In this document: one piece after another, positions 1 to 64,000 of the stretch
Layout: each line of letters starts with the position of its first letter
Position numbering within the stretch: the first letter of the stretch is position 1
Assembly: GCA_019637195.1 (NCBI GenBank)
Contig: JAHBWA010000027.1
Span: forward strand, 1 to 64,000
DNA: 64,000 nt
Direction: 5' to 3'
Source: Labilithrix sp.
Lineage (GTDB): Bacteria; Myxococcota_A; Polyangia; Polyangiales; Polyangiaceae
Position numbers and translations under genes: made by a program
Notes under the pieces: model-generated
Told to the model about the DNA's origin: nothing
The model's database searches: none
Seen by the model: the letters and a program-made list of their open reading frames with translations, nothing else

Positions 1-172
1 AGTTCGACGCCGCGGCCGGCTCGAGGAACGTCCGCACCGAGCGCCCCTCGTACAGCGCGAGGCCCCAGCCGTCGGCGTGCGGGCCTCGCCCCCCGCCTCG
101 AGCCGCCAGGCCGGAGAACGAGAAGACGATGTCCGTCGGTACATTGCACTCCATACCGAGGAGCTCGCACAT
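1..172 (-). CDS. Class II glutamine amidotransferase, N-terminal part (cut by window edge)
   Basis: The protein starts [10 protein letters not shown], so Cys2 is positioned as the N-terminal nucleophile of Ntn-type class II amidotransferases once the Met is removed. It continues with a [12 protein letters not shown] block, the Gly-rich/His-Ala-Asp-Gly-Trp signature of the YafJ/EgtC-like family. These enzymes release ammonia from glutamine for transfer to another substrate; the acceptor is unknown here. Only about 57 codons lie in the window and the rest continues past base 1. The start ATG is at 170-172 on the minus strand. It follows the esterase gene on the same strand by 38 bases, so the two may be co-transcribed. 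Family assignment is firm; the precise reaction is not. Confidence 0.85.
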
Positions 173-210
173 GGATTGGCGAACGAGCGTAGACGCGGGG
201 ACGCCTTCGA

Positions 211-972
211 TCAAGCCAGTGCGCGGAGCCACGCGCCGAGGCGGCGCATCGTTGGCTCGGGGATCGTGTGCGGTCCGGCGAAGGGATCGAACGTGACGTC
301 GAACCCCGCGCCCGCGAGTCCGTCGCGGAGGCGCTCGGCGCTCGCGAACGGCAGGATCGCGTCGCTCCGGCCGTGGCTCTGGAACACCGGCAACGCCCGG
401 CCGTCGGCCGCGCGGCGCGCGCCCATGAGCGGAGCCCACTCGCGCTCAGCGAGGAGCGTGCCGGAGAGGACGACCAGGCCGCTGACGCGTCGCTCGGGCT
501 GCCTCAGCACGACGTCGACGGCGAGCATCGAGCCCTGAGAGAAGCCGCCGAGGACGAGGCGCTCGGTCGGCACCTCCTTGGCGAGCGCGTCGAGCATCTC
601 GCCGAAGGCCGCGCGCGCGTCGGCGAGCCCCTCGGGGACGTCGCCGGACAGATCGCGCGCCTGCCCGGTCGCGAGCGCCAGCTCGAGCCGCGTGAAGTCG
701 ATGAGCCACCACGCGCGGGCGTCACCGAAAGCGGCCTGACCGGTCAGCTCGCGGAGCCCGTGGAGCGCCTCGGGGAAGACCATCACCGTCCCGGGCGGGA
801 CGTCGAGCGCGCCCGCCAGGCCGACGAGATCGTCGCCGGACGCCCCGAAGCCGTGGGCGAGGACGAGGACCATCGGGGCCTCAGCTCCCCGTTTGTCGCT
901 CTGATTTTCGGCAGTTGGACCGGGCGCGACCACCCGACGGACGGTGAGCGGACCGAGCTTGTGCGTCTGCAT
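211..972 (-). CDS. Alpha/beta-hydrolase, phospholipase/carboxylesterase-like
   Basis: This 253-residue protein has an alpha/beta-hydrolase fold. An oxyanion-hole LAHGFG block lies near residue 38, the nucleophile elbow GFSQGS has its Ser near residue 144, an SHGRSD segment carries the likely catalytic Asp, and GPHTI near the C-terminus gives the catalytic His. The order and the GFSQG elbow match the phospholipase/carboxylesterase (Abhydrolase_2, acyl-protein-thioesterase-like) family, which cleaves short-chain esters. No signal peptide is visible, so it is probably cytoplasmic. The ATG at 970-972 lies 9 bases from a TAGGAT hexamer on the minus strand (982-987). It is transcribed toward the amidotransferase. 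The substrate cannot be deduced. Confidence 0.85.
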
Positions 973-1115
973 GGGGACGGCATCCTACCCGGCGTCCGCG
1001 CCGCGGGCGGTCCATGACATGGAAGCCATGGTGGATCGGACGTCCATCTCTTTGAAAACTTACACGTTTCGGTTGCTCGGGGGGGAAGCCGAGGCGTAGA
1101 CTTCCTCGAAGGTCG

Positions 1116-2567
1116 ATGTCCTCGTCTCCCTCCGTCCAGCCCGGCGACGTCCTCGCGGGGAAGTACCGCGTCGAGCGCGTGCTCGGCGCCGGAGGCATGG
1201 GCTACGTCGTCGCCGCGCGCCATCTGCAGCTCGATCAGATGGTCGCGATGAAGTTCCTCCGCAAGAGCGGCGCGGAGAACACCGAAGCCGGCACGCGCTT
1301 CCTCCGCGAAGCGAAGGCCGTCGTGAAGCTCCGCAACGAGCACGTCGCGAAGGTCTACGACGTCGGCACGCTCGACGGCGGCGAGCCGTACATCGTGATG
1401 GAGTACCTCGAGGGCTGCGACCTCGCCGCGCTCGCGAAGCAGCGCCACTCCATCCCGGCCAGCGAAGCCGCCGAGTACGTGATGCAGGCGTGCGAGGCGC
1501 TCGCCGAGGCACACGCGCTCGGCATCGTCCACCGCGACATCAAGCTCGCGAACCTCTTCATCACGCGTGGACCGGCGGGTGGCCCGCTCGTGAAGGTGCT
1601 CGACTTCGGCATCTCGAAGACGAACCCGTTCGGCGAGTCGGAGCACGAGATGACGCGCACCTCGTCGATGCTCGGCAGCCCGCGCTTCATGTCGCCGGAG
1701 CAGATGCGCGACCCGCGCGCGGTCGACGGGCGGACGGACGTCTGGTCGCTCGGCGTCGTCCTCTACCGCCTCGTCGCGGGTCGCCCGCCGTTCGAAGCGG
1801 ACACGCTCGGCCGCCTGCTCACGATGGTGATGCACGAGCAGGAGGCGCCGCTCTCGTCGGTGCGGGGCGATCTGCCGCCCGGCTTCGATCAGGTCGTCGC
1901 GCGGTGCCTGCAGAAGGATCCGACGACGCGCTTCTCGACCGTCGCCGAGCTCGCCTACGCGCTCGTCCCCTTCACGGTCGATCCGGCGCGCGCGCGCTCG
2001 ATCGCCGACCGCATCTCGGCCGTCCAGAGCCTCCCGATGCTCCCGCCGATCACGGCGGACAACTCGGGGCCGCTGCCCGTCGCGTCGAGCCGCGTGAGCG
2101 CGCCGCCGGGGGTCGCCGACACCGGGACGGCCTCGCCCTGGACCGGCACGCACGGCGGCGCGCGCCCCAAGAGCCCCGCGACGACGATCGCGCTCGGGGT
2201 GGCGCTCGCCGCGATCCTCGTCGGCGCCGGGATCTTCGCGAAGGTGCGCGACGACAGGCAGCAAGCGAGCGCGCGCGCGATCGCCGCCGCCAAGGCGATT
2301 CAGGCGCCGCACCCCGCGGCGACCCTCACGCCGGCGCCGGCGGTGCCCGGCGTCGAGGCCGCCCCCTCCACCGTCGCGACGATCCTCGGCGCCTCCCCGA
2401 TGACGCCGCCTCCGCCCGTGACGGGCGTGCCGACCGTCGAGCCCGCGCCGACCGCGCGCCGCGCGCCGGTCACCGGGCCCCCGCGGACGAAGACCGCGAC
2501 GACGCGCCCCGCGAGCGCGCCGGTGACGCCGAAGAACGAGAGCGGCATCCCGGACACCCGCGATTGA
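1116..2567 (+). CDS. Membrane-anchored Ser/Thr protein kinase (PknB-like)
   Basis: A 483-residue Hanks-type kinase. The glycine loop GAGGMGYVV is near residue 27, the ATP-binding Lys is in AMKFL near residue 45, the catalytic loop is HRDIKLAN near 138, the DFG motif is near 162, and SPEQM marks the activation segment end. The kinase domain ends near residue 290, followed by a Pro/Ala-rich linker. A single membrane helix lies at about 353-375, and a Pro/Thr-rich tail of about 100 residues has no recognisable sensor domain. The kinase therefore faces the cytoplasm with a disordered exterior tail. The active-site residues are present, so it should be catalytic. It heads a same-strand set with the TPR/PEGA protein and the RCC1 lipoprotein, which are plausible partners. 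Confidence 0.93.
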   Translation: MSSSPSVQPGDVLAGKYRVERVLGAGGMGYVVAARHLQLDQMVAMKFLRKSGAENTEAGTRFLREAKAVVKLRNEHVAKVYDVGTLDGGEPYIVMEYLEGCDLAALAKQRHSIPASEAAEYVMQACEALAEAHALGIVHRDIKLANLFITRGPAGGPLVKVLDFGISKTNPFGESEHEMTRTSSMLGSPRFMSPEQMRDPRAVDGRTDVWSLGVVLYRLVAGRPPFEADTLGRLLTMVMHEQEAPLSSVRGDLPPGFDQVVARCLQKDPTTRFSTVAELAYALVPFTVDPARARSIADRISAVQSLPMLPPITADNSGPLPVASSRVSAPPGVADTGTASPWTGTHGGARPKSPATTIALGVALAAILVGAGIFAKVRDDRQQASARAIAAAKAIQAPHPAATLTPAPAVPGVEAAPSTVATILGASPMTPPPPVTGVPTVEPAPTARRAPVTGPPRTKTATTRPASAPVTPKNESGIPDTRD

Positions 2568-2580
2568 ATGATCGAGGCTT

Positions 2581-2618
2581 TCGTGTCCTCATGAGCGGAG
2601 GATCGCGAGAGGACACGA
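2581..2618 (+). other. 10-bp perfect inverted repeat between kinase and TPR/PEGA genes
   Basis: TCGTGTCCTC (2581-2590) is matched exactly by GAGGACACGA (2609-2618) around an 18-base loop. It lies in the 64-base gap between the kinase stop and the next start, ending just before the GGGAG ribosome-binding site at 2619-2623. There is no T-run after it, so it is not a classic terminator. An mRNA hairpin that limits downstream translation, or an operator, is possible. Confidence 0.4.
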
Positions 2619-2631
2619 GGGAGTGAGAGGG

Positions 2632-3630
2632 ATGCTCAGGGCCACCATCGTCGCGTCGTCGCTATGCGCCGTGCTGGTGGTCGCGCCGCGCGCGCGGGCC
2701 GCCGGCGACTCCGAGGGCGGCGCCGCGGCCGCCGAGTCGCTCTTCCAGGAAGGCCGCAAGCTGATGGACGCGAAGCGCTACGGCGAAGCGTGTCCGAAGT
2801 TCGCGGCGAGCCAGAAGGTCGCGCCCGCCATCGGGACGCTGCTCAACCTCGCCGACTGCTACGAGAAGAACAACCAGCTCGCCAGCGCGTGGGCTCGCTT
2901 CCACGAGGCGATCGCCCTCGCGCGCCGGCTCGGGCGCGCCAACCACGAGAAGACCGCGCGCGAGCGGGCCGACAAGCTCGAGCCGCGCCTCATCAAGCTG
3001 TCGATCCTGTCGCGGTCGTCGGGGGTCGAGGTGAGGCTCGACGACAACCCGATCGATCCGGCCGCGCTCGGGACGCCGATCCCCGTCGACGCGGGCGAGC
3101 ACACGGTCGAGGCCACGGCGAAGGGCAAGAGGCCGTTCTCCACGACGATCGACGTGAGCGAGAGGTCGAAGTCGCCGTCGGTCGAGATCCCGGTGCTCGA
3201 GGACGCGCCCAAGGCGGCGCCGGTGGTCGAGGACGACGCCAAGGACAAGGACAAGAAGCCGAAGCCGCCGCCGAAGGACGAAGGCGGCTGGTCGACGCAG
3301 AAGACGCTCGGCGTCGTCGCGGCGGTCGCGGGCGCCGCCGGCCTCGGCGTCGGCGGCTACTTCGGCCTGAAGACCTCGAGCACCTGGAAGGAAGCGCAGA
3401 CCTACTGCACCGGGCTCGAGTGCGATCAGGCCGGCGTCGATCTCGCGGCGGAGGCCAAGAGCACCGGCAACATCGCCACCATCGCCACCATCGCCGGCGG
3501 CGCGCTGCTCGTCGGAGGCGCCGTCCTCTTCTTCACCGCGCCGAGCGACGGCCCGAAGTCCGGGGCCGCGCCGGGCGCGGTCCGCGTCGGCGTCGGCCCG
3601 GGATCCGTGCTGCTCCGGGGCTCCTTCTGA
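2632..3630 (+). CDS. Exported TPR/PEGA-domain membrane protein
   Basis: The 332-residue product has a signal-like N-terminus ending in an ARA site, then a TPR-type helical segment (about residues 25-115, with the AESLFQEGRKL pattern and LNLADCYEK). A PEGA-like beta domain follows (about 120-180; GVEVRLDD, VDAGEHTVE), then a Lys/Pro/Asp-rich linker. Two hydrophobic helices flank a short loop with two Cys (about 218-310). This architecture is common in Polyangiales proteins of unknown role, often beside kinases. I chose ATG 2632 because GGGAG sits 8 bases upstream; a GTG at 2623 is an alternative. Its stop overlaps the next ATG (ATGA), so the two are translationally coupled. Function is inferred only as an envelope scaffold. 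Confidence 0.8.
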   Translation: MLRATIVASSLCAVLVVAPRARAAGDSEGGAAAAESLFQEGRKLMDAKRYGEACPKFAASQKVAPAIGTLLNLADCYEKNNQLASAWARFHEAIALARRLGRANHEKTARERADKLEPRLIKLSILSRSSGVEVRLDDNPIDPAALGTPIPVDAGEHTVEATAKGKRPFSTTIDVSERSKSPSVEIPVLEDAPKAAPVVEDDAKDKDKKPKPPPKDEGGWSTQKTLGVVAAVAGAAGLGVGGYFGLKTSSTWKEAQTYCTGLECDQAGVDLAAEAKSTGNIATIATIAGGALLVGGAVLFFTAPSDGPKSGAAPGAVRVGVGPGSVLLRGSF

Positions 3631-4919
3631 TGCTGCCGAGCGCGTACGGACGGCGGCTCGCCGTGGTGGGCGTGACCATCGGGCTCATCGTCTCCTCGCT
3701 GGTCGCGTGCAACGCCATCCTCGGCGTCGAGGACGTGCGGCTCCGGCGGAGCCGCGACGCCGGCGAGGAGGAAGAAGAGCCGATCGTCGAGCCCGATCCC
3801 GACGACGAGGACGCCGAGCCGCCGACCCGGCCCAACGTCCTCCAGGTCGCGCTCGGCGAGCAGCACTCCTGCGCGCGCAAGCCCGACGGCACCGTGCGCT
3901 GCTGGGGCGACGATCTCCAGGGCCAGACCGGCTCCGGCGGCCCCGCGGACGGCGGGCTCGTGCTCACGCCGCGCGCCGTCGACGGCGTCGACGACGCGAC
4001 CGACATCGCGTCGGGGCGCAACCACACGTGCGTCACTCACCGCACCGGCAAGCTCTCGTGCTGGGGCTACAACCTCGACGGGCAGCTCGGCAACGGCGAG
4101 TCGGCGAACCGCAAAGCCACGCCGGTCGAGGTCGTCGGGATCACGAACGCCTTCGCCGTGGCCGCGGGCGGCAACTTCTCCTGCGCGCTCCGCGGCAGCG
4201 GCTCGGTCGCGTGCTGGGGCGGCAACGGGAGCGGGCAGCTCGGCAAGGGCGATCAGGCGCCGAGCACGACGCCGGTGGCCGTCCCGGGCATCACCGGCGC
4301 CGTCGCGATCGCCGCCGGCCAGGCGCACGCCTGCGCGGTCGCGAGCTCGGGCTCCGTCTCGTGCTGGGGCGACGGCGCGAACGGGCAGCTCGGCTCGGGC
4401 CAGGCGGTCAGCAGCTCGAGCCCGGTCGCGGTCGACAACCTCACCGACGCGGTGACGGTCGCGGCCGCGGAGCGCTCGACCTGCGCGGTCACGCGGAGCG
4501 GGTCCGTTCTCTGCTGGGGCGCCAACGAGCTCGGTCAGCTCGGCACCGGCGCCGCGAACGCGAGCCCGAACCCCGCGCCCATCGTCGTGGCGAACCTCTC
4601 CGACGCCACGTCGATCTGGACCGGCAGAAACCACGCCTGCGCGGTGCGCCGGACCGGCGCCGTCGTGTGCTGGGGCGCCGGCGCGCGCGGACAGCTCGGC
4701 GACGGGCAGCCGCGCCCCGACGCCGGCGGCACGCAGGCGTCGCCCGTCACGGTCTCGGGGATCCAGACCGCGATCGGCGTCGGCGCGGGGGGCGACCACT
4801 CGTGCGCGCCGACGAAGAACGACGCGATCGTCTGCTGGGGCGCCAACGAGCGCGGGCAGCTCGGCAACGCGACGACGACGAGCGAGCTGTCGCCCGTGAG
4901 CGTGCAGGGCTACCCGTAG
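3630..4919 (+). CDS. RCC1-repeat beta-propeller lipoprotein
   Basis: The 429-residue protein has a signal peptide with a lipobox (SSLVAC, Cys near residue 24), an acidic Asp/Glu/Pro linker, and then seven RCC1-type repeats. Each repeat runs G-x-x-H-x-C ... CWG-x-x-x-x-GQLG and carries a conserved Cys pair, so each blade could hold a disulphide. Seven repeats fit one closed seven-bladed propeller. The protein should be lipid-anchored and exposed outside the cytoplasm as a binding scaffold. Its ligand is unknown. Its start overlaps the TPR/PEGA stop by the ATGA arrangement. The protein resembles the RCC1 lipoprotein at 31060-32397. Confidence 0.88.
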   Translation: MLPSAYGRRLAVVGVTIGLIVSSLVACNAILGVEDVRLRRSRDAGEEEEEPIVEPDPDDEDAEPPTRPNVLQVALGEQHSCARKPDGTVRCWGDDLQGQTGSGGPADGGLVLTPRAVDGVDDATDIASGRNHTCVTHRTGKLSCWGYNLDGQLGNGESANRKATPVEVVGITNAFAVAAGGNFSCALRGSGSVACWGGNGSGQLGKGDQAPSTTPVAVPGITGAVAIAAGQAHACAVASSGSVSCWGDGANGQLGSGQAVSSSSPVAVDNLTDAVTVAAAERSTCAVTRSGSVLCWGANELGQLGTGAANASPNPAPIVVANLSDATSIWTGRNHACAVRRTGAVVCWGAGARGQLGDGQPRPDAGGTQASPVTVSGIQTAIGVGAGGDHSCAPTKNDAIVCWGANERGQLGNATTTSELSPVSVQGYP

Positions 4920-4945
4920 CCGGCGCGGAGCACGGGCACGGCCGA

Positions 4946-5022
4946 GAGGGCCGATCGCGCGAGCGAGGGGTGGGCGCGGGCGCGAGGGGCCGATCGCGCG
5001 AGCGAGGGGTGGGCGCGGGCGC
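4946..5022. repeat. Two direct copies of a 38-39 bp repeat
   Basis: A unit of 38-39 bases occurs twice in tandem at 4946-4983 and 4984-5022, differing by one G in a G-run. It lies in the 170-base gap between the RCC1 gene and the next lipoprotein gene. It is very GC-rich and probably arose by replication slippage; no protein function is evident. Confidence 0.7.
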
Positions 5023-5089
5023 GAGGGGCGGCCCGATACGCCGAAAAAAGATCGCGACGGCGCGCCGGCCCGCGGCTCTTCGGAGGACC

Positions 5090-5836
5090 ATGAAGAGCTT
5101 CGAACGTTCTCGGGCCGGCCTCACCGTCACCCTCTCCCTCGTCGCCGCCCTCGTCGGCCTCGGCGCCTGCACGGCCGGCGGCGGCGCGGCAGACACCGTC
5201 CCCGGGGACGCCGGCGCGGCCGCGAAGAGCGACGCGGGCGCCGCCGTCGCCCAGGACTGCAGCGGCCTCCCGAGCTCGCAGGCCGTGAGCCAGCCTTGCT
5301 GCCTCGCGCTGGGGATCGACGCCTGCGGCGCCAACCTCTTCTGCGCGGCGTTCGACGGCCGCACGCAGCCGACCTGCTACCTCGAGCGATCGCGCCTCGC
5401 GCTCGAAGAGTGCACGGAGGATCGCCAGTGCGTGAGCGGCGCTTGCAACGACGACCTCGGACAGTGCAAGAGCATGCCGGGCGCCAGCTGCGACGCCAAG
5501 GTCGGCTGCGCGACCGTCGAGGGTACGCGCGCGGTCTGCGTCGAAGAGCGCTGCCAGACGACCGAGGGCGAAATCGGCGACGCGTGCGCGCGCGACGCCG
5601 ATTGCACGAACGGGACGTGCTCGGCCGACCACCGCTGCGTCGGCAAGGAAGGCGCGACGTGCGACACCTGGAGCAACGATCAGTGCGGAGAGGGCCTCTG
5701 TTGCCAGCGCGGCACGTGCGCCGACTGCCGGCCCGGTGAGGGCGAGAGCTGCGGGGGCTCCGTGGAGTGCCGCCCCGGCCTCCGGTGCTGCCGCCTCAGC
5801 GGGTCCGGCTCCTACTGCTACCCGTCATGCAACTAG
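5090..5836 (+). CDS. Cys-rich secreted lipoprotein
   Basis: A 248-residue protein with an N-terminal signal and a lipobox near residue 27 (GLGAC), followed by an Ala/Gly/Asp linker and about 20 cysteines in the mature part. The cysteines sit in short repeats such as CTEDRQCVSGAC and CARDADCTNGTC, the Dickkopf/EB-like Cys patterns often seen in myxobacterial surface proteins. A GGAGG ribosome-binding site lies just before the ATG. The 3' end overlaps the convergent MarR-GNAT gene by 41 bases. It is probably a disulphide-rich outer-surface protein; no enzyme motif is present. Confidence 0.8.
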   Translation: MKSFERSRAGLTVTLSLVAALVGLGACTAGGGAADTVPGDAGAAAKSDAGAAVAQDCSGLPSSQAVSQPCCLALGIDACGANLFCAAFDGRTQPTCYLERSRLALEECTEDRQCVSGACNDDLGQCKSMPGASCDAKVGCATVEGTRAVCVEERCQTTEGEIGDACARDADCTNGTCSADHRCVGKEGATCDTWSNDQCGEGLCCQRGTCADCRPGEGESCGGSVECRPGLRCCRLSGSGSYCYPSCN

Positions 5837-6914
5837 CTCGGCGCGCGGCGGTCGCTCGGGAGTGCTTCGACGCGCCGTGCAGCGGGTAGCTCATCGCGAC
5901 GTCGCAGCGCGCGTAGCTGGCCCCGTAGCGCTTCATGATCGCGGCGTCGTGCCGGAAGCCGAGCTTCTCGTAGAGCGCGATCGCCGCGACGCACTTCGAG
6001 TTCGTGAGCAGGTAGAGCGTCTCGACGTCCATCGTGCTCGCGCGCGCGAGCGCGGTCGTGAGGAGCAGCTCCCCCGCCCTCTTGCCCCGAGCGCGCTCCA
6101 AGACGCCCATCTTCGTCAGCTCGAAGACGCCCTCTTCGACCTTCATCAACGCGCAGGTCCCCACGACGCCGAGCTCGGCGGACTCGACGAGGAGGATGAC
6201 GCCGCCGCGGTCGAGGATCGTGCCCCGCGGGTCCTCGAGGATGGCGCGGTCCTTGTCCTCCAGCATGAACATCGACTCGATCCACTCGGCGTTGATCGCG
6301 AAGAAGTCCTTCGCGAGGTCGTCCGAGTATTCGCGGATGGCGAGAGCGTCCGCGCCGTCTCGCTGCGCGTCCGCGCCGTCTCGCCGCGCGTCCGCGCCGT
6401 CTCGCCGCGCGTCCGCGCCGTCTCGAAGCGCGCCCGCGGCGTCGAGCGCGCGCGCCTCGAGCGGACGCTCCGCGAGCTGCGCCTCGAGGCTGGCGATCTG
6501 CTCGAGCAGCGTCCCCTCGAGCGGCGCACAGAGCGTCGCGACGGCGGCGTCGATGGCCGGCCACGCCTTCGCCTTCGCCTTCGCGACGAGCGCGCGTCCC
6601 TGCCGCGTGAGCTTCAACGTCTTCTGCCTCTGGTCCGCGGCGTCGCTCTCCGCGGCGAGGGCGCCCCGGTCGACGAGCCCCGAGGCGGTGCGCGTCACCG
6701 CCGGCTGGCTCACCCCGAGAGACTCGACCGCGGCCGTGATCGTCATCGGCCCGAACCGATCGATCGCCGCCAGCAGCGCGAGCTCGGTCGGCTGCGCGTC
6801 GACGCCCATCGTCCGGTGCACCTTCGCGGCGTCCGCCTGCAGGCGCTCGGCGAGGCGCTTGAGCCTGCTGCCCAAAAAGAGGTGACCGAGCTCCGAGAGC
6901 AGATCCGCCGGCAT
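5796..6914 (-). CDS. MarR-type regulator fused to GNAT acetyltransferase
   Basis: The 372-residue protein has a MarR winged helix (about residues 1-150; GVSQPAVTRT is the recognition helix, DQRQKTLKLT the wing). A linker of four 7-residue units (xRDGADA) follows, then a GNAT acyltransferase domain (about 205-355; acetyl-CoA loop in ARGKRAGELLL, then LYEKLGF). Such MarR/GNAT fusions are a known class; the acetyl acceptor is unknown. I chose the ATG at 6912-6914 because GGAGG lies 7 bases upstream. A more upstream ATG would overlap the operator at 6937-6948. That operator sits 22-34 bases before the start, which predicts autoregulation. The 3' end overlaps the convergent lipoprotein gene. Confidence 0.88.
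   Translation of the reverse strand: MPADLLSELGHLFLGSRLKRLAERLQADAAKVHRTMGVDAQPTELALLAAIDRFGPMTITAAVESLGVSQPAVTRTASGLVDRGALAAESDAADQRQKTLKLTRQGRALVAKAKAKAWPAIDAAVATLCAPLEGTLLEQIASLEAQLAERPLEARALDAAGALRDGADARRDGADARRDGADAQRDGADALAIREYSDDLAKDFFAINAEWIESMFMLEDKDRAILEDPRGTILDRGGVILLVESAELGVVGTCALMKVEEGVFELTKMGVLERARGKRAGELLLTTALARASTMDVETLYLLTNSKCVAAIALYEKLGFRHDAAIMKRYGASYARCDVAMSYPLHGASKHSRATAARRASCMTGSSRSRTR
6346..6427. repeat. 21-bp tandem repeat encoding the inter-domain linker
   Basis: Four near-identical copies of a 21-base unit encode the heptapeptide linker RDGADAx between the MarR and GNAT domains. Copies differ by one or two bases. Copy number could vary and would change domain spacing without breaking the frame. 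Confidence 0.75.
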
Positions 6915-6936
6915 GAAACGACCTCCGGGCCAATAC

Positions 6937-6948
6937 ATAACACGTTAT
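6937..6948. promoter_or_regulatory. Palindromic MarR-type operator ATAACacGTTAT
   Basis: ATAAC and GTTAT form a perfect 5-bp dyad separated by 2 bases. This AT-rich palindrome is conspicuous in very GC-rich DNA and lies directly upstream of the MarR-GNAT start. MarR proteins commonly bind such short dyads over their own promoters. Binding by this protein is inferred. Confidence 0.6.
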
Positions 6949-7003
6949 GCTTGAGCCGCAAGGCGTCTCGCTCGACGCGGCCGGCGCGCGATCCCGGCTG
7001 CGA

Positions 7004-8677
7004 TCAAGGGCGCAGCTGGAAGACCGCGTACCCGCTCTCGGGGAGCTTCACCGTGACGGCGTCGCCGGCGGTCGCCAGCGAGCCCTGGCCGAGCACGACG
7101 CGGCCGCGGCCGGGGAGCGACGCGGTCGCGGTGCCCTCGCGCGGCTCGCGGGCGAGGTTCACCGCGACGAGGTAGCTCTCCGCCTCGTCCTCGCGCACGA
7201 AGGCGACGATCCCGCGATCGTCGAGGGGGAGGAGCCGGGAGCTCCCGCTCCCCCAGACGGCGTGGCCGCGGCGGAGCGCGAGCAGCGAACGGTAGAACGA
7301 CAGCATCGAGTCGGGATCGGCGTCCTCGGCCTCGACGCTGGTATCGCCCGGCGCCTCGCCGAACGGCAGCCAGGGTGTCCCGGTCGTGAAGCCGTGACCC
7401 GCGCCGTCGCGCGTCCAGGTCATCGGGGTCCGCGACGTGTCGCGGATGTCGATCGGCGTCGCCGCGCCCGGGCGCAGCGCGACCTCCTCGCCGTAGTAGA
7501 TGAACGGCGTGCCGCGCATGGTCATCTGGAGCAGCGCCGCGCCGCGGTAGCGCTCGGCGTCGTTGCCCGCGGTCTGCCAGGCGCGGAGGACGTCGTGCGA
7601 GCCGATGACGAGCGCGTCCTGCGCGCCCGCCGGGAACGCGCTCGCCGTGGCCATCGCCTCCTCGATGATCCGCCGATCCCCCGACGCGAAGGCGATGCCC
7701 CAGAAGTAGCCGTAGGCGAAGTCGAAGGCCATGTGGAACATGTCCTCGCCGCCGCCGAAGTACGGCGTCGCGTTCGTCAGCTCGACGGGCTCGGCGACCA
7801 TCGCGCGATCGGCGTAGCCGTCGACGATCTGCCGGATCGATTTGATGTACTCGATCGTCTCGGGGACCAGCGAGCACGACGTCGCCGTCTCGAACAGCAG
7901 GCCGACGACGTCGCAGCGGAAGCCGTCGACGCCCTTGTCGAGCCAGAAGCGCGTGGTGTCGAGCATCTCCTTCGCGACCTCCGGCTCGCGGTAGTTGAGG
8001 TCCGGCTGCCCGGGGTAGAAGCGGTGGAAGTAGTACTGCTCCCGCGCGGGCTCGAGCTCCCAGGCGCTGTCGCCGAAGGTCGAGCCGTTGGTGCCGCAGC
8101 CGATGTCCTCGCGGCCGGCGGTGTCCGACCAGACGTACCAGTTCGCCTTCGCGTTGGTCTTGTCCTTCCGCGACTCCTGGAACCACGGGTGCGCGTCCGA
8201 GGTGTGGTTCAACACGAGATCGATGAGGACGCGCATCCCGCGCGCCTTCGCCTCGGACATCAGGCGCTCGAAGTCGGCCATCGTCCCGTAGGCCGGCTCG
8301 ATCGCGCGGTAGTCGGCGACGTCGTAGCCGGAGTCCGCGAAGGGCGAGGGCATGATCGGCATGAGCCAAAGCGCGTCCACGCCGAGGTCCTTCAGGTAGT
8401 CGAGGCGTGACACGAGACCCGGGAGGTCACCGATGCCGTCGCCGTTCGAGTCCTGGAAGGACCGCACGTTGACCTCGTAGAAGACCGCGTGGCGATACCA
8501 GTCGGGACCGGTGAGCAGCGCAGCGGCCCTCGCTTGTTGCTCGGGGGTCGGACGCGAGGGCGGTCGGACGGAGCCCGCCGGCCCGGCCTCGTCGGAGCCT
8601 GCGCCCCCGCACGCGGGCACGCTCGCGAGGGCGGTCAGGAGAGCGAAGGCTGCGGACCGAGCGTAGGCGCGATGCAC
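7004..8677 (-). CDS. Secreted GH13 alpha-amylase family lipoprotein
   Basis: The 557-residue protein has a signal peptide with a lipobox (VPACGG, Cys near residue 23) and a GH13 barrel. GH13 conserved region I is DLVLNH, region II is GFRCDVVG (nucleophile Asp near residue 250), the acid/base Glu is in VAEPVEL near 293, and region IV is GSHDVLR near 358 (Ser where Asn is more usual). Residue order and the IYYGEEVALR segment resemble oligo-1,6-glucosidase/trehalose-synthase-type enzymes. It should hydrolyse or rearrange alpha-glucans on the cell surface. The start is GTG, 6 bases from a TACGCT hexamer. It lies upstream of the MarR-GNAT gene on the same strand and divergent from an esterase lipoprotein. 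Exact specificity is open. Confidence 0.88.
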   Translation of the reverse strand: MHRAYARSAAFALLTALASVPACGGAGSDEAGPAGSVRPPSRPTPEQQARAAALLTGPDWYRHAVFYEVNVRSFQDSNGDGIGDLPGLVSRLDYLKDLGVDALWLMPIMPSPFADSGYDVADYRAIEPAYGTMADFERLMSEAKARGMRVLIDLVLNHTSDAHPWFQESRKDKTNAKANWYVWSDTAGREDIGCGTNGSTFGDSAWELEPAREQYYFHRFYPGQPDLNYREPEVAKEMLDTTRFWLDKGVDGFRCDVVGLLFETATSCSLVPETIEYIKSIRQIVDGYADRAMVAEPVELTNATPYFGGGEDMFHMAFDFAYGYFWGIAFASGDRRIIEEAMATASAFPAGAQDALVIGSHDVLRAWQTAGNDAERYRGAALLQMTMRGTPFIYYGEEVALRPGAATPIDIRDTSRTPMTWTRDGAGHGFTTGTPWLPFGEAPGDTSVEAEDADPDSMLSFYRSLLALRRGHAVWGSGSSRLLPLDDRGIVAFVREDEAESYLVAVNLAREPREGTATASLPGRGRVVLGQGSLATAGDAVTVKLPESGYAVFQLRP

Positions 8678-8683
8678 GCTCGC

Positions 8684-8689
8684 AGCGTA
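8684..8689 (-). promoter_or_regulatory. Putative -10 TACGCT of leaderless GH13 promoter
   Basis: On the minus strand TACGCT ends 6 bases before the GTG start of the GH13 gene, and no ribosome-binding site is present. This spacing would place the transcript start at the start codon. Confidence 0.4.
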
Positions 8690-8832
8690 TCAGCCCGAGT
8701 GCCGCGCGGCATGACTCCTCGCGAGCGCCGGACGACGCGGCGCGGACGAGCGCCGGTACGACGCGCGGGCGAGGATCGCCCGGCGCGCGCCCTTGCTCGG
8801 GGCTCGCGCCGTAACCAAGCTCGTCGACACCG

Positions 8833-10296
8833 ATGCGATGGCCATGGATCCTCGGCGCGGCGTGTATCGCCGCCGCGTGCTCGTCGAAGAAGGACGCACC
8901 GAGCCAGACGGCGCGCGACGCCACCGAGCCGGAGCGCGACGGCGCCAGCGGCCCGGACGCGCCGCCGGCGCTCGTCGAGGACGGAGGCCCCGGCGCCGCC
9001 GCGCCCCGCGCGTACAGGCACTACGACGTCAACCACGTCCTATCGACGGGTCAGTCGGACAGCGTCGCGAACGGCGCGTCTCCCTTCCTCACGTCGACCC
9101 AGCCGTTCGGCAACATGTCCTTCGACGTCGGCGTCATGACGGGCGGCGACTGCGACGGCGACGGCTGCCTGCGCTACGAGACGCCGTCGGACTTCGCGCC
9201 GCTCGTCGAGGGCGATCGCTTCTTCGGTTACGGCGTCGAGACGATGTCCGCGGGCCTGGCGAACCAGGCGTCCGTGTTCGCCCGCGCCTGGCTCGCCGAG
9301 AAGGGCGCGGAGCCGAGGCACGACATCCTCGTCAGCCTGCACGGACGGAGCGGCAACACGTACTGGTGCCTGCGCAAGGGATCGTGCAACTACCTCTCGG
9401 GCTACGTGACGCCGTTCGCCGAGGCGCTCATGCAAGTAGAGAGCGCGAAGTCGATCGCCGCGAGCAAGGGCAAGTCCTACGTCGTGCGCGCCGTGACCGC
9501 GATCCACGGCGGCTCCGACCACCAGGATCGGCAGAACGAGCTGTCGTTCATCGCGCGGAGCGACGGCACCGGCGTCGTGGGCAACTACGCCGAGGCGCTC
9601 CTCGAATGGCAGCGCGACTACGAGACCGACGTCCGCGCGATCACCGGTCAGACGGAGGCGGTGCCGCTGCTGATCTCGCAGTTCGGGAGCTGGACGGACA
9701 CGCCGGTCAGCAACATTCCGGTTCGCCAGCTCGAGGCCCACGTGCGGGCGCCGGGCAAGGTCGTCGTCGTCACCCCGAACTACCCGTTCGAGCACTACGT
9801 CGACTGCCTCCACTACTCGAACTACTCGCAGCGGCGCATCGGCGCCTACTTCGCGAAGGCGTACCATCGCATCGTGGTCGAGGGCGGGACGTTCGAACCG
9901 CTCCGACCGCTCTCGGTGACGCGCGCCGCGAACGTGCTGACCGTGAAGTTCCACGTCCCCGTCCCGCCGATGGTCATCGACACGACGCGCGTGGCCGATC
10001 CGGGGAGCTACGGCTTCACCTACGCCGACAGCACGTCGTCGGCGACGATCGCCGGCGTCGCGCTCTCGGGCGCGGACACCGTCATCGTGACGCTCTCGGG
10101 CGCACCGACGGGCGCGGCGCGCAAGCTCCGCTACGCGCTGAACGCGCCGGTGCCGCACGCCTGCCCGGGTCCGAAGGAGGGCGCGCGCGGCAACCTCCGC
10201 GACTCCGACGCGACGGCGGGCTACCACACGGACGCCGAAGGCCGTGCGTACGAGCTGTACAACTGGGCGGTGGAGTTCGAGCTCGACGTCCTCTGA
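8833..10296 (+). CDS. SGNH/SASA-type esterase lipoprotein
   Basis: This 487-residue protein begins with a lipoprotein signal (IAAACSS). The catalytic-type N-terminal block is STGQSDS, resembling the GQS box of sialate-O-acetylesterase/carbohydrate-esterase-6-like SGNH hydrolases. A later VTAIHGGSDH block carries the likely Asp/His of the triad. The C-terminal third (about 370-480) looks beta-rich and may be an accessory module. It probably removes acyl groups from a polysaccharide at the cell surface. It is divergent from the GH13 gene across 155 bases, and together they suggest glycan degradation. No good ribosome-binding site is visible; a second ATG lies at 8838 out of frame. The family call rests on short motifs. 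Confidence 0.65.
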   Translation: MRWPWILGAACIAAACSSKKDAPSQTARDATEPERDGASGPDAPPALVEDGGPGAAAPRAYRHYDVNHVLSTGQSDSVANGASPFLTSTQPFGNMSFDVGVMTGGDCDGDGCLRYETPSDFAPLVEGDRFFGYGVETMSAGLANQASVFARAWLAEKGAEPRHDILVSLHGRSGNTYWCLRKGSCNYLSGYVTPFAEALMQVESAKSIAASKGKSYVVRAVTAIHGGSDHQDRQNELSFIARSDGTGVVGNYAEALLEWQRDYETDVRAITGQTEAVPLLISQFGSWTDTPVSNIPVRQLEAHVRAPGKVVVVTPNYPFEHYVDCLHYSNYSQRRIGAYFAKAYHRIVVEGGTFEPLRPLSVTRAANVLTVKFHVPVPPMVIDTTRVADPGSYGFTYADSTSSATIAGVALSGADTVIVTLSGAPTGAARKLRYALNAPVPHACPGPKEGARGNLRDSDATAGYHTDAEGRAYELYNWAVEFELDVL

Positions 10297-10381
10297 CGGG
10301 TCGTCGCGAGTCGCCCGGGGCCGCGGCGCCGGAGCCTCGCGGCCCGACCGACGGGACGCTCCCAAGCGGTCCGATCTGAGC

Positions 10382-10387
10382 GATACT
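10382..10387 (+). promoter_or_regulatory. Putative -10 GATACT before CDF transporter start
   Basis: GATACT ends 7 bases before the ATG at 10395, with no intervening ribosome-binding site. The spacing suggests leaderless transcription. Confidence 0.35.
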
Positions 10388-10394
10388 CCGGCCC

Positions 10395-11393
10395 ATGGGC
10401 GGAGAGACGGACGCGAGGGCCGACGGACACGGCGGCACCGGCCACATCATCCAGTCGCTCGTCGTCAACCTCGTCATCGCGGCGGTGAAGGCGGTCGCGG
10501 CGTACTTCACGAAGTCGGGATCGATGCTCGCCGAGGCGCTGCACTCGTTCTCCGACTGCGGCAACCAGCTCTTGCTCCTCGTCGGCGTGCGGCAGGCGCG
10601 GAAGCCCGCGGACGAGCGGCATCCGTTCGGCTACGGGCGCGCGGTCTACTTCTGGTCGTTCATGGTGGCGCTGATGCTGTTCCTCGGCGGCGGCGTGTTC
10701 TCGATCTACGAAGGCATCCACAAGCTCCGCGAGCCCGAGCCCGTCGAGCGGGTCTGGCTCGGCATCGGGATCCTGGCCGTCTCGCTCCTCCTCGAGGGGG
10801 GCGCGACGCTCTCGAACATCCGCGAGCTGAACCGGCGGCGCGGCGAGAAGGGCTTCTACCAGTACCTGAAGGACACGACCGACTCGGACCTGGTCGTCGT
10901 GTTCGGAGAGAACTCGGCGGCGGTGCTCGGGCTCATCCTCGCGATCGGCGCGCTCGCGCTCGCGGCGGTCACCGGCGACGGCCGCTGGGACGGCGTCGGC
11001 AGCGCGGCGATCGGCCTCGTCCTCGTCGGCGTCGCCGTCTTCCTCGCGATCGAGGTCAGCTCGCTCCTCCTCGGCGAAGCGGCCGCGCCGGAGATCACCG
11101 AGGCGGCGCGCGAGACGGCGAAGAAGTTCCCCGAGCTCGAGAAGGTGCTCAACGTCGTGACGATGCAGCAGGGGCCCGGTGAGGTCCTCGTCCACGTGAA
11201 GCTCGCGTTCACGCCCTCGCTCACGGTCGAGGAGGCGTGCCGGATCATCAACGCCTACGAAGACGCGTTCCGCGCGGCGCGCTCCGAGGTGCGGTGGGTC
11301 TTCGTCGAGCCGGACATCCCGCGGGTCGTGGCCTCGCTGCGGCCGGCGGGGAGGTCGCCCGCCGCGGACGAGGCGCGCGCCGCCGAGGCCTGA
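10395..11393 (+). CDS. Cation diffusion facilitator (CDF) transporter, SLC30A9-like
   Basis: A 332-residue inner-membrane protein with about six hydrophobic helices and a C-terminal cytoplasmic domain (about 235-310). TM2 carries HSFSDCGNQ, matching the CDF metal-binding H/S-x-x-D pattern, and HPFGYGRA follows as in the family. In TM5 the usual HxxxD metal pair is replaced by an ENSAAVLGL segment, as in the divergent SLC30A9/TMEM163-like branch. CDF proteins export Zn, Mn, Fe or Co in exchange for protons. The altered site makes metal choice or even transport uncertain. It converges on the P450 gene and the junction holds an inverted repeat. Confidence 0.85.
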   Translation: MGGETDARADGHGGTGHIIQSLVVNLVIAAVKAVAAYFTKSGSMLAEALHSFSDCGNQLLLLVGVRQARKPADERHPFGYGRAVYFWSFMVALMLFLGGGVFSIYEGIHKLREPEPVERVWLGIGILAVSLLLEGGATLSNIRELNRRRGEKGFYQYLKDTTDSDLVVVFGENSAAVLGLILAIGALALAAVTGDGRWDGVGSAAIGLVLVGVAVFLAIEVSSLLLGEAAAPEITEAARETAKKFPELEKVLNVVTMQQGPGEVLVHVKLAFTPSLTVEEACRIINAYEDAFRAARSEVRWVFVEPDIPRVVASLRPAGRSPAADEARAAEA

Positions 11394-11465
11394 ACGCTCC
11401 GGCGGCCGCGTGGACCGCGGCGCGAGACGCGCTCGCGAGGAGCCTCGCGTTGCCACGGCGCCTTC

Positions 11466-11490
11466 GCCGCGTGACGTCTCCTCACGCGGC
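11466..11490. terminator. 9-bp inverted repeat at CDF/P450 convergent junction
   Basis: GCCGCGTGA (11466-11474) and TCACGCGGC (11482-11490) pair perfectly around a 7-base loop. The right arm contains the stop codon of the minus-strand P450 gene. There is no T-run on either side, so it would be a bidirectional, non-canonical terminator or an mRNA 3'-end stabiliser. Confidence 0.45.
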
Positions 11491-12912
11491 CGACGCGCCG
11501 GCGGGGCGCCGCGTCACGTGGACGCCGCGCTTCGGCCGGAGCGTGATGAGCGGATCGAGCTCGACGCGGAACCCCGACGCGAGCGAGAGCCGCTCCTGCC
11601 GGACGATCATCGCGAGGATGATCTGCGCCTCCATCATGGCGAAGTGATTCCCGATGCACGTCCGCGCGCCGCCACCGAACGGCAGGTACGTGTAGCGCGG
11701 ACGCCCCTCGGCGCGGTCCGCCCGGAAGCGCTCGGGATCGAACACCTCGGGGCGGTCCCAGTACGCCGGGTGCCGGTGGATGACGTACGGGCACACGCCG
11801 ACGATGCTCCCCGCCTTCACCGGGAAGCCGCCGAGCGTGTCGGGCTCGACGCTCTGCCGCTCGAAGATCCAGGCCGGCGGATAGAGTCGCAGGGCCTCCT
11901 CGAGGACGCGCTTCGTGTACTCGAGCGCGCGGACGTCCTCGAGCACCGGATCGCGATCGCCGAGCACGCGCGTCGCCTCCTCGCGGACCCGCGCCTCGAT
12001 CTCGGGGTGCTCCGCGAGGAGGTGGAACGTCCAGGAGAGCAGGTTCGCCGTCGTCTCGTGGCCGGCGAGGACCATCGTGATGATCTCGTCGCGCAGCTGG
12101 CGATCGGTCATCCGGTCTCCGGCGTCGCCGTCTCCGCCGTCGTCGACGGCGGCCATCAGCATCCCGAGGAGATCGTCCCCGTAGCCCTTGCTCGCGGCCG
12201 CCTGCGCCCGCCGATCGGCGATGAGGCGGTAGACGATGCCGTCGAGCGTCTTCATCGCCTTCTTGAAGCGGAGGTTCGCGGGCGTCGGCACGTACGGCGG
12301 GATCGGGACGATCGACTCGGCGAAGTCGTTCGCCCAGCGGAGCGCGGTGTCGAGCGCGCGACCGACCTCGCGGGCGTCGCCGTCGACGTCGGCCGAGAAG
12401 AGCGTCATCCCGACGATGCGGAACGTCAGGCGCATCATCTCCTCGTGGACGCAGAACGCGCGCGCGGCGCCGAGGTCATCGTCCCGCCAGCGTTCGAGCA
12501 TGGCGCGCGTCGCGCCGGCCATCTGCGCGGCGAAGCCGGCGAGGTGCGCCCGATGAAACGCGGGCTGCGCGAGCTTTCGCTGGCGCCGCCACTGGTCGCC
12601 CTCGCTCGTCAGGAGCCCCTCGCCGAGGACGGCCTTGAGCCCGACGTAGTTGCGGCTCTTCGTGTACGCCTTGGCGTTGTCGAGCAGGACGTGGCGCACG
12701 ACGTCCGGATCGGTCACCAGGTAGTAGTCGAACGGCCCGAAGCGGCACCGGACCACGTCGCCGTACTGCTCGCGCGAACGAGTCATGAACCCGAGGGGAT
12801 CGCGCCAGGCCGGGAACGCGCTCCCGAAGAACGGGATTCCCCGTGGGCCCGGCGCGGCGATGGATGAAGCGGCGGCACGCGAAGGCGCGCTGGCGTGGCT
12901 CGTCTCGTTCAT
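11482..12912 (-). CDS. Cytochrome P450
   Basis: This 476-residue haem-thiolate monooxygenase shows all key P450 blocks. The I-helix is AGHETT (about residues 282-287), ExxR lies in EEALRLYPP, then PERF, and the haem loop FGGGARTCIG (about 410-419) carries the axial Cys. There is no membrane anchor. The general sequence style is that of the CYP102/CYP110-like bacterial group acting on fatty acids or terpenoids, but no redox partner is fused or adjacent. The ATG at 12910-12912 has GGAGG 6 bases upstream, which decides the start over longer readings. It is divergent from a TetR gene, the usual arrangement for a regulator controlling a P450. Confidence 0.93.
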   Translation of the reverse strand: MNETSHASAPSRAAASSIAAPGPRGIPFFGSAFPAWRDPLGFMTRSREQYGDVVRCRFGPFDYYLVTDPDVVRHVLLDNAKAYTKSRNYVGLKAVLGEGLLTSEGDQWRRQRKLAQPAFHRAHLAGFAAQMAGATRAMLERWRDDDLGAARAFCVHEEMMRLTFRIVGMTLFSADVDGDAREVGRALDTALRWANDFAESIVPIPPYVPTPANLRFKKAMKTLDGIVYRLIADRRAQAAASKGYGDDLLGMLMAAVDDGGDGDAGDRMTDRQLRDEIITMVLAGHETTANLLSWTFHLLAEHPEIEARVREEATRVLGDRDPVLEDVRALEYTKRVLEEALRLYPPAWIFERQSVEPDTLGGFPVKAGSIVGVCPYVIHRHPAYWDRPEVFDPERFRADRAEGRPRYTYLPFGGGARTCIGNHFAMMEAQIILAMIVRQERLSLASGFRVELDPLITLRPKRGVHVTRRPAGASAA

Positions 12913-12971
12913 GGCATCCCTCCGGCTCGCCTCGCGGCTCCATCCCCAACACGGGTAGAAGGTGAGATAAT

Positions 12972-13005
12972 CCTCATGTTCGCTCGCTGCGCCTCGAATG
13001 TGAGG
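12972..13005. promoter_or_regulatory. Imperfect inverted repeat, candidate TetR operator
   Basis: CCTCATGTTCG (12972-12982) and CGAATGTGAGG (12995-13005) match at 9 of 11 positions as an inverted repeat. It lies in the 101-base gap between the divergent P450 and TetR genes. A related CTCATGTTTG copy covers the TetR start itself (13011-13020). Autoregulation is inferred. Confidence 0.4.
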
Positions 13006-13013
13006 CATGGCTC

Positions 13014-13736
13014 ATGTTTGTCAACTCCAAGCCCAGAAAGACCGTGAAACGCAAGGTCACCGCCGCCCCGGAGGCCCGCCCCGACCGCCGCGTCCCGACG
13101 CAGGAGCGAAGCCGCCAGCGCGTGGAGCGGATCCTCGAGGCCGCCGCCCAGGTCTTCGCCGCCGACGGCTACGAGGTCGCGACGATGGACGCGATCGCCG
13201 CGCGCGCCGAGACGTCGATCGGCTCGATCTACCAGTTCTATCCGAACAAGGCGGCCGTCTTCGACGCGCTCGTCCGCCGTCACCACGACCGCGTCCGCGT
13301 CTTCTTCGACGGGCTCTTCGCGGGGCCGCTCCTCGAGGGATCTTGGAGCTCGCTCCTCGACTCCGGCATCGACGCCGTCGCGGCGCTCCACACGGCCGAC
13401 GCAGGCTTCCGCGCCGTCTTTCGGGGCCTCCACTTCACGGAGGCGACGCTCGACGAGGGCGAGGCGCTCAACCGAGAGCTCGCCGAGCGCGTCGCCGTCG
13501 TCCTCGAGCAGAAGCTCCCGGGGCTGCCCGCGCCGCGACGCGCGTTCGTCGCGATGATGGTCGTCGAGCTCGTCAGCGCGATGCTCATCCTCTCGGCGCG
13601 GAGGCCCGAGGAGGCGAGCGCCGTGATGGCGGAGACGAAGGTCCTCTTGCGGCTGTACCTGGCCCCGTACGACGACGGCGGCGGGAAGGTCTCCGCCAAG
13701 GGTCGCTCCACGCTAAGATCACGCCGACGAGCCTAA
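13014..13736 (+). CDS. TetR/AcrR-family transcriptional regulator
   Basis: The 240-residue protein has a TetR DNA-binding domain at about residues 30-80 (ERILEAAAQVFAADGYEVATM followed by the IAARAETSIGSIYQFYPNK recognition helix, here split for brevity). The helical ligand-binding domain has no recognisable ligand signature. A Lys/Arg-rich N-terminal tail precedes the HTH, and a basic tail ends the protein. It is encoded back-to-back with the P450, with a candidate operator in the shared gap, so it most likely represses the P450 gene and itself until a small molecule binds. An uncharacterised gene follows 18 bases after its stop on the same strand. Confidence 0.9.
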   Translation: MFVNSKPRKTVKRKVTAAPEARPDRRVPTQERSRQRVERILEAAAQVFAADGYEVATMDAIAARAETSIGSIYQFYPNKAAVFDALVRRHHDRVRVFFDGLFAGPLLEGSWSSLLDSGIDAVAALHTADAGFRAVFRGLHFTEATLDEGEALNRELAERVAVVLEQKLPGLPAPRRAFVAMMVVELVSAMLILSARRPEEASAVMAETKVLLRLYLAPYDDGGGKVSAKGRSTLRSRRRA

Positions 13737-13754
13737 CGTCGCCTCGCTTCGTTC

Positions 13755-15194
13755 ATGAGTGACCTCAAGGGCAAGAGACCGCGCATCCTCGGGGCCCGCG
13801 TCGCCGGGCTGAGGCTCACGCCGGAGGAGCGCTTCTTGATGGCGCGGATCGACGGCGCGCGCTCCGTGTCCGATCTCGCGCACGTCACCGGCATCGAGGC
13901 GGCGCGCGTCGAGCAGATCGTCTCGAAGCTCGCCTTCGAGGGCGCCGTCGACCTGGGCGAGCCGAAGGCGGCGCCCCCGCTGGCCGGCATCGCCGGGCTC
14001 GAGGACGGCGGGACCACGTCGATGGCCGAGCTCGCGGCGGCCCTCGGGATGGATCCGAGCACCTTCGCGGCCGACGAGCCGGCTCCCCCGTCGACGCCGC
14101 CGTCCGCGCGCCCGCGTCCGCGCGTACAGCTCCGCCGCCGCGAGCCGGCGCCGCCGATCGCGCCGCCCCCCGCGCCGGAGCCGGTCCAGCACCTCGACGC
14201 CTTCGACGATCTCCCGCCCGCGCCCGCGCACGAGCCGGCGCTCGAGTCTGGGCTCGAGCTCGGCTCCTCGCCCGACCTCGAGGCCGTCGCGGGGCTCGTC
14301 GAGCGCATGCCCGCTCGGCGCGCGAGCGATCCCGATCTGCCCGAGATGCTCACCGCGCTGGACGACGCCGCGCTCGAGGCCTTCGGCGAGGGCGAAGGCG
14401 CGGCCGCCGAGCTCGAGGAGGTGCGCGACGACGCCGCGGGAGAGCCCGCCGCGCCGATCGACCCGAAGGCCGACGAGATCTCCCGCGCGGTCGCGGAGCG
14501 CAACTACCGCCAGGTCTACGAGAAGCGCTGGCACGAGCTCACGGTCGATCAACGCATCGCCGGCGCGCACACGGCGAAGGGCACCGACCTCCTCGCGCTC
14601 TGCTTCGACGCCGATCCGCGCGTCATCGGCGCGATCCTCGAGAACGCCGCCTGCGGGCTCGACCACGTGCGCCTCATCGCCTTCCACCACCGGACCGGCA
14701 CCGGCCTCGAGATCGTCGCCCGGCGTCAGGACTGGCTCCGCGATCTCCTCGTCGAGCGACGGCTCCTCCGGAACCCGATGATCGGAGAGATCGTCCTCGG
14801 CCGCGTGATGGGACCGAAGCGCCTCTTCCCGACGTACAAGATCGCGATCGACCGCGACATCCCGGAGCTGACTCGCATCAAGTGCCGCGGCTACCTCCGG
14901 CAGAAGTGGCAGACCGCGCCGTCCGAGGAGCGCGCCGACCTGCTCCTCCGCACCGAAGGGCGCTGCCTCATCCTCATGACGGGGTGCACCTTCGACGCGA
15001 AGACGACCGCGATCCTCTGCGGACGGCCCATCAACTCGGTGATGTTCGTCCAGTCGATCGCGAAGTTCGGCTCGTCGCCGCCGGCGCTGCTCGCCCACCT
15101 GTTCAAGCAGGCGTTCGTGCGCAAGAGCCCGCCGCTGAAGAAGATGCTCCTCGCGCACCCGAACATGCCGGGAGACGTGAAGCGCGGCGTCTGA
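13755..15194 (+). CDS. Uncharacterised protein with N-terminal winged-helix-like module
   Basis: This 479-residue cytoplasmic protein begins with a short helical module (about residues 14-65). The pattern is LTPEERFLMARIDG, then LAHVTGI, then IVSKLAFEGAV, which also opens the protein at 61998-63347. A Pro/Glu-rich linker (about 100-235) follows, then an all-helical C-terminal region of about 240 residues. That region has HEAT-like character (LLALCFDADPRVIGAIL), repeated Leu/Ala helices and Cys in TGCTFDAK. I do not recognise the C-terminal domain. No membrane helix or signal is present. It may be co-transcribed with the TetR gene (18-base gap). A signalling or assembly adaptor is only a guess. 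Confidence 0.75.
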   Translation: MSDLKGKRPRILGARVAGLRLTPEERFLMARIDGARSVSDLAHVTGIEAARVEQIVSKLAFEGAVDLGEPKAAPPLAGIAGLEDGGTTSMAELAAALGMDPSTFAADEPAPPSTPPSARPRPRVQLRRREPAPPIAPPPAPEPVQHLDAFDDLPPAPAHEPALESGLELGSSPDLEAVAGLVERMPARRASDPDLPEMLTALDDAALEAFGEGEGAAAELEEVRDDAAGEPAAPIDPKADEISRAVAERNYRQVYEKRWHELTVDQRIAGAHTAKGTDLLALCFDADPRVIGAILENAACGLDHVRLIAFHHRTGTGLEIVARRQDWLRDLLVERRLLRNPMIGEIVLGRVMGPKRLFPTYKIAIDRDIPELTRIKCRGYLRQKWQTAPSEERADLLLRTEGRCLILMTGCTFDAKTTAILCGRPINSVMFVQSIAKFGSSPPALLAHLFKQAFVRKSPPLKKMLLAHPNMPGDVKRGV

Positions 15195-15218
15195 CGCCGC
15201 GCCGCCCGCCGCGGGCGG
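15184..15218. terminator. Two adjacent hairpins at convergent junction
   Basis: GCGGCGT/ACGCCGC (15184-15190 and 15194-15200, 3-base loop) surrounds the stop codon of the upstream gene. CCGCCCGC/GCGGGCGG (15202-15209 and 15211-15218) follows two bases later. They sit between this gene and the convergent phosphatase gene. No T-run is present, so termination is inferred from position and stem quality. Confidence 0.5.
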
Positions 15219-15228
15219 GAGGAGCGCG

Positions 15229-16308
15229 TCAGGGCTTGACGGTGGTGTGCGTGAACTCGGTCTTGCCGTTCTCGTCGATGAACTCGGCCGTGAGCTTCTT
15301 TCCCTCGATGACGATGTAGAGGAAGCCGAGCGCGAGCGACTCGAAGAGCGACGCGTTCTTCCCGCCGAGCTTCGTCGCCTTGGCGCCCGCCCCGGACACC
15401 GCGAGCTCCGTGCCCTTGCAGCTCTCGTTGAGCCACTGGCGGCTGTGGTCGTGGCCGCTCAGGTAGAGGTCGACCTTCCCGCAGATCGTGTCCTCGAGGT
15501 AGCTCTTCACGGACTTTCCGTTCGCCGGCTCCGGCGGCACGATCAGGCCGTCGAGCCGCGCGTCGTAGCGGCCGGCGTTGCCGTGCGGCCCGTTCGACTT
15601 GTACGGGTGGTGCCCGAAGGCGATCTTCCACTCCGCCGTAGAGGCGGCGATCCACGCGGAGACGTCTTTGCGCTGCGCGGAGTCCTGGCCGAACATCGCC
15701 ATGTTCGTGTCCAGGCCGAAGGTCTCGAGGACGCCCTCGCCCGCCGGCGGCACGTGGCGCCAGTACGCCGACGGGAGCTTCCACTTCTTCGACTTGGCGG
15801 TGTAGGCGATCTGGTGCTGCCCGCGCGCGAAGTCCGTGCCGAGGCCGTCGTGACCGTAGTCGTGGTTGCCGAGCACGATCCAGAAGTCGAGGTCGACGGC
15901 CGCGTACGGGACCTCGAAATGCGACTGGAAGATCGGATCGTCCGCCGACGACGCGCCGCTGTCGTAGAGGTTGTCGCCGAGGAGCTGGACGAAGTCGCAG
16001 CCGCGCGCCGCGCAGTGTGCGGAGATCGTGTTTCCGATCTTCAGCTGCGCGCTGGAGCCCGTTCCGGTGTCGCCCATGGCGATGAAGCGCACGCTCTTCG
16101 GCGCCGCCGGGGCGCCCCCGGAGGAGCCGGCGTCCCCGCCGCCCACCGGGTCCCCGCCGGAGCTCGACGAGCCGCCCGACGAGCTCGACGACGAGCCGCC
16201 CGACGACGACGACTCGTCCGACGCACCGCCGGCCCCGCTCGACGCGCCCTCGCCGCCGCACGCGGCGACGATGATCATGAGTGACACGAAGCCGGTAAGA
16301 CGCTGCAT
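15229..16308 (-). CDS. Metallophosphatase lipoprotein (purple acid phosphatase-like)
   Basis: The 359-residue protein has a lipoprotein signal (IIVAACGG, Cys near residue 17) and a long Ser/Gly linker to about residue 70. A calcineurin-like metallophosphatase domain follows. Metal-binding blocks appear in order: AMGDTG, LLGDNLYDSG, VLGNHDYG, GHHPYKSNG and SGHDHSRQ. This set matches small purple acid phosphatases (ACP5-like), which hydrolyse phosphomonoesters at a dinuclear metal site. It should be a surface-tethered phosphatase that scavenges phosphate. AGGT..-like SD is weak (GGAAGA before the ATG). It reads away from MscL on the same strand, 158 bases downstream of that gene's stop. Confidence 0.9.
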   Translation of the reverse strand: MQRLTGFVSLMIIVAACGGEGASSGAGGASDESSSSGGSSSSSSGGSSSSGGDPVGGGDAGSSGGAPAAPKSVRFIAMGDTGTGSSAQLKIGNTISAHCAARGCDFVQLLGDNLYDSGASSADDPIFQSHFEVPYAAVDLDFWIVLGNHDYGHDGLGTDFARGQHQIAYTAKSKKWKLPSAYWRHVPPAGEGVLETFGLDTNMAMFGQDSAQRKDVSAWIAASTAEWKIAFGHHPYKSNGPHGNAGRYDARLDGLIVPPEPANGKSVKSYLEDTICGKVDLYLSGHDHSRQWLNESCKGTELAVSGAGAKATKLGGKNASLFESLALGFLYIVIEGKKLTAEFIDENGKTEFTHTTVKP

Positions 16309-16453
16309 TCTTCCGTTCTCCCAGGTCTCTGCCGGAGCGACGACGCGGCACGCGCGCGGCGATCGTCCCCGACCCGTACAAGCCCCTACGCGCGGTGGCG
16401 TAGTGCGTCCATCACGACACCGTCTCGTTCGGCCAAGTGCTCGAAATCACGCC

Positions 16454-16466
16454 CCCGCCGGGCGGG
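16454..16466 (-). terminator. Short GC hairpin directly after mscL
   Basis: CCCGCC-G-GGCGGG forms a compact dyad immediately downstream of the MscL stop codon on the minus strand, followed by GCGTGATTTCGA. It could stop transcription, but the stem is short and the T-tract weak. Confidence 0.35.
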
Positions 16467-16892
16467 CTACGTCTTCGGTTTCGGCCGCGCTTGCGCCGCG
16501 AGGAGATCGCGGATCTCCGCGAGCAGCTTCTCCTGCGCGGTCGGGCCCGGCGGCGGCGCCGCGGTGCGGAACCGGTTGTAGAAGCGGACGATGACGAACA
16601 CGACGCTCGCGACGATGAGCAGCTCGAAGAACGACTGGAGCGCGGCGCCGTAGTTGACGGCGACCTCCTTGACGAGCTCCTTGCCGTCCGGCCCGAGCTG
16701 CGCGGGTTGCAGCGTGACCCTGAGCTCGTTGAAGTTGACCTTCCCGGTCGCGAGACCGATCGGCGGCATGATCACCTTCTCGACGAGCGCGTTGACGACC
16801 TTGCCCGAGGCCGCGCCGATGATCACGCCGACGGCGAGGTCGACGAAGTTCCCCTTGATCGCGAACTCGCGAAACTCCTTGAGGATGCTCAT
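16467..16892 (-). CDS. mscL: Large-conductance mechanosensitive channel MscL
   Basis: The 141-residue product is the length expected for MscL. It starts MSILKEFREFAIKGN with the amphipathic N-helix, followed by TM1 (VDLAVGVIIGAASGKVV), a periplasmic loop, TM2 (about 80-105, FFELLIVASVVFVIVRFYN) and a C-terminal charged helix (EKLLAEIRDLLA). It is a homopentameric inner-membrane tension valve that releases solutes on hypo-osmotic shock. The ATG at 16890-16892 has GGAGG five bases upstream, which rules out a longer N-terminus. It is divergent from the Kup potassium transporter across 341 bases; both serve turgor control. Confidence 0.96.
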   Translation of the reverse strand: MSILKEFREFAIKGNFVDLAVGVIIGAASGKVVNALVEKVIMPPIGLATGKVNFNELRVTLQPAQLGPDGKELVKEVAVNYGAALQSFFELLIVASVVFVIVRFYNRFRTAAPPPGPTAQEKLLAEIRDLLAAQARPKPKT

Positions 16893-17233
16893 GACGCCTC
16901 CTTTACTCCTTCGCGGCCGCGTCCATCGGACGAACGAATCGGCCGAGCTTCGCGGCGGGCACGGAGCCGGAGCCACGGTAGGGCTCTTGCTTTCGTACGG
17001 AGCAGGTAGCCCTCGAACGCGAGCGGATCCGCGGGGTTCGAGGATGACCTCGCGCACGGACGACCGCCCCGCGTGGTCACACCGCCGGCGATCGGAGCGG
17101 GCCCGGAGACCTCACCGCGCCCTCCCGGCTCGCGCCGGCCATTGCGGGCCGCCGGCAGGGGAACCTAGTCTGGCGGCGAGCGAACGACCGTTGACGGCCC
17201 AGGCGACGCCATCTCGCAACGCGAAGGATCGGC
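16893..17233. other. Divergent mscL/kup intergenic region, no gene seen
   Basis: This 341-base region separates two divergent osmotic-balance genes and must contain both promoters. I looked for a cyclic-di-AMP riboswitch before kup and could not match its conserved core. A GC-rich stretch at about 17120-17175 could fold, but no specific element is supported. A GAAGGAT Shine-Dalgarno-like sequence precedes the kup ATG. Confidence 0.5.
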
Positions 17234-19153
17234 ATGTCCGGAACAACCTCCCCATCGTCCGCGGTCTCCCACGCCCCGAAGGTCGACGGCCCAAGCGATC
17301 TCGCCAAGCTGTCGCTCGCGGCGCTCGGCATCGTCTACGGCGACATCGGCACCTCGCCGCTCTACGCGATCCGCGAGTGCTTCAGGGCGCCGCACGGCGT
17401 CGACGTCACCCGCGCCAACGTGCTCGGCGTGGAGTCGCTCTTCGTGTGGGCGATGACGCTCGTCATCGTCGTGAAGTACCTGACCTTCATCATGCGCGCG
17501 GACAACCGCGGCGAAGGGGGCATCCTCGCGCTGCTCGCGCTCCTCGAGGCGAAGCGCGCGAAGCAGAGCCGGCGGAGCATGGTGGTCTACGTCGCGCTCG
17601 GGCTGTTCGGGACGGCGCTCCTCTACGGAGACGGCGTGATCACCCCCGCGATCTCGGTGCTGGGAGCGACCGAGGGACTGAGCTCGACGTCGACCTTCTT
17701 CACGACGCCTGTCGTCGTCACGCTGGCGATCGCCATCATCGTCGCGCTCTTCATGTCCCAGAGGTTCGGCACCGCGCGCGTCGGCGCCGTCTTCGGTCCG
17801 GCGATCCTCCTCTGGTTCGTCACCATCGGCGGGCTCGGGCTCGTGTGGATCGCGAGGCGACCGGAGGTCCTCCTCGCGGTCGACCCGCGCCACGCCGTCG
17901 CGTTCTTCCTCGCCAACCGGCTCCACGGCTTCTTGATCCTCGGCTTCGTGGTCCTCTGCGTCACCGGCGGCGAGGCGCTCTCGGCCGACATGGGGCACTT
18001 CGGCAAGACGCCCATCCGGCTCGCCTGGTTCGTCGTCGCGTTCCCGGCGCTCGTCGCCAACTACCTCGGCCAGGGCGCGCTGCTCCTGGCGAAGGGCCCG
18101 GTCGAGAGTTCGTTCTTCGAGATGGCGCCGGGCGGCGGCCGCTGGGGCCTCGTCGCGATCGCGACGGTCGCCGCGATCATCGCGTCGCAAGCCATGATCT
18201 CGGGGGCGTTCTCCGTCACGCGTCAGGCGGTGCAGCTCGGCTACTGGCCGCGCGTCACCATCAAGCACACGTCCGGCCAGGCCGAGGGGCAGATCTACGT
18301 GCCGGAGGTGAGCTTCGCGATGATGGTGGCCTGCATCGGCCTCGTCCTCGCCTTCCAGGACTCGTCACGGTTCGCCTCGGCGTACGGGATCGCCGTGACC
18401 GGGACGATGACCGCGACGAGCATCCTCTTCTACGGCGTCGCGCGCGGATGGGGCTGGAGCCCGCTGGTCGCCGGCCCGCTCGTGGCGCTGTTCCTCTCGC
18501 TCGATCTCGCGTTCTTCAGCGCGAACGTCCACAAGATCGCCGAGGGTGGCTGGTTCCCGCTGGTCGTCGGCGTCGCCATCTTCACGCTGATGACGACCTG
18601 GCGACGCGGCCGCGAGCTGCTCGGCGAGGCGTTCCGGAGTCAGGCGCTGCCGCTCGACGTGTTCATGGCCGATCTCGCGGCGACCGGCCCGCACCGCGTC
18701 GCCGGCACCGCCGTCTTCATGACGTCGAACCCGAGCGGGGTGCCGGCCGTCCTGCTCCACTTCTTCAAGCACGGGAAGGTGCTGCACGAGCAGGTGCTCT
18801 TCCTCTCGATCGCGACGCGGCACGTCCCCGAGATCGCGCGCAGCGAGCTCGTCGAAGAGATCAAGGACCTCGGTCAGGGCTTCACGCAGGTCCGCGCGCA
18901 GTACGGCTTCACGCAGACGCCCAACGTCCTCGAGCTGCTGGACGTCTGCGCGGAGAAGGGCTTGGAGACGCGCCGGGAGGACACGAGCTACTTCCTCGGC
19001 CGCGAGACGCTGATCGTCACCCGGAAGCGCGGCATGGCGCGGTGGCGGAAGCTGCTCTTCTCGCTGATGAGCCGCAACGCGCGGCCGGCGAACGCGTTCT
19101 TCCAGATCCCTCCGAACCGGGTCGTCGAGCTCGGCGCGCAGATCGAGCTCTAG
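17234..19153 (+). CDS. kup: KUP/HAK potassium uptake transporter
   Basis: The 639-residue product is a typical KUP transporter. The family signature GIVYGDIGTSPLYA lies near residues 32-45 (TM1), DNRGEGGILAL near 90, and YGDGVITPAISVLGA near 130. About twelve membrane helices extend to about residue 455, followed by a cytoplasmic C-terminal domain of about 180 residues. It imports K+ with H+ symport across the inner membrane. Acidic and glycine residues of the signature are intact, so function is expected. It stands divergent from mscL; co-control by osmolarity is plausible but no operator was identified. Confidence 0.95.
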   Translation: MSGTTSPSSAVSHAPKVDGPSDLAKLSLAALGIVYGDIGTSPLYAIRECFRAPHGVDVTRANVLGVESLFVWAMTLVIVVKYLTFIMRADNRGEGGILALLALLEAKRAKQSRRSMVVYVALGLFGTALLYGDGVITPAISVLGATEGLSSTSTFFTTPVVVTLAIAIIVALFMSQRFGTARVGAVFGPAILLWFVTIGGLGLVWIARRPEVLLAVDPRHAVAFFLANRLHGFLILGFVVLCVTGGEALSADMGHFGKTPIRLAWFVVAFPALVANYLGQGALLLAKGPVESSFFEMAPGGGRWGLVAIATVAAIIASQAMISGAFSVTRQAVQLGYWPRVTIKHTSGQAEGQIYVPEVSFAMMVACIGLVLAFQDSSRFASAYGIAVTGTMTATSILFYGVARGWGWSPLVAGPLVALFLSLDLAFFSANVHKIAEGGWFPLVVGVAIFTLMTTWRRGRELLGEAFRSQALPLDVFMADLAATGPHRVAGTAVFMTSNPSGVPAVLLHFFKHGKVLHEQVLFLSIATRHVPEIARSELVEEIKDLGQGFTQVRAQYGFTQTPNVLELLDVCAEKGLETRREDTSYFLGRETLIVTRKRGMARWRKLLFSLMSRNARPANAFFQIPPNRVVELGAQIEL

Positions 19154-19168
19154 GCCGCGGCGACGCGC

Positions 19169-19694
19169 TCACTTGGGCGTCGGGAACGTGACCGGGATGG
19201 TCAGCGTCGAGTCCCAGCACTTCTCGACCTCGGGGAACGGCGTCGCCTTCACGGCCTTGAGCATGCAGTCCGCGACCGGGTCGGGCAGCGTCTTCTCGAT
19301 CACCTTCGTGCTCTTGATCTTGCCCTTCACGTCGACCGTGATCTTGATCTTCACGGTGCCCTCGAGGTTCGGGGTCTTCTTCTTCCCCTCCGCGTAGCAC
19401 TCCTTGAGCTTCGGGCGGGCGCGCTTCTCAGGGGTCGACGCCGACGAGGTGTGCACTCGTCCTTCTCGCCGACGATCGCCGGCGCCGGCGCGGGGGCCGG
19501 AGCCTCGGCGTCGGGCGTCGCCGGCCGGCGGTTGTCGCCGTCGCGGCCCAGGCGTCGGGCTCAGCGTCCACCGGCGACCAGCGTGACCGCCTTCGGCGCG
19601 TCGGCGCCAGCGCCGGCGTGGCCGGCTCGGGGCTGCCGCCGCACTGGTGAGCGTGAGCGTCGTATTGGAGCGGGACCGCCTTCACCTTCGTCAT
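19169..19694 (-). pseudogene. Frameshifted AgmX/PglI C-terminal-domain (TonB-like) gene
   Basis: Reading from the ATG at 19692-19694, the protein starts MTKVKAVPLQYDAH. Conserved-looking pieces then continue in a second frame (DAPKAVTLVAGG, stop at 19561-19563, then PATPDAEAPAPAPAP and GEKDEC), and the C-terminal domain lies in a third frame (open from 19456 to 19169). That last part (RPKLKECYAEGKK, VKIKITVDVKGKIKS, DPVADCMLKAVKATPFP) matches the AgmX/PglI TonB-C-like domain, with its two Cys. At least two frameshifts and one stop are needed, so this is either a decaying gene or an assembly error. The intact C-terminal domain of 95 residues might still be made from a GTG at 19456. Confidence 0.6.
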
Positions 19695-19704
19695 GACGCT
19701 CAGT

Positions 19705-19830
19705 CTATGCCGCATCGTCGGCGGCGTGGGCGGCCAAGGCCTCCTCGAGGCGAAGCGGCGCCCTGCCTCGCCTCTTCCGCATGTCGAGCACGAGCCAGGT
19801 CACGAGCCAGATGCCGAAGGCGGCGACCAT
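19705..19830 (-). CDS. Small membrane protein (41 residues)
   Basis: A short frame with ATG at 19828-19830 preceded by GGAGGGG, four bases upstream. The product begins MVAAFGIWLVTWLVLDMRKRR, one hydrophobic helix followed by basic residues (inside-positive), and ends in an Ala/Asp/Glu-rich helix. No family is recognised. It lies just upstream of the broken AgmX-like gene on the same strand and may share its transcript. Support comes from the ribosome-binding site and the coherent membrane segment only. Confidence 0.45.
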   Translation of the reverse strand: MVAAFGIWLVTWLVLDMRKRRGRAPLRLEEALAAHAADDAA

Positions 19831-19941
19831 AGCGCCCCTCCGGCGCCGAGCCGAGTAGACACCGTGTATCGTTGTGCAGGCCGTGCATATCTGCGAAGGT
19901 GGCCCGTTGGCGTCGCGGAGCGACGCAGAGCTGGAGGGCGC

Positions 19942-20502
19942 GTGGCTCGCCATGTGAAGGGCATCCTGTTCGCCGACTACGTCCGGATGATCCGCGGCCA
20001 GAAGAGCATCGACTGGAAGCGCCACCTCGAGGACGAGGACCTCACCTTCCTCGTCCAGCGGGTCGATCCCGCCGGCTGGTACCCCATGCAGACGTTCGAG
20101 CGCATGGGCAACGCGATCCTGAAGGAGATCGCAGCGGGCGACGTCGAGGCCGCGCGCATGTGGGGCCGCGTCTCGGTGGATCAGCTCCGGTTGGCGACGC
20201 CGTCGCTGCTGGCCGAGCGGGACCCGCTCGAGACGCTGATGCGCTTCAAGGTGCTCCGCTCCACCTTCTTCGACTTCGAGGCGGTCGAGGTGACGACCGC
20301 CGCGTCCGACCACGCAGCGGTCCGGCTCCACTACCACATGGGCGCGATGGCGGAGGAGGCCGCGTCCTTCCAGACGATGGGCTTCTTCGAGCGCCTCCTC
20401 GTGATCGCCGAGGCGGAGGGCGTGGACGCTCGCTTCACCCAGCGATCCTGGGCGGGCGAGGCGCGGACCGTGCTCGAGCTCCACTGGGATCCGCCGACCT
20501 AG
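19942..20502 (+). CDS. TIGR02265/DUF2378-like myxobacterial protein
   Basis: This 186-residue cytoplasmic protein starts near MARHVKGILFADYVR and carries a GWYPMQTFERM segment and a C-terminal TQRSW...ELHW block. This layout resembles the Myxococcus paralogous family TIGR02265 (DUF2378), about 190 residues long and of unknown role. The GTG at 19942 follows GGAGGG (19933-19938); another GTG at 19954 is possible. The upstream AT-rich GTATCGTTGTG and CATATCT stretches could hold the promoter. An 82-base gap separates it from the hybrid kinase on the same strand. The family call rests on remembered pattern, not on a search. Confidence 0.6.
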   Translation: MARHVKGILFADYVRMIRGQKSIDWKRHLEDEDLTFLVQRVDPAGWYPMQTFERMGNAILKEIAAGDVEAARMWGRVSVDQLRLATPSLLAERDPLETLMRFKVLRSTFFDFEAVEVTTAASDHAAVRLHYHMGAMAEEAASFQTMGFFERLLVIAEAEGVDARFTQRSWAGEARTVLELHWDPPT

Positions 20503-20584
20503 CGGCGAGCGCCGGTCGCGGCGGCAGACCGCACCTGCGACGCGTTGGTCGCAGGGCCCGATTCGTGCGAGAAGATGAGGGCCC

Positions 20585-24211
<3,627 letters not shown>

Positions 24212-24454
24212 CGCGTTCGCGTTCGGCGGCGCCGACGTGCGCCGGCGAGGGGGACGGCCGTCGGCGCGCGCCCTAACGGCTGAGCGTCTCGTCCCCCGAC
24301 CGCACGCGCTCGACGGGTCGTCGACGGCGCGGTGCTAGTGTGCCGAGCCCGCGGCCCCGGGCCCCGTTCTCCGCGCCTACGTTCCGGTACGCGAAGAGCC
24401 TCGGCTTCGGTACACCAGCGACTCCCTCGAGCGCTCCTCGTCGATGTTGGCTTC

Positions 24455-25540
24455 ATGAGCGTCACGTCATCCCACACCGGTCGCAGGCGCGCAGGAAGGC
24501 GGCGCGCGGGCCTGGTCCGCGCGGCGATCGCGACGACCGTCACCGCGGCCGCGCTTGCGTCCCGACCCGCGCGAGCCGAATCGACGTTCGCCCTCACGTG
24601 GTATGCCGCCGGAGACGACGCGCCGTGCGTCACCGCGGGGGCCGTGCGCGACTCCGTCGAGGCCACGCTCGGCCGCCCGCTCTTCACCGACCGCACGAGG
24701 GCCGACATCGTCCTCGACGGCGAGGAGCAGCGCGACGGCACGCGCTACCGAGCGCGCGTGACCCAGCGCGATCGCGCGGGCACCGAGCTCGGTTCACGCG
24801 AGCTCGAGGCCGAGACGTGCGCGTCGCTCAGACGCATGACCGTCGTGGTCGTGACGCTGTTCGTCGAACCGGCCGCTCCGCGAGAGCGGGAGTCGCCCTC
24901 GGCCCCCCCACCTCCGCGCGAGATCGGCCCGTCTCGCCCTGCCGCCACGGTCCCCGCCCCGCTCACGCCACCTCGCGAGCGCGCCCCCCTCGCGCAGCCG
25001 CCCTCGGCCCCCGCTCGCCGGCCGCGTCTCCACCTCGGCGTCGGTGGTGGAGCTGCCGTCGGCCTGCTCCCGAGGCCGAGCGCGTCCGTACGCGCCGTCG
25101 CGCGGCTGTCGCTCGCGCGCTCCCGGCTCAGCTTCGATTGGAGCTTCGGCTACTCGATGCCGCAGACGGTCGCCGACGGCTTCGTACGAGCCTCGTTCTC
25201 CGCCGTCGACCAGCAGCTGCGCGCATGCTTCGCCGGAGCTCACCTCCCGCAGCTTCGTGTCGACGCATGCGGTGGCGGCCTCTTCGCCGCGATCGTACCG
25301 AGCACGCGGGGCATCGCGGGCGGTGAGGGGTCGGCGCGAGCGCTGCTCGGTCCGACGACTGCGCTGGCTCTTCGGGTGGGCAAAGGCCCGGCCGAGCTTC
25401 ACATCGAGCTCGGCCTCGCGGCGCCATGGCGTCGCCGAACGCCGCACTACGTGACGGCGGCCGGCGAGATCCGGACCCTCTACAGGACGAGCCCGATCGT
25501 CGGCGTCGCGAGCGTGACCGGCTCCTTCGCGCTCTTTTGA
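24455..25540 (+). CDS. Exported envelope protein of unknown function
   Basis: The 361-residue product has an Arg-rich N-terminus and a signal peptide ending near ARAES. A globular region (about 40-140) has three Cys and a hydrophobic strand (MTVVVVTLFVEP). A Pro-rich linker (about 145-190) follows, then a Gly/aromatic region of alternating character (about 195-361) that looks like outer-membrane beta strands and ends in SVTGSFALF, a beta-signal-like terminus ending in Phe. It may be a periplasmic domain plus a small barrel. No catalytic motif is seen. It precedes the sigma-factor operon by 111 bases. Confidence 0.65.
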   Translation: MSVTSSHTGRRRAGRRRAGLVRAAIATTVTAAALASRPARAESTFALTWYAAGDDAPCVTAGAVRDSVEATLGRPLFTDRTRADIVLDGEEQRDGTRYRARVTQRDRAGTELGSRELEAETCASLRRMTVVVVTLFVEPAAPRERESPSAPPPPREIGPSRPAATVPAPLTPPRERAPLAQPPSAPARRPRLHLGVGGGAAVGLLPRPSASVRAVARLSLARSRLSFDWSFGYSMPQTVADGFVRASFSAVDQQLRACFAGAHLPQLRVDACGGGLFAAIVPSTRGIAGGEGSARALLGPTTALALRVGKGPAELHIELGLAAPWRRRTPHYVTAAGEIRTLYRTSPIVGVASVTGSFALF

Positions 25541-25552
25541 GCTCGACCGCGA

Positions 25553-25567
25553 GGCGCCGGAGGCGCC
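25553..25567 (+). terminator. Short inverted repeat GGCGCC-GGA-GGCGCC
   Basis: A perfect 6-bp stem with a 3-base loop lies 12 bases after the stop of the exported protein gene and before the sigma-factor promoter region. No T-run follows, so terminator activity is uncertain. Confidence 0.3.
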
Positions 25568-25651
25568 CGTGTCCCGACGAAATGTGCCGGCTTCCGCATA
25601 TTTCTTCGCCTGTCTCTCATAATTCACCCCCTACGCCTGGATAAGTTCTTC

Positions 25652-26236
25652 ATGCGAGCGCTCATCGGCCCCCCCATCGCGACCGACTCGCAGGATCGTG
25701 AGCTCGAAGCGCCCCCCGCGCGCGCTCGGCCCGACCCAGGGGCGATCTTCCGAGAGCACGGCCGCTACGTCTACTCCGCCCTCCGTAGCCTCGGCGTCCA
25801 GACGGCGGACCTCGAGGACGTGTACCAGGAGGTCTTCATGGTCGTACATCGCAAGCTCGACTCCTACGAAGACCGGGGCTCGCTCCGCGCTTGGGTGTAC
25901 GGCATCTGCGTGCGCGTCGCCCTCCACGCGCGACGGCGACGCGGCCGCGAGCGCGAGATCGAGATCGATGCGTTTGCGGAGCCCATCGATCCCAAGACGC
26001 CTGCCGAGCACCTGAGCGAACAGCAAGGGCGAAGAATTCTCTACTCGATCCTGGACAAGCTCGACGACGACAAGCGCGCGGTCTTCGTCCTCTACGAGCT
26101 CGAAGAACTGACCATGCCCGAGATCGCCCAATCGCTCGACTGCAACGTTCAAACGGCCTACTCCCGGCTTCGCGCGGCACGCGCCGCAGTTGCCGAAGCC
26201 ATCGCCCGCTTCCGGCAGCAGAAGGAGCTCACATGA
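25652..26236 (+). CDS. ECF-type RNA polymerase sigma factor
   Basis: The 194-residue protein has sigma region 2 (about 30-95; FREHGRYVYSAL, DLEDVYQEVFMVVH, RAWVYGICVRVA) and region 4 (about 125-185; LYELEELTMPEIAQSLDCNVQTAYSRL, quoted as key residues of the HTH). Region 3 is absent, as in ECF sigma factors. It directs RNA polymerase to a dedicated promoter set. The upstream gap holds unusually AT-rich sequence (25600-25650) that should include its promoter. Its stop overlaps the next ATG (ATGA), pairing it with a membrane protein that may act as its anti-sigma factor. Five surface lipoproteins follow and are the most obvious targets. Confidence 0.93.
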   Translation: MRALIGPPIATDSQDRELEAPPARARPDPGAIFREHGRYVYSALRSLGVQTADLEDVYQEVFMVVHRKLDSYEDRGSLRAWVYGICVRVALHARRRRGREREIEIDAFAEPIDPKTPAEHLSEQQGRRILYSILDKLDDDKRAVFVLYELEELTMPEIAQSLDCNVQTAYSRLRAARAAVAEAIARFRQQKELT

Positions 26237-26988
26237 GCCGCGAGCCCAGAAGGCTCGCCGACGTCGGCGGCGACGCGTCGCCGGACGCGGCGTTCCTGAG
26301 CAGCATCATCCACGCGCACCGCAATGGCCGCCCGGACGGCGCGAAAATGGACGAGCTCTCCAGGCTCGTCCGGCCATTCCTCACGTCGAGAGCCACCACG
26401 GCCGCCCACCTGAGTCGGGTCGGCCCGATGCTCGTGTCGGCGTTGCTCGCCGCATCGGTGGCCTGGCTCGCGCTCCACACGGACGCCGTCGTCTCCACCC
26501 GTCCGACCGCGACGTCGGCGGCGGGGCTCCCCGCGGAGGTGCCTGCGGCTCCGGAAGGCGCCACGCCCGACGTCGCCGATCCGCTGACGCCGGCCGTCTC
26601 GGTTCATGCTCTGCCGAACCTGGACGCCCCCGCATCCCCCGACAGGCCGCTCCACGGCGCAGCACGCGAGCCGCGGAGCCCCACGAAGAGCAAGACGGAA
26701 GCGGTAGCGTCGCCGACGAGCTGCGACGACGTCGCACTCATCGAGCGTGCGGGAGCCGAGCTCCGCGCCGGGCGGGCTGCGCACGCCCTCGCCACGACGC
26801 GCCAGCACGAGACGCGCTGCAGCGACGGCCTCCTCGCGCAGGAGCGCGAGCGCATCGCGATCGAAGCCCTCGCGGTGCTCGGCCGTGCGAGCGAAGCGCG
26901 CGCGCGCGCTTCGTCGTTCGAAGCTCGCTACCCGTCGTCCCCCCACCTTCGGCGCCTTCGCCAGGTCGTCGGCGCGCTCGGAGAATGA
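26233..26988 (+). CDS. Single-pass membrane protein, putative anti-sigma partner
   Basis: The 251-residue product starts inside the sigma gene stop (ATGA overlap). It has a cytoplasmic N-terminal part of about 60 residues, one membrane helix (about 65-82; MLVSALLAASVAWLAL), a Pro/Ala linker, and a C-terminal helical region (about 155-250) with TPR-like features (AGRAAHALATT, EALAVLGRASEARARA). No zinc-binding anti-sigma HxxxCxxC motif is present, so anti-sigma function is inferred only from the coupling to the sigma gene and the inside-out topology. A 181-base gap with no clear gene separates it from the lipoprotein series. Confidence 0.7.
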   Translation: MSREPRRLADVGGDASPDAAFLSSIIHAHRNGRPDGAKMDELSRLVRPFLTSRATTAAHLSRVGPMLVSALLAASVAWLALHTDAVVSTRPTATSAAGLPAEVPAAPEGATPDVADPLTPAVSVHALPNLDAPASPDRPLHGAAREPRSPTKSKTEAVASPTSCDDVALIERAGAELRAGRAAHALATTRQHETRCSDGLLAQERERIAIEALAVLGRASEARARASSFEARYPSSPHLRRLRQVVGALGE

Positions 26989-27169
26989 CGTCAGCTCCGC
27001 TCGCGGCCTCGCGGCCGACCGCTCACCACTCGTCCCTCTTTCGATCGCCTTTCCCTCGAGACGCGAGCCGCCGCCCGGCCGCGCCCGACGAGCACCGCGC
27101 CGACGTCGGATCTCGGCCCTCCATCGACTCCAACCGCGCCGAGCGCGTGCACGAGCCACGAGAACGACC

Positions 27170-28390
27170 ATGAGAACGCCTTCCGTAGTGGCTAGCGCCG
27201 CGGCCCTGTCGCTCGTGCTGGCATGGGGATGTGACTCGAGCGACGACCGACTTGGATACGAGACGGCCGGCCCCGCGCCCGTGTTCGGTGCCGCCGACGC
27301 CGGCGCAGATCCCGATGCGGGCCCCGGCGCCCTCTACTGCGCGACGAGCGAGTGTTCGTTCGGGTTCACGACCTGCGCGAGCTCCCGCTTCCTCTGCGAC
27401 GTGAACCTGCTCTCGGACCGGGACAACTGCGGCGCCTGCGGGAACGCCTGTCCGAAAGAGACGAACAACTCCACCTTCCTCTGCATCGATGGCGCGTGCG
27501 TGATGGACTGCAAGACCTCACCGCAGCACTACGACTGCGACGGGATCGTCGACAACGGCTGCGAGACGTGGCCCACGAACGACGAGCACTGCGGGGCGTG
27601 CAACGTAAAGTGCGATCCGTCGACCGACCCGACGCAGGCGTGCGCGCAGTACTTCGCCAAGAACGGCGACTGGGTCTTCCAGTGCGGGTGCCCGAGCGAC
27701 CTCACGTTCTGCGACGCCAGGTGCGTCGACACGAACAACGACGACGACAGCTGCGGAGCGTGCGGAGCTTCCTGCAACCCCGACGGCGGCCCCCAGCCGA
27801 CCCCGGCCAACGCGTACTACGGCTGCGCCAGCCAGGAGTGCGGCGCGTTCAAGTGCAAGGCGCTCTACCTCGACTGCGACGGACAGCGGGCGAACGGCTG
27901 CGAAGTCATGGCCGTGACCGACGACAACTGCGGGGCGTGCGGAATACAGTGTGACGCCGGTACGCGCTGCCTCCTCGACCCGGAGGGGGTCCCTCGATGC
28001 ATGTGCGATCCGGGGACGTCGCTCTGCGTGACGGGTCGTGACGAAGAGCGAGCGTTCGACAGGGGCTACTGCGCCGATTTCGGCAACGACAACGACAACT
28101 GCGGCGGATGCGGCGTCAAGTGCAAGACCGGCTCCCCGTTCGTCTTGCCGTTCCCAGGAGCCCGCGAGTACTGTGTCGGCGGGAGCTGCGCGCTTCGCTG
28201 CGTCGAGGGCAACGCCGACTGCAATCACAGCCTGACGGACGGTTGCGAGACGGACACCTTCAGCGATCCACGCAACTGCGGGGGTTGCGGCATCGAGTGT
28301 GACCTCGCCGCGGGTCAGGCCTGCGCCGGCGGACGCTGCATGCTCGCGCCCTGCGACGACGACGACGACGACGTGGAGACGGCGCGATGA
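27170..28390 (+). CDS. Cys-rich lipoprotein with repeated CGxCG modules
   Basis: The 406-residue protein has a lipoprotein signal (AWGCDSS, Cys near 21). The mature part carries about 45 cysteines in repeats of the form DNCGACG...C...C, interleaved with CDGxxxNGCE motifs. These are the disulphide-rich, possibly calcium-binding repeats of myxobacterial surface proteins. It ends in a run of Asp. Its stop overlaps the next start (ATGA). The first of five coupled lipoprotein genes, it probably forms a rigid extracellular stalk or adhesion surface. Confidence 0.83.
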   Translation: MRTPSVVASAAALSLVLAWGCDSSDDRLGYETAGPAPVFGAADAGADPDAGPGALYCATSECSFGFTTCASSRFLCDVNLLSDRDNCGACGNACPKETNNSTFLCIDGACVMDCKTSPQHYDCDGIVDNGCETWPTNDEHCGACNVKCDPSTDPTQACAQYFAKNGDWVFQCGCPSDLTFCDARCVDTNNDDDSCGACGASCNPDGGPQPTPANAYYGCASQECGAFKCKALYLDCDGQRANGCEVMAVTDDNCGACGIQCDAGTRCLLDPEGVPRCMCDPGTSLCVTGRDEERAFDRGYCADFGNDNDNCGGCGVKCKTGSPFVLPFPGAREYCVGGSCALRCVEGNADCNHSLTDGCETDTFSDPRNCGGCGIECDLAAGQACAGGRCMLAPCDDDDDDVETAR

Positions 28391-29589
28391 CGCTCACCGC
28401 TAGGTCCTTCGCCCGCGTCTCCCTCGCGCTCGTCGTCGGAGCGGCGACGCTCCCTGCCTGGCTCGCCTCTTGCGCCACCGAGGGGACCGGAAACCTCGAC
28501 GACGCCCCGGCTACCGCCGCCGTCCCCGGGCGCGATGCCCGCGCCGACGCTGACGGCGCCGCCGACGCGAGCCTCGACGAGTGCACGGGCGACGATTGCG
28601 AGTTCTTCACGTCGGAGTGCACGGCCGACGTCCTCTGCCCCACCGGGCCCTTCGATCCGGTCGATCCCTCGAAGGGGCTCTCCTGGCTCACAAACGCTCG
28701 CGCGCTCGTCGGCCGGTCTCCGAGCGACATCTGGTTCGCGGGCTCGCTCGGCGCGTACTCCCGCTTCGACGGATCGTCGTGGAGCACCGTCGACGCCGGG
28801 ACGCAGACCTCCGCGCGAGCCTTCTGGCTCGCGCCTTCGGGAGAGGTCGCCGTCACCGATCACGCCCAGCTCCTCGTCCGCGGCTCGAGCTTCGTCACGA
28901 CCTCGGCGCCTTCCCCCGGCGGCTTTGCCTCCGCCGCGCTGAAAAATGCGCCCGCCGGCTTCGGCGCCAGGGTGAGCGCCGGCTTCGCGCCGGCGGGCTC
29001 GAGCTCGTTCTGGCTCGCGACCGAGACCACGCTGTTCCGCCTCGGCGCGACGCCGGAGGGCGAGATCGAGGTCCGAGCCGGCATCGACGCCGCGCGGTGC
29101 TCCTCGCACTGCAAGGAGCTGCGAAGCATCCACGGCAGCTCGATGAAGACGATCTTCGCCGTCGGCGAGCGCGGCGCGACCGTGCGCATCGACGACGCCG
29201 ACTCCGACTCCCCCAAGCTGAGGCTCTTCGACTCCGGCACGATGCAAGGTCTCTGGGGGGTCTTCGCCGCTTCGGAGAGCGAGGTCTGGTCCGTAGGCGG
29301 TCTCGGCACGGTCCGACGCTACGCGGGCGAGGGAAGCGTGTGGCAAGCCGCTCGAGGCGTCCCGACGAAGGAACACCTCAACGCGATCTGGGGGACGTCG
29401 TCGAAGGACCTCTGGGCCGCCGGACAAAACGGCGTCGTCATTCACTACGACGGCGCCGCGTGGTCGCGCGTCACGATCGCCGGGCTCGGCTCGCGCCGGC
29501 CGCCCTTGACCGCGATCTGGGGCGCCGCGAACGGCAAGGTCTACATCGCAGGACAGGGCATCGTCCTCTCACTCGGAGGAGCACCATGA
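28387..29589 (+). CDS. Beta-propeller-like lipoprotein
   Basis: The 400-residue product has a signal peptide with a lipobox (WLASC, Cys near 29), an Asp/Ala linker and a short Cys cluster (CTGDDCEFF...C...C). Repeats of about 45 residues follow, with the signature IWG-S/T-S-x-x-D-L/I-W-x-A/V-G and HYDGAAWSRV. These repeats are typical of WD/YVTN-like propellers in Polyangiales lipoproteins. It should sit on the cell surface as a binding module. It is coupled by ATGA overlaps to the genes on both sides. No ligand can be inferred. Confidence 0.8.
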   Translation: MTLTARSFARVSLALVVGAATLPAWLASCATEGTGNLDDAPATAAVPGRDARADADGAADASLDECTGDDCEFFTSECTADVLCPTGPFDPVDPSKGLSWLTNARALVGRSPSDIWFAGSLGAYSRFDGSSWSTVDAGTQTSARAFWLAPSGEVAVTDHAQLLVRGSSFVTTSAPSPGGFASAALKNAPAGFGARVSAGFAPAGSSSFWLATETTLFRLGATPEGEIEVRAGIDAARCSSHCKELRSIHGSSMKTIFAVGERGATVRIDDADSDSPKLRLFDSGTMQGLWGVFAASESEVWSVGGLGTVRRYAGEGSVWQAARGVPTKEHLNAIWGTSSKDLWAAGQNGVVIHYDGAAWSRVTIAGLGSRRPPLTAIWGAANGKVYIAGQGIVLSLGGAP

Positions 29590-31085
29590 AGAGCTTCCGT
29601 TTTGGAGTGGGCGCCGCCGCGCTCGCCACGATCGCCGCGTGCGCGACGTCCGACGACCGACGATCCGGCGCCGAGCCGGACGTCGATCGGGCCGACGGCG
29701 GCGGAGCGTCCCTACCCGACTCGCCGAAGGACGGCGGAGACGCCGTCGATCCGATCGAGCCAAAGGAGCTCGAGCGCTGCAGCTCCGACGGCTGGTGCGT
29801 CACGAAGCTCCCGGACGTCGATCTGGACCTCCGCGACATCCACCCGTTCGAGGCTCGCGCCTTCGCGGTCGCAGAGAGCATCACGCTCGGGATCCAGTTT
29901 CTCGAATGGGAGAAGGCGACCGACGCCTGGAGATACATCGGCGAGGGCGGGCAGAACCAGTTCGATCGCGGCAAGTACGCGGGCGACATGTGGGCTGCGA
30001 GCGAGAACGAGGTCTATTTCACCCTCGCGCCGGCCTTCGTCTACCACGGGATCCGACCCGACCCGTCGTCGCCGTTCACGTGGCGCGTCGCCCGCCTCGA
30101 CGCCCCCGAGGCAGGCGACGCCGGAGCGCCCGCTCACGATCCAGGGCGGGTCTGGGCCGCGAACGTGGCGGCGAAGAGGTACGACCCGACGAAGCCGCCA
30201 TACGACTACTTCGCCCCGTCGCTGGGTGTCGACGGTGTGCCGTGGGGGGAGGTCTACGCGTGGTACGGTCCGACGCTCTTCCGGCATACGGTCGCCCAGA
30301 ACGGGGACGACCAGTGGGTCGTCGAGCACACGCTGACGGACGCCGAACATCCGGACGACGAGTTTCACATCCAGAGCATCGCCGGCGGCGCCGCCGACGA
30401 CTTCTGGATCGGCGGCGTGCGCTCACGAGTCACCGACGACGGCGTACGCGAGCGCGCGTGCCCGCTCGCGGTGCAGCGACGGGCCGACGGCTATCACCAC
30501 TTCCTCGATCACGTCGTCAATCCGACGGGCGACCCGACGAACCTGCTCTCGAACCTCTGCGACGCCAGACCGGGGGCCATGCGCCTCTTGGCCCGCCTCG
30601 AAGTGCCCGGCTACGACTTCGTGCTCGAGTACGAATATGGCGATGCCGGGTGGATGCGATCGCTCCGGCACATCGCTCCGAACACCGTCGTCGCGCTCAA
30701 CGGCGCGAACAACCTCGTCTACCTGCAGTGGGACGAGGAGATGCCGCTCGCGCGGGTCAACGGCATCGAGCACGCTCCGAGCCCGATCGAAGATCTGAGC
30801 CTGCGCTACAACGCCCTCTGGACGGGCGAGGACGGCGCCTGGGTGGCCGGCAACGGCCTCATGCTCTCGTTCGACTACGCCCCGACCAACTGGAGCCGCG
30901 GCGTGGGCATTCTCAACAGCGGGACCGCCGGGGCGAACGTCATGCAGGCGACGACGTTCACCCTGTCGTCCATCGCACGAAACGGCGTCCCCCTCGGCGC
31001 GCCGCTCCACCAGGTGCGCGGAACCTCCAACTCGAACCTCTGGGCCATCGGATATCGCCATGCCTTCCACCGAACGAAGCCCTGA
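29586..31085 (+). CDS. Surface lipoprotein of unknown fold
   Basis: The 499-residue protein has a lipoprotein signal (IAACATS, Cys near 19), an Asp/Gly/Ala linker to about residue 58, and a large Trp/Tyr-rich beta-type domain. Weak repeats (DMWAASENEVYF, DDFWIGGVRS, NALWTGEDGAWVAGNG, SNLWAIG) suggest a diverged propeller related to the preceding gene product. Several Cys are spaced far apart. It is coupled to the previous gene by ATGA and overlaps the next gene by 26 bases. Function unknown. Confidence 0.75.
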   Translation: MKSFRFGVGAAALATIAACATSDDRRSGAEPDVDRADGGGASLPDSPKDGGDAVDPIEPKELERCSSDGWCVTKLPDVDLDLRDIHPFEARAFAVAESITLGIQFLEWEKATDAWRYIGEGGQNQFDRGKYAGDMWAASENEVYFTLAPAFVYHGIRPDPSSPFTWRVARLDAPEAGDAGAPAHDPGRVWAANVAAKRYDPTKPPYDYFAPSLGVDGVPWGEVYAWYGPTLFRHTVAQNGDDQWVVEHTLTDAEHPDDEFHIQSIAGGAADDFWIGGVRSRVTDDGVRERACPLAVQRRADGYHHFLDHVVNPTGDPTNLLSNLCDARPGAMRLLARLEVPGYDFVLEYEYGDAGWMRSLRHIAPNTVVALNGANNLVYLQWDEEMPLARVNGIEHAPSPIEDLSLRYNALWTGEDGAWVAGNGLMLSFDYAPTNWSRGVGILNSGTAGANVMQATTFTLSSIARNGVPLGAPLHQVRGTSNSNLWAIGYRHAFHRTKP

Positions 31086-32397
31086 ACGGGGCGCGTCGAG
31101 CTTCATGCTCCTCACATCGCTGGTGGCTGCCGGCGGCATCGCGATCGCGTGCTCGAGCAGCGACGTGATCCTCGGGGCGAGCCCGGACACCGGGTCGGAC
31201 GCCGCGCCGCCGCCCGTCGAAGACGCCGGCCTCGACGGGAGCCGCCCGCCCTTCGAAGGAGCGCCGCTGCCAGTCACGTGCGCCTCGGAGCCCTGCGCGG
31301 TGTCCGTCGTCACGACCCACGGCTCGGACTTGAACGTCCGCTCCGAAGGCTACTGCGCTCTGCTCAGCGACAAGACCGTCGCCTGCTGGGGCGCGAACGG
31401 TGACGGCCAGCTCGGTCGTGGCCCCTCGTACGTCTACGACAGCGCGACGCCCGCGCGCGTCGGCGGGCTGTCCGATGTCGTCGAGCTCGAGCACACGTGC
31501 GCCGTCACGGCGGCGGGGGACGTCTTCTGCTGGGGCGCCGGGCCATTCCTGCAGGACCCCGAAGACACGGCCGCCATCACCAAGACCGCCTCTCCGGTAA
31601 AATTGCCGCTTCCTCCCGTCGCCCATATCGGCATCGGTCACGACGTCGGGTGCGCCGCCCTCGCCGACGGACGCGTCCTGTGCTGGGGCTCGAACGAGAG
31701 CGGGCAGCTCGCCCCGACCTGGGAAGATCCGCCCTCCGCCTCCGAGCCGATCGCCCGGGAGGTCCCCGACGGCGCCCCCGTTCGACGCGTCATGGTCGGC
31801 ACGACCACGTTCCTCCTCCGTGAGGACGGCACCGTCGTCAGCTGGGGCGCGAACCCTCCGCTCGGCCGCTCTTCGTCCCTCTTCCCCGATCCGACCCCCC
31901 GCCCCATGGACGTGGCGAACGTCACCGGGCTCGACCTCACGCACGACAACGCCTGCATGGCGGCGGGCGGCGTCGTCCACTGCTGGGGCGTGCCCGTCTA
32001 CCCCGGGATCCCGGCCACGCCGCTCGATCGCGCGCAGCCCGAGGCCGCCTTTACCCCCGAGCCAGTCGTCGACGTCGGGACCACGCGAACCTTCCTCGAG
32101 CGATGGGCGACGATTCCGTATCGATGGTGTGCCGTCGCTCACCACGGCAACGTCTACTGCTACGGCGCCAACGAGAGCGGGCAGGTCGGCGACGGCTCTC
32201 TCGACGAAGCCATCGAGGCGACGCAAGTCGCGGACCTCCCGGCGCCGGCCTCTCGGGTGAAGGTGACGACGAGCTCGAGCTGCGCGCTGCTCACCGACGG
32301 CACGGTCCGCTGCTGGGGCGCCAACTACTTCGGACAGCTGGGCAACGGACAGAACCGAGGCCGAAGCCTCGTCCCGGTCGAGGTCATCCTTCCATGA
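31060..32397 (+). CDS. RCC1-repeat lipoprotein
   Basis: The 445-residue product has a signal peptide with a lipobox (IAIACSSS, Cys near 31), an Asp/Pro linker, and six to seven RCC1-like repeats. The core is C-A-x-x-x-x-G-x-V-x-CWG-x-N-x-x-GQLG with paired Cys per blade, although two middle repeats have lost one Cys (FLLREDGTVVSWG). It should be a surface propeller related to the protein at 3630-4919. The 26-base overlap with the preceding gene and ATGA overlap with the following one indicate a single polycistronic unit. Confidence 0.86.
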   Translation: MPSTERSPERGASSFMLLTSLVAAGGIAIACSSSDVILGASPDTGSDAAPPPVEDAGLDGSRPPFEGAPLPVTCASEPCAVSVVTTHGSDLNVRSEGYCALLSDKTVACWGANGDGQLGRGPSYVYDSATPARVGGLSDVVELEHTCAVTAAGDVFCWGAGPFLQDPEDTAAITKTASPVKLPLPPVAHIGIGHDVGCAALADGRVLCWGSNESGQLAPTWEDPPSASEPIAREVPDGAPVRRVMVGTTTFLLREDGTVVSWGANPPLGRSSSLFPDPTPRPMDVANVTGLDLTHDNACMAAGGVVHCWGVPVYPGIPATPLDRAQPEAAFTPEPVVDVGTTRTFLERWATIPYRWCAVAHHGNVYCYGANESGQVGDGSLDEAIEATQVADLPAPASRVKVTTSSSCALLTDGTVRCWGANYFGQLGNGQNRGRSLVPVEVILP

Positions 32398-34178
32398 AGC
32401 TAGGCAATCCGTTCGCCGTCACCGTCTCCGTCGTCACGCTCGCGGCCGCCGCCGCGATCGGCGCGTGCAGTGAGGGCCGTGACTCCTTCCGGACACCCGA
32501 CCAGGACTTCAGCGCCGAGCCGACGCCCGACGCCGAGACTTGCGGCTTGCAGTGCTCGCGCGACGGCCGCCGCGTCCTCGACTCGTGCACGGGCGCGATC
32601 GCCGAGGAGTGCCCGGACGAGCTCGCCTGCGGCGGCGCGACCTGCCAGGAGCCGTGCGCGGCCGCCGCCGCGGACCAGCGCTCGGACGGCTGCGACTTCT
32701 ACTTTCAGGCGCCCCCTCTCCACAAGCAACAGTCCGACTCGTGCTACGCGGCCTTCGTCGTCAACACGGCGGCTCTCCCCGTCGAGCTCGTGCTCGAACG
32801 CGACGGTGAAGAGCTCGACATCTCGGGCGCGACGTACAGCACCGTGCTCGGCGAGGCTACGCTCGTGCCACACCCGGGCCCCGTCGCCCCGGGCGAGAGC
32901 GTCATCGTCTTCGCGTCCGACCGCGATCCGGTCTTGCCGCCGGCCGCCCACGCGACGCCGTGCCCGCCGGGCGTGAAGGCGGCGCACTACTGGTCGTCGC
33001 AGTCGATTCGCCACACCTCGATCGGGAAGTCGTTCCGCCTGAAGACGACCCGACCGGTCGCGCTCTCGACGATCTACCCCTTCGGCGGCGCGGACAGCTA
33101 TCTGCCGTCGGCCACGCTCATCCATCCGGTCGTGTCCTGGTCCAAGGAGAACGTCCTCATCAACGGCTGGGAGGTCGTGCTCTCGGGCGATCCGCTCGCG
33201 CAGATCGTTGCCGCCGAGGACGACACGAAGGTGACGATCCACCCACGCAAGGATCTCGTCGGGACACCGCTCATCCCCGGCTCTCCGGCAGGCGTCCCCG
33301 TCACGTACACGCTCCACCGGGGAGAGTTCCTCCAGATCACGCAGAAGGACGAGCTGACGGGGAGCTTCGTCGTCTCGGACAAGCCCACGAGCATCTTCGG
33401 CGGACATCAGTGCGCCAACATCCCGTCGCACAGCCCGGCTTGCGACACGATGAGCCAGCAAATCCCGAGCTTCGAGCACTGGGGCTCGGAATACGCGAGC
33501 GCGGGCTACCGGCCGCGCATCCCGGGCGACGAGCAAGAGCCGATGCCCTACCGCATCGTCGCTGCCCGCGACGGCACGCGCTTCGAGTACGAACCGACGA
33601 TCCCACCTGGAGCGCCGACCGAGCTCCAGGCGGGTGAATCGGCGTTCTTCCCGGTGACCGTCGGCACGGGGATCGTCGTCCGCTCCCAGGGCGCAGAGCA
33701 CCCCTTCTATCTCGCCGCCTACATGACCGGCTGCGGCGGCGACTACTTCGGCTCCCCGCGGTACCCGGGCTCGATGGGAGATCCCGAGTTCGTCAACGTC
33801 GCGCCCACGGGCCAGTACCTCGACGCGTACAGCTTCTACGCCGACCCCACGTACGACGAGACCTCGCTCGTCATCGTCCGGCAGAAGTCGGACGGAAGGT
33901 TCCACGATGTCTGGCTCGACTGCGCGGGCAACCTCGAGGCGTTCCGCCCGCTCGGGAGCCGCGGCGAGTTCGAATACACGCGCGTCGATCTCGGCCGCGG
34001 CGGCGGCGCCGGCGACACCTTCGGAGACCGCACGTGCACGAAGGGGCTACATCGGATGCGGAGCGAAGGCCCCTTCACGGCGACCGTCTGGGGGTGGGAC
34101 CGCGCCGCCAGCTACGCTTCGCCGGGAGGCGTGGCGCATCGCAAGCTCGTCGACACGCCGCTCGTACCTCTGCGCTGA
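32394..34178 (+). CDS. IgGFc-binding-type lipoprotein
   Basis: The 594-residue protein has a lipoprotein signal (AIGACSEG, Cys near 25) and a Cys-rich head (about 45-105). A long beta domain (about 110-590) carries the family signature GEFLQITQKDELTGS, then FGGHQC, then ACDTM-QQIPS...WGSEY. This is the N-terminal pattern of IgGFc-binding proteins (mucin-associated FCGBP-like), which in bacteria occur as surface adhesion-type proteins. Binding to immunoglobulin is not implied. It is the last gene of the five-lipoprotein series and is followed by about 390 bases with no gene. Confidence 0.85.
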   Translation: MKLGNPFAVTVSVVTLAAAAAIGACSEGRDSFRTPDQDFSAEPTPDAETCGLQCSRDGRRVLDSCTGAIAEECPDELACGGATCQEPCAAAAADQRSDGCDFYFQAPPLHKQQSDSCYAAFVVNTAALPVELVLERDGEELDISGATYSTVLGEATLVPHPGPVAPGESVIVFASDRDPVLPPAAHATPCPPGVKAAHYWSSQSIRHTSIGKSFRLKTTRPVALSTIYPFGGADSYLPSATLIHPVVSWSKENVLINGWEVVLSGDPLAQIVAAEDDTKVTIHPRKDLVGTPLIPGSPAGVPVTYTLHRGEFLQITQKDELTGSFVVSDKPTSIFGGHQCANIPSHSPACDTMSQQIPSFEHWGSEYASAGYRPRIPGDEQEPMPYRIVAARDGTRFEYEPTIPPGAPTELQAGESAFFPVTVGTGIVVRSQGAEHPFYLAAYMTGCGGDYFGSPRYPGSMGDPEFVNVAPTGQYLDAYSFYADPTYDETSLVIVRQKSDGRFHDVWLDCAGNLEAFRPLGSRGEFEYTRVDLGRGGGAGDTFGDRTCTKGLHRMRSEGPFTATVWGWDRAASYASPGGVAHRKLVDTPLVPLR

Positions 34179-34569
34179 GCGGTCACCTGGGCCGGTGCGC
34201 CGTGGAAGCCGACCACGATCGTGACGGCGCCCGCCCGCCCGGCAGCGACTCACCGACTGGGGCCGCGGACGACGTCAGCGGTCCAGCGGGCCGGTCTGCG
34301 CGCCACGAACGGGGCCGGGGCGCGGGCGATGACGCAGGCGATCGAGCGACACAGCACACGCCTGCTCCTCGAGCACCCGCAGGTTTGCTCGCGGCATCGG
34401 AGCGGGGATACGGCTGCCAAGGTTCGACCGCTACCGCACGCATGCTCGCGAGGCGGCGACGTCGCGTGAGAGGGCGCACGTCGTGTCGGCGTTCGCCGCG
34501 CCGCGCGCGGACCGCGATCGATCGCCGCCCCCAACGTCACCGCGCCGGCGCACCTGCTACGCTCCTGGG
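34179..34569. other. Intergenic region, no gene recognised
   Basis: About 390 bases after the lipoprotein operon. Short frames exist on both strands, but none has a ribosome-binding site plus a recognisable product. The right end carries a candidate -10 hexamer for the ferritin-like gene. No strong hairpin terminator was found near 34180. Confidence 0.5.
34558..34563 (+). promoter_or_regulatory. Putative -10 TACGCT of leaderless promoter
   Basis: TACGCT ends 6 bases before the ATG at 34570 and there is no ribosome-binding site between. The arrangement suggests the transcript starts at the start codon. Confidence 0.4.
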
Positions 34570-35781
34570 ATGCACGCCTCCACGCTTCGCCGCCGGATCT
34601 TCGAGACGCTCGCCACCTCGACGCTGCTGACCGCGGCGTGCGGCGGCCAGTCCACGGGCACCAGCGGCGGCCTCAGCTCAGGGGAAGCGACGAGCTCCGG
34701 CTCCACCAGCTCCGGGGAGACGAGCTCGGGAGCGACGAGCTCCGGTGCGCCGACCCCGGCGACGTGCACCCACGGCCAGAAGGAGCGCTCATGCTTCGCG
34801 CCCGACGGCATCATCACCAAGTCATCGGGCTACGGCGGCCGAGCGCCCGATCCCGACGCCGCCCCGCCGCCTCCCCCGACGCGCGAGGCGAACGGCTGCG
34901 TCGTCATGGAGGAGGTGATGAACGGCTGCTGCAACGCCGCGATCTCGGGCCCCGTCCTCGAGGACGGCAAGTGCTGCTACGAGTTCTGCGCCGGCGCCTG
35001 CTGCGGACGGCCGCTCGTCGTCGACGGCCTCGCGCGCGTCGCGGCGCCGTCGACGCGCGCCGACTGGGCGCCCGCGCGCTCGCCTCGCGCCGTCGACGGA
35101 GCGACGCGCGACGCGCTCCGCGAGGCGTGGACGCGCGACGCCCTGCTCGAGCACGCGTCGATCGCGTCGTTCGCGACCTTCACCCTCGAGCTCCTCGCCC
35201 TCGGCGCGCCCGCCGATCTCGTCGCCGCCGCGCAGGCGGCCACCGCCGACGAGATCGAGCACGCCCGCGTCACCTTCGCGATCGCCAGCGGCTACGCCGG
35301 CGGACCGCTCGGTCCCGGACCGCTCGACCTGAGCGGCGTCGTGCCCTCCACGAACCTCGCCGCGATCGCGGCCTCGTGCGTCCGTGACGGCTGCGTCAAC
35401 GAGGCGATCGCCGCCGCCGTCGCCGCCGCGCAAGCCGCGAACACCGTCGATCCGGAGCTCCGTGCCACGCTCGAGCGCATCGCCGACGACGAGGCGCGCC
35501 ACGCCGAGCTCGCCTGGCGCTTCGTCCAGTGGGCGCTGTCGACCGGCCGCGCGGACGTCCGCGACGCGGTCGCCGCCGCGTTCGACGCGCCGGTCGCGGG
35601 GCCTCCCGCGCTCCCCGACGGGATCGACGCCGCGATCTGGACGGCGCACGGGCGTCTCCTCCCGAGCGATCACGCGAGCGTCATCCGCTCCGTCCTCGAG
35701 CAAGTCGTGGCGCCGTGCCGTGACCGACTCCCGCCGAGCGGGAGCCGCCGCGCGCCCGCTCCTCGCTCGTCCCTCCCGTGA
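34570..35781 (+). CDS. Ferritin-like di-iron lipoprotein
   Basis: The 403-residue protein has a lipoprotein signal (LLTAACGG, Cys near 23), a Ser/Gly-rich repeat linker (about 25-65), a Cys-rich region (about 110-145; GCCNAA, CCYEFCAGACC), and a four-helix ferritin-like domain (about 180-370). Di-iron ligands are visible as E-H pairs: LLEHASIASF, then DEIEHARVTF, then NEAIAAA, then DDEARHAELAW. Such proteins bind iron or catalyse oxygen chemistry; here it would work outside the cytoplasm. The Cys-rich region may hold another metal or disulphides. A short gap of 12 bases leads to the next gene. The substrate is unknown. Confidence 0.82.
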   Translation: MHASTLRRRIFETLATSTLLTAACGGQSTGTSGGLSSGEATSSGSTSSGETSSGATSSGAPTPATCTHGQKERSCFAPDGIITKSSGYGGRAPDPDAAPPPPPTREANGCVVMEEVMNGCCNAAISGPVLEDGKCCYEFCAGACCGRPLVVDGLARVAAPSTRADWAPARSPRAVDGATRDALREAWTRDALLEHASIASFATFTLELLALGAPADLVAAAQAATADEIEHARVTFAIASGYAGGPLGPGPLDLSGVVPSTNLAAIAASCVRDGCVNEAIAAAVAAAQAANTVDPELRATLERIADDEARHAELAWRFVQWALSTGRADVRDAVAAAFDAPVAGPPALPDGIDAAIWTAHGRLLPSDHASVIRSVLEQVVAPCRDRLPPSGSRRAPAPRSSLP

Positions 35782-35793
35782 GCTGAGGTTCAC

Positions 35794-36333
35794 GTGACGA
35801 ACCGCGGCGGAGGCCGCCTCCCCCACCTGCTCGACGAGGTCGAGGAGGCCGCCGCCGAGCTCGCGCGCGATCCTCGTCCGGCCGAGGGGCAGGACGCCGC
35901 GCGCCGCCTCCTTCGCGCGGTCTACGAGGTCGGCCTCGCGGCGGGGACCGCCCCGACGGCAGCAGGCGCGGAGGCGCTCGAGGACGCGGTCCGCCGGACC
36001 GCACCGCTGCTGTCTCGAGGTTGCCCCGCGCTCGCCTACGCCGTGGTCCTGCTGGAGAGCCGGTTCTACGGGAGCTGGGAGTGGGACTGGCGCCGCGCCG
36101 CCGAAGCCCGCTCGGCGCTGCAGTTCCTCCTCGACCTCTACCGGGGGACAGAGCTCGAAGCTGGATACGAGGCCCTGGGGACCGGAGAGCTCGACGCGCA
36201 GATGCGATTCCGCGGCGAGCGAGACGGACACCTGTCACCGGCCTCCATCCCGGAGGGGATCCCCACGTCCCACTGGTGGTGGTGGGCGCCGGACGAACCG
36301 CCCACGACCCGGAGCGCGCGAGGCGCGCCGTGA
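35794..36333 (+). CDS. Hypothetical cytoplasmic protein
   Basis: A 179-residue product from a GTG start, 12 bases after the ferritin-like gene. It is mostly helical (LLDEVEEAAAELARD, RLLRAVYEVGLAAG, ALAYAVVLLESRFYG), with a Trp-rich segment near residues 95 (SWEWDW) and a WWWW run near 160. No signal, membrane helix or known motif is seen. Spacing suggests co-transcription with the ferritin-like gene. Confidence 0.6.
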   Translation: MTNRGGGRLPHLLDEVEEAAAELARDPRPAEGQDAARRLLRAVYEVGLAAGTAPTAAGAEALEDAVRRTAPLLSRGCPALAYAVVLLESRFYGSWEWDWRRAAEARSALQFLLDLYRGTELEAGYEALGTGELDAQMRFRGERDGHLSPASIPEGIPTSHWWWWAPDEPPTTRSARGAP

Positions 36334-36415
36334 AGGCGAGCCCGCGGCCTGCGCCGGCGCTGCCCCCGACGTCTCCGCTTGAAGGCCTGAAGGTGGAGTC
36401 GACGGCGCCGCGTCG

Positions 36416-37717
36416 TCAGTCGCCGGCGATCCGGCTGTGATCGCGCGTGTCGCGCATGCGCACGTAGACGACGAGCGACACCGCGATCGCCGCGGTCACG
36501 TACCAGTAGAACCCGCGCTCGACGTCGCGCGATTTGAACCAGAGCGCGACGTACTCGGCGGTGCCGCCGAAGACCGTGTTGGCGATCGCGTACGGCAGCG
36601 CCACGCCGAGCGTGCGGATCTCGGCCGGGAAGAGCTCCGCCTTCACGACGGCGTTGATCGCCGTGTAGCCGGAGACGATCGCGAGCGCGGCCACGACGAG
36701 CAAGAACGCCACGTACGGATCCCGCGCGGCCGCGAGGCGCGTCATGATCGGGACCGTGAGGAGCGTGCCGAGCACGCCGAAGCCGATCATGAGCGGTCTA
36801 CGCCCGACGCGATCCGAGAGCGCGCCGACGACGGGCTGGAGCAGCATGAAGACGAAGAGGCCCGCGGCGGTGATGCGCGTGGCGGTCGTCTTCTCGAACC
36901 CCGACGTCACGACGAGGAACTTCTGCATGTACGTCGTGTACGCGTAGAACGCGAGCGTGCCCCCGGCGGTCAGCCCGACGACGATCGCCGCCTCGCGCGG
37001 GTGCTCGCGGAGGAGCCGGAGCGCGCTCGAGCGGCGCGTCCGACCCTCGGACCTCACCGTCTCGAACGAGCTCGTCTCGGTCAGCCCGCGACGCAGCCAG
37101 AAGACGCCGACCGAGAGCGCGCCGCCGACGGCGAACGGGATCCGCCAACCCCACGACGCGAGCGCGGCGGGCTCGAGCACGAGCTGGAGCACGAGCAAGA
37201 CCGAGAGCGCGACGAGCTGCCCCGCGATCAGCGTGACGTACTGCAGGCTCGACCAGAACCCACGACGCCCGCGGCTCGCGATCTCCGCCAGGTAGGTCGC
37301 GCTCGCGCCGTACTCACCGCCGACGCTGAGGCCCTGGACGAGGCGCGCGGCGACGAGGATGACCGGCGCGGCGACACCGGCGGCGCTGTAGCCGGGCGCG
37401 CAGGCGATGATCATCGAGCCGGCGCACATCAGCGTAACCGAGAGGGTGAGCCCCGCCTTCCGCCCGTGACGGTCGGCGTAGATGCCCATCAACCAGGCGC
37501 CGAGCGGGCGCATGACGAAGCCGACCGCGAACACGGCGGCGGCGGCGAGGAGCTCGGAGGTGCGGTCGCCGGAGGGGAAGAAGATCGGCGCGAAATAGAG
37601 CGAGAACGCCGAGTAGACGTACCAGTCGTACCACTCGACGAGGTTGCCGGCCGAGCCGGCGAGCATCGAGCGGACGCGGGCCGCGCGGCTGACCGCGTTC
37701 GTCGTCACCTCACTCAC
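36416..37717 (-). CDS. MFS transporter of the metabolite:H+ symporter (MHS) type
   Basis: The 433-residue inner-membrane protein has 12 predicted helices. It opens with GSAGNLVEWYDWYVYSAF and contains RPLGAWLMGIYADRHGRK (loop 2-3 MFS motif) and RLVQGLSVGGEYG, which together mark the KgtP/ShiA/ProP branch. Members import dicarboxylates, shikimate or betaine with protons; which one is unclear. The start is GTG, without a clear ribosome-binding site. It lies 27 bases downstream of the next gene on the same strand, so the two may be co-transcribed. Confidence 0.88.
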   Translation of the reverse strand: MSEVTTNAVSRAARVRSMLAGSAGNLVEWYDWYVYSAFSLYFAPIFFPSGDRTSELLAAAAVFAVGFVMRPLGAWLMGIYADRHGRKAGLTLSVTLMCAGSMIIACAPGYSAAGVAAPVILVAARLVQGLSVGGEYGASATYLAEIASRGRRGFWSSLQYVTLIAGQLVALSVLLVLQLVLEPAALASWGWRIPFAVGGALSVGVFWLRRGLTETSSFETVRSEGRTRRSSALRLLREHPREAAIVVGLTAGGTLAFYAYTTYMQKFLVVTSGFEKTTATRITAAGLFVFMLLQPVVGALSDRVGRRPLMIGFGVLGTLLTVPIMTRLAAARDPYVAFLLVVAALAIVSGYTAINAVVKAELFPAEIRTLGVALPYAIANTVFGGTAEYVALWFKSRDVERGFYWYVTAAIAVSLVVYVRMRDTRDHSRIAGD

Positions 37718-37744
37718 GTCACCACGCGGCCGCTGCTCGCGGCC

Positions 37745-39085
37745 TCACATCTTGCGCGTCGAGGTGGGCGCCGCGGGGACCGGCGGAACGGCAGGGTGCG
37801 CCGCGTGGGCGACCTCCGGGACCGAGCCGGACGAGCGCGGCGGAGGCTCTGACACGGCGACGACCGGAGGCGGCGCGGCGGTCATGCTCGGGACCCACGA
37901 GTCGAGCCCGAGCGGCGCGAAGACCTCGCGCCCCTTGGCCGGGAGCGGCTGCAGCGTGCTCACCAGCGCCTCCTTGCGGAGGTAGAGCTCCTCGCGGCGA
38001 CCGCCCTCGGCCTCCGTCTTGAGCGTGAGCTCGAACTCGTTCGGGCTCCGCTTGGCGATCTCGCGCACGGTGGGCGCGAACATCGCCACCAGCCGCACCA
38101 CGAAGGGCACGGCGAGCCCGTTCTCGAAGACCGGCTGCGCGTCGAGCGAGACGTTGATGAGCTGCTCCTTCTGGTCGACGACGTCGCGCGTCGCCGCCTG
38201 GAGCGCGGCCCAGACGCGCTCCATCTGCGCGACGTCCGGCGCGCCGAGGTTGCCGGGCAGCGCCTCCGCCGCGGGAGCCCCCGGGTGCTCGACGGTGCCG
38301 CCGACCGCGCCCGCCTCGTTCCTGCGGACGCGGAAGACGAGCATCTCCTTTTCGGTGAGCTTGCGACGGAGCGCGAGCTCGAAGGACTCGTCGCTCATGT
38401 CCACCTGCACGATGGTCCAGTCGTCGACGACGAGCTCCTTGGCGGTGACGGTGCCGCGGAGCCAGCTCTTCTCGACGCCGACGTGCAGCGCCACGCCCTG
38501 GACGAAGTCGGAGACCTTGCGCGGCGCCGTCCACGCGGCGGCGCGGTGCGGCGCGATCGTGAACGAGGTCGCGATGCCGTCGGGGTGCTCGAACGCGGCC
38601 GTGCCCGAGTGGCGCGCGTCCTTGCCGTCGAGGTTCAGGCGGAGGGCGAGCTTCGTCTTGAGGACCGGGAACCGCGCCGCCTTGAGGAACGCCTCGAGCT
38701 GCGCGCGCATCTCCGACCCGCGACGGTCGTTGTCGCCGCGGAGCTGGAGTGACTCGCGCTCGTTCGAGCCGAGGGTGCTCTTCCGGTGCTCGTCGATGTA
38801 GTGGGTCGCGTACTCCGCGACCGCGCGGGCGTACTCGAGCGCGTGCTGATGCCGGACCTTCTGCGCCGTGTCCTGCACCGCGCGCATGACCACGTTGTGA
38901 AACTGCTCGAGGGCCTCGAGGCCCTTCACGCGGTTCTGCGCGACCTCCTCGCGCTGCTTCGCGAGCTGGGCGCCCTCGACGTCGAGCTGCACGATGCGCG
39001 TCGAGGCGGCCATGAAGGCCTCGAGGGTCGTGAGGAAGTTGTACCCGAGCGGAAACGGCGTGGAGTCTCCGTAGAGGTAGCGCAT
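37745..39085 (-). CDS. Uncharacterised protein, coiled-coil N-terminus
   Basis: The 446-residue product starts MRYLYGDSTPFPLGYNF and then has a long helical, probably coiled-coil segment (about 35-150; QLAKQREEVAQNRVKGLEAL in outline). A mixed alpha/beta middle domain (about 150-390) and a Pro/Ala-rich tail follow. No signal or membrane helix is present, so it is cytoplasmic. I do not recognise the family. A TATCCT hexamer lies 9 bases before the ATG on the minus strand. It is followed by the MFS transporter gene on the same strand. Confidence 0.7.
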   Translation of the reverse strand: MRYLYGDSTPFPLGYNFLTTLEAFMAASTRIVQLDVEGAQLAKQREEVAQNRVKGLEALEQFHNVVMRAVQDTAQKVRHQHALEYARAVAEYATHYIDEHRKSTLGSNERESLQLRGDNDRRGSEMRAQLEAFLKAARFPVLKTKLALRLNLDGKDARHSGTAAFEHPDGIATSFTIAPHRAAAWTAPRKVSDFVQGVALHVGVEKSWLRGTVTAKELVVDDWTIVQVDMSDESFELALRRKLTEKEMLVFRVRRNEAGAVGGTVEHPGAPAAEALPGNLGAPDVAQMERVWAALQAATRDVVDQKEQLINVSLDAQPVFENGLAVPFVVRLVAMFAPTVREIAKRSPNEFELTLKTEAEGGRREELYLRKEALVSTLQPLPAKGREVFAPLGLDSWVPSMTAAPPPVVAVSEPPPRSSGSVPEVAHAAHPAVPPVPAAPTSTRKM

Positions 39086-39166
39086 CGCAGGCGAAGGATA
39101 CCGACATTCACCCGGTGCGTCACAAAGAGTCGCGAAGGCCCCGAGCGCGCCCCCTCCGGCGGCCGG

Positions 39167-41020
39167 TCACCGGAGGTGCTTCGCCTGCTCCGCGATGACC
39201 TCATCGGCGGCGTCGATGTCGATCGCGACCGGAGCGCCTTCGATCGCGTCGAGCGCGCGCTTCGCGTAGCCGCGGACGATCGGATACGCGTTCGTGAGCT
39301 GCCCGGCGAGCACGGGGACGGCGGCCTTCACCCGCCCCTCCCCGAGGAGCTGGAACGCGACCGCCTGCTCGTGGGGCTTGCCGCGCTCGGCCGTCGCGAG
39401 CAGCACGTTGGCGTCGAGGCCGCCGTACAGCTTCTCGAGGGCGTCGCGATCGTAGCTCCGCTTCCACCACCGCTCCATCGTCCGGACGAGCGCGCCGACC
39501 TCCTTGTCTCCGTGGCAGAGCGCGCACTCGACCGGACGGTCGAGCAACACCTTGCCCGTGTCGGTCGGCGAGCCGATCCGGTGGTAGCGGGTGAGCCCGC
39601 CGTCGAGGCCCATGTTCTTCCGCGGCATGTGGCACGCGAAGCATCGCGCGCCTTCCCCCGCCGGGTCGTGGTGGGAGTGCGCGCGGAGCGCGTCGGGCGA
39701 GGCGTACTGCTCGTGGCAGCGCGTGCAGAGCGCGTCCGCGCGCGCGGGCTCGAGCTTCTGGAGCGCCGCCGTGCCGTCGTGCGCGTGCGGGTCGTGGCAG
39801 TCGACGCACGCGAGCTTGGAGGCGCAGGCGCCGAGCATCATGTCGCGCGCCTCGCCCGAGTTGATGTGGCTGCCGCCGGGGGAGCGCTTGCGCGAGCCGC
39901 CTTCCCACGTCGGATCGTAGCCCGAGAAGAGGACCTGGTGGCAGCGCGCGCACGCGCGGTTCAAGGTCTCGGCGCGCGTCCCGTTCGCCGCCAGGCGCGG
40001 GCTCCGCGGCGCCGGCAAGCGCACGGCGAAGGCGTCGCTCACGGGCTCGAACGAGGGCAGGCGCGTCGGATCCTTCACGTGCTCGGCGGCGCCGAGGTGG
40101 CACGACTCGCAGCCGATGCCCACCTCCACGAGGTGGCTCGCGCGGAAGCGCGCGCGCGTCGACGTCAGAGCGCCCTCGAGCGTCGGCTTCTGCTTGGGCG
40201 CCCCGAGGCGCGCGAGCTCATCCTCGAGCAGCGAGGTCATCGCCCGCTCGTTCGTCACGACGTAGCTCGCGCGGAGCGACGGCGGGAGGAGCGGGTCGAG
40301 CACCACCCCCTGGTACGTCCCGCGCCCGGCGAGCGCGCCGAGCACCGTCGAGACGTACGGGACGGTGTTGTGGCAGAAGATGCACGTCTGGTTCCAGACC
40401 GCGCCGATCTTGAGACCGTCGCGCGCCTTCACCATGACCGAGTAGCCCTTGTAGCGGAGCGAGCGCGTCGCGAGCATGTAGCTCACCGGGAGCACGCGCT
40501 CCTCCGACGGGTCGCCGAGCGCGGGCGCGCCCTCGCGCACCGCCGCGACCGCGACGCCGGCGTAGTCCTCGCGGTGATGGCCGCCGATGACCCGGGTGAT
40601 CCGGTAGACGCCGCGGCCGTAGCGCTTCGACGAGAGCGTGACGAAGCGGTCGGCGCCGGCCGACTCGAGGCGGGCGACGTCGTCGTGGAAGCGGAACTCG
40701 GTCCCGTCGAACGGGCCCTTCACGTCGGCGGTGCGCGCCTCGCGCGTCATGTTGTGCATCGGCGAGCGACGCCACGAGTCGACGTATGCCTCGTGGCACG
40801 GCGCGCACGCGGCGCTGCCGGCGTAGTCGGCGAAGCGCACGTTGCTCGTCACCGTCCCCGCGCCGGCGGCGCTGCTCGGCGCGCTCGCGGCGCGCGAGGG
40901 GCCCTGCCCGGCGCCGCACGCCGCCGCCGTCGCCGCGAGGGCGATCGCGGGGAGGACGGACGAGGCCAGCACACGCCGGGAGGAGCGCGACAGGCGCTCG
41001 GCGTGGGATCCGAGGCGCAC
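39167..41020 (-). CDS. Octaheme c-type cytochrome lipoprotein
   Basis: The product of about 617 residues has a lipoprotein signal (AATAAACGAG) and eight CxxCH motifs in order: CAPCH, CIFCH, CESCH, CARCH, CVDCH, CTRCH, CFACH, CALCH. Many extra His residues could be distal ligands. A helical C-terminal stretch with HEAT-like character (AVAFQLLGEGRVKAAVPVLAGQ in outline) follows the last haem site. I prefer the GTG at 41018-41020 because it gives a normal-length signal. A GTG at 41083 would add 21 residues and leave only 14 bases to the divergent gene. The protein should transfer electrons in the periplasm or on the outer membrane, by analogy with cytochrome c554/NrfA-like proteins. Its redox partner is unknown. 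Confidence 0.85.
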   Translation of the reverse strand: MRLGSHAERLSRSSRRVLASSVLPAIALAATAAACGAGQGPSRAASAPSSAAGAGTVTSNVRFADYAGSAACAPCHEAYVDSWRRSPMHNMTREARTADVKGPFDGTEFRFHDDVARLESAGADRFVTLSSKRYGRGVYRITRVIGGHHREDYAGVAVAAVREGAPALGDPSEERVLPVSYMLATRSLRYKGYSVMVKARDGLKIGAVWNQTCIFCHNTVPYVSTVLGALAGRGTYQGVVLDPLLPPSLRASYVVTNERAMTSLLEDELARLGAPKQKPTLEGALTSTRARFRASHLVEVGIGCESCHLGAAEHVKDPTRLPSFEPVSDAFAVRLPAPRSPRLAANGTRAETLNRACARCHQVLFSGYDPTWEGGSRKRSPGGSHINSGEARDMMLGACASKLACVDCHDPHAHDGTAALQKLEPARADALCTRCHEQYASPDALRAHSHHDPAGEGARCFACHMPRKNMGLDGGLTRYHRIGSPTDTGKVLLDRPVECALCHGDKEVGALVRTMERWWKRSYDRDALEKLYGGLDANVLLATAERGKPHEQAVAFQLLGEGRVKAAVPVLAGQLTNAYPIVRGYAKRALDAIEGAPVAIDIDAADEVIAEQAKHLR

Positions 41021-41085
41021 GCGCCGATCAGAGACGCAGTCGTCGTCCTGGGTCAAGACGTGCGCGCGAAGCGCCCGAATCACGG

Positions 41086-41091
41086 TAGAGT
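41086..41091 (+). promoter_or_regulatory. Putative -10 TAGAGT of leaderless promoter
   Basis: TAGAGT ends 6 bases before the ATG at 41098. No ribosome-binding site is present, which fits a leaderless transcript. Confidence 0.4.
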
Positions 41092-41097
41092 TTGGTC

Positions 41098-41907
41098 ATG
41101 ACATCGGGAATGCGCGCACGGCGCTGGCTCTCTGCCGTCGGCCTCACGTTCTTCGCGCTCGCCGCGCTCGGGAGCGGCAAGCGCGGCGACACCAAGGGCG
41201 ACGGCGTCGCGCTCCTCGCGACCACCAAGTCCTCCTACGTCGGCAACTGGGAGGGCCTCGGCGTCGCGCTGCGCATCGCACCCGACGGCACGGTCGGCTA
41301 CGAGCGCAAGACCGGCGCCGTCAAGAAGACCATCAACGGCAAGCTCACGCGTTTCGACGGCGACGACATCGTCGTCAACGCGCTCATCAACGTGACGCTG
41401 AAGGTCGGAGCGCCGCCGGCCGAGGCGAACGGCACCTGGACGATGACCGTCGAGGGCGTGAAGGTCCATCGCACGGGGGACGGCTCGGGCGAGTCCAACG
41501 ACATCGACGAGAAGCTCGAGGAGCACATCCTCGAGCAGTTCGGCGCGTCGAAGGGGCTCTCCTCCGTCGATTGCCCCGAGGTCGAGCCGTCCACACCCAC
41601 GTTCGACTGCGTCGCCAAGCTCGTGAACGGCAAGTCGGCCAAGGTCAGCGTCGCCCACAAGTCCCGCGGGAACTACTCGTACACGGTCCACGTCACCGAC
41701 GTCGAAGGCCCCACGTTCGCAGGGGAGATGTCGAAGACGATCAGCGCCGAGACCAAGCGGAAGATCACCGTCGACTGCGGCGCGGGAAAGTCGTTCTTCC
41801 CGAACGGCGAGCCGCTCGTCTGCGACGCGACCGAGGGGCGCAAGCGCGGCAAGGCCGAGTTCGTCATCACGGAGAGCGGCGTAAGCTGGAAGCTGACCGG
41901 CCTCTGA
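41098..41907 (+). CDS. Secreted protein of unknown function (DUF4333-like C-terminus)
   Basis: The 269-residue product has a signal peptide (LTFFALAALGSG). The N-terminal beta domain (about 35-130) has the look of a lipocalin-like or TIGR03066-type fold (VGNWEGLGVALRIAPDG). A second part (about 135-269) contains two similar half-repeats with paired Cys (VDCPEVEP...FDCVAKL and VDCGAGK...LVCDATE), resembling DUF4333. It probably works in the periplasm. The ATG at 41098 is preferred over a TTG six bases earlier. Its stop overlaps the next gene's first codon region (CTGA). Confidence 0.65.
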   Translation: MTSGMRARRWLSAVGLTFFALAALGSGKRGDTKGDGVALLATTKSSYVGNWEGLGVALRIAPDGTVGYERKTGAVKKTINGKLTRFDGDDIVVNALINVTLKVGAPPAEANGTWTMTVEGVKVHRTGDGSGESNDIDEKLEEHILEQFGASKGLSSVDCPEVEPSTPTFDCVAKLVNGKSAKVSVAHKSRGNYSYTVHVTDVEGPTFAGEMSKTISAETKRKITVDCGAGKSFFPNGEPLVCDATEGRKRGKAEFVITESGVSWKLTGL

Positions 41908-42338
41908 TCCGGCCGAGCGCTCGCTGCCTCGCCGCGAGCGCCGGGACGTTCTCGGCGGGCGCGGTCCTCTACCTCCTCCGGCCGGCGCCGCCGGCGGCGG
42001 TGGATGTCCTCGGGGTCGCCGGAGCGTGGGCGGCCGTCGCGCGGACGTTCGAGGGCGCGCGGCACGCCGTCCCCGCCGTCGTGCAGGCGCACGGGAGCGA
42101 CGCGCTCTTCGCCGCGAGCGTCGCCCTCTTCCTCGTGGCGCTGTGGGGCCACGAGCGACGCGTGCTCGGGCTCGGCCTCGCCTTCGTCCTGACCCTCGAG
42201 CTGCTCCAGGCCGCCGGCGTCGCCCCGGGCACGTTCGACGTGCTCGATCTCGCCGCGGAGGCGGCCGCCTACGTGCTCGCCGCGGGCGCAGCCTATGCGA
42301 GCCGCTCCGGTCGAGCCGCCGCCCGCGAGGTCACGTGA
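41904..42338 (+). CDS. VanZ-like small membrane protein
   Basis: About 144 residues with three or four hydrophobic segments (LAASAGTFSAGAVLYLL, LFAASVALFLVALW, LGLAFVLTLELLQAAGV, LAAEAAAYVLAAGAA). The ELLQ...GTFDVLDLAAE stretch matches the core of VanZ-like proteins. The start is uncertain: no ATG precedes the first helix, and I take the CTG at 41904 overlapping the upstream stop (coupling); a GTG at 42000 would remove the first helix. The stop overlaps the convergent kinase gene by 8 bases, in the palindrome TCACGTGA. Confidence 0.6.
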   Translation: MIRPSARCLAASAGTFSAGAVLYLLRPAPPAAVDVLGVAGAWAAVARTFEGARHAVPAVVQAHGSDALFAASVALFLVALWGHERRVLGLGLAFVLTLELLQAAGVAPGTFDVLDLAAEAAAYVLAAGAAYASRSGRAAAREVT

Positions 42339-45300
42339 GCCACTCGCCCGCCCGAGCCAGCGTCCGCGTGTGCTCCCGCACCACGCCGAGGAACGCCCGC
42401 TTGTGCTCCGGGTTCTTGATCTTCGACGCGCGGGCGAGGAGCCGGTCGCGCGCGGCGGCGATCGCCTGCTTCGCGCCCTCGACGTCTCCGCGCGCGTGGA
42501 GGGCCTCCGCGTAGGCGACGCGGATCAGCGCCTCACCTTCCCCGACGCCGCCGACCTGCTCGAAGAGGCGCATGGCCTCGGAGGCCGCGTCGAAGATCGC
42601 GTCGGCAGACGCGCCCTTGTGGAGCAGCGTGAGCGTCATGAACGCCAGGAGCGCGGCGCGATACGGCGGCGAGTGCTCGAGCAGCGGGAGCGCGCGCAGC
42701 TCCTCCGCCTCGGCGGAGTCGTGGTCGTTGGCGAAATAGTGGACGCCCGCCAGGTACGCGCGCGCGCGCCCCTCGCCGACGCGATCGCGCTGCGCCGCAT
42801 AGGACGCGATCACCTCCTCGGTCGTCGCCACGGCGTCTCGCGGCCTGTTGGTCCGCACGTAGAGGTGGCCGAGCCGGAGCTTCGCGTCGTTCACGGTCGT
42901 CGCGAGCCCGAGGCGCTCGGCGGCGTCGCGCGCCTCGACGAGCACGGACTCGGCCGTCGCGTAGGCGCCGAGCTCGGAGAGCGCCCAGCCGGCGCTCTGC
43001 AGCTGGCGCGCGGCGTTCCGCGCGTCGCCGAGGAGCTCGAAGCAGCGCGCGGCGTCCTCTGCCAGCACGGCGGCCCTCTCGAGCTCCCCCTCCCACGAGG
43101 CGCGCACGACGTTCGCCGAGAGCAAGAACGCGCGCGCCGCCGGCTCGCCCGCGATGAAACGCTCGTCGCGATCGATCGGCGCGAGGAGCGCGCCCGCCAC
43201 GTCGTAGAGCCCCGCGACGCCGAGCGAGGTGGCGATGCGTGACGTCGCGATCACGCGCGCGGCGGTCATCGGCGCGCCGGACGCAGAGGACGCCGGTCCC
43301 CCGTCCATGACCGCCGTGCTGCGCTCAGCGCGCCCGGCGCCGCCCGCGAGCTCGAGGAGGCGCTCCGCCACCCCGCGCGCCTCGTCCACGTAGCCCAGCG
43401 TCATCGCGGACTCGGTCGCCTCGGCGGCCGCCGCGTACCAGTCGCCGCTCTCGAGCGCGAGGTCGTGCATCGCGGCGCGCGCGTGCTCGCGCGCCGCGGC
43501 GTGCTCCCCCGACCAGCGCGACGCCTCCGCGAGGACGAGCCTGAGCTTGCCGTGCGTCACGCCGGAAGCGCCGGCCTGGATGGCGCGATCGGAGCGCAGC
43601 TTCGCCGCCACGAGGTCGTTGCCTTCGAGCGCCTGAAACGCCGCGCGCGCGTAGAAGGCGAGGGCCCGGTCGCGGGCGCCGCCGCGCTCGAAGTGTTCCC
43701 CGAGGAGCATCGGCTCGTGCTCCCCAGCCTGCTCGAGCCACTCGGCGGCGAGCCGATGGCCGAGCGCTTGGTCCTCGGCGGTGAGCATCTGGTACGCCGC
43801 GTCACGGACGATCGCGTGGCGGAACGCGTACTCGCGATCGGCCGGGAACCGCGACACGTCGCGACGCTGGACGATCTCCCGGCGCGTGAGCTCGGCGAGC
43901 CACTCGTCGACCTCGCCGACGTCATAGCGACCGCCTGCGAGCGCGATCACGCCGCCGCGCCAGAAGCGCTCGCCGAAGACGCTCGCCGCGCGCAGCACCC
44001 GCCGCGCCGCGGGATCCAGCCGCTGCAGCCGCGCCTCGACCATCGCGAGCACGGTCGCCGGGAGCGCCCATGGATCGACGCCGGCGGCCGACGGCGGCGG
44101 CTCCGTCCCGGGCGCCGGCGTCCGGCGCGATTGCGCGCGCCCGGTTCCTTCGGCGTAGGCGCGGATCAGCTCCTCGAGGTAGAAGACGTTGCCCGCCGCG
44201 CGGTCGAGCAGCCGCGCGACCTCGGAAGCGGGGAGGTCCTCGCCGAGGACGTCGCGGACGAGGCGCTCGCCCGCGCGACGGACGAGCGGCCCGAGCCGCA
44301 CCTCCTGGAGGCTGCGCTGCGCCCAGAGCTGCGGGAAGGAGTCGTGGACGTCGCCGCGCGCCACCGCGAGCACCATGAAGCTCCGATCCGTCGCGACGCG
44401 GAGCGCGGCGTCGAGGAGGTTCACGCTCGGGAGGTCGCCCCAGTGCAGGTCCTCGATCACGACGACGAACGGCGACGCGCTGCTCTCCGCCACGACGAAG
44501 TCGCAGAACGCGCGGCGCATCTGGTCGCCCATGAGGATCGCGTCCTGCCGCGCGGCGCGGAGCTGCACGCTGTCGGCGTCGGGGAACGGGATGCTCGCGA
44601 TCTCGCCGAGGAACTCGGTGACGCGCGCGACCTCGAGCTCGACGACGTGCCTCGCGACGCGCGCGCGGAGCTTCTGCTGGCGAACGACGAGGGGCTCGCC
44701 CCCGCTGATCCCGGCGCCCCGCCGGAGGAGCCGCGCGATGAGCGAGAACGGCGACCCCTCGCTCATCGCGTCGCCGCGCGCGATGAGGATCTCCGCGCCC
44801 CCGAGCTCGTGGAGCTGCCGCAGGAGCTCGGCGACGAGGCGCGACTTGCCCGCGCCGGGGAACCCCGTCACCAGCACCGCTCGCGCGACGGGCTCCTCCA
44901 CGCACTCCTCGTACAGCGCGAGCAAGGTCGAGAGCTCGCGATCGCGCCCGACGAACGGCGTCGGCTTCCCGAGGAGCGTGCGCGCCTTCGTGTCGCGCTC
45001 GCGGAGGCCGCGAATGAACAGCCCGCGGTCGTCGCCGCCCACGTCGAAGCGCGTGTCGAGGAGCCCGGCGGTCGTCTCGTCGAGGAAGACGGGGCTCTGG
45101 CCGTGGCGGGTCTCGTCGCTGACGCCGACGGTGCGGGAGCGCGCGGCAGCCAGGATCGAAGCGGCGCGCTCGATCACCTCGCCGACCGCGCTCCGCCCCG
45201 TGACCGTCGCGAAGCCGGTCGCGAGGACCATGCGCGCCTCGACGAGGTGGGAGCGAAGCGCGAGCGCGCAGCGCGCGGCTTGGGCCGCCAGATCGCCCGC

Positions 45301-46383
45301 GCCGCCCTTGCCCGCCAGCGTCACGACGAGCGAGCCGTCGGCGAGCATCTCGGACTCGGCGCCGAAGCTGGCGACCACCGTACGCGGATCGAACGACGCG
45401 GCGAGCGTCTCGACCGCGCTCGCCGGGAGCATGTCGCGCGCGCCGTCGTCGCCGTCGCTCTCTTCGCCGAGAGGGAGCGCCGCCATCACGACGCACACGA
45501 GCCGCCGCTCGCCCGCCGTCAGCGCGCGGATCATCGGCGCGCTCGCGCGCTGAGCCGGGGAGTCACGCACGGCGTCGAAGGGCTCGAGCTCCCTGAGCAC
45601 CGCGCCGCCGCTACCCGGGCGAGACGCCGCGTGCTTCGAGAGCATCCGCGAGAGCAGCTCGTCGAGCGCCGGGGGCACCTCGATCCCGATCTCGCGGAGG
45701 CTCGGCGGGGTCTCGAGGAGGATCTTCGCCAGGAGCGCCGCCATGTTCTCGCCGGCGAACACGGGCCGGCCGGCCAGGCACTCGTAGACGAGGCAGCCGA
45801 GCGAGAACACGTCGGCGCGGGCGTCGACCTCGCGCGCCCCGCGCGCCTGCTCCGGCGCCATGTACCCGGGCGTGCCGACCATGACGCCGCTCCGCGTCGA
45901 CGGCCGCGACGCGCGCATCAACCGCGCGACGCCGAGGTCCAGGACCTTCGCCTGCTCGACCGAGCGCCCCGGGAGGTAGACGTTGGACGGCTTGATGTCG
46001 CGATGGACGACGCCCCTGTCGTGGAGGACGGCGAGCGCCTCGGCGGTTCGACGCGCGACGGTGAGCGTCTCGTGGAGCGTGAGGCCGCTCCCCTCGATGC
46101 GCTCGGCGAGGTCCTCGCCGTCGAGCCACTCCATCGCGAGGTAGGGACGACCGCCCTCGAGGACGCCGTGGCCGACGTACTTCACGATCCGGGGGTGGGT
46201 AATCTCGGCGAGGATCTGCGCCTCGCGCTTGAAGCGGTCGGCCTCGCGCGCCAGCGAGCCGTAGAGGACCTTCACGGCGACCAGCCCGCCGGTGAGCCGA
46301 TCCTTCGCGCGATAGACCTCGCCCATCCCGCCCGAGCCGACGAGTCGCTCGATCTCGAACCGCTCGGCGAGGATCCGTTCCAC
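42331..46383 (-). CDS. Ser/Thr kinase fused to cyclase-like domain, AAA ATPase and TPR regulator
   Basis: The 1350-residue protein has a PknB-type kinase (residues 1-270; GSGGMGEVY, AVKVL, HRDIKPSN, DLG in place of DFG, APEQA). A degenerate adenylate-cyclase-like region (about 290-470; VVMAALPLGEE, FGAESEMLADGSLVVTL) lacks the metal-binding Asp pair. A NACHT/AAA-type ATPase follows (P-loop GFPGAGKS near 506; VVVIEDLHWGD near 636), then a long TPR-rich helical part (about 800-1340). This composition matches large signalling ATPases of Actinobacteria and Myxococcota. It has no membrane helix. Start is GTG with a TACGCT hexamer 8 bases upstream. Targets are unknown. Confidence 0.92.
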   Translation of the reverse strand: MERILAERFEIERLVGSGGMGEVYRAKDRLTGGLVAVKVLYGSLAREADRFKREAQILAEITHPRIVKYVGHGVLEGGRPYLAMEWLDGEDLAERIEGSGLTLHETLTVARRTAEALAVLHDRGVVHRDIKPSNVYLPGRSVEQAKVLDLGVARLMRASRPSTRSGVMVGTPGYMAPEQARGAREVDARADVFSLGCLVYECLAGRPVFAGENMAALLAKILLETPPSLREIGIEVPPALDELLSRMLSKHAASRPGSGGAVLRELEPFDAVRDSPAQRASAPMIRALTAGERRLVCVVMAALPLGEESDGDDGARDMLPASAVETLAASFDPRTVVASFGAESEMLADGSLVVTLAGKGGAGDLAAQAARCALALRSHLVEARMVLATGFATVTGRSAVGEVIERAASILAAARSRTVGVSDETRHGQSPVFLDETTAGLLDTRFDVGGDDRGLFIRGLRERDTKARTLLGKPTPFVGRDRELSTLLALYEECVEEPVARAVLVTGFPGAGKSRLVAELLRQLHELGGAEILIARGDAMSEGSPFSLIARLLRRGAGISGGEPLVVRQQKLRARVARHVVELEVARVTEFLGEIASIPFPDADSVQLRAARQDAILMGDQMRRAFCDFVVAESSASPFVVVIEDLHWGDLPSVNLLDAALRVATDRSFMVLAVARGDVHDSFPQLWAQRSLQEVRLGPLVRRAGERLVRDVLGEDLPASEVARLLDRAAGNVFYLEELIRAYAEGTGRAQSRRTPAPGTEPPPSAAGVDPWALPATVLAMVEARLQRLDPAARRVLRAASVFGERFWRGGVIALAGGRYDVGEVDEWLAELTRREIVQRRDVSRFPADREYAFRHAIVRDAAYQMLTAEDQALGHRLAAEWLEQAGEHEPMLLGEHFERGGARDRALAFYARAAFQALEGNDLVAAKLRSDRAIQAGASGVTHGKLRLVLAEASRWSGEHAAAREHARAAMHDLALESGDWYAAAAEATESAMTLGYVDEARGVAERLLELAGGAGRAERSTAVMDGGPASSASGAPMTAARVIATSRIATSLGVAGLYDVAGALLAPIDRDERFIAGEPAARAFLLSANVVRASWEGELERAAVLAEDAARCFELLGDARNAARQLQSAGWALSELGAYATAESVLVEARDAAERLGLATTVNDAKLRLGHLYVRTNRPRDAVATTEEVIASYAAQRDRVGEGRARAYLAGVHYFANDHDSAEAEELRALPLLEHSPPYRAALLAFMTLTLLHKGASADAIFDAASEAMRLFEQVGGVGEGEALIRVAYAEALHARGDVEGAKQAIAAARDRLLARASKIKNPEHKRAFLGVVREHTRTLARAGEWLT

Positions 46384-46391
46384 CGGCGACG

Positions 46392-46397
46392 AGCGTA
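46392..46397 (-). promoter_or_regulatory. Putative -10 TACGCT before the large kinase
   Basis: On the minus strand TACGCT ends 8 bases before the GTG at 46381-46383. The short spacing and missing ribosome-binding site suggest leaderless transcription. Confidence 0.4.
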
Positions 46398-46458
46398 GCC
46401 GACTTTCGTGCGCCGAACACGCGACGCCCGCGCGTCGAGCCGGAGCCAGGGGCGGATT

Positions 46459-47274
46459 TCAGTCCAGGCGCTGCTCCAGCCTCACGACCAGTCGGCGGAC
46501 GATGTCGCGGTCATCGGCGAACAGCGCGTGACCTGTGTCCGGCACGAGCTCGAGCTCCGCGCGCGGCAGCCGGCGCGCGAGCACCTCGGCGTTCCGCTTC
46601 GGGATCAAGAGATCCTCGGCGCCCGTGGCGACCACCGCCGGGCAGTCGATGCGCGCCAGACGAGGAGCCACGAAGTGCGTCGAAGCGGCGAAGAGGTGCG
46701 CCGCGAACGTCGCGGGCGACGTCGGATCGTTTCGCATCGCGTCGGGCCAGTCGCGGAAGATCTCGCGCGCCCGGCCCCACTTCGAGGGAGGCAAGAGGAG
46801 GCGCGCCATGTTGGCCGAAGGCTCGCCCCCGCGAAACGGCGTCGAGAGCAGGCGGTAGAGCGACATCGGCGCCGGCAGCGCCCCGGCGAGGAAGCCGGGC
46901 GTGGTCGCGAGCAGCACGAGCCCGCGAACACGCGCGCGGTGGCGGAGCGCGACGTGCTGCGCGATCATCCCGCCCATCGAGATCCCGACCACGATGGCGT
47001 CGTCCACGCCGGCGTCGTCGAGGACCGCCGCCACGTCGTCGGCCATCGTGCCCATCGTCCACGGCGGACGAGGGCGCCCGCTCTTGCCGGTGCCTCGGTT
47101 GTCGACCACGATCACGCGGCGCGGCTTCGCCTCGTCCGCGGTCAACCGCTCGGGGACGTCGAACCAGAAACGCGAAGAGAGGCCCAGGCCCTGGAGGAGG
47201 ACGACCGCCGGCGCCCGCTCGGGACCGCGGGTCGCGTAGTGGATGCTGGCGCCCGGGCGGGTCACGAAGGGCAT
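46459..47274 (-). CDS. Alpha/beta-fold hydrolase
   Basis: A 271-residue alpha/beta hydrolase of the Abhydrolase_1 type. It has an oxyanion block LLQGLGLSSRFW, the nucleophile elbow GISMGG (Ser near residue 98), an acid near VATGAEDLLIP, and His in DTGHALF near the C-terminus. It resembles haloalkane-dehalogenase/3-oxoadipate-enol-lactonase-like hydrolases; the substrate cannot be set. A GGGGAG ribosome-binding site lies 8 bases before the ATG. It is divergent from the histone-like gene across only 35 bases, so their promoters must overlap. Confidence 0.85.
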   Translation of the reverse strand: MPFVTRPGASIHYATRGPERAPAVVLLQGLGLSSRFWFDVPERLTADEAKPRRVIVVDNRGTGKSGRPRPPWTMGTMADDVAAVLDDAGVDDAIVVGISMGGMIAQHVALRHRARVRGLVLLATTPGFLAGALPAPMSLYRLLSTPFRGGEPSANMARLLLPPSKWGRAREIFRDWPDAMRNDPTSPATFAAHLFAASTHFVAPRLARIDCPAVVATGAEDLLIPKRNAEVLARRLPRAELELVPDTGHALFADDRDIVRRLVVRLEQRLD

Positions 47275-47297
47275 GGTGGTCTCCCCAATCTATCGCC

Positions 47298-47303
47298 TAC
47301 GTT
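47298..47303 (+). promoter_or_regulatory. Putative -10 TACGTT before the histone-like gene
   Basis: TACGTT ends 6 bases before the ATG at 47310 with no ribosome-binding site, within the 35-base gap shared with the divergent hydrolase. Confidence 0.4.
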
Positions 47304-47309
47304 TGTCTC

Positions 47310-48398
47310 ATGGCAGGTCGTCGAGCGAAGAAGCCAGCCGTCCCCGACACGTCACCCCGGCCGAAGCGCGCCGCGGCGCCAGCGGTGCCCAGTGCGAAGC
47401 GCTCGGGCGGAGGGGAGCCGAGTCGCGCCGGCGCGAAGAAGAAAGCCGGCGCGAAGACGAAGACCGCCGTGAAGAAATCTGCCGCGAAGAAGAACGCGGC
47501 GGCGAAGACGTCCCGAGCCGCGCAGACAGCAAAGAAGGCCGCGACCGCGAAGAAGGCCGCGACCGCGAAGAAGGCCGCGACCGCAAAGAAGGCCGCGACC
47601 GCAAAGAAGGCCGCGACCGCAAAGAAGGCCGCAGCCGCGAAGAAGAGCGCGGCCAGCAAAAGGGCCGCCGGCGCGGCCGCGAAGAAGACTGCAGCAGCGA
47701 AGAAGACTGCAGCAGCGAAGAAGACTGCAGCAGCGAAGAAGACTGCAGCAGCGAAGAAGAACGCGGCGAGCAAAGAGACCGCCGGCGCGGCCACGAAGAA
47801 GACTGTAGCCGCGAGGAAGGCCGCGGCCGCGGAGTCTCGAGCAGGCACGACGTCGGCCACGCGCCGGCCTTCGGTGCCGCCGACCGAACGCTCTCCGACG
47901 ACGAGCCCGGCGGGCGCCGGCCCGGTGATGCCGTCGGCGCGCGTGCTCGCGACGTGCGCCGAGCTGCCGACCGAGCGCTCGCTCACCGACGAGGAGCGCG
48001 AGGCCATGGCGAAGGTCGCGGAGACGGCGCGCGGCTTCGTGGGCGCCATCGGCGCGCCTCACGAGATCGTCGGCGGCGTCTCCGCGTTCATCGAGGAGGT
48101 GCGCGCCGGGCGCCGCGAAGAGCCGCGAAGTCAGGATGTCCGTCTCGGCCTCGGCGTCCTCTGGGGCGAGCAGCTCCGCGCGCAGGTCGGCTGGCGCTGG
48201 GTCCACCTGACCTATCCCGACGGCTTCGCCTCGTACGCGCTCGTCCCGGACGACCGCGCGTTCGCGTGCTTCCCGCTGAATCGCGTCCCGGAAGCCCTTC
48301 GCCGCGACGGCACGAACACCTCGGCGCACGTCTTCGAGTCGATCCGCACCGGGACCCTGCCGGCGCGCAACGCGAACGCCTACCTCGTGATCGGCTGA
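47310..48398 (+). CDS. Histone-H1-like Lys/Ala tail fused to a globular domain
   Basis: The 362-residue protein has two parts. Residues 1-180 are Lys/Ala-rich and very basic, built of hexapeptide units AATAKK and then TAAAKK, like H1-type bacterial histone proteins that bind DNA non-specifically. Residues 210-362 form an acidic-to-neutral globular domain (VAETARGFVGAIGAPHEIVGG in outline, QVGWRWVHLTYPDGF, ESIRTGTLPARNANAYL) that I do not recognise. The fusion suggests a chromatin-tethered sensor or enzyme. The Lys repeats come from 18-base DNA repeats. The start is ATG 47310; a stretch of Ser/Thr (about 190-205) links the parts. Confidence 0.8.
   Translation: MAGRRAKKPAVPDTSPRPKRAAAPAVPSAKRSGGGEPSRAGAKKKAGAKTKTAVKKSAAKKNAAAKTSRAAQTAKKAATAKKAATAKKAATAKKAATAKKAATAKKAAAAKKSAASKRAAGAAAKKTAAAKKTAAAKKTAAAKKTAAAKKNAASKETAGAATKKTVAARKAAAAESRAGTTSATRRPSVPPTERSPTTSPAGAGPVMPSARVLATCAELPTERSLTDEEREAMAKVAETARGFVGAIGAPHEIVGGVSAFIEEVRAGRREEPRSQDVRLGLGVLWGEQLRAQVGWRWVHLTYPDGFASYALVPDDRAFACFPLNRVPEALRRDGTNTSAHVFESIRTGTLPARNANAYLVIG
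47527..47764. repeat. 18-bp coding tandem repeats of the histone-like tail
   Basis: Two blocks of in-frame 18-base repeats encode the basic tail. The first (about 47527-47645) uses units coding ATAKKA, the second (about 47681-47764) uses units coding AAAKKT. Copies are nearly identical at the DNA level, so unit number could change by slippage without breaking the frame. Confidence 0.75.
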
Positions 48399-48481
48399 AG
48401 TCCTTTGGAGAGCAGCCGCCCCCCGCGAGCGCCCGCGCGGTTCGCCCGCCGAACGACGTCGTCCTGTTGTAAGACTGGAGG

Positions 48482-50611
48482 GTGCGCTCCGCGAGGAACC
48501 TCGTCGCCGCGGCTTGCCTCGGCCTCGCGTGCGGCGGAGGCGATGCGAGCGACGGCGGCCCGTGCACCGGTGCCGAGTGCTCGCCGACCGACGCCGGCGA
48601 CGGCTGCCCCGAGGGCCTCGCGCTCGATCGCGAGGCGGGCGCGTGCGTCGACGTCGCGCCGGAGGACGACTGCCCGCCCGGATCGGCGCCGTTCCTCGGC
48701 AGCCGCACGTGCCAGCCTGTCGGCTGGTCATGCGCCGCGCCCTACGAGAAGGACCCGGCGGGGTGGGGCTGCCGTCCGACGCTCGCGAGCGCGTGCGGTC
48801 CCGGGACGCTCGAGACGTTCGGCGCCACGAGCTGCAAGCCCGTCGGCGACTGCGACGCGCCGTTCCCTCCCCCGGGCGCGGCGTTCATCGTCGACGCGAC
48901 GCTCGCCGCCGAGGACGCGACCCACAAGCGGTCGGTCTTCGACGCCGTCGCCGCCGCCCGCCCCGGCGACGTCGTCGCGATCATGCCGGGGGAGTACGTC
49001 GAGGACGTCGACGTCGCGAGCGCGAACGTCTCGATCGTCGGCAAGTGCGCGGCCCAGGTCACCCTCAAGAACCCTGGCGACCGCCGCGCGGGCATCCTCG
49101 TCGACGGTGTACGCGGCGTGCGCATCCGCGGGCTGACCCTCACCGGCCACATGTCCGGCGTCCTCGTCAAAGGCGGGGGCGAGGCCACGCTCGAGGACAG
49201 CCTCGTCACCAAGAACCGCTACATGGGTGTGTACGCGGCGGAGAGCGGCTCCCGCATCCGCGTCGCCCGCTCGCGGATCGACGACGTCGTGCCCGACGCC
49301 GATCGGTTCGGCTGGGGAGCGGCCGCGCAGCTGGGCGCCGCGGTCGAGCTCGAAGACGTCGTCGTGAGCGCGGCGACCGGCTACGGCATCGTCGCTGCGA
49401 ACGCGGGGAGCAGCGCCACGGTCCGCCGCACCGTGGTCCGCGGCACGCGCCTCGACGTCTCGGGGACCTTCGCCACCGGCCTCGGGCTCTCCCAGGGCTC
49501 GAGCTCCGACGTCGACGGCCTGCTCGTCGAGGAGGCTCGCGGCATCGGCGTCATGGCCTCCGCCGCCAAGCTCACCGGCGCGCACCTCGTCGTGCTCCAC
49601 ACGACGAAGAGCGCCGGGCCGGGGCGAGGCCTGCAGGTCTCGAAGGGCGGGAGCGCCGTCCTCGCCGAGAGCTACGTGGCGACGAGCGACGAGGCCAACG
49701 TCCTCGTGCTCGAGCCGAAGTCGAGCGCGACGATCACGAAGAGCGTCGTCGCCGGCGATCCCTCGGGCGATCGGACGCGCGCCGCCCACGGCGTGCGGAT
49801 CGCGCTGGGCGCGTCGCTCGACATCGCGGCGTCCGCGCTGGTCTCGAACGTCGAGGTGGGCCTCGCCGTGCAGGACCCCGGCACCCGCGCCACGGTCGAC
49901 GGCGTCCTCGTCCGGGACACACTCTCGCTCCGCGAAGGCACGAGCGACCAGCGCGGGGTCGGCGTCGGCGTCGCCTACGGGGCCGTCCTCGACATGAAGC
50001 GGAGCGTCGTCGAGAGGAACGAGTACGCCGGTGTCCTCGTCTCGCGCACGGACGACGACGCGCTCTCCACGGCGACGATCACGAGCACCCTCGTCCGGCG
50101 CACGCGCGCGCTCGGCGAGACCGGCATCGGCGGACGCGGGGTCGAGGTGAGCCGCGGGGCCGCCGCGACGCTCGACGGCTGCGCGATCACGGAGAACCGC
50201 GAGGTCTCGCTGCTCGTCGGGCTCGACGGCGCTTCGCTCGCGGTGCGACGCTCGATCGTGCGCGACACGGAGCAGAACGCGGAGCAGACGTTCGGCCACG
50301 GCATCCTCGGCTCGGCCGGCGCGTCGCTCGTCGTCGACGGCTCATGGCTCATCGGCCACCCGGGTGTCGGCCTCACCGCGGCGGGCGCGGCCGCGACCGT
50401 CTCGGGCTCGCTCGTCGCGCGCTGCGCCGTCGGCGTGCACACGCAGGACGGCTCGGAGCTGCAGGTCGCGCCGACGGTCCCGGACGCGCCCCGCCCTCCC
50501 GACGTCGTGATCTCGGACGACACGCGCTTCGTCGACAACGCCACGCGCGTCGGATCGGGTCAGATCCCCATCCCCGAGCTCTTCGCCCCCGCCGCGCGCG
50601 CGAAGCCGTGA
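48482..50611 (+). CDS. Right-handed beta-helix lipoprotein
   Basis: The 709-residue protein has a lipoprotein signal (GLACGGG, Cys near 17) and a Cys-rich head (about 25-120). A long parallel beta-helix region (about 130-690) follows, made of about 20-25-residue coils with the G-V-x-V-x-G-G/A pattern (GILVDGVRGVRIRG, GVLVKGGGEATLED and so on). Proteins of this shape degrade or bind polysaccharides, or act as surface adhesins; no polygalacturonase catalytic Asp cluster is obvious. The start is GTG 48482. The stop lies in a perfect 12-bp inverted repeat shared with the convergent cytochrome lipoprotein gene. Confidence 0.83.
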   Translation: MRSARNLVAAACLGLACGGGDASDGGPCTGAECSPTDAGDGCPEGLALDREAGACVDVAPEDDCPPGSAPFLGSRTCQPVGWSCAAPYEKDPAGWGCRPTLASACGPGTLETFGATSCKPVGDCDAPFPPPGAAFIVDATLAAEDATHKRSVFDAVAAARPGDVVAIMPGEYVEDVDVASANVSIVGKCAAQVTLKNPGDRRAGILVDGVRGVRIRGLTLTGHMSGVLVKGGGEATLEDSLVTKNRYMGVYAAESGSRIRVARSRIDDVVPDADRFGWGAAAQLGAAVELEDVVVSAATGYGIVAANAGSSATVRRTVVRGTRLDVSGTFATGLGLSQGSSSDVDGLLVEEARGIGVMASAAKLTGAHLVVLHTTKSAGPGRGLQVSKGGSAVLAESYVATSDEANVLVLEPKSSATITKSVVAGDPSGDRTRAAHGVRIALGASLDIAASALVSNVEVGLAVQDPGTRATVDGVLVRDTLSLREGTSDQRGVGVGVAYGAVLDMKRSVVERNEYAGVLVSRTDDDALSTATITSTLVRRTRALGETGIGGRGVEVSRGAAATLDGCAITENREVSLLVGLDGASLAVRRSIVRDTEQNAEQTFGHGILGSAGASLVVDGSWLIGHPGVGLTAAGAAATVSGSLVARCAVGVHTQDGSELQVAPTVPDAPRPPDVVISDDTRFVDNATRVGSGQIPIPELFAPAARAKP

Positions 50612-50642
50612 GCGCGCGCGCGTAGCCGGACGCGCTCACGGC
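50605..50642. terminator. 12-bp perfect inverted repeat spanning both convergent stops
   Basis: GCCGTGAGCGCG (50605-50616) pairs exactly with CGCGCTCACGGC (50631-50642) around a 14-base loop. The left arm contains the beta-helix gene stop and the right arm contains the stop of the minus-strand cytochrome gene at symmetric positions. It is the strongest bidirectional terminator candidate in the window, although no T-run follows on either strand. Confidence 0.6.
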
Positions 50643-51205
50643 ACGTAGATCTTGTTCTGCCTGCCGGGCACGTGGCAGTTCGCCGAGTCGCAGCTCGCGG
50701 CCTGGCCCTCGCCGAGCGAGGTCGACATGCTCTCGGTGCCGGCCGCGCTCCGGACGTGCGTCTTCGAGCCCGCCTTCACCGGCGCGCCGATCAGCCAGAA
50801 GAAGCCGTCGGCGTCGCTCTTCACCGGCCCGAGCTGCTCGGCACCGTTGACGACGATGACGTCGACGTCCGCGGCGGGCGAGCCCCCCCGGACGACGCGG
50901 CCGCCGAACGAGAAGGCCTTGTCCTTGGCGAGGCCGGCGCTGTTGTGGCACGTCAAGCAGTCGATCGTGTCGGAGGGTGCCGTCGGGCCGCCGGTGCCTT
51001 CGTGGGCGACGACCATCCTCTGATCGGGCCGGTTCGCCGTCGGACTGTAGTCGGTCCCGAACACGCCACCCCCGGCGCCTCCCGTCGCCGACTCGCGCGG
51101 CAGCGGCTTGCCGAGGATGACGCCGGCAGCGCCGAACTGCGGCTCGTCGGGCGCGCACGCCCCGAGGGCTGCAGCCAGCAGCAGCGTCACGGGAAGCCCT
51201 CGCAT
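50636..51205 (-). CDS. Diheme c-type lipoprotein with inserted beta domain
   Basis: The 189-residue protein has a lipoprotein signal (ALGAC, Cys17) and two haem-type motifs: CLTCH (83-87) and CDSANCH (172-178, a CX4CH form). Between them lies a beta-rich segment (FGGRVVRGG, VDVIVVN). It shares this architecture with the protein at 53226-53822, including an identical spacing from the first motif to the G-x-V strand. It should be a periplasmic or surface electron carrier. ATG 51205 gives a normal signal; a GTG at 51286 is possible but adds an Arg-rich tail. It is divergent from the DUF3570-like barrel gene. Confidence 0.8.
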   Translation of the reverse strand: MRGLPVTLLLAAALGACAPDEPQFGAAGVILGKPLPRESATGGAGGGVFGTDYSPTANRPDQRMVVAHEGTGGPTAPSDTIDCLTCHNSAGLAKDKAFSFGGRVVRGGSPAADVDVIVVNGAEQLGPVKSDADGFFWLIGAPVKAGSKTHVRSAAGTESMSTSLGEGQAASCDSANCHVPGRQNKIYVP

Positions 51206-51327
51206 CCATGGAAAGAGAGCACGACGCGTGCCCCGGCGCGAGGGCTGACCTTCGGAAGCACGGGGCCGGCCAGGCGCGATCTTCACCGGCGCCCGATTTG
51301 AGCGTCATGAGTTGCCCGAACCCCTTG

Positions 51328-51333
51328 TAGTGT
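51328..51333 (+). promoter_or_regulatory. Putative -10 TAGTGT before the barrel gene
   Basis: TAGTGT ends 8 bases before the ATG at 51342 with no ribosome-binding site. It would drive the barrel and cytochrome operon as a leaderless transcript. Confidence 0.4.
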
Positions 51334-51341
51334 AGGGTCGC

Positions 51342-53222
51342 ATGACTGGCGCGCGGATGTCGGCCGGAGCCCGCGCTCGGGACGTGAGGGCGCTCGCGGC
51401 CTGGGTCATCGCGCTCGTCGCGTCGTTCGTGCACGCCGACGCTTACGCCGCGCCGCGCGTCGCGCAGCGGCGACCGGCCGCGCCGGCTCCGGCCGCCGAG
51501 CGACCGTCGCGTGGCTGGTCGAATCCGAAGGCCCTCGAGCTCGCGAAGGAGGGCATCGACGCCAAGAAGCGCGGCGACCTCGCGCTGTTCATCCAGAAGG
51601 ACCAGGCCTCGCTCGTCCTCGAGGACCACCCGTACGTCCGCCTGCACGTCTCGAGCTGCCTCGCGGGCCAGGGTCGCTTCAAGGACGCGCTCATCGCGGC
51701 GCGCGACGCGCTCGCCGCCGGCATCCGCAACGAGGACGAGGACCTGAAGCGCGCGGCCCTCGCGCGCGTGCAGGAGCTCTTGCCGAAGCTCGCGAAGCTG
51801 AAGCTCGCGATCCCGAACAAGACGCAAGGCCTTAAGATCACCCTCACGCCCGCCGTCGGAGCCGGGACGTCGATCCGCCCGAGCCAGCTCAAGGGCCCGA
51901 TCTCCGTCGATCCCGGCGAGTACACGATCGAGGCCGTCCGCGAAGAAAAGGGAGACCGCTACCTCTTCCGGGAGAGGATCACGATCGACGAGGGCGAGGA
52001 GAAGGAGGTCGAGATCCTCCCGAAGAGGGACCACCTGGCCGACGAGGTCGAGGAGTGCCTCCGCAACGCGAAGACGTACAAGGAGCGCCTCAAGTGCATC
52101 GAGGAGTCGACGACGCACCCGAACGTCCACGTCGGGATCGACGTGAGCGCGTACACGGACTCGACGGCTGTGCACGTGCTCACGCCGGCGATCAACGCGT
52201 CGGTCGTCTCGCCCACCGGCGGATGGAACGTCGGCGGCTCGTACCTCCTCGACATGGTGACCGCCGCGTCGCCGGACCTCGTGTCGACCGCGTCGCGCTC
52301 GTTCCACGAGGAGCGCCACGCGGCGTCGCTCAACGGCGGCTACAAATTCTCGTTCGCCGACGTCGGGCTGAACGGGAACGTCTCGAGCGAGCCCGACTAC
52401 CTCTCGCGCACGCTCGGCGGCTCGATCAGCACCGAGCTGAACGACAAGCTCATCACGCCGCGCCTCGGCTACAACTACTCGTGGGACACGATCGGCTACC
52501 GGAACACGCCGTTCAGCCAGTTCAGCCGCGCGCTGACGACGCACGCGATCGAGGCCGGCGTCACGTTCGTCATGTCGCCGACGACGCTCCTCGTCACCGG
52601 CGTCTCGATGGGCTTCGAGCGCGGAGAGAACTCGAAGCTCTACCGCTTCATCCCGATGTTCCCCGCCGACATCGCCTCGCGCATCCCCGCGGGGGCGACG
52701 GCCTCGCTCGTCAACGAGGAGCGCCTCAGCTTCCGCCCGCGCGAGTTCGTCCCGCAGCAGCGCGACCGGTTCGCGATCGGCGCGCGCGTCAACCATCGCT
52801 TCAGCAGCGGCACGCTGCGCGTCGAGGAGCGCCTCTACACGGACAACTGGGGCATCAAGGCGTCGACGACCGACGGCCGCTACCTCCACGACCTCGGCGA
52901 GAGCCTGCGCGTCTGGCCGCACCTCCGCCTGCACGCGCAGTCGGGCGCGAGCTTCTACCAGCTCGCGTACACCGGGGTCGTCGACGGGCAAGGCACGCCG
53001 GTCGAGATCCCGCGCTACCGCACGACCGACCGCGAGGCCTCGCCGATGGTCGCGGTGACCGCCGGCGGCGGCGCGCGCATCGCCCTCACCAACGAGAAGG
53101 CGCCGACCCAGTACGCGATCGTCGTGAGCGGCGACGTGATGTACAATCGGTACTTCGAGTCCCTCTTCATCCTCAGCCGAACCGCCGTGTGGGGCACCCT
53201 CGGCTTCGACGCAGAGTTCTGA
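51342..53222 (+). CDS. DUF3570-like outer-membrane beta-barrel protein
   Basis: The 626-residue protein has an atypically Arg-rich signal (cleavage near AYAAP). An N-terminal periplasmic part has TPR-like and small beta sections (about 55-245; ALELAKEGIDAKKRGD, VDPGEYTIEA). A long barrel-type domain (about 255-626) has alternating strands and ends in LGFDAEF, with terminal Phe. Blocks such as NYSWDTIGYRN, FSRALTTHAIEAGV and RVEERLYTDNWG match DUF3570 proteins. The three c-type lipoproteins around it suggest that the barrel houses or exports an electron carrier. It is followed by the diheme gene after 3 bases. Confidence 0.8.
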   Translation: MTGARMSAGARARDVRALAAWVIALVASFVHADAYAAPRVAQRRPAAPAPAAERPSRGWSNPKALELAKEGIDAKKRGDLALFIQKDQASLVLEDHPYVRLHVSSCLAGQGRFKDALIAARDALAAGIRNEDEDLKRAALARVQELLPKLAKLKLAIPNKTQGLKITLTPAVGAGTSIRPSQLKGPISVDPGEYTIEAVREEKGDRYLFRERITIDEGEEKEVEILPKRDHLADEVEECLRNAKTYKERLKCIEESTTHPNVHVGIDVSAYTDSTAVHVLTPAINASVVSPTGGWNVGGSYLLDMVTAASPDLVSTASRSFHEERHAASLNGGYKFSFADVGLNGNVSSEPDYLSRTLGGSISTELNDKLITPRLGYNYSWDTIGYRNTPFSQFSRALTTHAIEAGVTFVMSPTTLLVTGVSMGFERGENSKLYRFIPMFPADIASRIPAGATASLVNEERLSFRPREFVPQQRDRFAIGARVNHRFSSGTLRVEERLYTDNWGIKASTTDGRYLHDLGESLRVWPHLRLHAQSGASFYQLAYTGVVDGQGTPVEIPRYRTTDREASPMVAVTAGGGARIALTNEKAPTQYAIVVSGDVMYNRYFESLFILSRTAVWGTLGFDAEF

Positions 53223-53225
53223 GTC

Positions 53226-53822
53226 ATGAGGAGTCCCCGTGAGCACGGCAGCACGAGACGACACCGCGCAGCGGCGCTCGTCTTCGCCGGCGCGGCGCTG
53301 TCGCTCGTCGCCGGATCGATGCTGGGAGGGTGCACCGATCCCGTGCGCGACGCCGAGATCGAGGCGCTCGGGCCGGAGGAGCCGGGCGTGACGCCGAACC
53401 CGGAGCACCGCCCAGGGCAGCCCTGCCTCCACTGCCATTCGCAGGGCGGGCCGGCGTCGAACAAGCCGTTCGCGATCGCCGGGACGGTCTACGAGACCGA
53501 CAGGCCGGGCTCGAACGGCGCCGACGGGATCTTCGTCCAGTTCGTCGACTCGGCCGGCGGCGGGCCACGCGAGATCCCGCAGACGGGCCCGTCCGGGAAC
53601 TTTTACGTGCCGCTGCAGGATTGGACCGACCTCAAGTACCCGGTCCGCGTCGGCCTCTACGAGGACCTGAACGGACCGCCGACGGTGATCATGAAGAGCC
53701 TCATCAACCGCGAGGGGTCCTGCAATTTCTGTCATCGCCCCAACCTCGCGGATCCGACGGACCAGGAGATCGACGACAGCCGCAGCTCCGCGGGGCAGAT
53801 TTTCTTGAGGTCGGGATCATGA
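53226..53822 (+). CDS. Diheme c-type lipoprotein, paralogue of the divergent gene
   Basis: The 198-residue protein has a lipoprotein signal (LGGC, Cys36) and haem motifs CLHCH (67-71) and CNFCH (166-170), separated by a beta-sandwich-like stretch (FAIAGTVYE, IFVQFVDS, NFYVPLQDW, RVGLYEDL). The first 23 residues from the haem motif (C-L-x-C-H-x3-G-x-A-x2-K-x-F-x3-G-x-V) align without gaps with those of the protein at 50636-51205. The domain between the motifs resembles a carboxypeptidase-regulatory-like fold. It starts 3 bases after the barrel stop and overlaps the next gene (ATGA), so it belongs to the barrel operon. Confidence 0.85.
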   Translation: MRSPREHGSTRRHRAAALVFAGAALSLVAGSMLGGCTDPVRDAEIEALGPEEPGVTPNPEHRPGQPCLHCHSQGGPASNKPFAIAGTVYETDRPGSNGADGIFVQFVDSAGGGPREIPQTGPSGNFYVPLQDWTDLKYPVRVGLYEDLNGPPTVIMKSLINREGSCNFCHRPNLADPTDQEIDDSRSSAGQIFLRSGS

Positions 53823-54367
53823 CATCGCATACGCGGCGTCGTTCGCTCGTCATCGCGCTCGCCGCGGCCTCCGTCGCCGCGGCCTCGGCGTCGTGCAGCC
53901 TCCGCACGGAGTCGGGGGAGTTCGGCGATCTCCCCGACCGGGCGTCGTTCGTCGACAACAACGTGTCGCTCTTCATGGAGGTCCGCTGCGGCGGCCTCGA
54001 CTGCCACGGGCAGGTCGGACGGCCGCTGCGGATCTACGGCCAGACAGGGCTGCGGCTCAAAGCCCGTGAGGACGGGCTGCGCGACAACTCGCCCACGACC
54101 GACGAGGAGCGCACCGAGAACTATCGGTCGGTCGTCGGCCTCGAACCCGAAGCGCTGGCGGAGTGCTTCGAGTCGAAGGGCGAGAAGATCGCCACCTTCC
54201 AGCTCCTCAAGAAGCCGCTCGGCGCCGAGAACGACGGCATCCGCCACAAGGGTGGGCCGGTCCTGCGGCCCTCACAATCGGATCCCGGGTGGCAGTGCCT
54301 GTTCGGCTGGGTGAGCGACAACGTCGACGCCGCAGAGTGCGAGCGCGCCTCGAAGATCACGCCCTGA
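53819..54367 (+). CDS. Mono-heme-type lipoprotein with CX4CH motif
   Basis: The 182-residue product has a lipoprotein signal (ASASCS, Cys26) and a CGGLDCHG motif (57-64). This is a CX4CH haem-attachment variant with the trailing Gly typical of small extracytoplasmic cytochromes. Two further Cys lie at about residues 120 and 163. It is translationally coupled to the preceding diheme gene (ATGA). The non-standard spacing would need a tolerant cytochrome c maturation system; haem attachment is inferred. Confidence 0.72.
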   Translation: MTSHTRRRSLVIALAAASVAAASASCSLRTESGEFGDLPDRASFVDNNVSLFMEVRCGGLDCHGQVGRPLRIYGQTGLRLKAREDGLRDNSPTTDEERTENYRSVVGLEPEALAECFESKGEKIATFQLLKKPLGAENDGIRHKGGPVLRPSQSDPGWQCLFGWVSDNVDAAECERASKITP

Positions 54368-54381
54368 GGCGACCCGGGGTG

Positions 54382-54387
54382 TAGCCT
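54382..54387 (+). promoter_or_regulatory. Putative -10 TAGCCT before the ROK kinase gene
   Basis: TAGCCT ends 7 bases before the ATG at 54395. The spacing fits a leaderless transcript. Confidence 0.35.
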
Positions 54388-54394
54388 CGAGCGG

Positions 54395-55183
54395 ATGAGG
54401 CGGGGGACGAAGGCGGGCGCCGGACCGAGGGCGAAGCTCCATCCACGGAGCGAACGGCGCGAGCCGACCCGCCGCGAGCCGCGCGAGCCGCCCCGCCCCG
54501 TCACGCTCGCGATCGACGTCGGCGGCACGGGGATCAAGGCGCTCCTGCTCGATCCGCACGGCGAGCCGCTGACCGAGCGCGTGCGCGTCTCGACGCCGCG
54601 GCCCGCGACGCCGGCGCGCGTCCTCGAGGCCATCCTCGAGCTGGTCCACCTCCTCGGCGATTTCGATCGCGTGAGCGTCGGGTTCCCCGGCGTCGTGGTC
54701 GGCGACACCATCCGAACCGCGCCGAACCTCGACGGACACTGGAAAGGCTTCCCGATCGCGCGCGTCCTGTCGCTGAAGCTCGGGCGCCCCGTCCGCGCCC
54801 TGAACGACGCCGGCGTCCAGGGGTACGGGGTCATCGAGGGCAAGGGCACCGAGATGGTGCTCACCCTCGGGACCGGGATGGGGACCGCCCTCTACGCGGA
54901 CGGACACTACGTCCCGAACCTGGAGCTCGCGCACCACCCGTTCCGCGGGAAGAAGACCTACGAGGACTATGTGGGTGGGCGCGCGCTCGCGAAGATCGGC
55001 AAGGCGAAGTGGAACCGACGGGTCCGGAAGGTCATCGCCCAGATCGATCCCGTCTGGAACCCGCGTCGCATCTACCTCGGCGGCGGCAACGCCCGGCACC
55101 TCCGCCTCGCGCTGCCGAGGCACGTGAGCGTGACCGAAAACGTCGCCGGGCTCCTCGGCGGAATCGCCCTCTGGCGCGACTGA
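54395..55183 (+). CDS. ROK-family sugar kinase, polyphosphate-glucokinase-like
   Basis: The 262-residue protein has a basic N-terminal tail (about 35 residues), the phosphate-binding block AIDVGGTGIKALLLD, the catalytic-type segment NDAGVQGYG (Asp of the ND pair), and LTLGTGMGTALYADG. It lacks the usual ROK zinc motif CxCxxxGC. These features match the ppgK branch, which phosphorylates glucose with polyphosphate or ATP. Substrate and phosphate donor remain unproven. The tail gives the product an unusually high pI. It is followed by a Ser/Thr kinase gene on the same strand. Confidence 0.82.
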   Translation: MRRGTKAGAGPRAKLHPRSERREPTRREPREPPRPVTLAIDVGGTGIKALLLDPHGEPLTERVRVSTPRPATPARVLEAILELVHLLGDFDRVSVGFPGVVVGDTIRTAPNLDGHWKGFPIARVLSLKLGRPVRALNDAGVQGYGVIEGKGTEMVLTLGTGMGTALYADGHYVPNLELAHHPFRGKKTYEDYVGGRALAKIGKAKWNRRVRKVIAQIDPVWNPRRIYLGGGNARHLRLALPRHVSVTENVAGLLGGIALWRD

Positions 55184-55245
55184 CCGCCCGCGCGTCTCGC
55201 CCCAATCGCCGGCGAATCTCTCGAGAAATGCGGGCGTGAGCGCGG

Positions 55246-55251
55246 TATGCT
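55246..55251 (+). promoter_or_regulatory. Putative -10 TATGCT before the Ser/Thr kinase
   Basis: TATGCT ends 8 bases before the ATG at 55260, without a ribosome-binding site. Confidence 0.4.
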
Positions 55252-55259
55252 CTCCCGAG

Positions 55260-56942
55260 ATGATGGCTCTCGACCGCTCACCGATTCGCGTGGTGGGGCG
55301 CTATGCGCTCTACAACGAGATCGCGGCCGGAGGCATGGCCACCATCCACCTCGGTCGATTGCTCGGGCCGGTGGGCTTCGCCCGCACGGTCGCCGTCAAG
55401 CGCCTGCACCCCCAGTTCGCGAAGGACCCCGAGTTCGTCTCGATGTTCCTCGACGAGGCGCGCCTCGCCGCGCGCGTGCAGCACCCGAACGTCGTCGCCA
55501 CGATCGACGTCGTCGCCACCGACGGCGAGCTCTTCCTCATCATGGACTACGTCCGTGGCGAGTCGCTCTCGAAGATCCTCCGCACCATCCGCAAGCAGAA
55601 CCGGCGCGTCCCTCCGCGCATCGCGGCGGCGATCATGTGCGGCTTCCTCCACGGCCTCCACTCCGCGCACGAGGCGAAGAACGAGCGCGGCGAGCCGCTC
55701 GGGCTCGTGCATCGCGACGTGTCCCCGCAGAACGTGCTCGTCGGCGCCGACGGCATCGCGCGGGTGCTCGACTTCGGCATCGCGAAGGCGCAGGGGCGCA
55801 TCCAGGTCACGCGCGACGGGCAGATCAAGGGCAAGCTCGCGTACATGCCGCCCGAGCAGCTCGCCGGGCGCGAGCTCTCGCGCGCGGTCGACATCTACGC
55901 GTCGGCGGTCGTGATGTGGGAGACGCTCACGGGCGAGCGGCTCTTCAAGGGCGACACCGAGGGCGAGACGCTCGCGAAGATCCTCCGCGACCCCGTGCTC
56001 GCCCCGACCGCGGTCGTCCCCGACCTCCCGAAGGGCTTCGACGGGCCGCTGCTCAAGTCGCTCAGCCGGGACGTGTCGAAGCGGCACACCACCGCGAAGG
56101 AGCTCGCCCTCGAGCTCGAGCGCTGCTGCGGCATCGCGAGCCCGACGGAGGTCGGCGAGTGGGTCGAAGACGCCGTCGGTCACGTGCTCAGCGCGCGCGA
56201 GGCGCAGATCGCCGAGATCGAGAGCAGCTCGGTCGGCATGAGCATCGCCGACATCTCGGGCGACAGCGACTCGGACATGTCGCTCCCGAGCTCGCGCGCG
56301 ATCCTCGCGGCCGGAGGCTCGCCGATCGACACGCTGCCGATGGGCTCCGGCCCGCCCGTCTCCGGGCGCCGGATGTCCGCGCCGACACCGACCGCCCCGA
56401 TGACTCCGCACGGGCCGGGGATCGGATCGGCGACCGGGCGCGCCGCGGGCGACGAGGGCACCGGATCGCGATCGCGGAGCGGAATGACCGGCATGCTCAC
56501 CGGCACGATGCTCAGCCTGCCGGTCGACCGCAAGCTCCCCATCCTCGCGTCGGCCGGCGGCATCATCGTGCTCTTCGCGGTGGTGGGCGTCGTGCTCGCG
56601 GGGAAGTTCTCGCGCGACACCGACGCGAGCGCCTCCACCGCGAGCAGCGCGTCGGTGACCGCGATCGCCACGACGGCGCCGTCCGGCACGAGCGCGGCCC
56701 CGCCGGCGAACACCGACCGGGACATCCCGGATCCGCCGCCCAGCGTCACCACCACCGACGAGCCCGCCGAAGACGACACGCCGGCTCCGAAGGCGACGGC
56801 GGTGCCGGTGAAGCCCACGGTCACCACGCGGCCGCCCTCCCCACCGAAGCCGACCGTCGCGCCGCCGCCGAAGAAGAGCTGCGATCCGCCGTATACGATC
56901 GACGCGACCGGGCGGAGGAAATACAAGCTCGAGTGCATGTGA
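55260..56942 (+). CDS. Membrane-anchored Ser/Thr protein kinase
   Basis: The 560-residue product has a Hanks kinase domain (about 12-285; AAGGMATIH loop, AVKRLHP Lys, HRDVSPQN catalytic loop, DFG in VLDFGIAK, PPEQL). A Ser/Pro/Thr-rich linker, one membrane helix (about 425-447; ILASAGGIIVLFAVVGVVL) and a Pro/Thr-rich tail ending in two Cys (KKSCDPPY, LECM) follow. Active-site residues are intact. The C-terminal tail would sit outside the cytoplasm with a single disulphide. The catalytic loop has Ser in place of Lys (HRDVSPQN), a change seen in many myxobacterial kinases. GTG 55236 is an alternative start. A dipeptidyl-peptidase-like gene follows 54 bases later. Confidence 0.9.
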   Translation: MMALDRSPIRVVGRYALYNEIAAGGMATIHLGRLLGPVGFARTVAVKRLHPQFAKDPEFVSMFLDEARLAARVQHPNVVATIDVVATDGELFLIMDYVRGESLSKILRTIRKQNRRVPPRIAAAIMCGFLHGLHSAHEAKNERGEPLGLVHRDVSPQNVLVGADGIARVLDFGIAKAQGRIQVTRDGQIKGKLAYMPPEQLAGRELSRAVDIYASAVVMWETLTGERLFKGDTEGETLAKILRDPVLAPTAVVPDLPKGFDGPLLKSLSRDVSKRHTTAKELALELERCCGIASPTEVGEWVEDAVGHVLSAREAQIAEIESSSVGMSIADISGDSDSDMSLPSSRAILAAGGSPIDTLPMGSGPPVSGRRMSAPTPTAPMTPHGPGIGSATGRAAGDEGTGSRSRSGMTGMLTGTMLSLPVDRKLPILASAGGIIVLFAVVGVVLAGKFSRDTDASASTASSASVTAIATTAPSGTSAAPPANTDRDIPDPPPSVTTTDEPAEDDTPAPKATAVPVKPTVTTRPPSPPKPTVAPPPKKSCDPPYTIDATGRRKYKLECM

Positions 56943-56996
56943 CGCGCGCGCGCCGCGGGTAGCCGGAGCGGCGCGGGCTTGGTAAGGCGAACGGTG

Positions 56997-59102
56997 ATGA
57001 ACCGCATCGCCGCTCGTATGTCGTTCGCCGGAGCCGCCGCGCTCCTCGTCCCGCTCGCCGCGTGCGGCCCCGCTCGCGAGGGCGCGCGCGTGCCGCCCGT
57101 CACCGCCGCGCCCGCGGGGTCGACGGCGCCGGCCTCGACGGCCGAGAAGTCCGCCGGGTACGCCGGTCACGGCGCCGACAGCGTCCCGCCGGAGGTGCTC
57201 GCGCGGTTCGCGCCGCCTCCGCTGCCCGCCGCGGTGAGCCGGCGCATCCAGGCCATGCTCGACGTGCGCGCGCCGATCGGCAGCCGCGTGTCGCCCGACG
57301 GCAAGACGCTCTACTTCGCGTGGAACGTCACGGGCACGCTCCAGATCTGGCGGGTCGACGGCCCGAAGAAGTTCCCGGTGCAGATCACCGGCGGAGAGGA
57401 CGTGACGCGGCTCGCGGAGATCACGCCCGACGGCAAGTGGCTCCTCGTGACCCGCGACCGCAAGGGCGAGGAGAACCCGGGCCTCTACCTGGTCTCGACG
57501 ACCGCGACGGCGGGCGCGCCGCTCGAGCCGATCCAGCACTTGCCGAAGGTGCAGACGCACCTGCAGTTCGTCTCGGAGGACGGCAAGTGGGTCTACTTCC
57601 GCGCGAACGACCAGAAGCCCGACTCCTACGCCGTGTACCGCTACGAGATCGCCACGCGGAAGAAGGAGCTCGTCTTCGGGGAAGACGGTCTGTGGTCGGT
57701 GGTCGACCAGCGCGCGCAAAAGGGAAACCGGACGCTCCTGCTCGCGAAGGCGACCGGCGCGCTCACGTCGGAGCTCTGGGAGTGGGACGAGGGCGCGAAG
57801 AAGCTCACGCCCGTGTTCGGGCAGGGCGAGAAGGCCGAGTACCGCGCTGCCTACGGCTCGACGCCCGGCGAGATCGTCGTCTCGACGCCGAAATTCGGCG
57901 ACTTTCGGCGCCTCTACCGCGCGAAGCCGACGGGCAAGGCGCTGGAGCAGGCGGACGTGACCGCGATCACTCCCGACGCGAAGCACGACGTCTCGTCGTT
58001 CCACTTCGACGAGCCGCGCAAGGTCCTCTACTACACGACGAACGAGCGCGGGTACACGCGACCGCACGCGCTCGACGGCAAGTCGTACGCCGAGAAGAAG
58101 CTGCCCGAGATCGCCACCGTCCCCGGCGTCCCCGAGGACCACGTGACGTTCGGCGCCGCCTCGTGGGACGGGCGCTTCGTCGTCGTACACGCGTCGGCGG
58201 CGCGCCACCCGGCGACCTCGTTCGTCCTCGACTGGCAGACGCAGAAGCTCACGCAGTGGGTGACGCCGAGCACGCCGGAGATCGACACGTCGAAGTTCGC
58301 CGGCGCGACGCTCGAGAGCTACCCGGCGCGCGACGGGACGCCGATCCCGATGTTCGTGCGCCGGCCGGAGTCGTGCGCGCGCGCCGCCGGCGACCCCTGC
58401 CCGGTCGTCGTTCACTTCCACGGCGGCCCGGAGGGTCAGTCGATGGCGGGCTTCAGCACGTACGGCCAGGTGTTCGTCGACGCCGGCTTCGTCTGGGTCG
58501 AGCCTAACGTGCGCGGCAGCGACGGCTACGGCAAGCAGTGGCTCGACGCCGACAACGGGCCGAAGCGCCTCGCGATCATCACCGACATCGAGGACGCGGC
58601 GAGGCACGTCCGCTCCGCCTTCGCGGTCGCCGGCAAGACGCCGAAGGTCGGCGTCATGGGCGGGAGCTACGGCGGCTACTCGACCCTCCTGGCGATGACG
58701 AAGTTCGCCGGCGCGTTCGACGCCGGCGTCGCCAACGTCGGCATGTCGAACCTCCTCACCTTCCTCCTGAACACCGCCCCCTACCGCCGCGCGCTCCGCG
58801 CCAGCGAGTACGGCGATCCCGAGAAGGACCGCGCGGCGTTGCTCGAGCTGTCGCCGATCACCTACATCGACAAGGTGAACGCGCCGCTGCTCCTCATCCA
58901 GGGAGCGAGCGATCCGCGCGTCCCCATCGGCGAGGCGATCCAGATGCACGCGGCGCTCGAGAAGAAGGGCGCTACGACGAAGATGATCGTCTTCCCCGAC
59001 GAGGGGCACGGCACGCAGAAGCGCGAGAACAAGGTCCTCGAGATCGGGCACACGCTCGACTGGTTCGAGGTGCACCTCAAGGGCAAGCCGGCCGCTCCGT
59101 AG
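56997..59102 (+). CDS. S9-family (prolyl oligopeptidase) serine peptidase lipoprotein
   Basis: The 701-residue protein has a lipoprotein signal (LVPLAACG, Cys near 23), a beta-propeller domain (about 75-430; SPDGKTLYFAW, TPDGKWLLVTRD, DGKWVYFRAN) and an alpha/beta-hydrolase catalytic domain (about 440-700). The triad is visible: Ser in GGSYGGY (about 556), Asp in GASDPRVP (about 640) and His in DEGHGTQK (about 670). S9 enzymes cleave peptides after Pro or other residues. Its surface location suggests digestion of prey or extracellular peptides. ATG 56997 fits the signal better than an earlier GTG at 56979. Confidence 0.92.
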   Translation: MNRIAARMSFAGAAALLVPLAACGPAREGARVPPVTAAPAGSTAPASTAEKSAGYAGHGADSVPPEVLARFAPPPLPAAVSRRIQAMLDVRAPIGSRVSPDGKTLYFAWNVTGTLQIWRVDGPKKFPVQITGGEDVTRLAEITPDGKWLLVTRDRKGEENPGLYLVSTTATAGAPLEPIQHLPKVQTHLQFVSEDGKWVYFRANDQKPDSYAVYRYEIATRKKELVFGEDGLWSVVDQRAQKGNRTLLLAKATGALTSELWEWDEGAKKLTPVFGQGEKAEYRAAYGSTPGEIVVSTPKFGDFRRLYRAKPTGKALEQADVTAITPDAKHDVSSFHFDEPRKVLYYTTNERGYTRPHALDGKSYAEKKLPEIATVPGVPEDHVTFGAASWDGRFVVVHASAARHPATSFVLDWQTQKLTQWVTPSTPEIDTSKFAGATLESYPARDGTPIPMFVRRPESCARAAGDPCPVVVHFHGGPEGQSMAGFSTYGQVFVDAGFVWVEPNVRGSDGYGKQWLDADNGPKRLAIITDIEDAARHVRSAFAVAGKTPKVGVMGGSYGGYSTLLAMTKFAGAFDAGVANVGMSNLLTFLLNTAPYRRALRASEYGDPEKDRAALLELSPITYIDKVNAPLLLIQGASDPRVPIGEAIQMHAALEKKGATTKMIVFPDEGHGTQKRENKVLEIGHTLDWFEVHLKGKPAAP

Positions 59103-59128
59103 TTTCATCGCCGCGGCGCGCGGGGCGC

Positions 59129-59134
59129 TATACT
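59129..59134 (+). promoter_or_regulatory. Putative -10 TATACT before the expansin gene
   Basis: TATACT, nearly a consensus sigma-70 -10 box, ends 7 bases before the GTG start of the expansin gene. No ribosome-binding site is visible, so a leaderless transcript is expected. Confidence 0.5.
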
Positions 59135-59141
59135 CGGCTGC

Positions 59142-59870
59142 GTGAAGCGCCTCGTCACGCTCCTCCTCGTCGGCTCGGGTCTCTCACTGGCGTGTGGCGG
59201 CGGCAGCCCGGAGCCCGGGACGAGCAGCACGCGTTCGACCGCGTCGGGAGGGGGCCGGACGCTCGTCTCGAACCCTAAGAGCGGCGTCGCCACGTACTAC
59301 GACGCCGACGGCTCGGGCAACTGCAGCTTCGACGCGAGCCCCGGCGATCTCGACGTCACCGCGATGGCCCTGCCGGAGTACGACGCCAGCGCGTCGTGCG
59401 GAGCGTGCCTGCTCGTGAAGGGTCCGAAGGGCGAGGTCACGGTGCGCGTCACCGACAGCTGCCCGGGGTGCGAGGGGAGCGGGATCAACCTCGATTTGAG
59501 CGCGCAGGCGTTCGCGAAGATCGCCGAGCCGAGGGAGGGTCGCATCGACGTCACCTACGAGCTCGTCTCGTGCGCGACCGCGGGGAACGTCGCCTACCGC
59601 TTCAAGGACGGCAGCTCGAAGTGGTGGACCGCGATCCAGATCCGGAACCACCGCGTGCCCATCGCCAAGCTCGAGTACCGGAAGGACGGCGCGTGGGTCG
59701 CGATGAGCCGCGAGAGCTACAACTACTTCGTCGAGGCGAGCGGCGTCGGCGATCAGCCAGACGGGCTCACGCTCCGCGTGACCGCCACCGACGGCCAGGT
59801 GATCGAGGACACGCTCTCGGGCGGCGTCGAGGACGACAAGACCGTCAACGGCACGAGGCAGTTCGACTAG
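59142..59870 (+). CDS. Bacterial expansin-like lipoprotein (EXLX type)
   Basis: The 242-residue protein has a lipoprotein signal (SLACGG, Cys near 18), a DPBB domain (about 40-145; GVATYYDADG, VRVTDSCPGCEG with the conserved Asp) and a C-terminal CBM63 domain (about 150-235). The latter has SKWWTAIQIRNH, carrying the two surface Trp, and YNYFV with the aligned Tyr. The whole layout matches Bacillus EXLX1, which loosens cellulose-containing walls without hydrolysis. Extra Cys (SCGAC, SCPGC) give disulphides not found in EXLX1. It acts on plant or cellulose material outside the cell. It is a rare gene in non-plant-associated bacteria, so horizontal transfer is possible. Confidence 0.9.
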   Translation: MKRLVTLLLVGSGLSLACGGGSPEPGTSSTRSTASGGGRTLVSNPKSGVATYYDADGSGNCSFDASPGDLDVTAMALPEYDASASCGACLLVKGPKGEVTVRVTDSCPGCEGSGINLDLSAQAFAKIAEPREGRIDVTYELVSCATAGNVAYRFKDGSSKWWTAIQIRNHRVPIAKLEYRKDGAWVAMSRESYNYFVEASGVGDQPDGLTLRVTATDGQVIEDTLSGGVEDDKTVNGTRQFD

Positions 59871-60008
59871 AGGTCGGGAGCGGCGCGCTCTCCGCACGAG
59901 GACGTCCGCGAGCTCGATCCGATCGACGAGGAGGAGGTTCGCGACGGGTCGCCCAGCGGCGAGGCCCCGAGGTCCGCGCTTGACGGGATCGATCGCGCCC
60001 CCGATCCG

Positions 60009-61760
60009 TCACGCGAGCACGTGCTGCACCGCTTGCTGCGCGATGGGGTGGTACTGCGCACGGTGCTGCGCGAACAGGCGCTCCGCGAGCGGCTTCGTCT
60101 CGGCGTGCGTCGCGAGCGCTCGGTAGAGGGGCTTCAGGTACTTCATGCGCCCGGTCTGCCCCAGCACCTCCTCGACGCGCGGCAGGACGCCCGCGAAGCC
60201 CGACTCGCAAGCCAGGACGAGCCAGCTGACCAGCAGGTCCGCGTTCTTCGCGGCCGTGAGCGCGTAGGTCGCGTCGAGCTCCTCGCAGACGGCGGACGAC
60301 ACGGGGCGCGGCATCGCCTCGAGGAAGAGCACCCACTCGGTCACGCTCCAGTCCTTCGTCGCGTCGGTCGCCGGGGCGCGCCCGATCTGCTGGAGGACCG
60401 CGCGAAGCCGCGCCGAGTCGGGCTCGCGGAACGCCGCGGGCAGCCCTGGCGCGTCGACCCACGCCGGCGCGTCGACCTTCGCGAGCAGGCCGGGGCTCTC
60501 CCGCTCCACGAGCTCGAGGAAGTCGTCCGTCGTCACGGCGCCGAAGCGGTGAGCTCCGAGCCAGCGCGTGAGGAGCGCGTCGAAGGCTTCGCGCCCGGCC
60601 ACGGCTTCGAGCGCCTTCAAGAAGAAGTAGCCCTTCTCGTAGGGCACGACGCTGAAGGCGACGTCGGGATCGATCCCCGCGAGCTGCGTGCGCAGCCTGG
60701 TGAGCTCGGGCGCCTCTGCGTGCAGCTCGAACGCTTGGCGCAGCTTCTGGTGCCCGATCGCCGCGTGCAGCGCTGCCATCTCCGGCCCTTCGAGCGCCTC
60801 GAGGATGCGGCGCTCCGCGAAGACGGTGAAGCCCTCGTTGAGCCAGAAATGCTCCGCGGTGGCGTTCGTGACGAGGTTGCCGGTCCACGAGTGCGCGAGC
60901 TCGTGCGCGACGACGTTCACGAGGCTGCGGTCGCCCGCGAGCAGCGAAGGCGTGAGGAACGTCAGGCGAGGGTTCTCCATCCCCCCGTAGGGGAACGACG
61001 GCGGCATCACGAGGAGGTCGAAGCGCTCCCAGTCGTACGGCCCGAAGAGCGCCTCGGCTGCGCGGAGGTGCTCCTCGACCCGTTCGAACTCCCACGCCGC
61101 GGCGTCGAGCTGGGCCGGCTCCGCCCACACCCGCGAGCGGGGCGAGAGGTCCTTCGACGCGAGATCGCCCACCGCGAGCGCGAAGAGGTACGGCGGGATC
61201 GGCTGCGGCATCTCGAAGCGCTCGACCGCGCGCTCTCCGTGCACCTCACGGGACAGAGGCGCGGCGGCCATGACGGCGCGGAGGCTCGCCGGCACGTCGA
61301 GCGAAGCGGTGAACGTCTGCCGGATCGACGGCGTGTCCTGACACGGCAGAACGCTGCGCGCGTGGATCGCCTGGCACTGCGAGAAGAGGTACGGGTGCCG
61401 CTTGGCGAGCGTCTGCTCCGGCGTCAGCCACTGGAGCGCCGACGCCTCCGGCGACGTGCGATACCGGATCCGGATCGCCTCTGCGCACTTCGGCACGGCG
61501 ATTTCGAGGCGGCTGCCGAGCACCGGATCGGCGGGGTGGAGCGCGAACTCCAGCGGACCGCCGCTCGCGTCCTGCACGGCTTCGATGTCGAGCTCGCGCG
61601 TGTCGAGGTCGAGCGGGCCGCCGGCGGCCGGCTCGGCGAAGTAAAGGGTGACCTCCGCGCGGAGCACGCGCGCGGGAAAATCGACGGTCGCCTGCCAGGC
61701 GAAGCTCTTCGTGCGGGGCTGAGCGTCGTCGGCGTAGGAGTGAGGATCGAGTCGTGCCAT
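60009..61760 (-). CDS. M1-family zinc aminopeptidase (LTA4H/APB-like)
   Basis: The 583-residue protein has an N-terminal beta domain, then the exopeptidase motif GGMEN (259-263), the zinc site HELAH (286-290) with the second Glu in NEGF (about 309), and a helical C-terminal domain (about 430-583). The length and short C-terminal domain match the leukotriene-A4-hydrolase/aminopeptidase-B group rather than aminopeptidase N. It cleaves N-terminal residues from peptides, probably in the cytoplasm since no signal is seen. ATG 61758-61760 starts at MARLDPHSY, just before the conserved N-terminal beta strands. It is divergent from the next gene across 237 bases. Confidence 0.92.
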   Translation of the reverse strand: MARLDPHSYADDAQPRTKSFAWQATVDFPARVLRAEVTLYFAEPAAGGPLDLDTRELDIEAVQDASGGPLEFALHPADPVLGSRLEIAVPKCAEAIRIRYRTSPEASALQWLTPEQTLAKRHPYLFSQCQAIHARSVLPCQDTPSIRQTFTASLDVPASLRAVMAAAPLSREVHGERAVERFEMPQPIPPYLFALAVGDLASKDLSPRSRVWAEPAQLDAAAWEFERVEEHLRAAEALFGPYDWERFDLLVMPPSFPYGGMENPRLTFLTPSLLAGDRSLVNVVAHELAHSWTGNLVTNATAEHFWLNEGFTVFAERRILEALEGPEMAALHAAIGHQKLRQAFELHAEAPELTRLRTQLAGIDPDVAFSVVPYEKGYFFLKALEAVAGREAFDALLTRWLGAHRFGAVTTDDFLELVERESPGLLAKVDAPAWVDAPGLPAAFREPDSARLRAVLQQIGRAPATDATKDWSVTEWVLFLEAMPRPVSSAVCEELDATYALTAAKNADLLVSWLVLACESGFAGVLPRVEEVLGQTGRMKYLKPLYRALATHAETKPLAERLFAQHRAQYHPIAQQAVQHVLA

Positions 61761-61997
61761 CGCGGAGACCACGGTCGCACACCCGACGGAGGACGACGAG
61801 CGGCTTCGGCCAGCTCCAGTCGCCAGCTCCAGTCGAACGAGCCGGCGCGGCCGGCGCCGAGCCGGATCTCGGCGCGAACGCTCCTCCCCGAGCGGCCCGG
61901 TCGCGAAGCCCCCGCGCGCGCTCCTCGCGCAGAGAAGTCGCCGCCGGGCCGGCCCACGCGGTATCATGAATTGTTTTGTTCTGGAGGGGAGGGTGAC

Positions 61998-63347
61998 ATG
62001 GACCGCTCGTCGATCTTGAAGTCGACCGGCTGCGACCTGAAGCGTCTGCCGCTCGGGGCGCTCGAGGCCTTCATGCTGTCGCAGCTCGACGGACAGCTGA
62101 CGCTGGAGGAGATCGCGGAGATCTGCAGCTTGGGCCTCGCGGACGCCTCGCGCATCGCGGCGCGCCTGCTGGAGCTCGGCGCTGCCTGCGAGAGCACGAC
62201 TTCGCAGGAGCAGCGGCCGAGGCCGCGCAACCCAGCAGCGCGCGCGGCGGTCGAGGAGGTCACGCGACAGGCGGCGGAGCCGCGCGTCGGCGGCCCTCCG
62301 GGCAGGGTCGACCCGCGCGTCGAGAAGGCCTCCGTTCGCCCCGGACGGGCGGCGGCGCGCCCCGGCGCGGCCAGCGAGCGGGGCTCACGCGCGGAGACCG
62401 GCGCTCACGACGCCGAGAAGAAGCGACGCCGGAGCTCGCGACCGTCGCTGCGCGTGCGGACGCCCGCCCCGCGCGGCGCGACGACGGCCGCGCCGAGAGC
62501 AGACGAGCCGCGTGGGCACGACGAGGCGCTCCGAGAGGAGATCTTCCCCCGAGGCGCGAGGCTCCCGCACCTCGACCGCGCCGGCGCGCTCGACGTCGAG
62601 CGCGCCGCGGACGGCGCGACGCCGCCCTCCGCGGGAGAGGCGCCGCTCCCCCGCAAGGCGAGCAAGTCGCTCCGCCACTCGTCACGCCGGATGAGCGCCG
62701 CGAGGAAGCAGACGCCAGCGCCCGCCGCGAAGGCGAAGACAGAGGCCACCGCTCCGGCGGACGGGCAACGCTCGGCGGAGCGGCTCCGTCAGCTCAGGGC
62801 GGCGGCGCGCGAGGTCGAGGTCCAGGCCCGCGTCGAGCCGTTGCTGCGCGCGGCCGAGCTCGCGCTCGAACGCAAGGATCCCATCGGCGCCGCGAACAAC
62901 TTCCGCCTGGCCCTGCAGCACCGGGACGACCCGTTCGTCCGGCTGAAGCTCGAGGACGCCGATCGCCTCGCGAAGTCCGTCAGGTTCGATCGGAGCGTCG
63001 CCTGCGCGCGCGCCGCGGAGGACGACCGGCGCTGGGCCGACGCCGCGATCCACTACGCCCGCGCGCACGACACGAGGCCGACCGCGGAGATCGCCGACCG
63101 CGCCGCGAACGCGCTCCGCGCGAGCCAAGGGGACCTGCAACGCGCCGCGACGCTCGCGGAGCAGGCCGTCGCGCTGGACCCGAAGAACGCTCGCTTCCGC
63201 GTGACGCTCGGCGAGATCTACCTCGCGGCGCGCCACCTGACGCGGGCCGCTGCCCACGCCGAGGTCGCGCTCGAGATCGCCCCGCGGGACGCACGCGCCA
63301 AGGAGCTCGCGGCCGCGATCGCGAAGGCGAAGAGGGAGCAGGCCTGA
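61998..63347 (+). CDS. Winged-helix-like/TPR protein of a Polyangiales adaptor type
   Basis: The 449-residue product starts with a helical module (about 12-65; LGALEAFMLSQLDG, IAEICSLGLADASRI, LLELGAAC) like that opening the protein at 13755-15194. A long, disordered Arg/Pro/Ala-rich linker (about 70-280) follows, then a TPR-like region (about 290-445; GAANNFRLALQHRDD, WADAAIHYARAHDTRP, AATLAEQAVALDPKNARF). Related Polyangiales proteins carry a DnaJ J domain between these parts. Here I see no HPD motif, only a vague remnant near residues 195-230, so chaperone co-factor activity is unlikely. GGAGGGGAGGGTGAC precedes the ATG. Confidence 0.75.
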   Translation: MDRSSILKSTGCDLKRLPLGALEAFMLSQLDGQLTLEEIAEICSLGLADASRIAARLLELGAACESTTSQEQRPRPRNPAARAAVEEVTRQAAEPRVGGPPGRVDPRVEKASVRPGRAAARPGAASERGSRAETGAHDAEKKRRRSSRPSLRVRTPAPRGATTAAPRADEPRGHDEALREEIFPRGARLPHLDRAGALDVERAADGATPPSAGEAPLPRKASKSLRHSSRRMSAARKQTPAPAAKAKTEATAPADGQRSAERLRQLRAAAREVEVQARVEPLLRAAELALERKDPIGAANNFRLALQHRDDPFVRLKLEDADRLAKSVRFDRSVACARAAEDDRRWADAAIHYARAHDTRPTAEIADRAANALRASQGDLQRAATLAEQAVALDPKNARFRVTLGEIYLAARHLTRAAAHAEVALEIAPRDARAKELAAAIAKAKREQA

Positions 63348-63490
63348 CGAGGCCGTTGATCTGCGCGCGGGCTGCCTGGAGGATCGCTCGCACGGCTCCA
63401 CCCTTCCCCATGGCGACGGTCTGACCCGACCGAGCGCAGCAAAGCTCCGGCATCGCCGCGTTCGGGTGCGTCCGAGGCCGAGACCGCTCG

Positions 63491-64000
63491 CTAGTCGTCG
63501 TCGCAGACGATCTCACACGAGGGAGAGAACTCACACCCGGCGGGCGCCGCGCCCAGGCCGTCGCAACGGCAGGTGACTCCGAACTTCGGGACCGACTTGC
63601 CCGGCTTCGCGGGGGACGTGGGCGAGCAGCCGCAGTCGTACCGAGACCTCCCGCGACTCGTGTCGCCGTCGGTCGAGACGACGGCACAGCTCGCGAACTG
63701 CCAGGACTTCGACGCGGGCTCGGTGACGCACACGATCTCGTTCACGTTCCTCCCCTTCATGAGCGGCTCGACCGACGCGTTCGGGTGGTCCTTCGTCGCG
63801 AAGTCGCGCGAGTCGTAGCACGTGAAGTTGTGGGCTCCGTCGTTGAGCCGCGCGCCCTTGCAGCCGCGCGACTCGAAGACGGCGTAGGTGAACGTCCAAT
63901 CCGCCGCCGGAACGAGGTCCGACGGGCAGAGGTCGGTCACCACCACCTCACGGCCCCCCTCGACGAGGCCGCCGCGCTCGTCGAAGTCGAAGCACGCGCA
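63491..64000 (-). CDS. Cys-rich extracytoplasmic protein, 3' part (cut by window edge)
   Basis: The open frame runs in from beyond base 64000 and ends at 63491. About 169 residues are visible: a beta-rich stretch (WTFTYAVFESRGCKG) and about 15 Cys, several paired (CGCSPT, CRCDG, CEFSPSCEIVC), ending in Asp-Asp-Asp. The Cys content implies a secreted disulphide-rich protein. The N-terminus, and therefore any signal, lies outside the window. No family is recognised. Confidence 0.7.
   Translation of the reverse strand, partial: CACFDFDERGGLVEGGREVVVTDLCPSDLVPAADWTFTYAVFESRGCKGARLNDGAHNFTCYDSRDFATKDHPNASVEPLMKGRNVNEIVCVTEPASKSWQFASCAVVSTDGDTSRGRSRYDCGCSPTSPAKPGKSVPKFGVTCRCDGLGAAPAGCEFSPSCEIVCDDD

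Follow-up and report, generated by a model that had tools for sequence, protein, structure and literature searches.

A DUF3570 outer-membrane barrel encoded with c-type haem lipoproteins in Labilithrix sp.: a locus that looks like a haem-based version of a flavin electron-transfer system

What does an outer-membrane barrel do with three small haem lipoproteins encoded around it? The question is raised by a locus in the 64,000-nucleotide stretch of Labilithrix sp. DNA analysed here (the window; contig JAHBWA010000027.1), in which the initial annotation had described a barrel, a divergent dihaem lipoprotein and two coupled haem lipoproteins; all four open reading frames lie where it had placed them. 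The divergent gene, cytA (50636..51205, minus strand; lipobox LGAC), encodes a paralogue of the cytB product and carries the haem motifs CLTCH (50945-50959, minus strand) and CDSANCH (50672-50692, minus strand). The barrel gene (51342..53222, plus strand) encodes a protein with a signal peptide that models, at moderate confidence, with about 16 strands and belongs to the DUF3570 family (PF12094 match over residues 318-575, 89 bits against a cut-off of 25). Coupled to it is cytB (53226..53822, plus strand; lipobox LGGC), a dihaem lipoprotein gene with the motifs CLHCH (53424-53438, plus strand) and CNFCH (53721-53735, plus strand). It is followed by cytC (53819..54367, plus strand), which overlaps the end of cytB by 4 bases and encodes a monohaem lipoprotein with the motif CGGLDCH (53987-54007, plus strand). 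Two of the three haem proteins indeed have a CX4CH site, namely CDSANCH in CytA and CGGLDCH in CytC. Just before cytA, and outside the conserved operon, the window also encodes a beta-helix lipoprotein with right-handed repeats (48482-50611, plus strand; PF13229, 65 bits).

The barrel protein is built from an N-terminal part (residues ~60-235) and a beta-barrel domain. The former begins with a TPR-like helical stretch (residues 62-151; 51525..51794, plus strand), recognised from helices in the model and from structural matches to TPR arrays and expected to be periplasmic, and continues with a PEGA-like stretch, to about residue 232, that was recognised by eye only. The barrel domain (residues 261-626; 52122..53219, plus strand) is defined by model strands and porin-like matches and ends in a C-terminal Phe.

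The kinship of CytA and CytB that had been noticed from their sequences is real: the two give a gap-free alignment that starts at the first haem motif and takes in the K-x-F-x3-G-x-V strand, have the same layout of haem, beta domain and haem, and are recovered as one family by profile search. Within this family C67xxCH71, M156 and C166xxCH170 (numbering of CytB in the window) are invariant in 26 of 26 members and His61 is kept in 23, which makes Met156 and His61 candidate distal haem ligands; in the CytA rows the second haem site is of the CX4CH type. The relatives of CytC keep CX4CH in 31 of 32 cases and a downstream His in all 32. With a conserved CXnCH motif and a conserved candidate distal ligand, these proteins would classify by sequence as c-type cytochromes. 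The model of CytB is poor (pLDDT 54) and has a central beta domain with a haem motif on either side; the beta domain resembles transthyretin, at Foldseek E values of 0.02-0.1 that are not significant, and CytA has a weak match (E 0.005) to a carboxypeptidase regulatory-like domain. Sequence searches of the PDB with the barrel, the cytB profile and CytC returned no significant relative, and a search of NCBIfam gave no useful match.

The idea that these genes form a functional set was most exposed to the chance that their neighbourhood is not conserved. Barrel, cytB and cytC are, however, a conserved operon across Polyangiales, in the order of the window: they are syntenic in L005-L008 (from records titled Labilithrix in two cases, Polyangiaceae and Myxococcales in one each) and in tens of further genomes of the same family. 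The assignment to Polyangiales is based on these titles and on the kinship of the genomes compared. All locus counts given here rest on profile searches of all open reading frames, the simple gene caller having missed genes that include cytC. In sister loci the order on one strand is DUF4266, barrel, cytB and cytC, and the spacing from barrel to cytB is in many cases -3 to 4 bases. In 14 genomes, cytC homologues almost always adjoin identified barrels, the exceptions being one weak match and G055:C2:22106, where cytB is found with a fused cytC-cytB gene and no barrel is present within the 12 kb read. Such fusions, in which one three-haem protein joins the CytC and CytB motifs, occur in L074 (8709-9842), L075 (5437-6801), L076 (5815-6885) and L169 (3501-4637, with no barrel nearby), and by profile likely also in L073; they support a joint function of the two proteins. 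A cytA gene beside a barrel was found only near the window (L005, L006, and a weaker match in G073:C14), while a haem lipoprotein of one sort or another, CytA among them, is encoded upstream in 14 of 22 long-form loci.

DUF3570 proteins have been described as substrates of the flavinyl transferase ApbE that carry two [S/T]GA[S/T] motifs and cluster with DUF4266, a thioredoxin-like protein and sometimes DsbD (PMC8238504); our literature search found no further work that names DUF3570 or DUF4266. The window barrel has neither motif in canonical form. Alignments of 58 and then 101 barrels place its two sites side by side: DMVTAAS (residues 304-310; 52251..52271, plus strand), in which the Gly is replaced by Ala, and DLVSTAS (residues 312-318; 52275..52295, plus strand), in which it is replaced by Thr. 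Both sites keep the acceptor Ser, and the tandem D-x-x-[S/T]-x-A-[S/T] pattern is retained. In the same bacterial family, canonical barrels have DxVSGAS as their first site and mostly DV[IV][ST][ST]AS as their second, and a Chlorobiaceae barrel reads SGAS at both. The acceptor Ser/Thr is kept at both sites throughout the clade that lacks the Gly, and S318 is invariant in the Chlorobi and Bacteroidota rows as well. We also weighed HAQSGAS (residues 530-536, following strand 13) as a possible flavin site and rejected it: it has no Asp at -3, and its Gly is not conserved in the clade. Elsewhere, L129-L131 encode long DUF3570 proteins beside apbE with three matches to D-x-x-[S/T]-x-A-[S/T], two of which are SGAT.

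Loss of the Gly and presence of haem partners go together. A cytB gene lies beside 38 of 61 Gly-less barrels versus none of 39 with [S/T]GA[S/T], and a CX4CH protein of the CytC type is encoded at most 2.5 kb from 45 of the former versus none of the latter; the Fisher p-values for these comparisons overstate the association, because a single event is counted many times. In a barrel tree of 100 rows, calculated with the flavin-site columns left out, the cytB loci all group in a single 40-row clade (SH-aLRT 96), itself nested in a Gly-less clade of 51 rows (SH-aLRT 93). Two of these rows were scored by hand as bearing cytB: L042, whose copy is truncated by the end of the contig, and L062, with the gene at a distance of 2.7 kb. 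The most parsimonious history on the tree needs one change for cytB and three changes for the motif, and the partnership of cytB and barrel has one origin, a single event that is not replicated. Seven Gly-less barrels (L148, L153, L155, L156, L158, L160 and L165) have no recognised haem partner; they show a Gly-less first site, no recognisable second one and no recognised apbE nearby. Haem proteins can accompany the canonical flavin type of DUF3570 too: a Chlorobiaceae contig (L009, 20-4930) has an SGAS barrel preceded by three-haem, monohaem, cupredoxin-like and thioredoxin-like proteins, the cupredoxin-like one carrying a carboxypeptidase regulatory-like domain.

No apbE is found in the cluster of the window barrel: the single ApbE match of the genome (G000:C71; L126, 6857-8998) lies away from every DUF3570 gene and converges on a gene for a PDZ-thioredoxin protein. 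DUF4266 is absent beside the barrel in the window and in L005-L008, is present at three paralogous loci of the same genome (C45, C354 and C360), and lies upstream in most loci, Gly-less and Gly-bearing alike. A second ApbE substrate reported in the same study, DUF2271 (PMC8238504), was not found at the window locus. In each of the five genomes, of 20 checked, where it scores over the cut-off, including that of the window (G000:C360), its gene lies within a few kb of a short-form barrel. DUF2271 lipoproteins with an intact DAVTGAT are encoded in L043 (8837-9646, the G000:C360 locus), L063 (5764-6429), L064 (5508-6170) and L065 (8582-9247), and each of these loci has a short-form DUF3570 barrel, cytB and cytC as well, so that mixed flavin-haem loci do exist in sequence. 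In L062 the protein at the DUF2271 position, called by that position with the DUF2271 match of G032 falling inside it, reads DAVTRAT.

From these observations we consider it rather probable that the locus encodes a DUF3570-type redox module of the outer membrane, its haem lipoproteins working alongside flavin or in its place. The module would derive from an ApbE-associated DUF3570 system. CytA, CytB and CytC would be loaded with haem, tethered to the outer membrane and docked on both the barrel and the TPR part that precedes it, and would shuttle electrons between the barrel and a partner in the periplasm; both sites sit in the loop that joins strands 3 and 4, which would be the barrel's own redox or docking point; and in the Gly-less cytB clade haem would supplement or replace the covalent flavin. 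Such a module may transfer electrons across the membrane. Our confidence divides about evenly between the two sub-cases, supplementation and replacement.

In the first, the Gly-less sites are still flavinylated by an ApbE encoded elsewhere and the relay mixes flavin and haem. Taken singly, this is a real possibility but less likely than not. It agrees with the acceptor residues kept at both sites across the clade, and with a Gly-to-Ala change in another ApbE target that lowered flavinylation to a degree of ~50% (PMC12052999). It agrees also with the apbE genes that adjoin Gly-less barrels in L157, L159 and L167; in L159 a thioredoxin-ApbE fusion (4957-7716) lies directly beside a barrel with DLISAAS and DLVTAAS, a hint that ApbE may accept the Gly-less motif. 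ApbE, moreover, is present in 20 of 20 genomes checked and FMN_bind in only 3, and G047 has two ApbE matches and no FMN_bind or DUF2271 match; in G047, G014 and G032 no recognised substrate adjoins the orphan ApbE loci, except possibly in L174. Against this, the first site retains its Gly in the canonical barrels of these genomes, so that ApbE has another substrate there, the second site has Thr in place of Gly, and the conserved residues could be structural.

In the second sub-case the barrel has lost its flavin and the haem lipoproteins have taken over the role. That every member of the cytB clade lacks Gly at both sites speaks for this, as do haem partners that, among the Gly-bearing and Gly-less barrels compared, stand beside the Gly-less ones only; the conserved acceptor residues, the apbE genes next to Gly-less barrels elsewhere and the separate flavin-type DUF2271 in some sister loci speak against it, and taken singly we think it somewhat unlikely. 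A complete loss of flavin is not claimed, because of these retained residues and neighbouring apbE genes. We give not quite an even chance to the proposition that an outer-membrane electron-transfer system has exchanged its covalent flavin for lipoprotein c-haems, or mixed the two, on the same barrel, with flavin, haem and DUF2271-mixed versions coexisting in some genomes.

The barrel itself bears on the remaining explanations. Its model, of moderate confidence (pLDDT 60, pTM 0.46, from an alignment of 8 rows, the structure alignments holding only window proteins and translations from related loci), has about 16 strands in residues 261-625, following TPR helices in residues 62-151, and places the flavin-site loop (residues ~307-322) between strands 3 and 4. 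Barrels of this sort usually have both ends in the periplasm; if so here, the loop would lie on the outer side or be folded into the lumen. The structural matches of the barrel are porin-like, which fits a channel that admits a metal or small molecule to be reduced or oxidised by the haem lipoproteins on the periplasmic side, with no exit of electrons. This is nevertheless unlikely: we recognised no transporter in the operon of the window, and the many paralogues per genome would need as many substrates.

The initial annotation had compared the set with porin-cytochrome conduits, in which a cytochrome inside the barrel carries electrons across the membrane. The comparison holds for the composition, a conserved barrel operon with dedicated c-type haem lipoproteins, and finds no support in a likeness to known conduits. 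MtrB has 26 strands and MtrA ten haems (PMC7198977); here the barrel is of the DUF3570 family, and the three proteins have 2, 2 and 1 haem sites, five in all, none being a membrane-spanning multihaem cytochrome like MtrA. By geometry, 16 strands would give a backbone radius of ~14-16 A versus 23-26 A for 26 strands, with little room for a folded dihaem domain. MtrB is absent among the structural matches listed, an absence that by itself excludes nothing. The analogy to MtrCAB thus fails on haem number and, going by the model, probably on barrel size, and on strand number and haem count we do not adopt it as the main reading; we regard a wire of this type as very improbable. Least credible of all is a polymer exporter with the haem genes as mere neighbours: PelB/PelBC and BcsC, which also combine TPR and barrel, are among the best structural matches, but short forms without the TPR part keep cytB and cytC, no synthase genes were noticed next to the operon, and DUF3570 is an ApbE substrate family.

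Compared with the systems already described, the redox module that we favour shares with PelB and BcsC a TPR part preceding a barrel of similar size, and differs from them in its haem lipoprotein partners, its TPR-less short forms and the lack of any sequence likeness found. With MtrCAB (PMC7198977) it has in common an outer-membrane barrel and c-type haem proteins in one operon, while the two differ in barrel family, in haem number and, going by the model, in strand number. Closest is the ApbE-flavinylated system of DUF3570, DUF4266 and thioredoxin, with DsbD in some cases, of Meheust et al. 2021 (PMC8238504): the barrel family is the same, the tandem sites are kept, and DUF4266 stands upstream in most sister loci as in C45, C354 and C360; the window locus, in contrast, has no Gly at either site, no apbE and no DUF4266, and has haem lipoproteins instead. 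DUF2271, which the window locus lacks, is placed within sister loci with short-form barrels, its DAVTGAT intact in four copies. The set therefore looks like an undescribed haem-based version of the flavin electron-transfer system, with an electron flow that we infer. Flavinylation and cytochromes have been proposed to be interchangeable in electron transfer of the cell envelope, with examples among respiratory enzymes (PMC8238504); if our reading is true, the present locus would be an instance that involves an outer-membrane barrel, its flavin-type, haem-type and mixed loci, paralogues in one genome, would allow a direct comparison of the exchange, and DUF3570 and DUF4266 would gain a set of haem partners.
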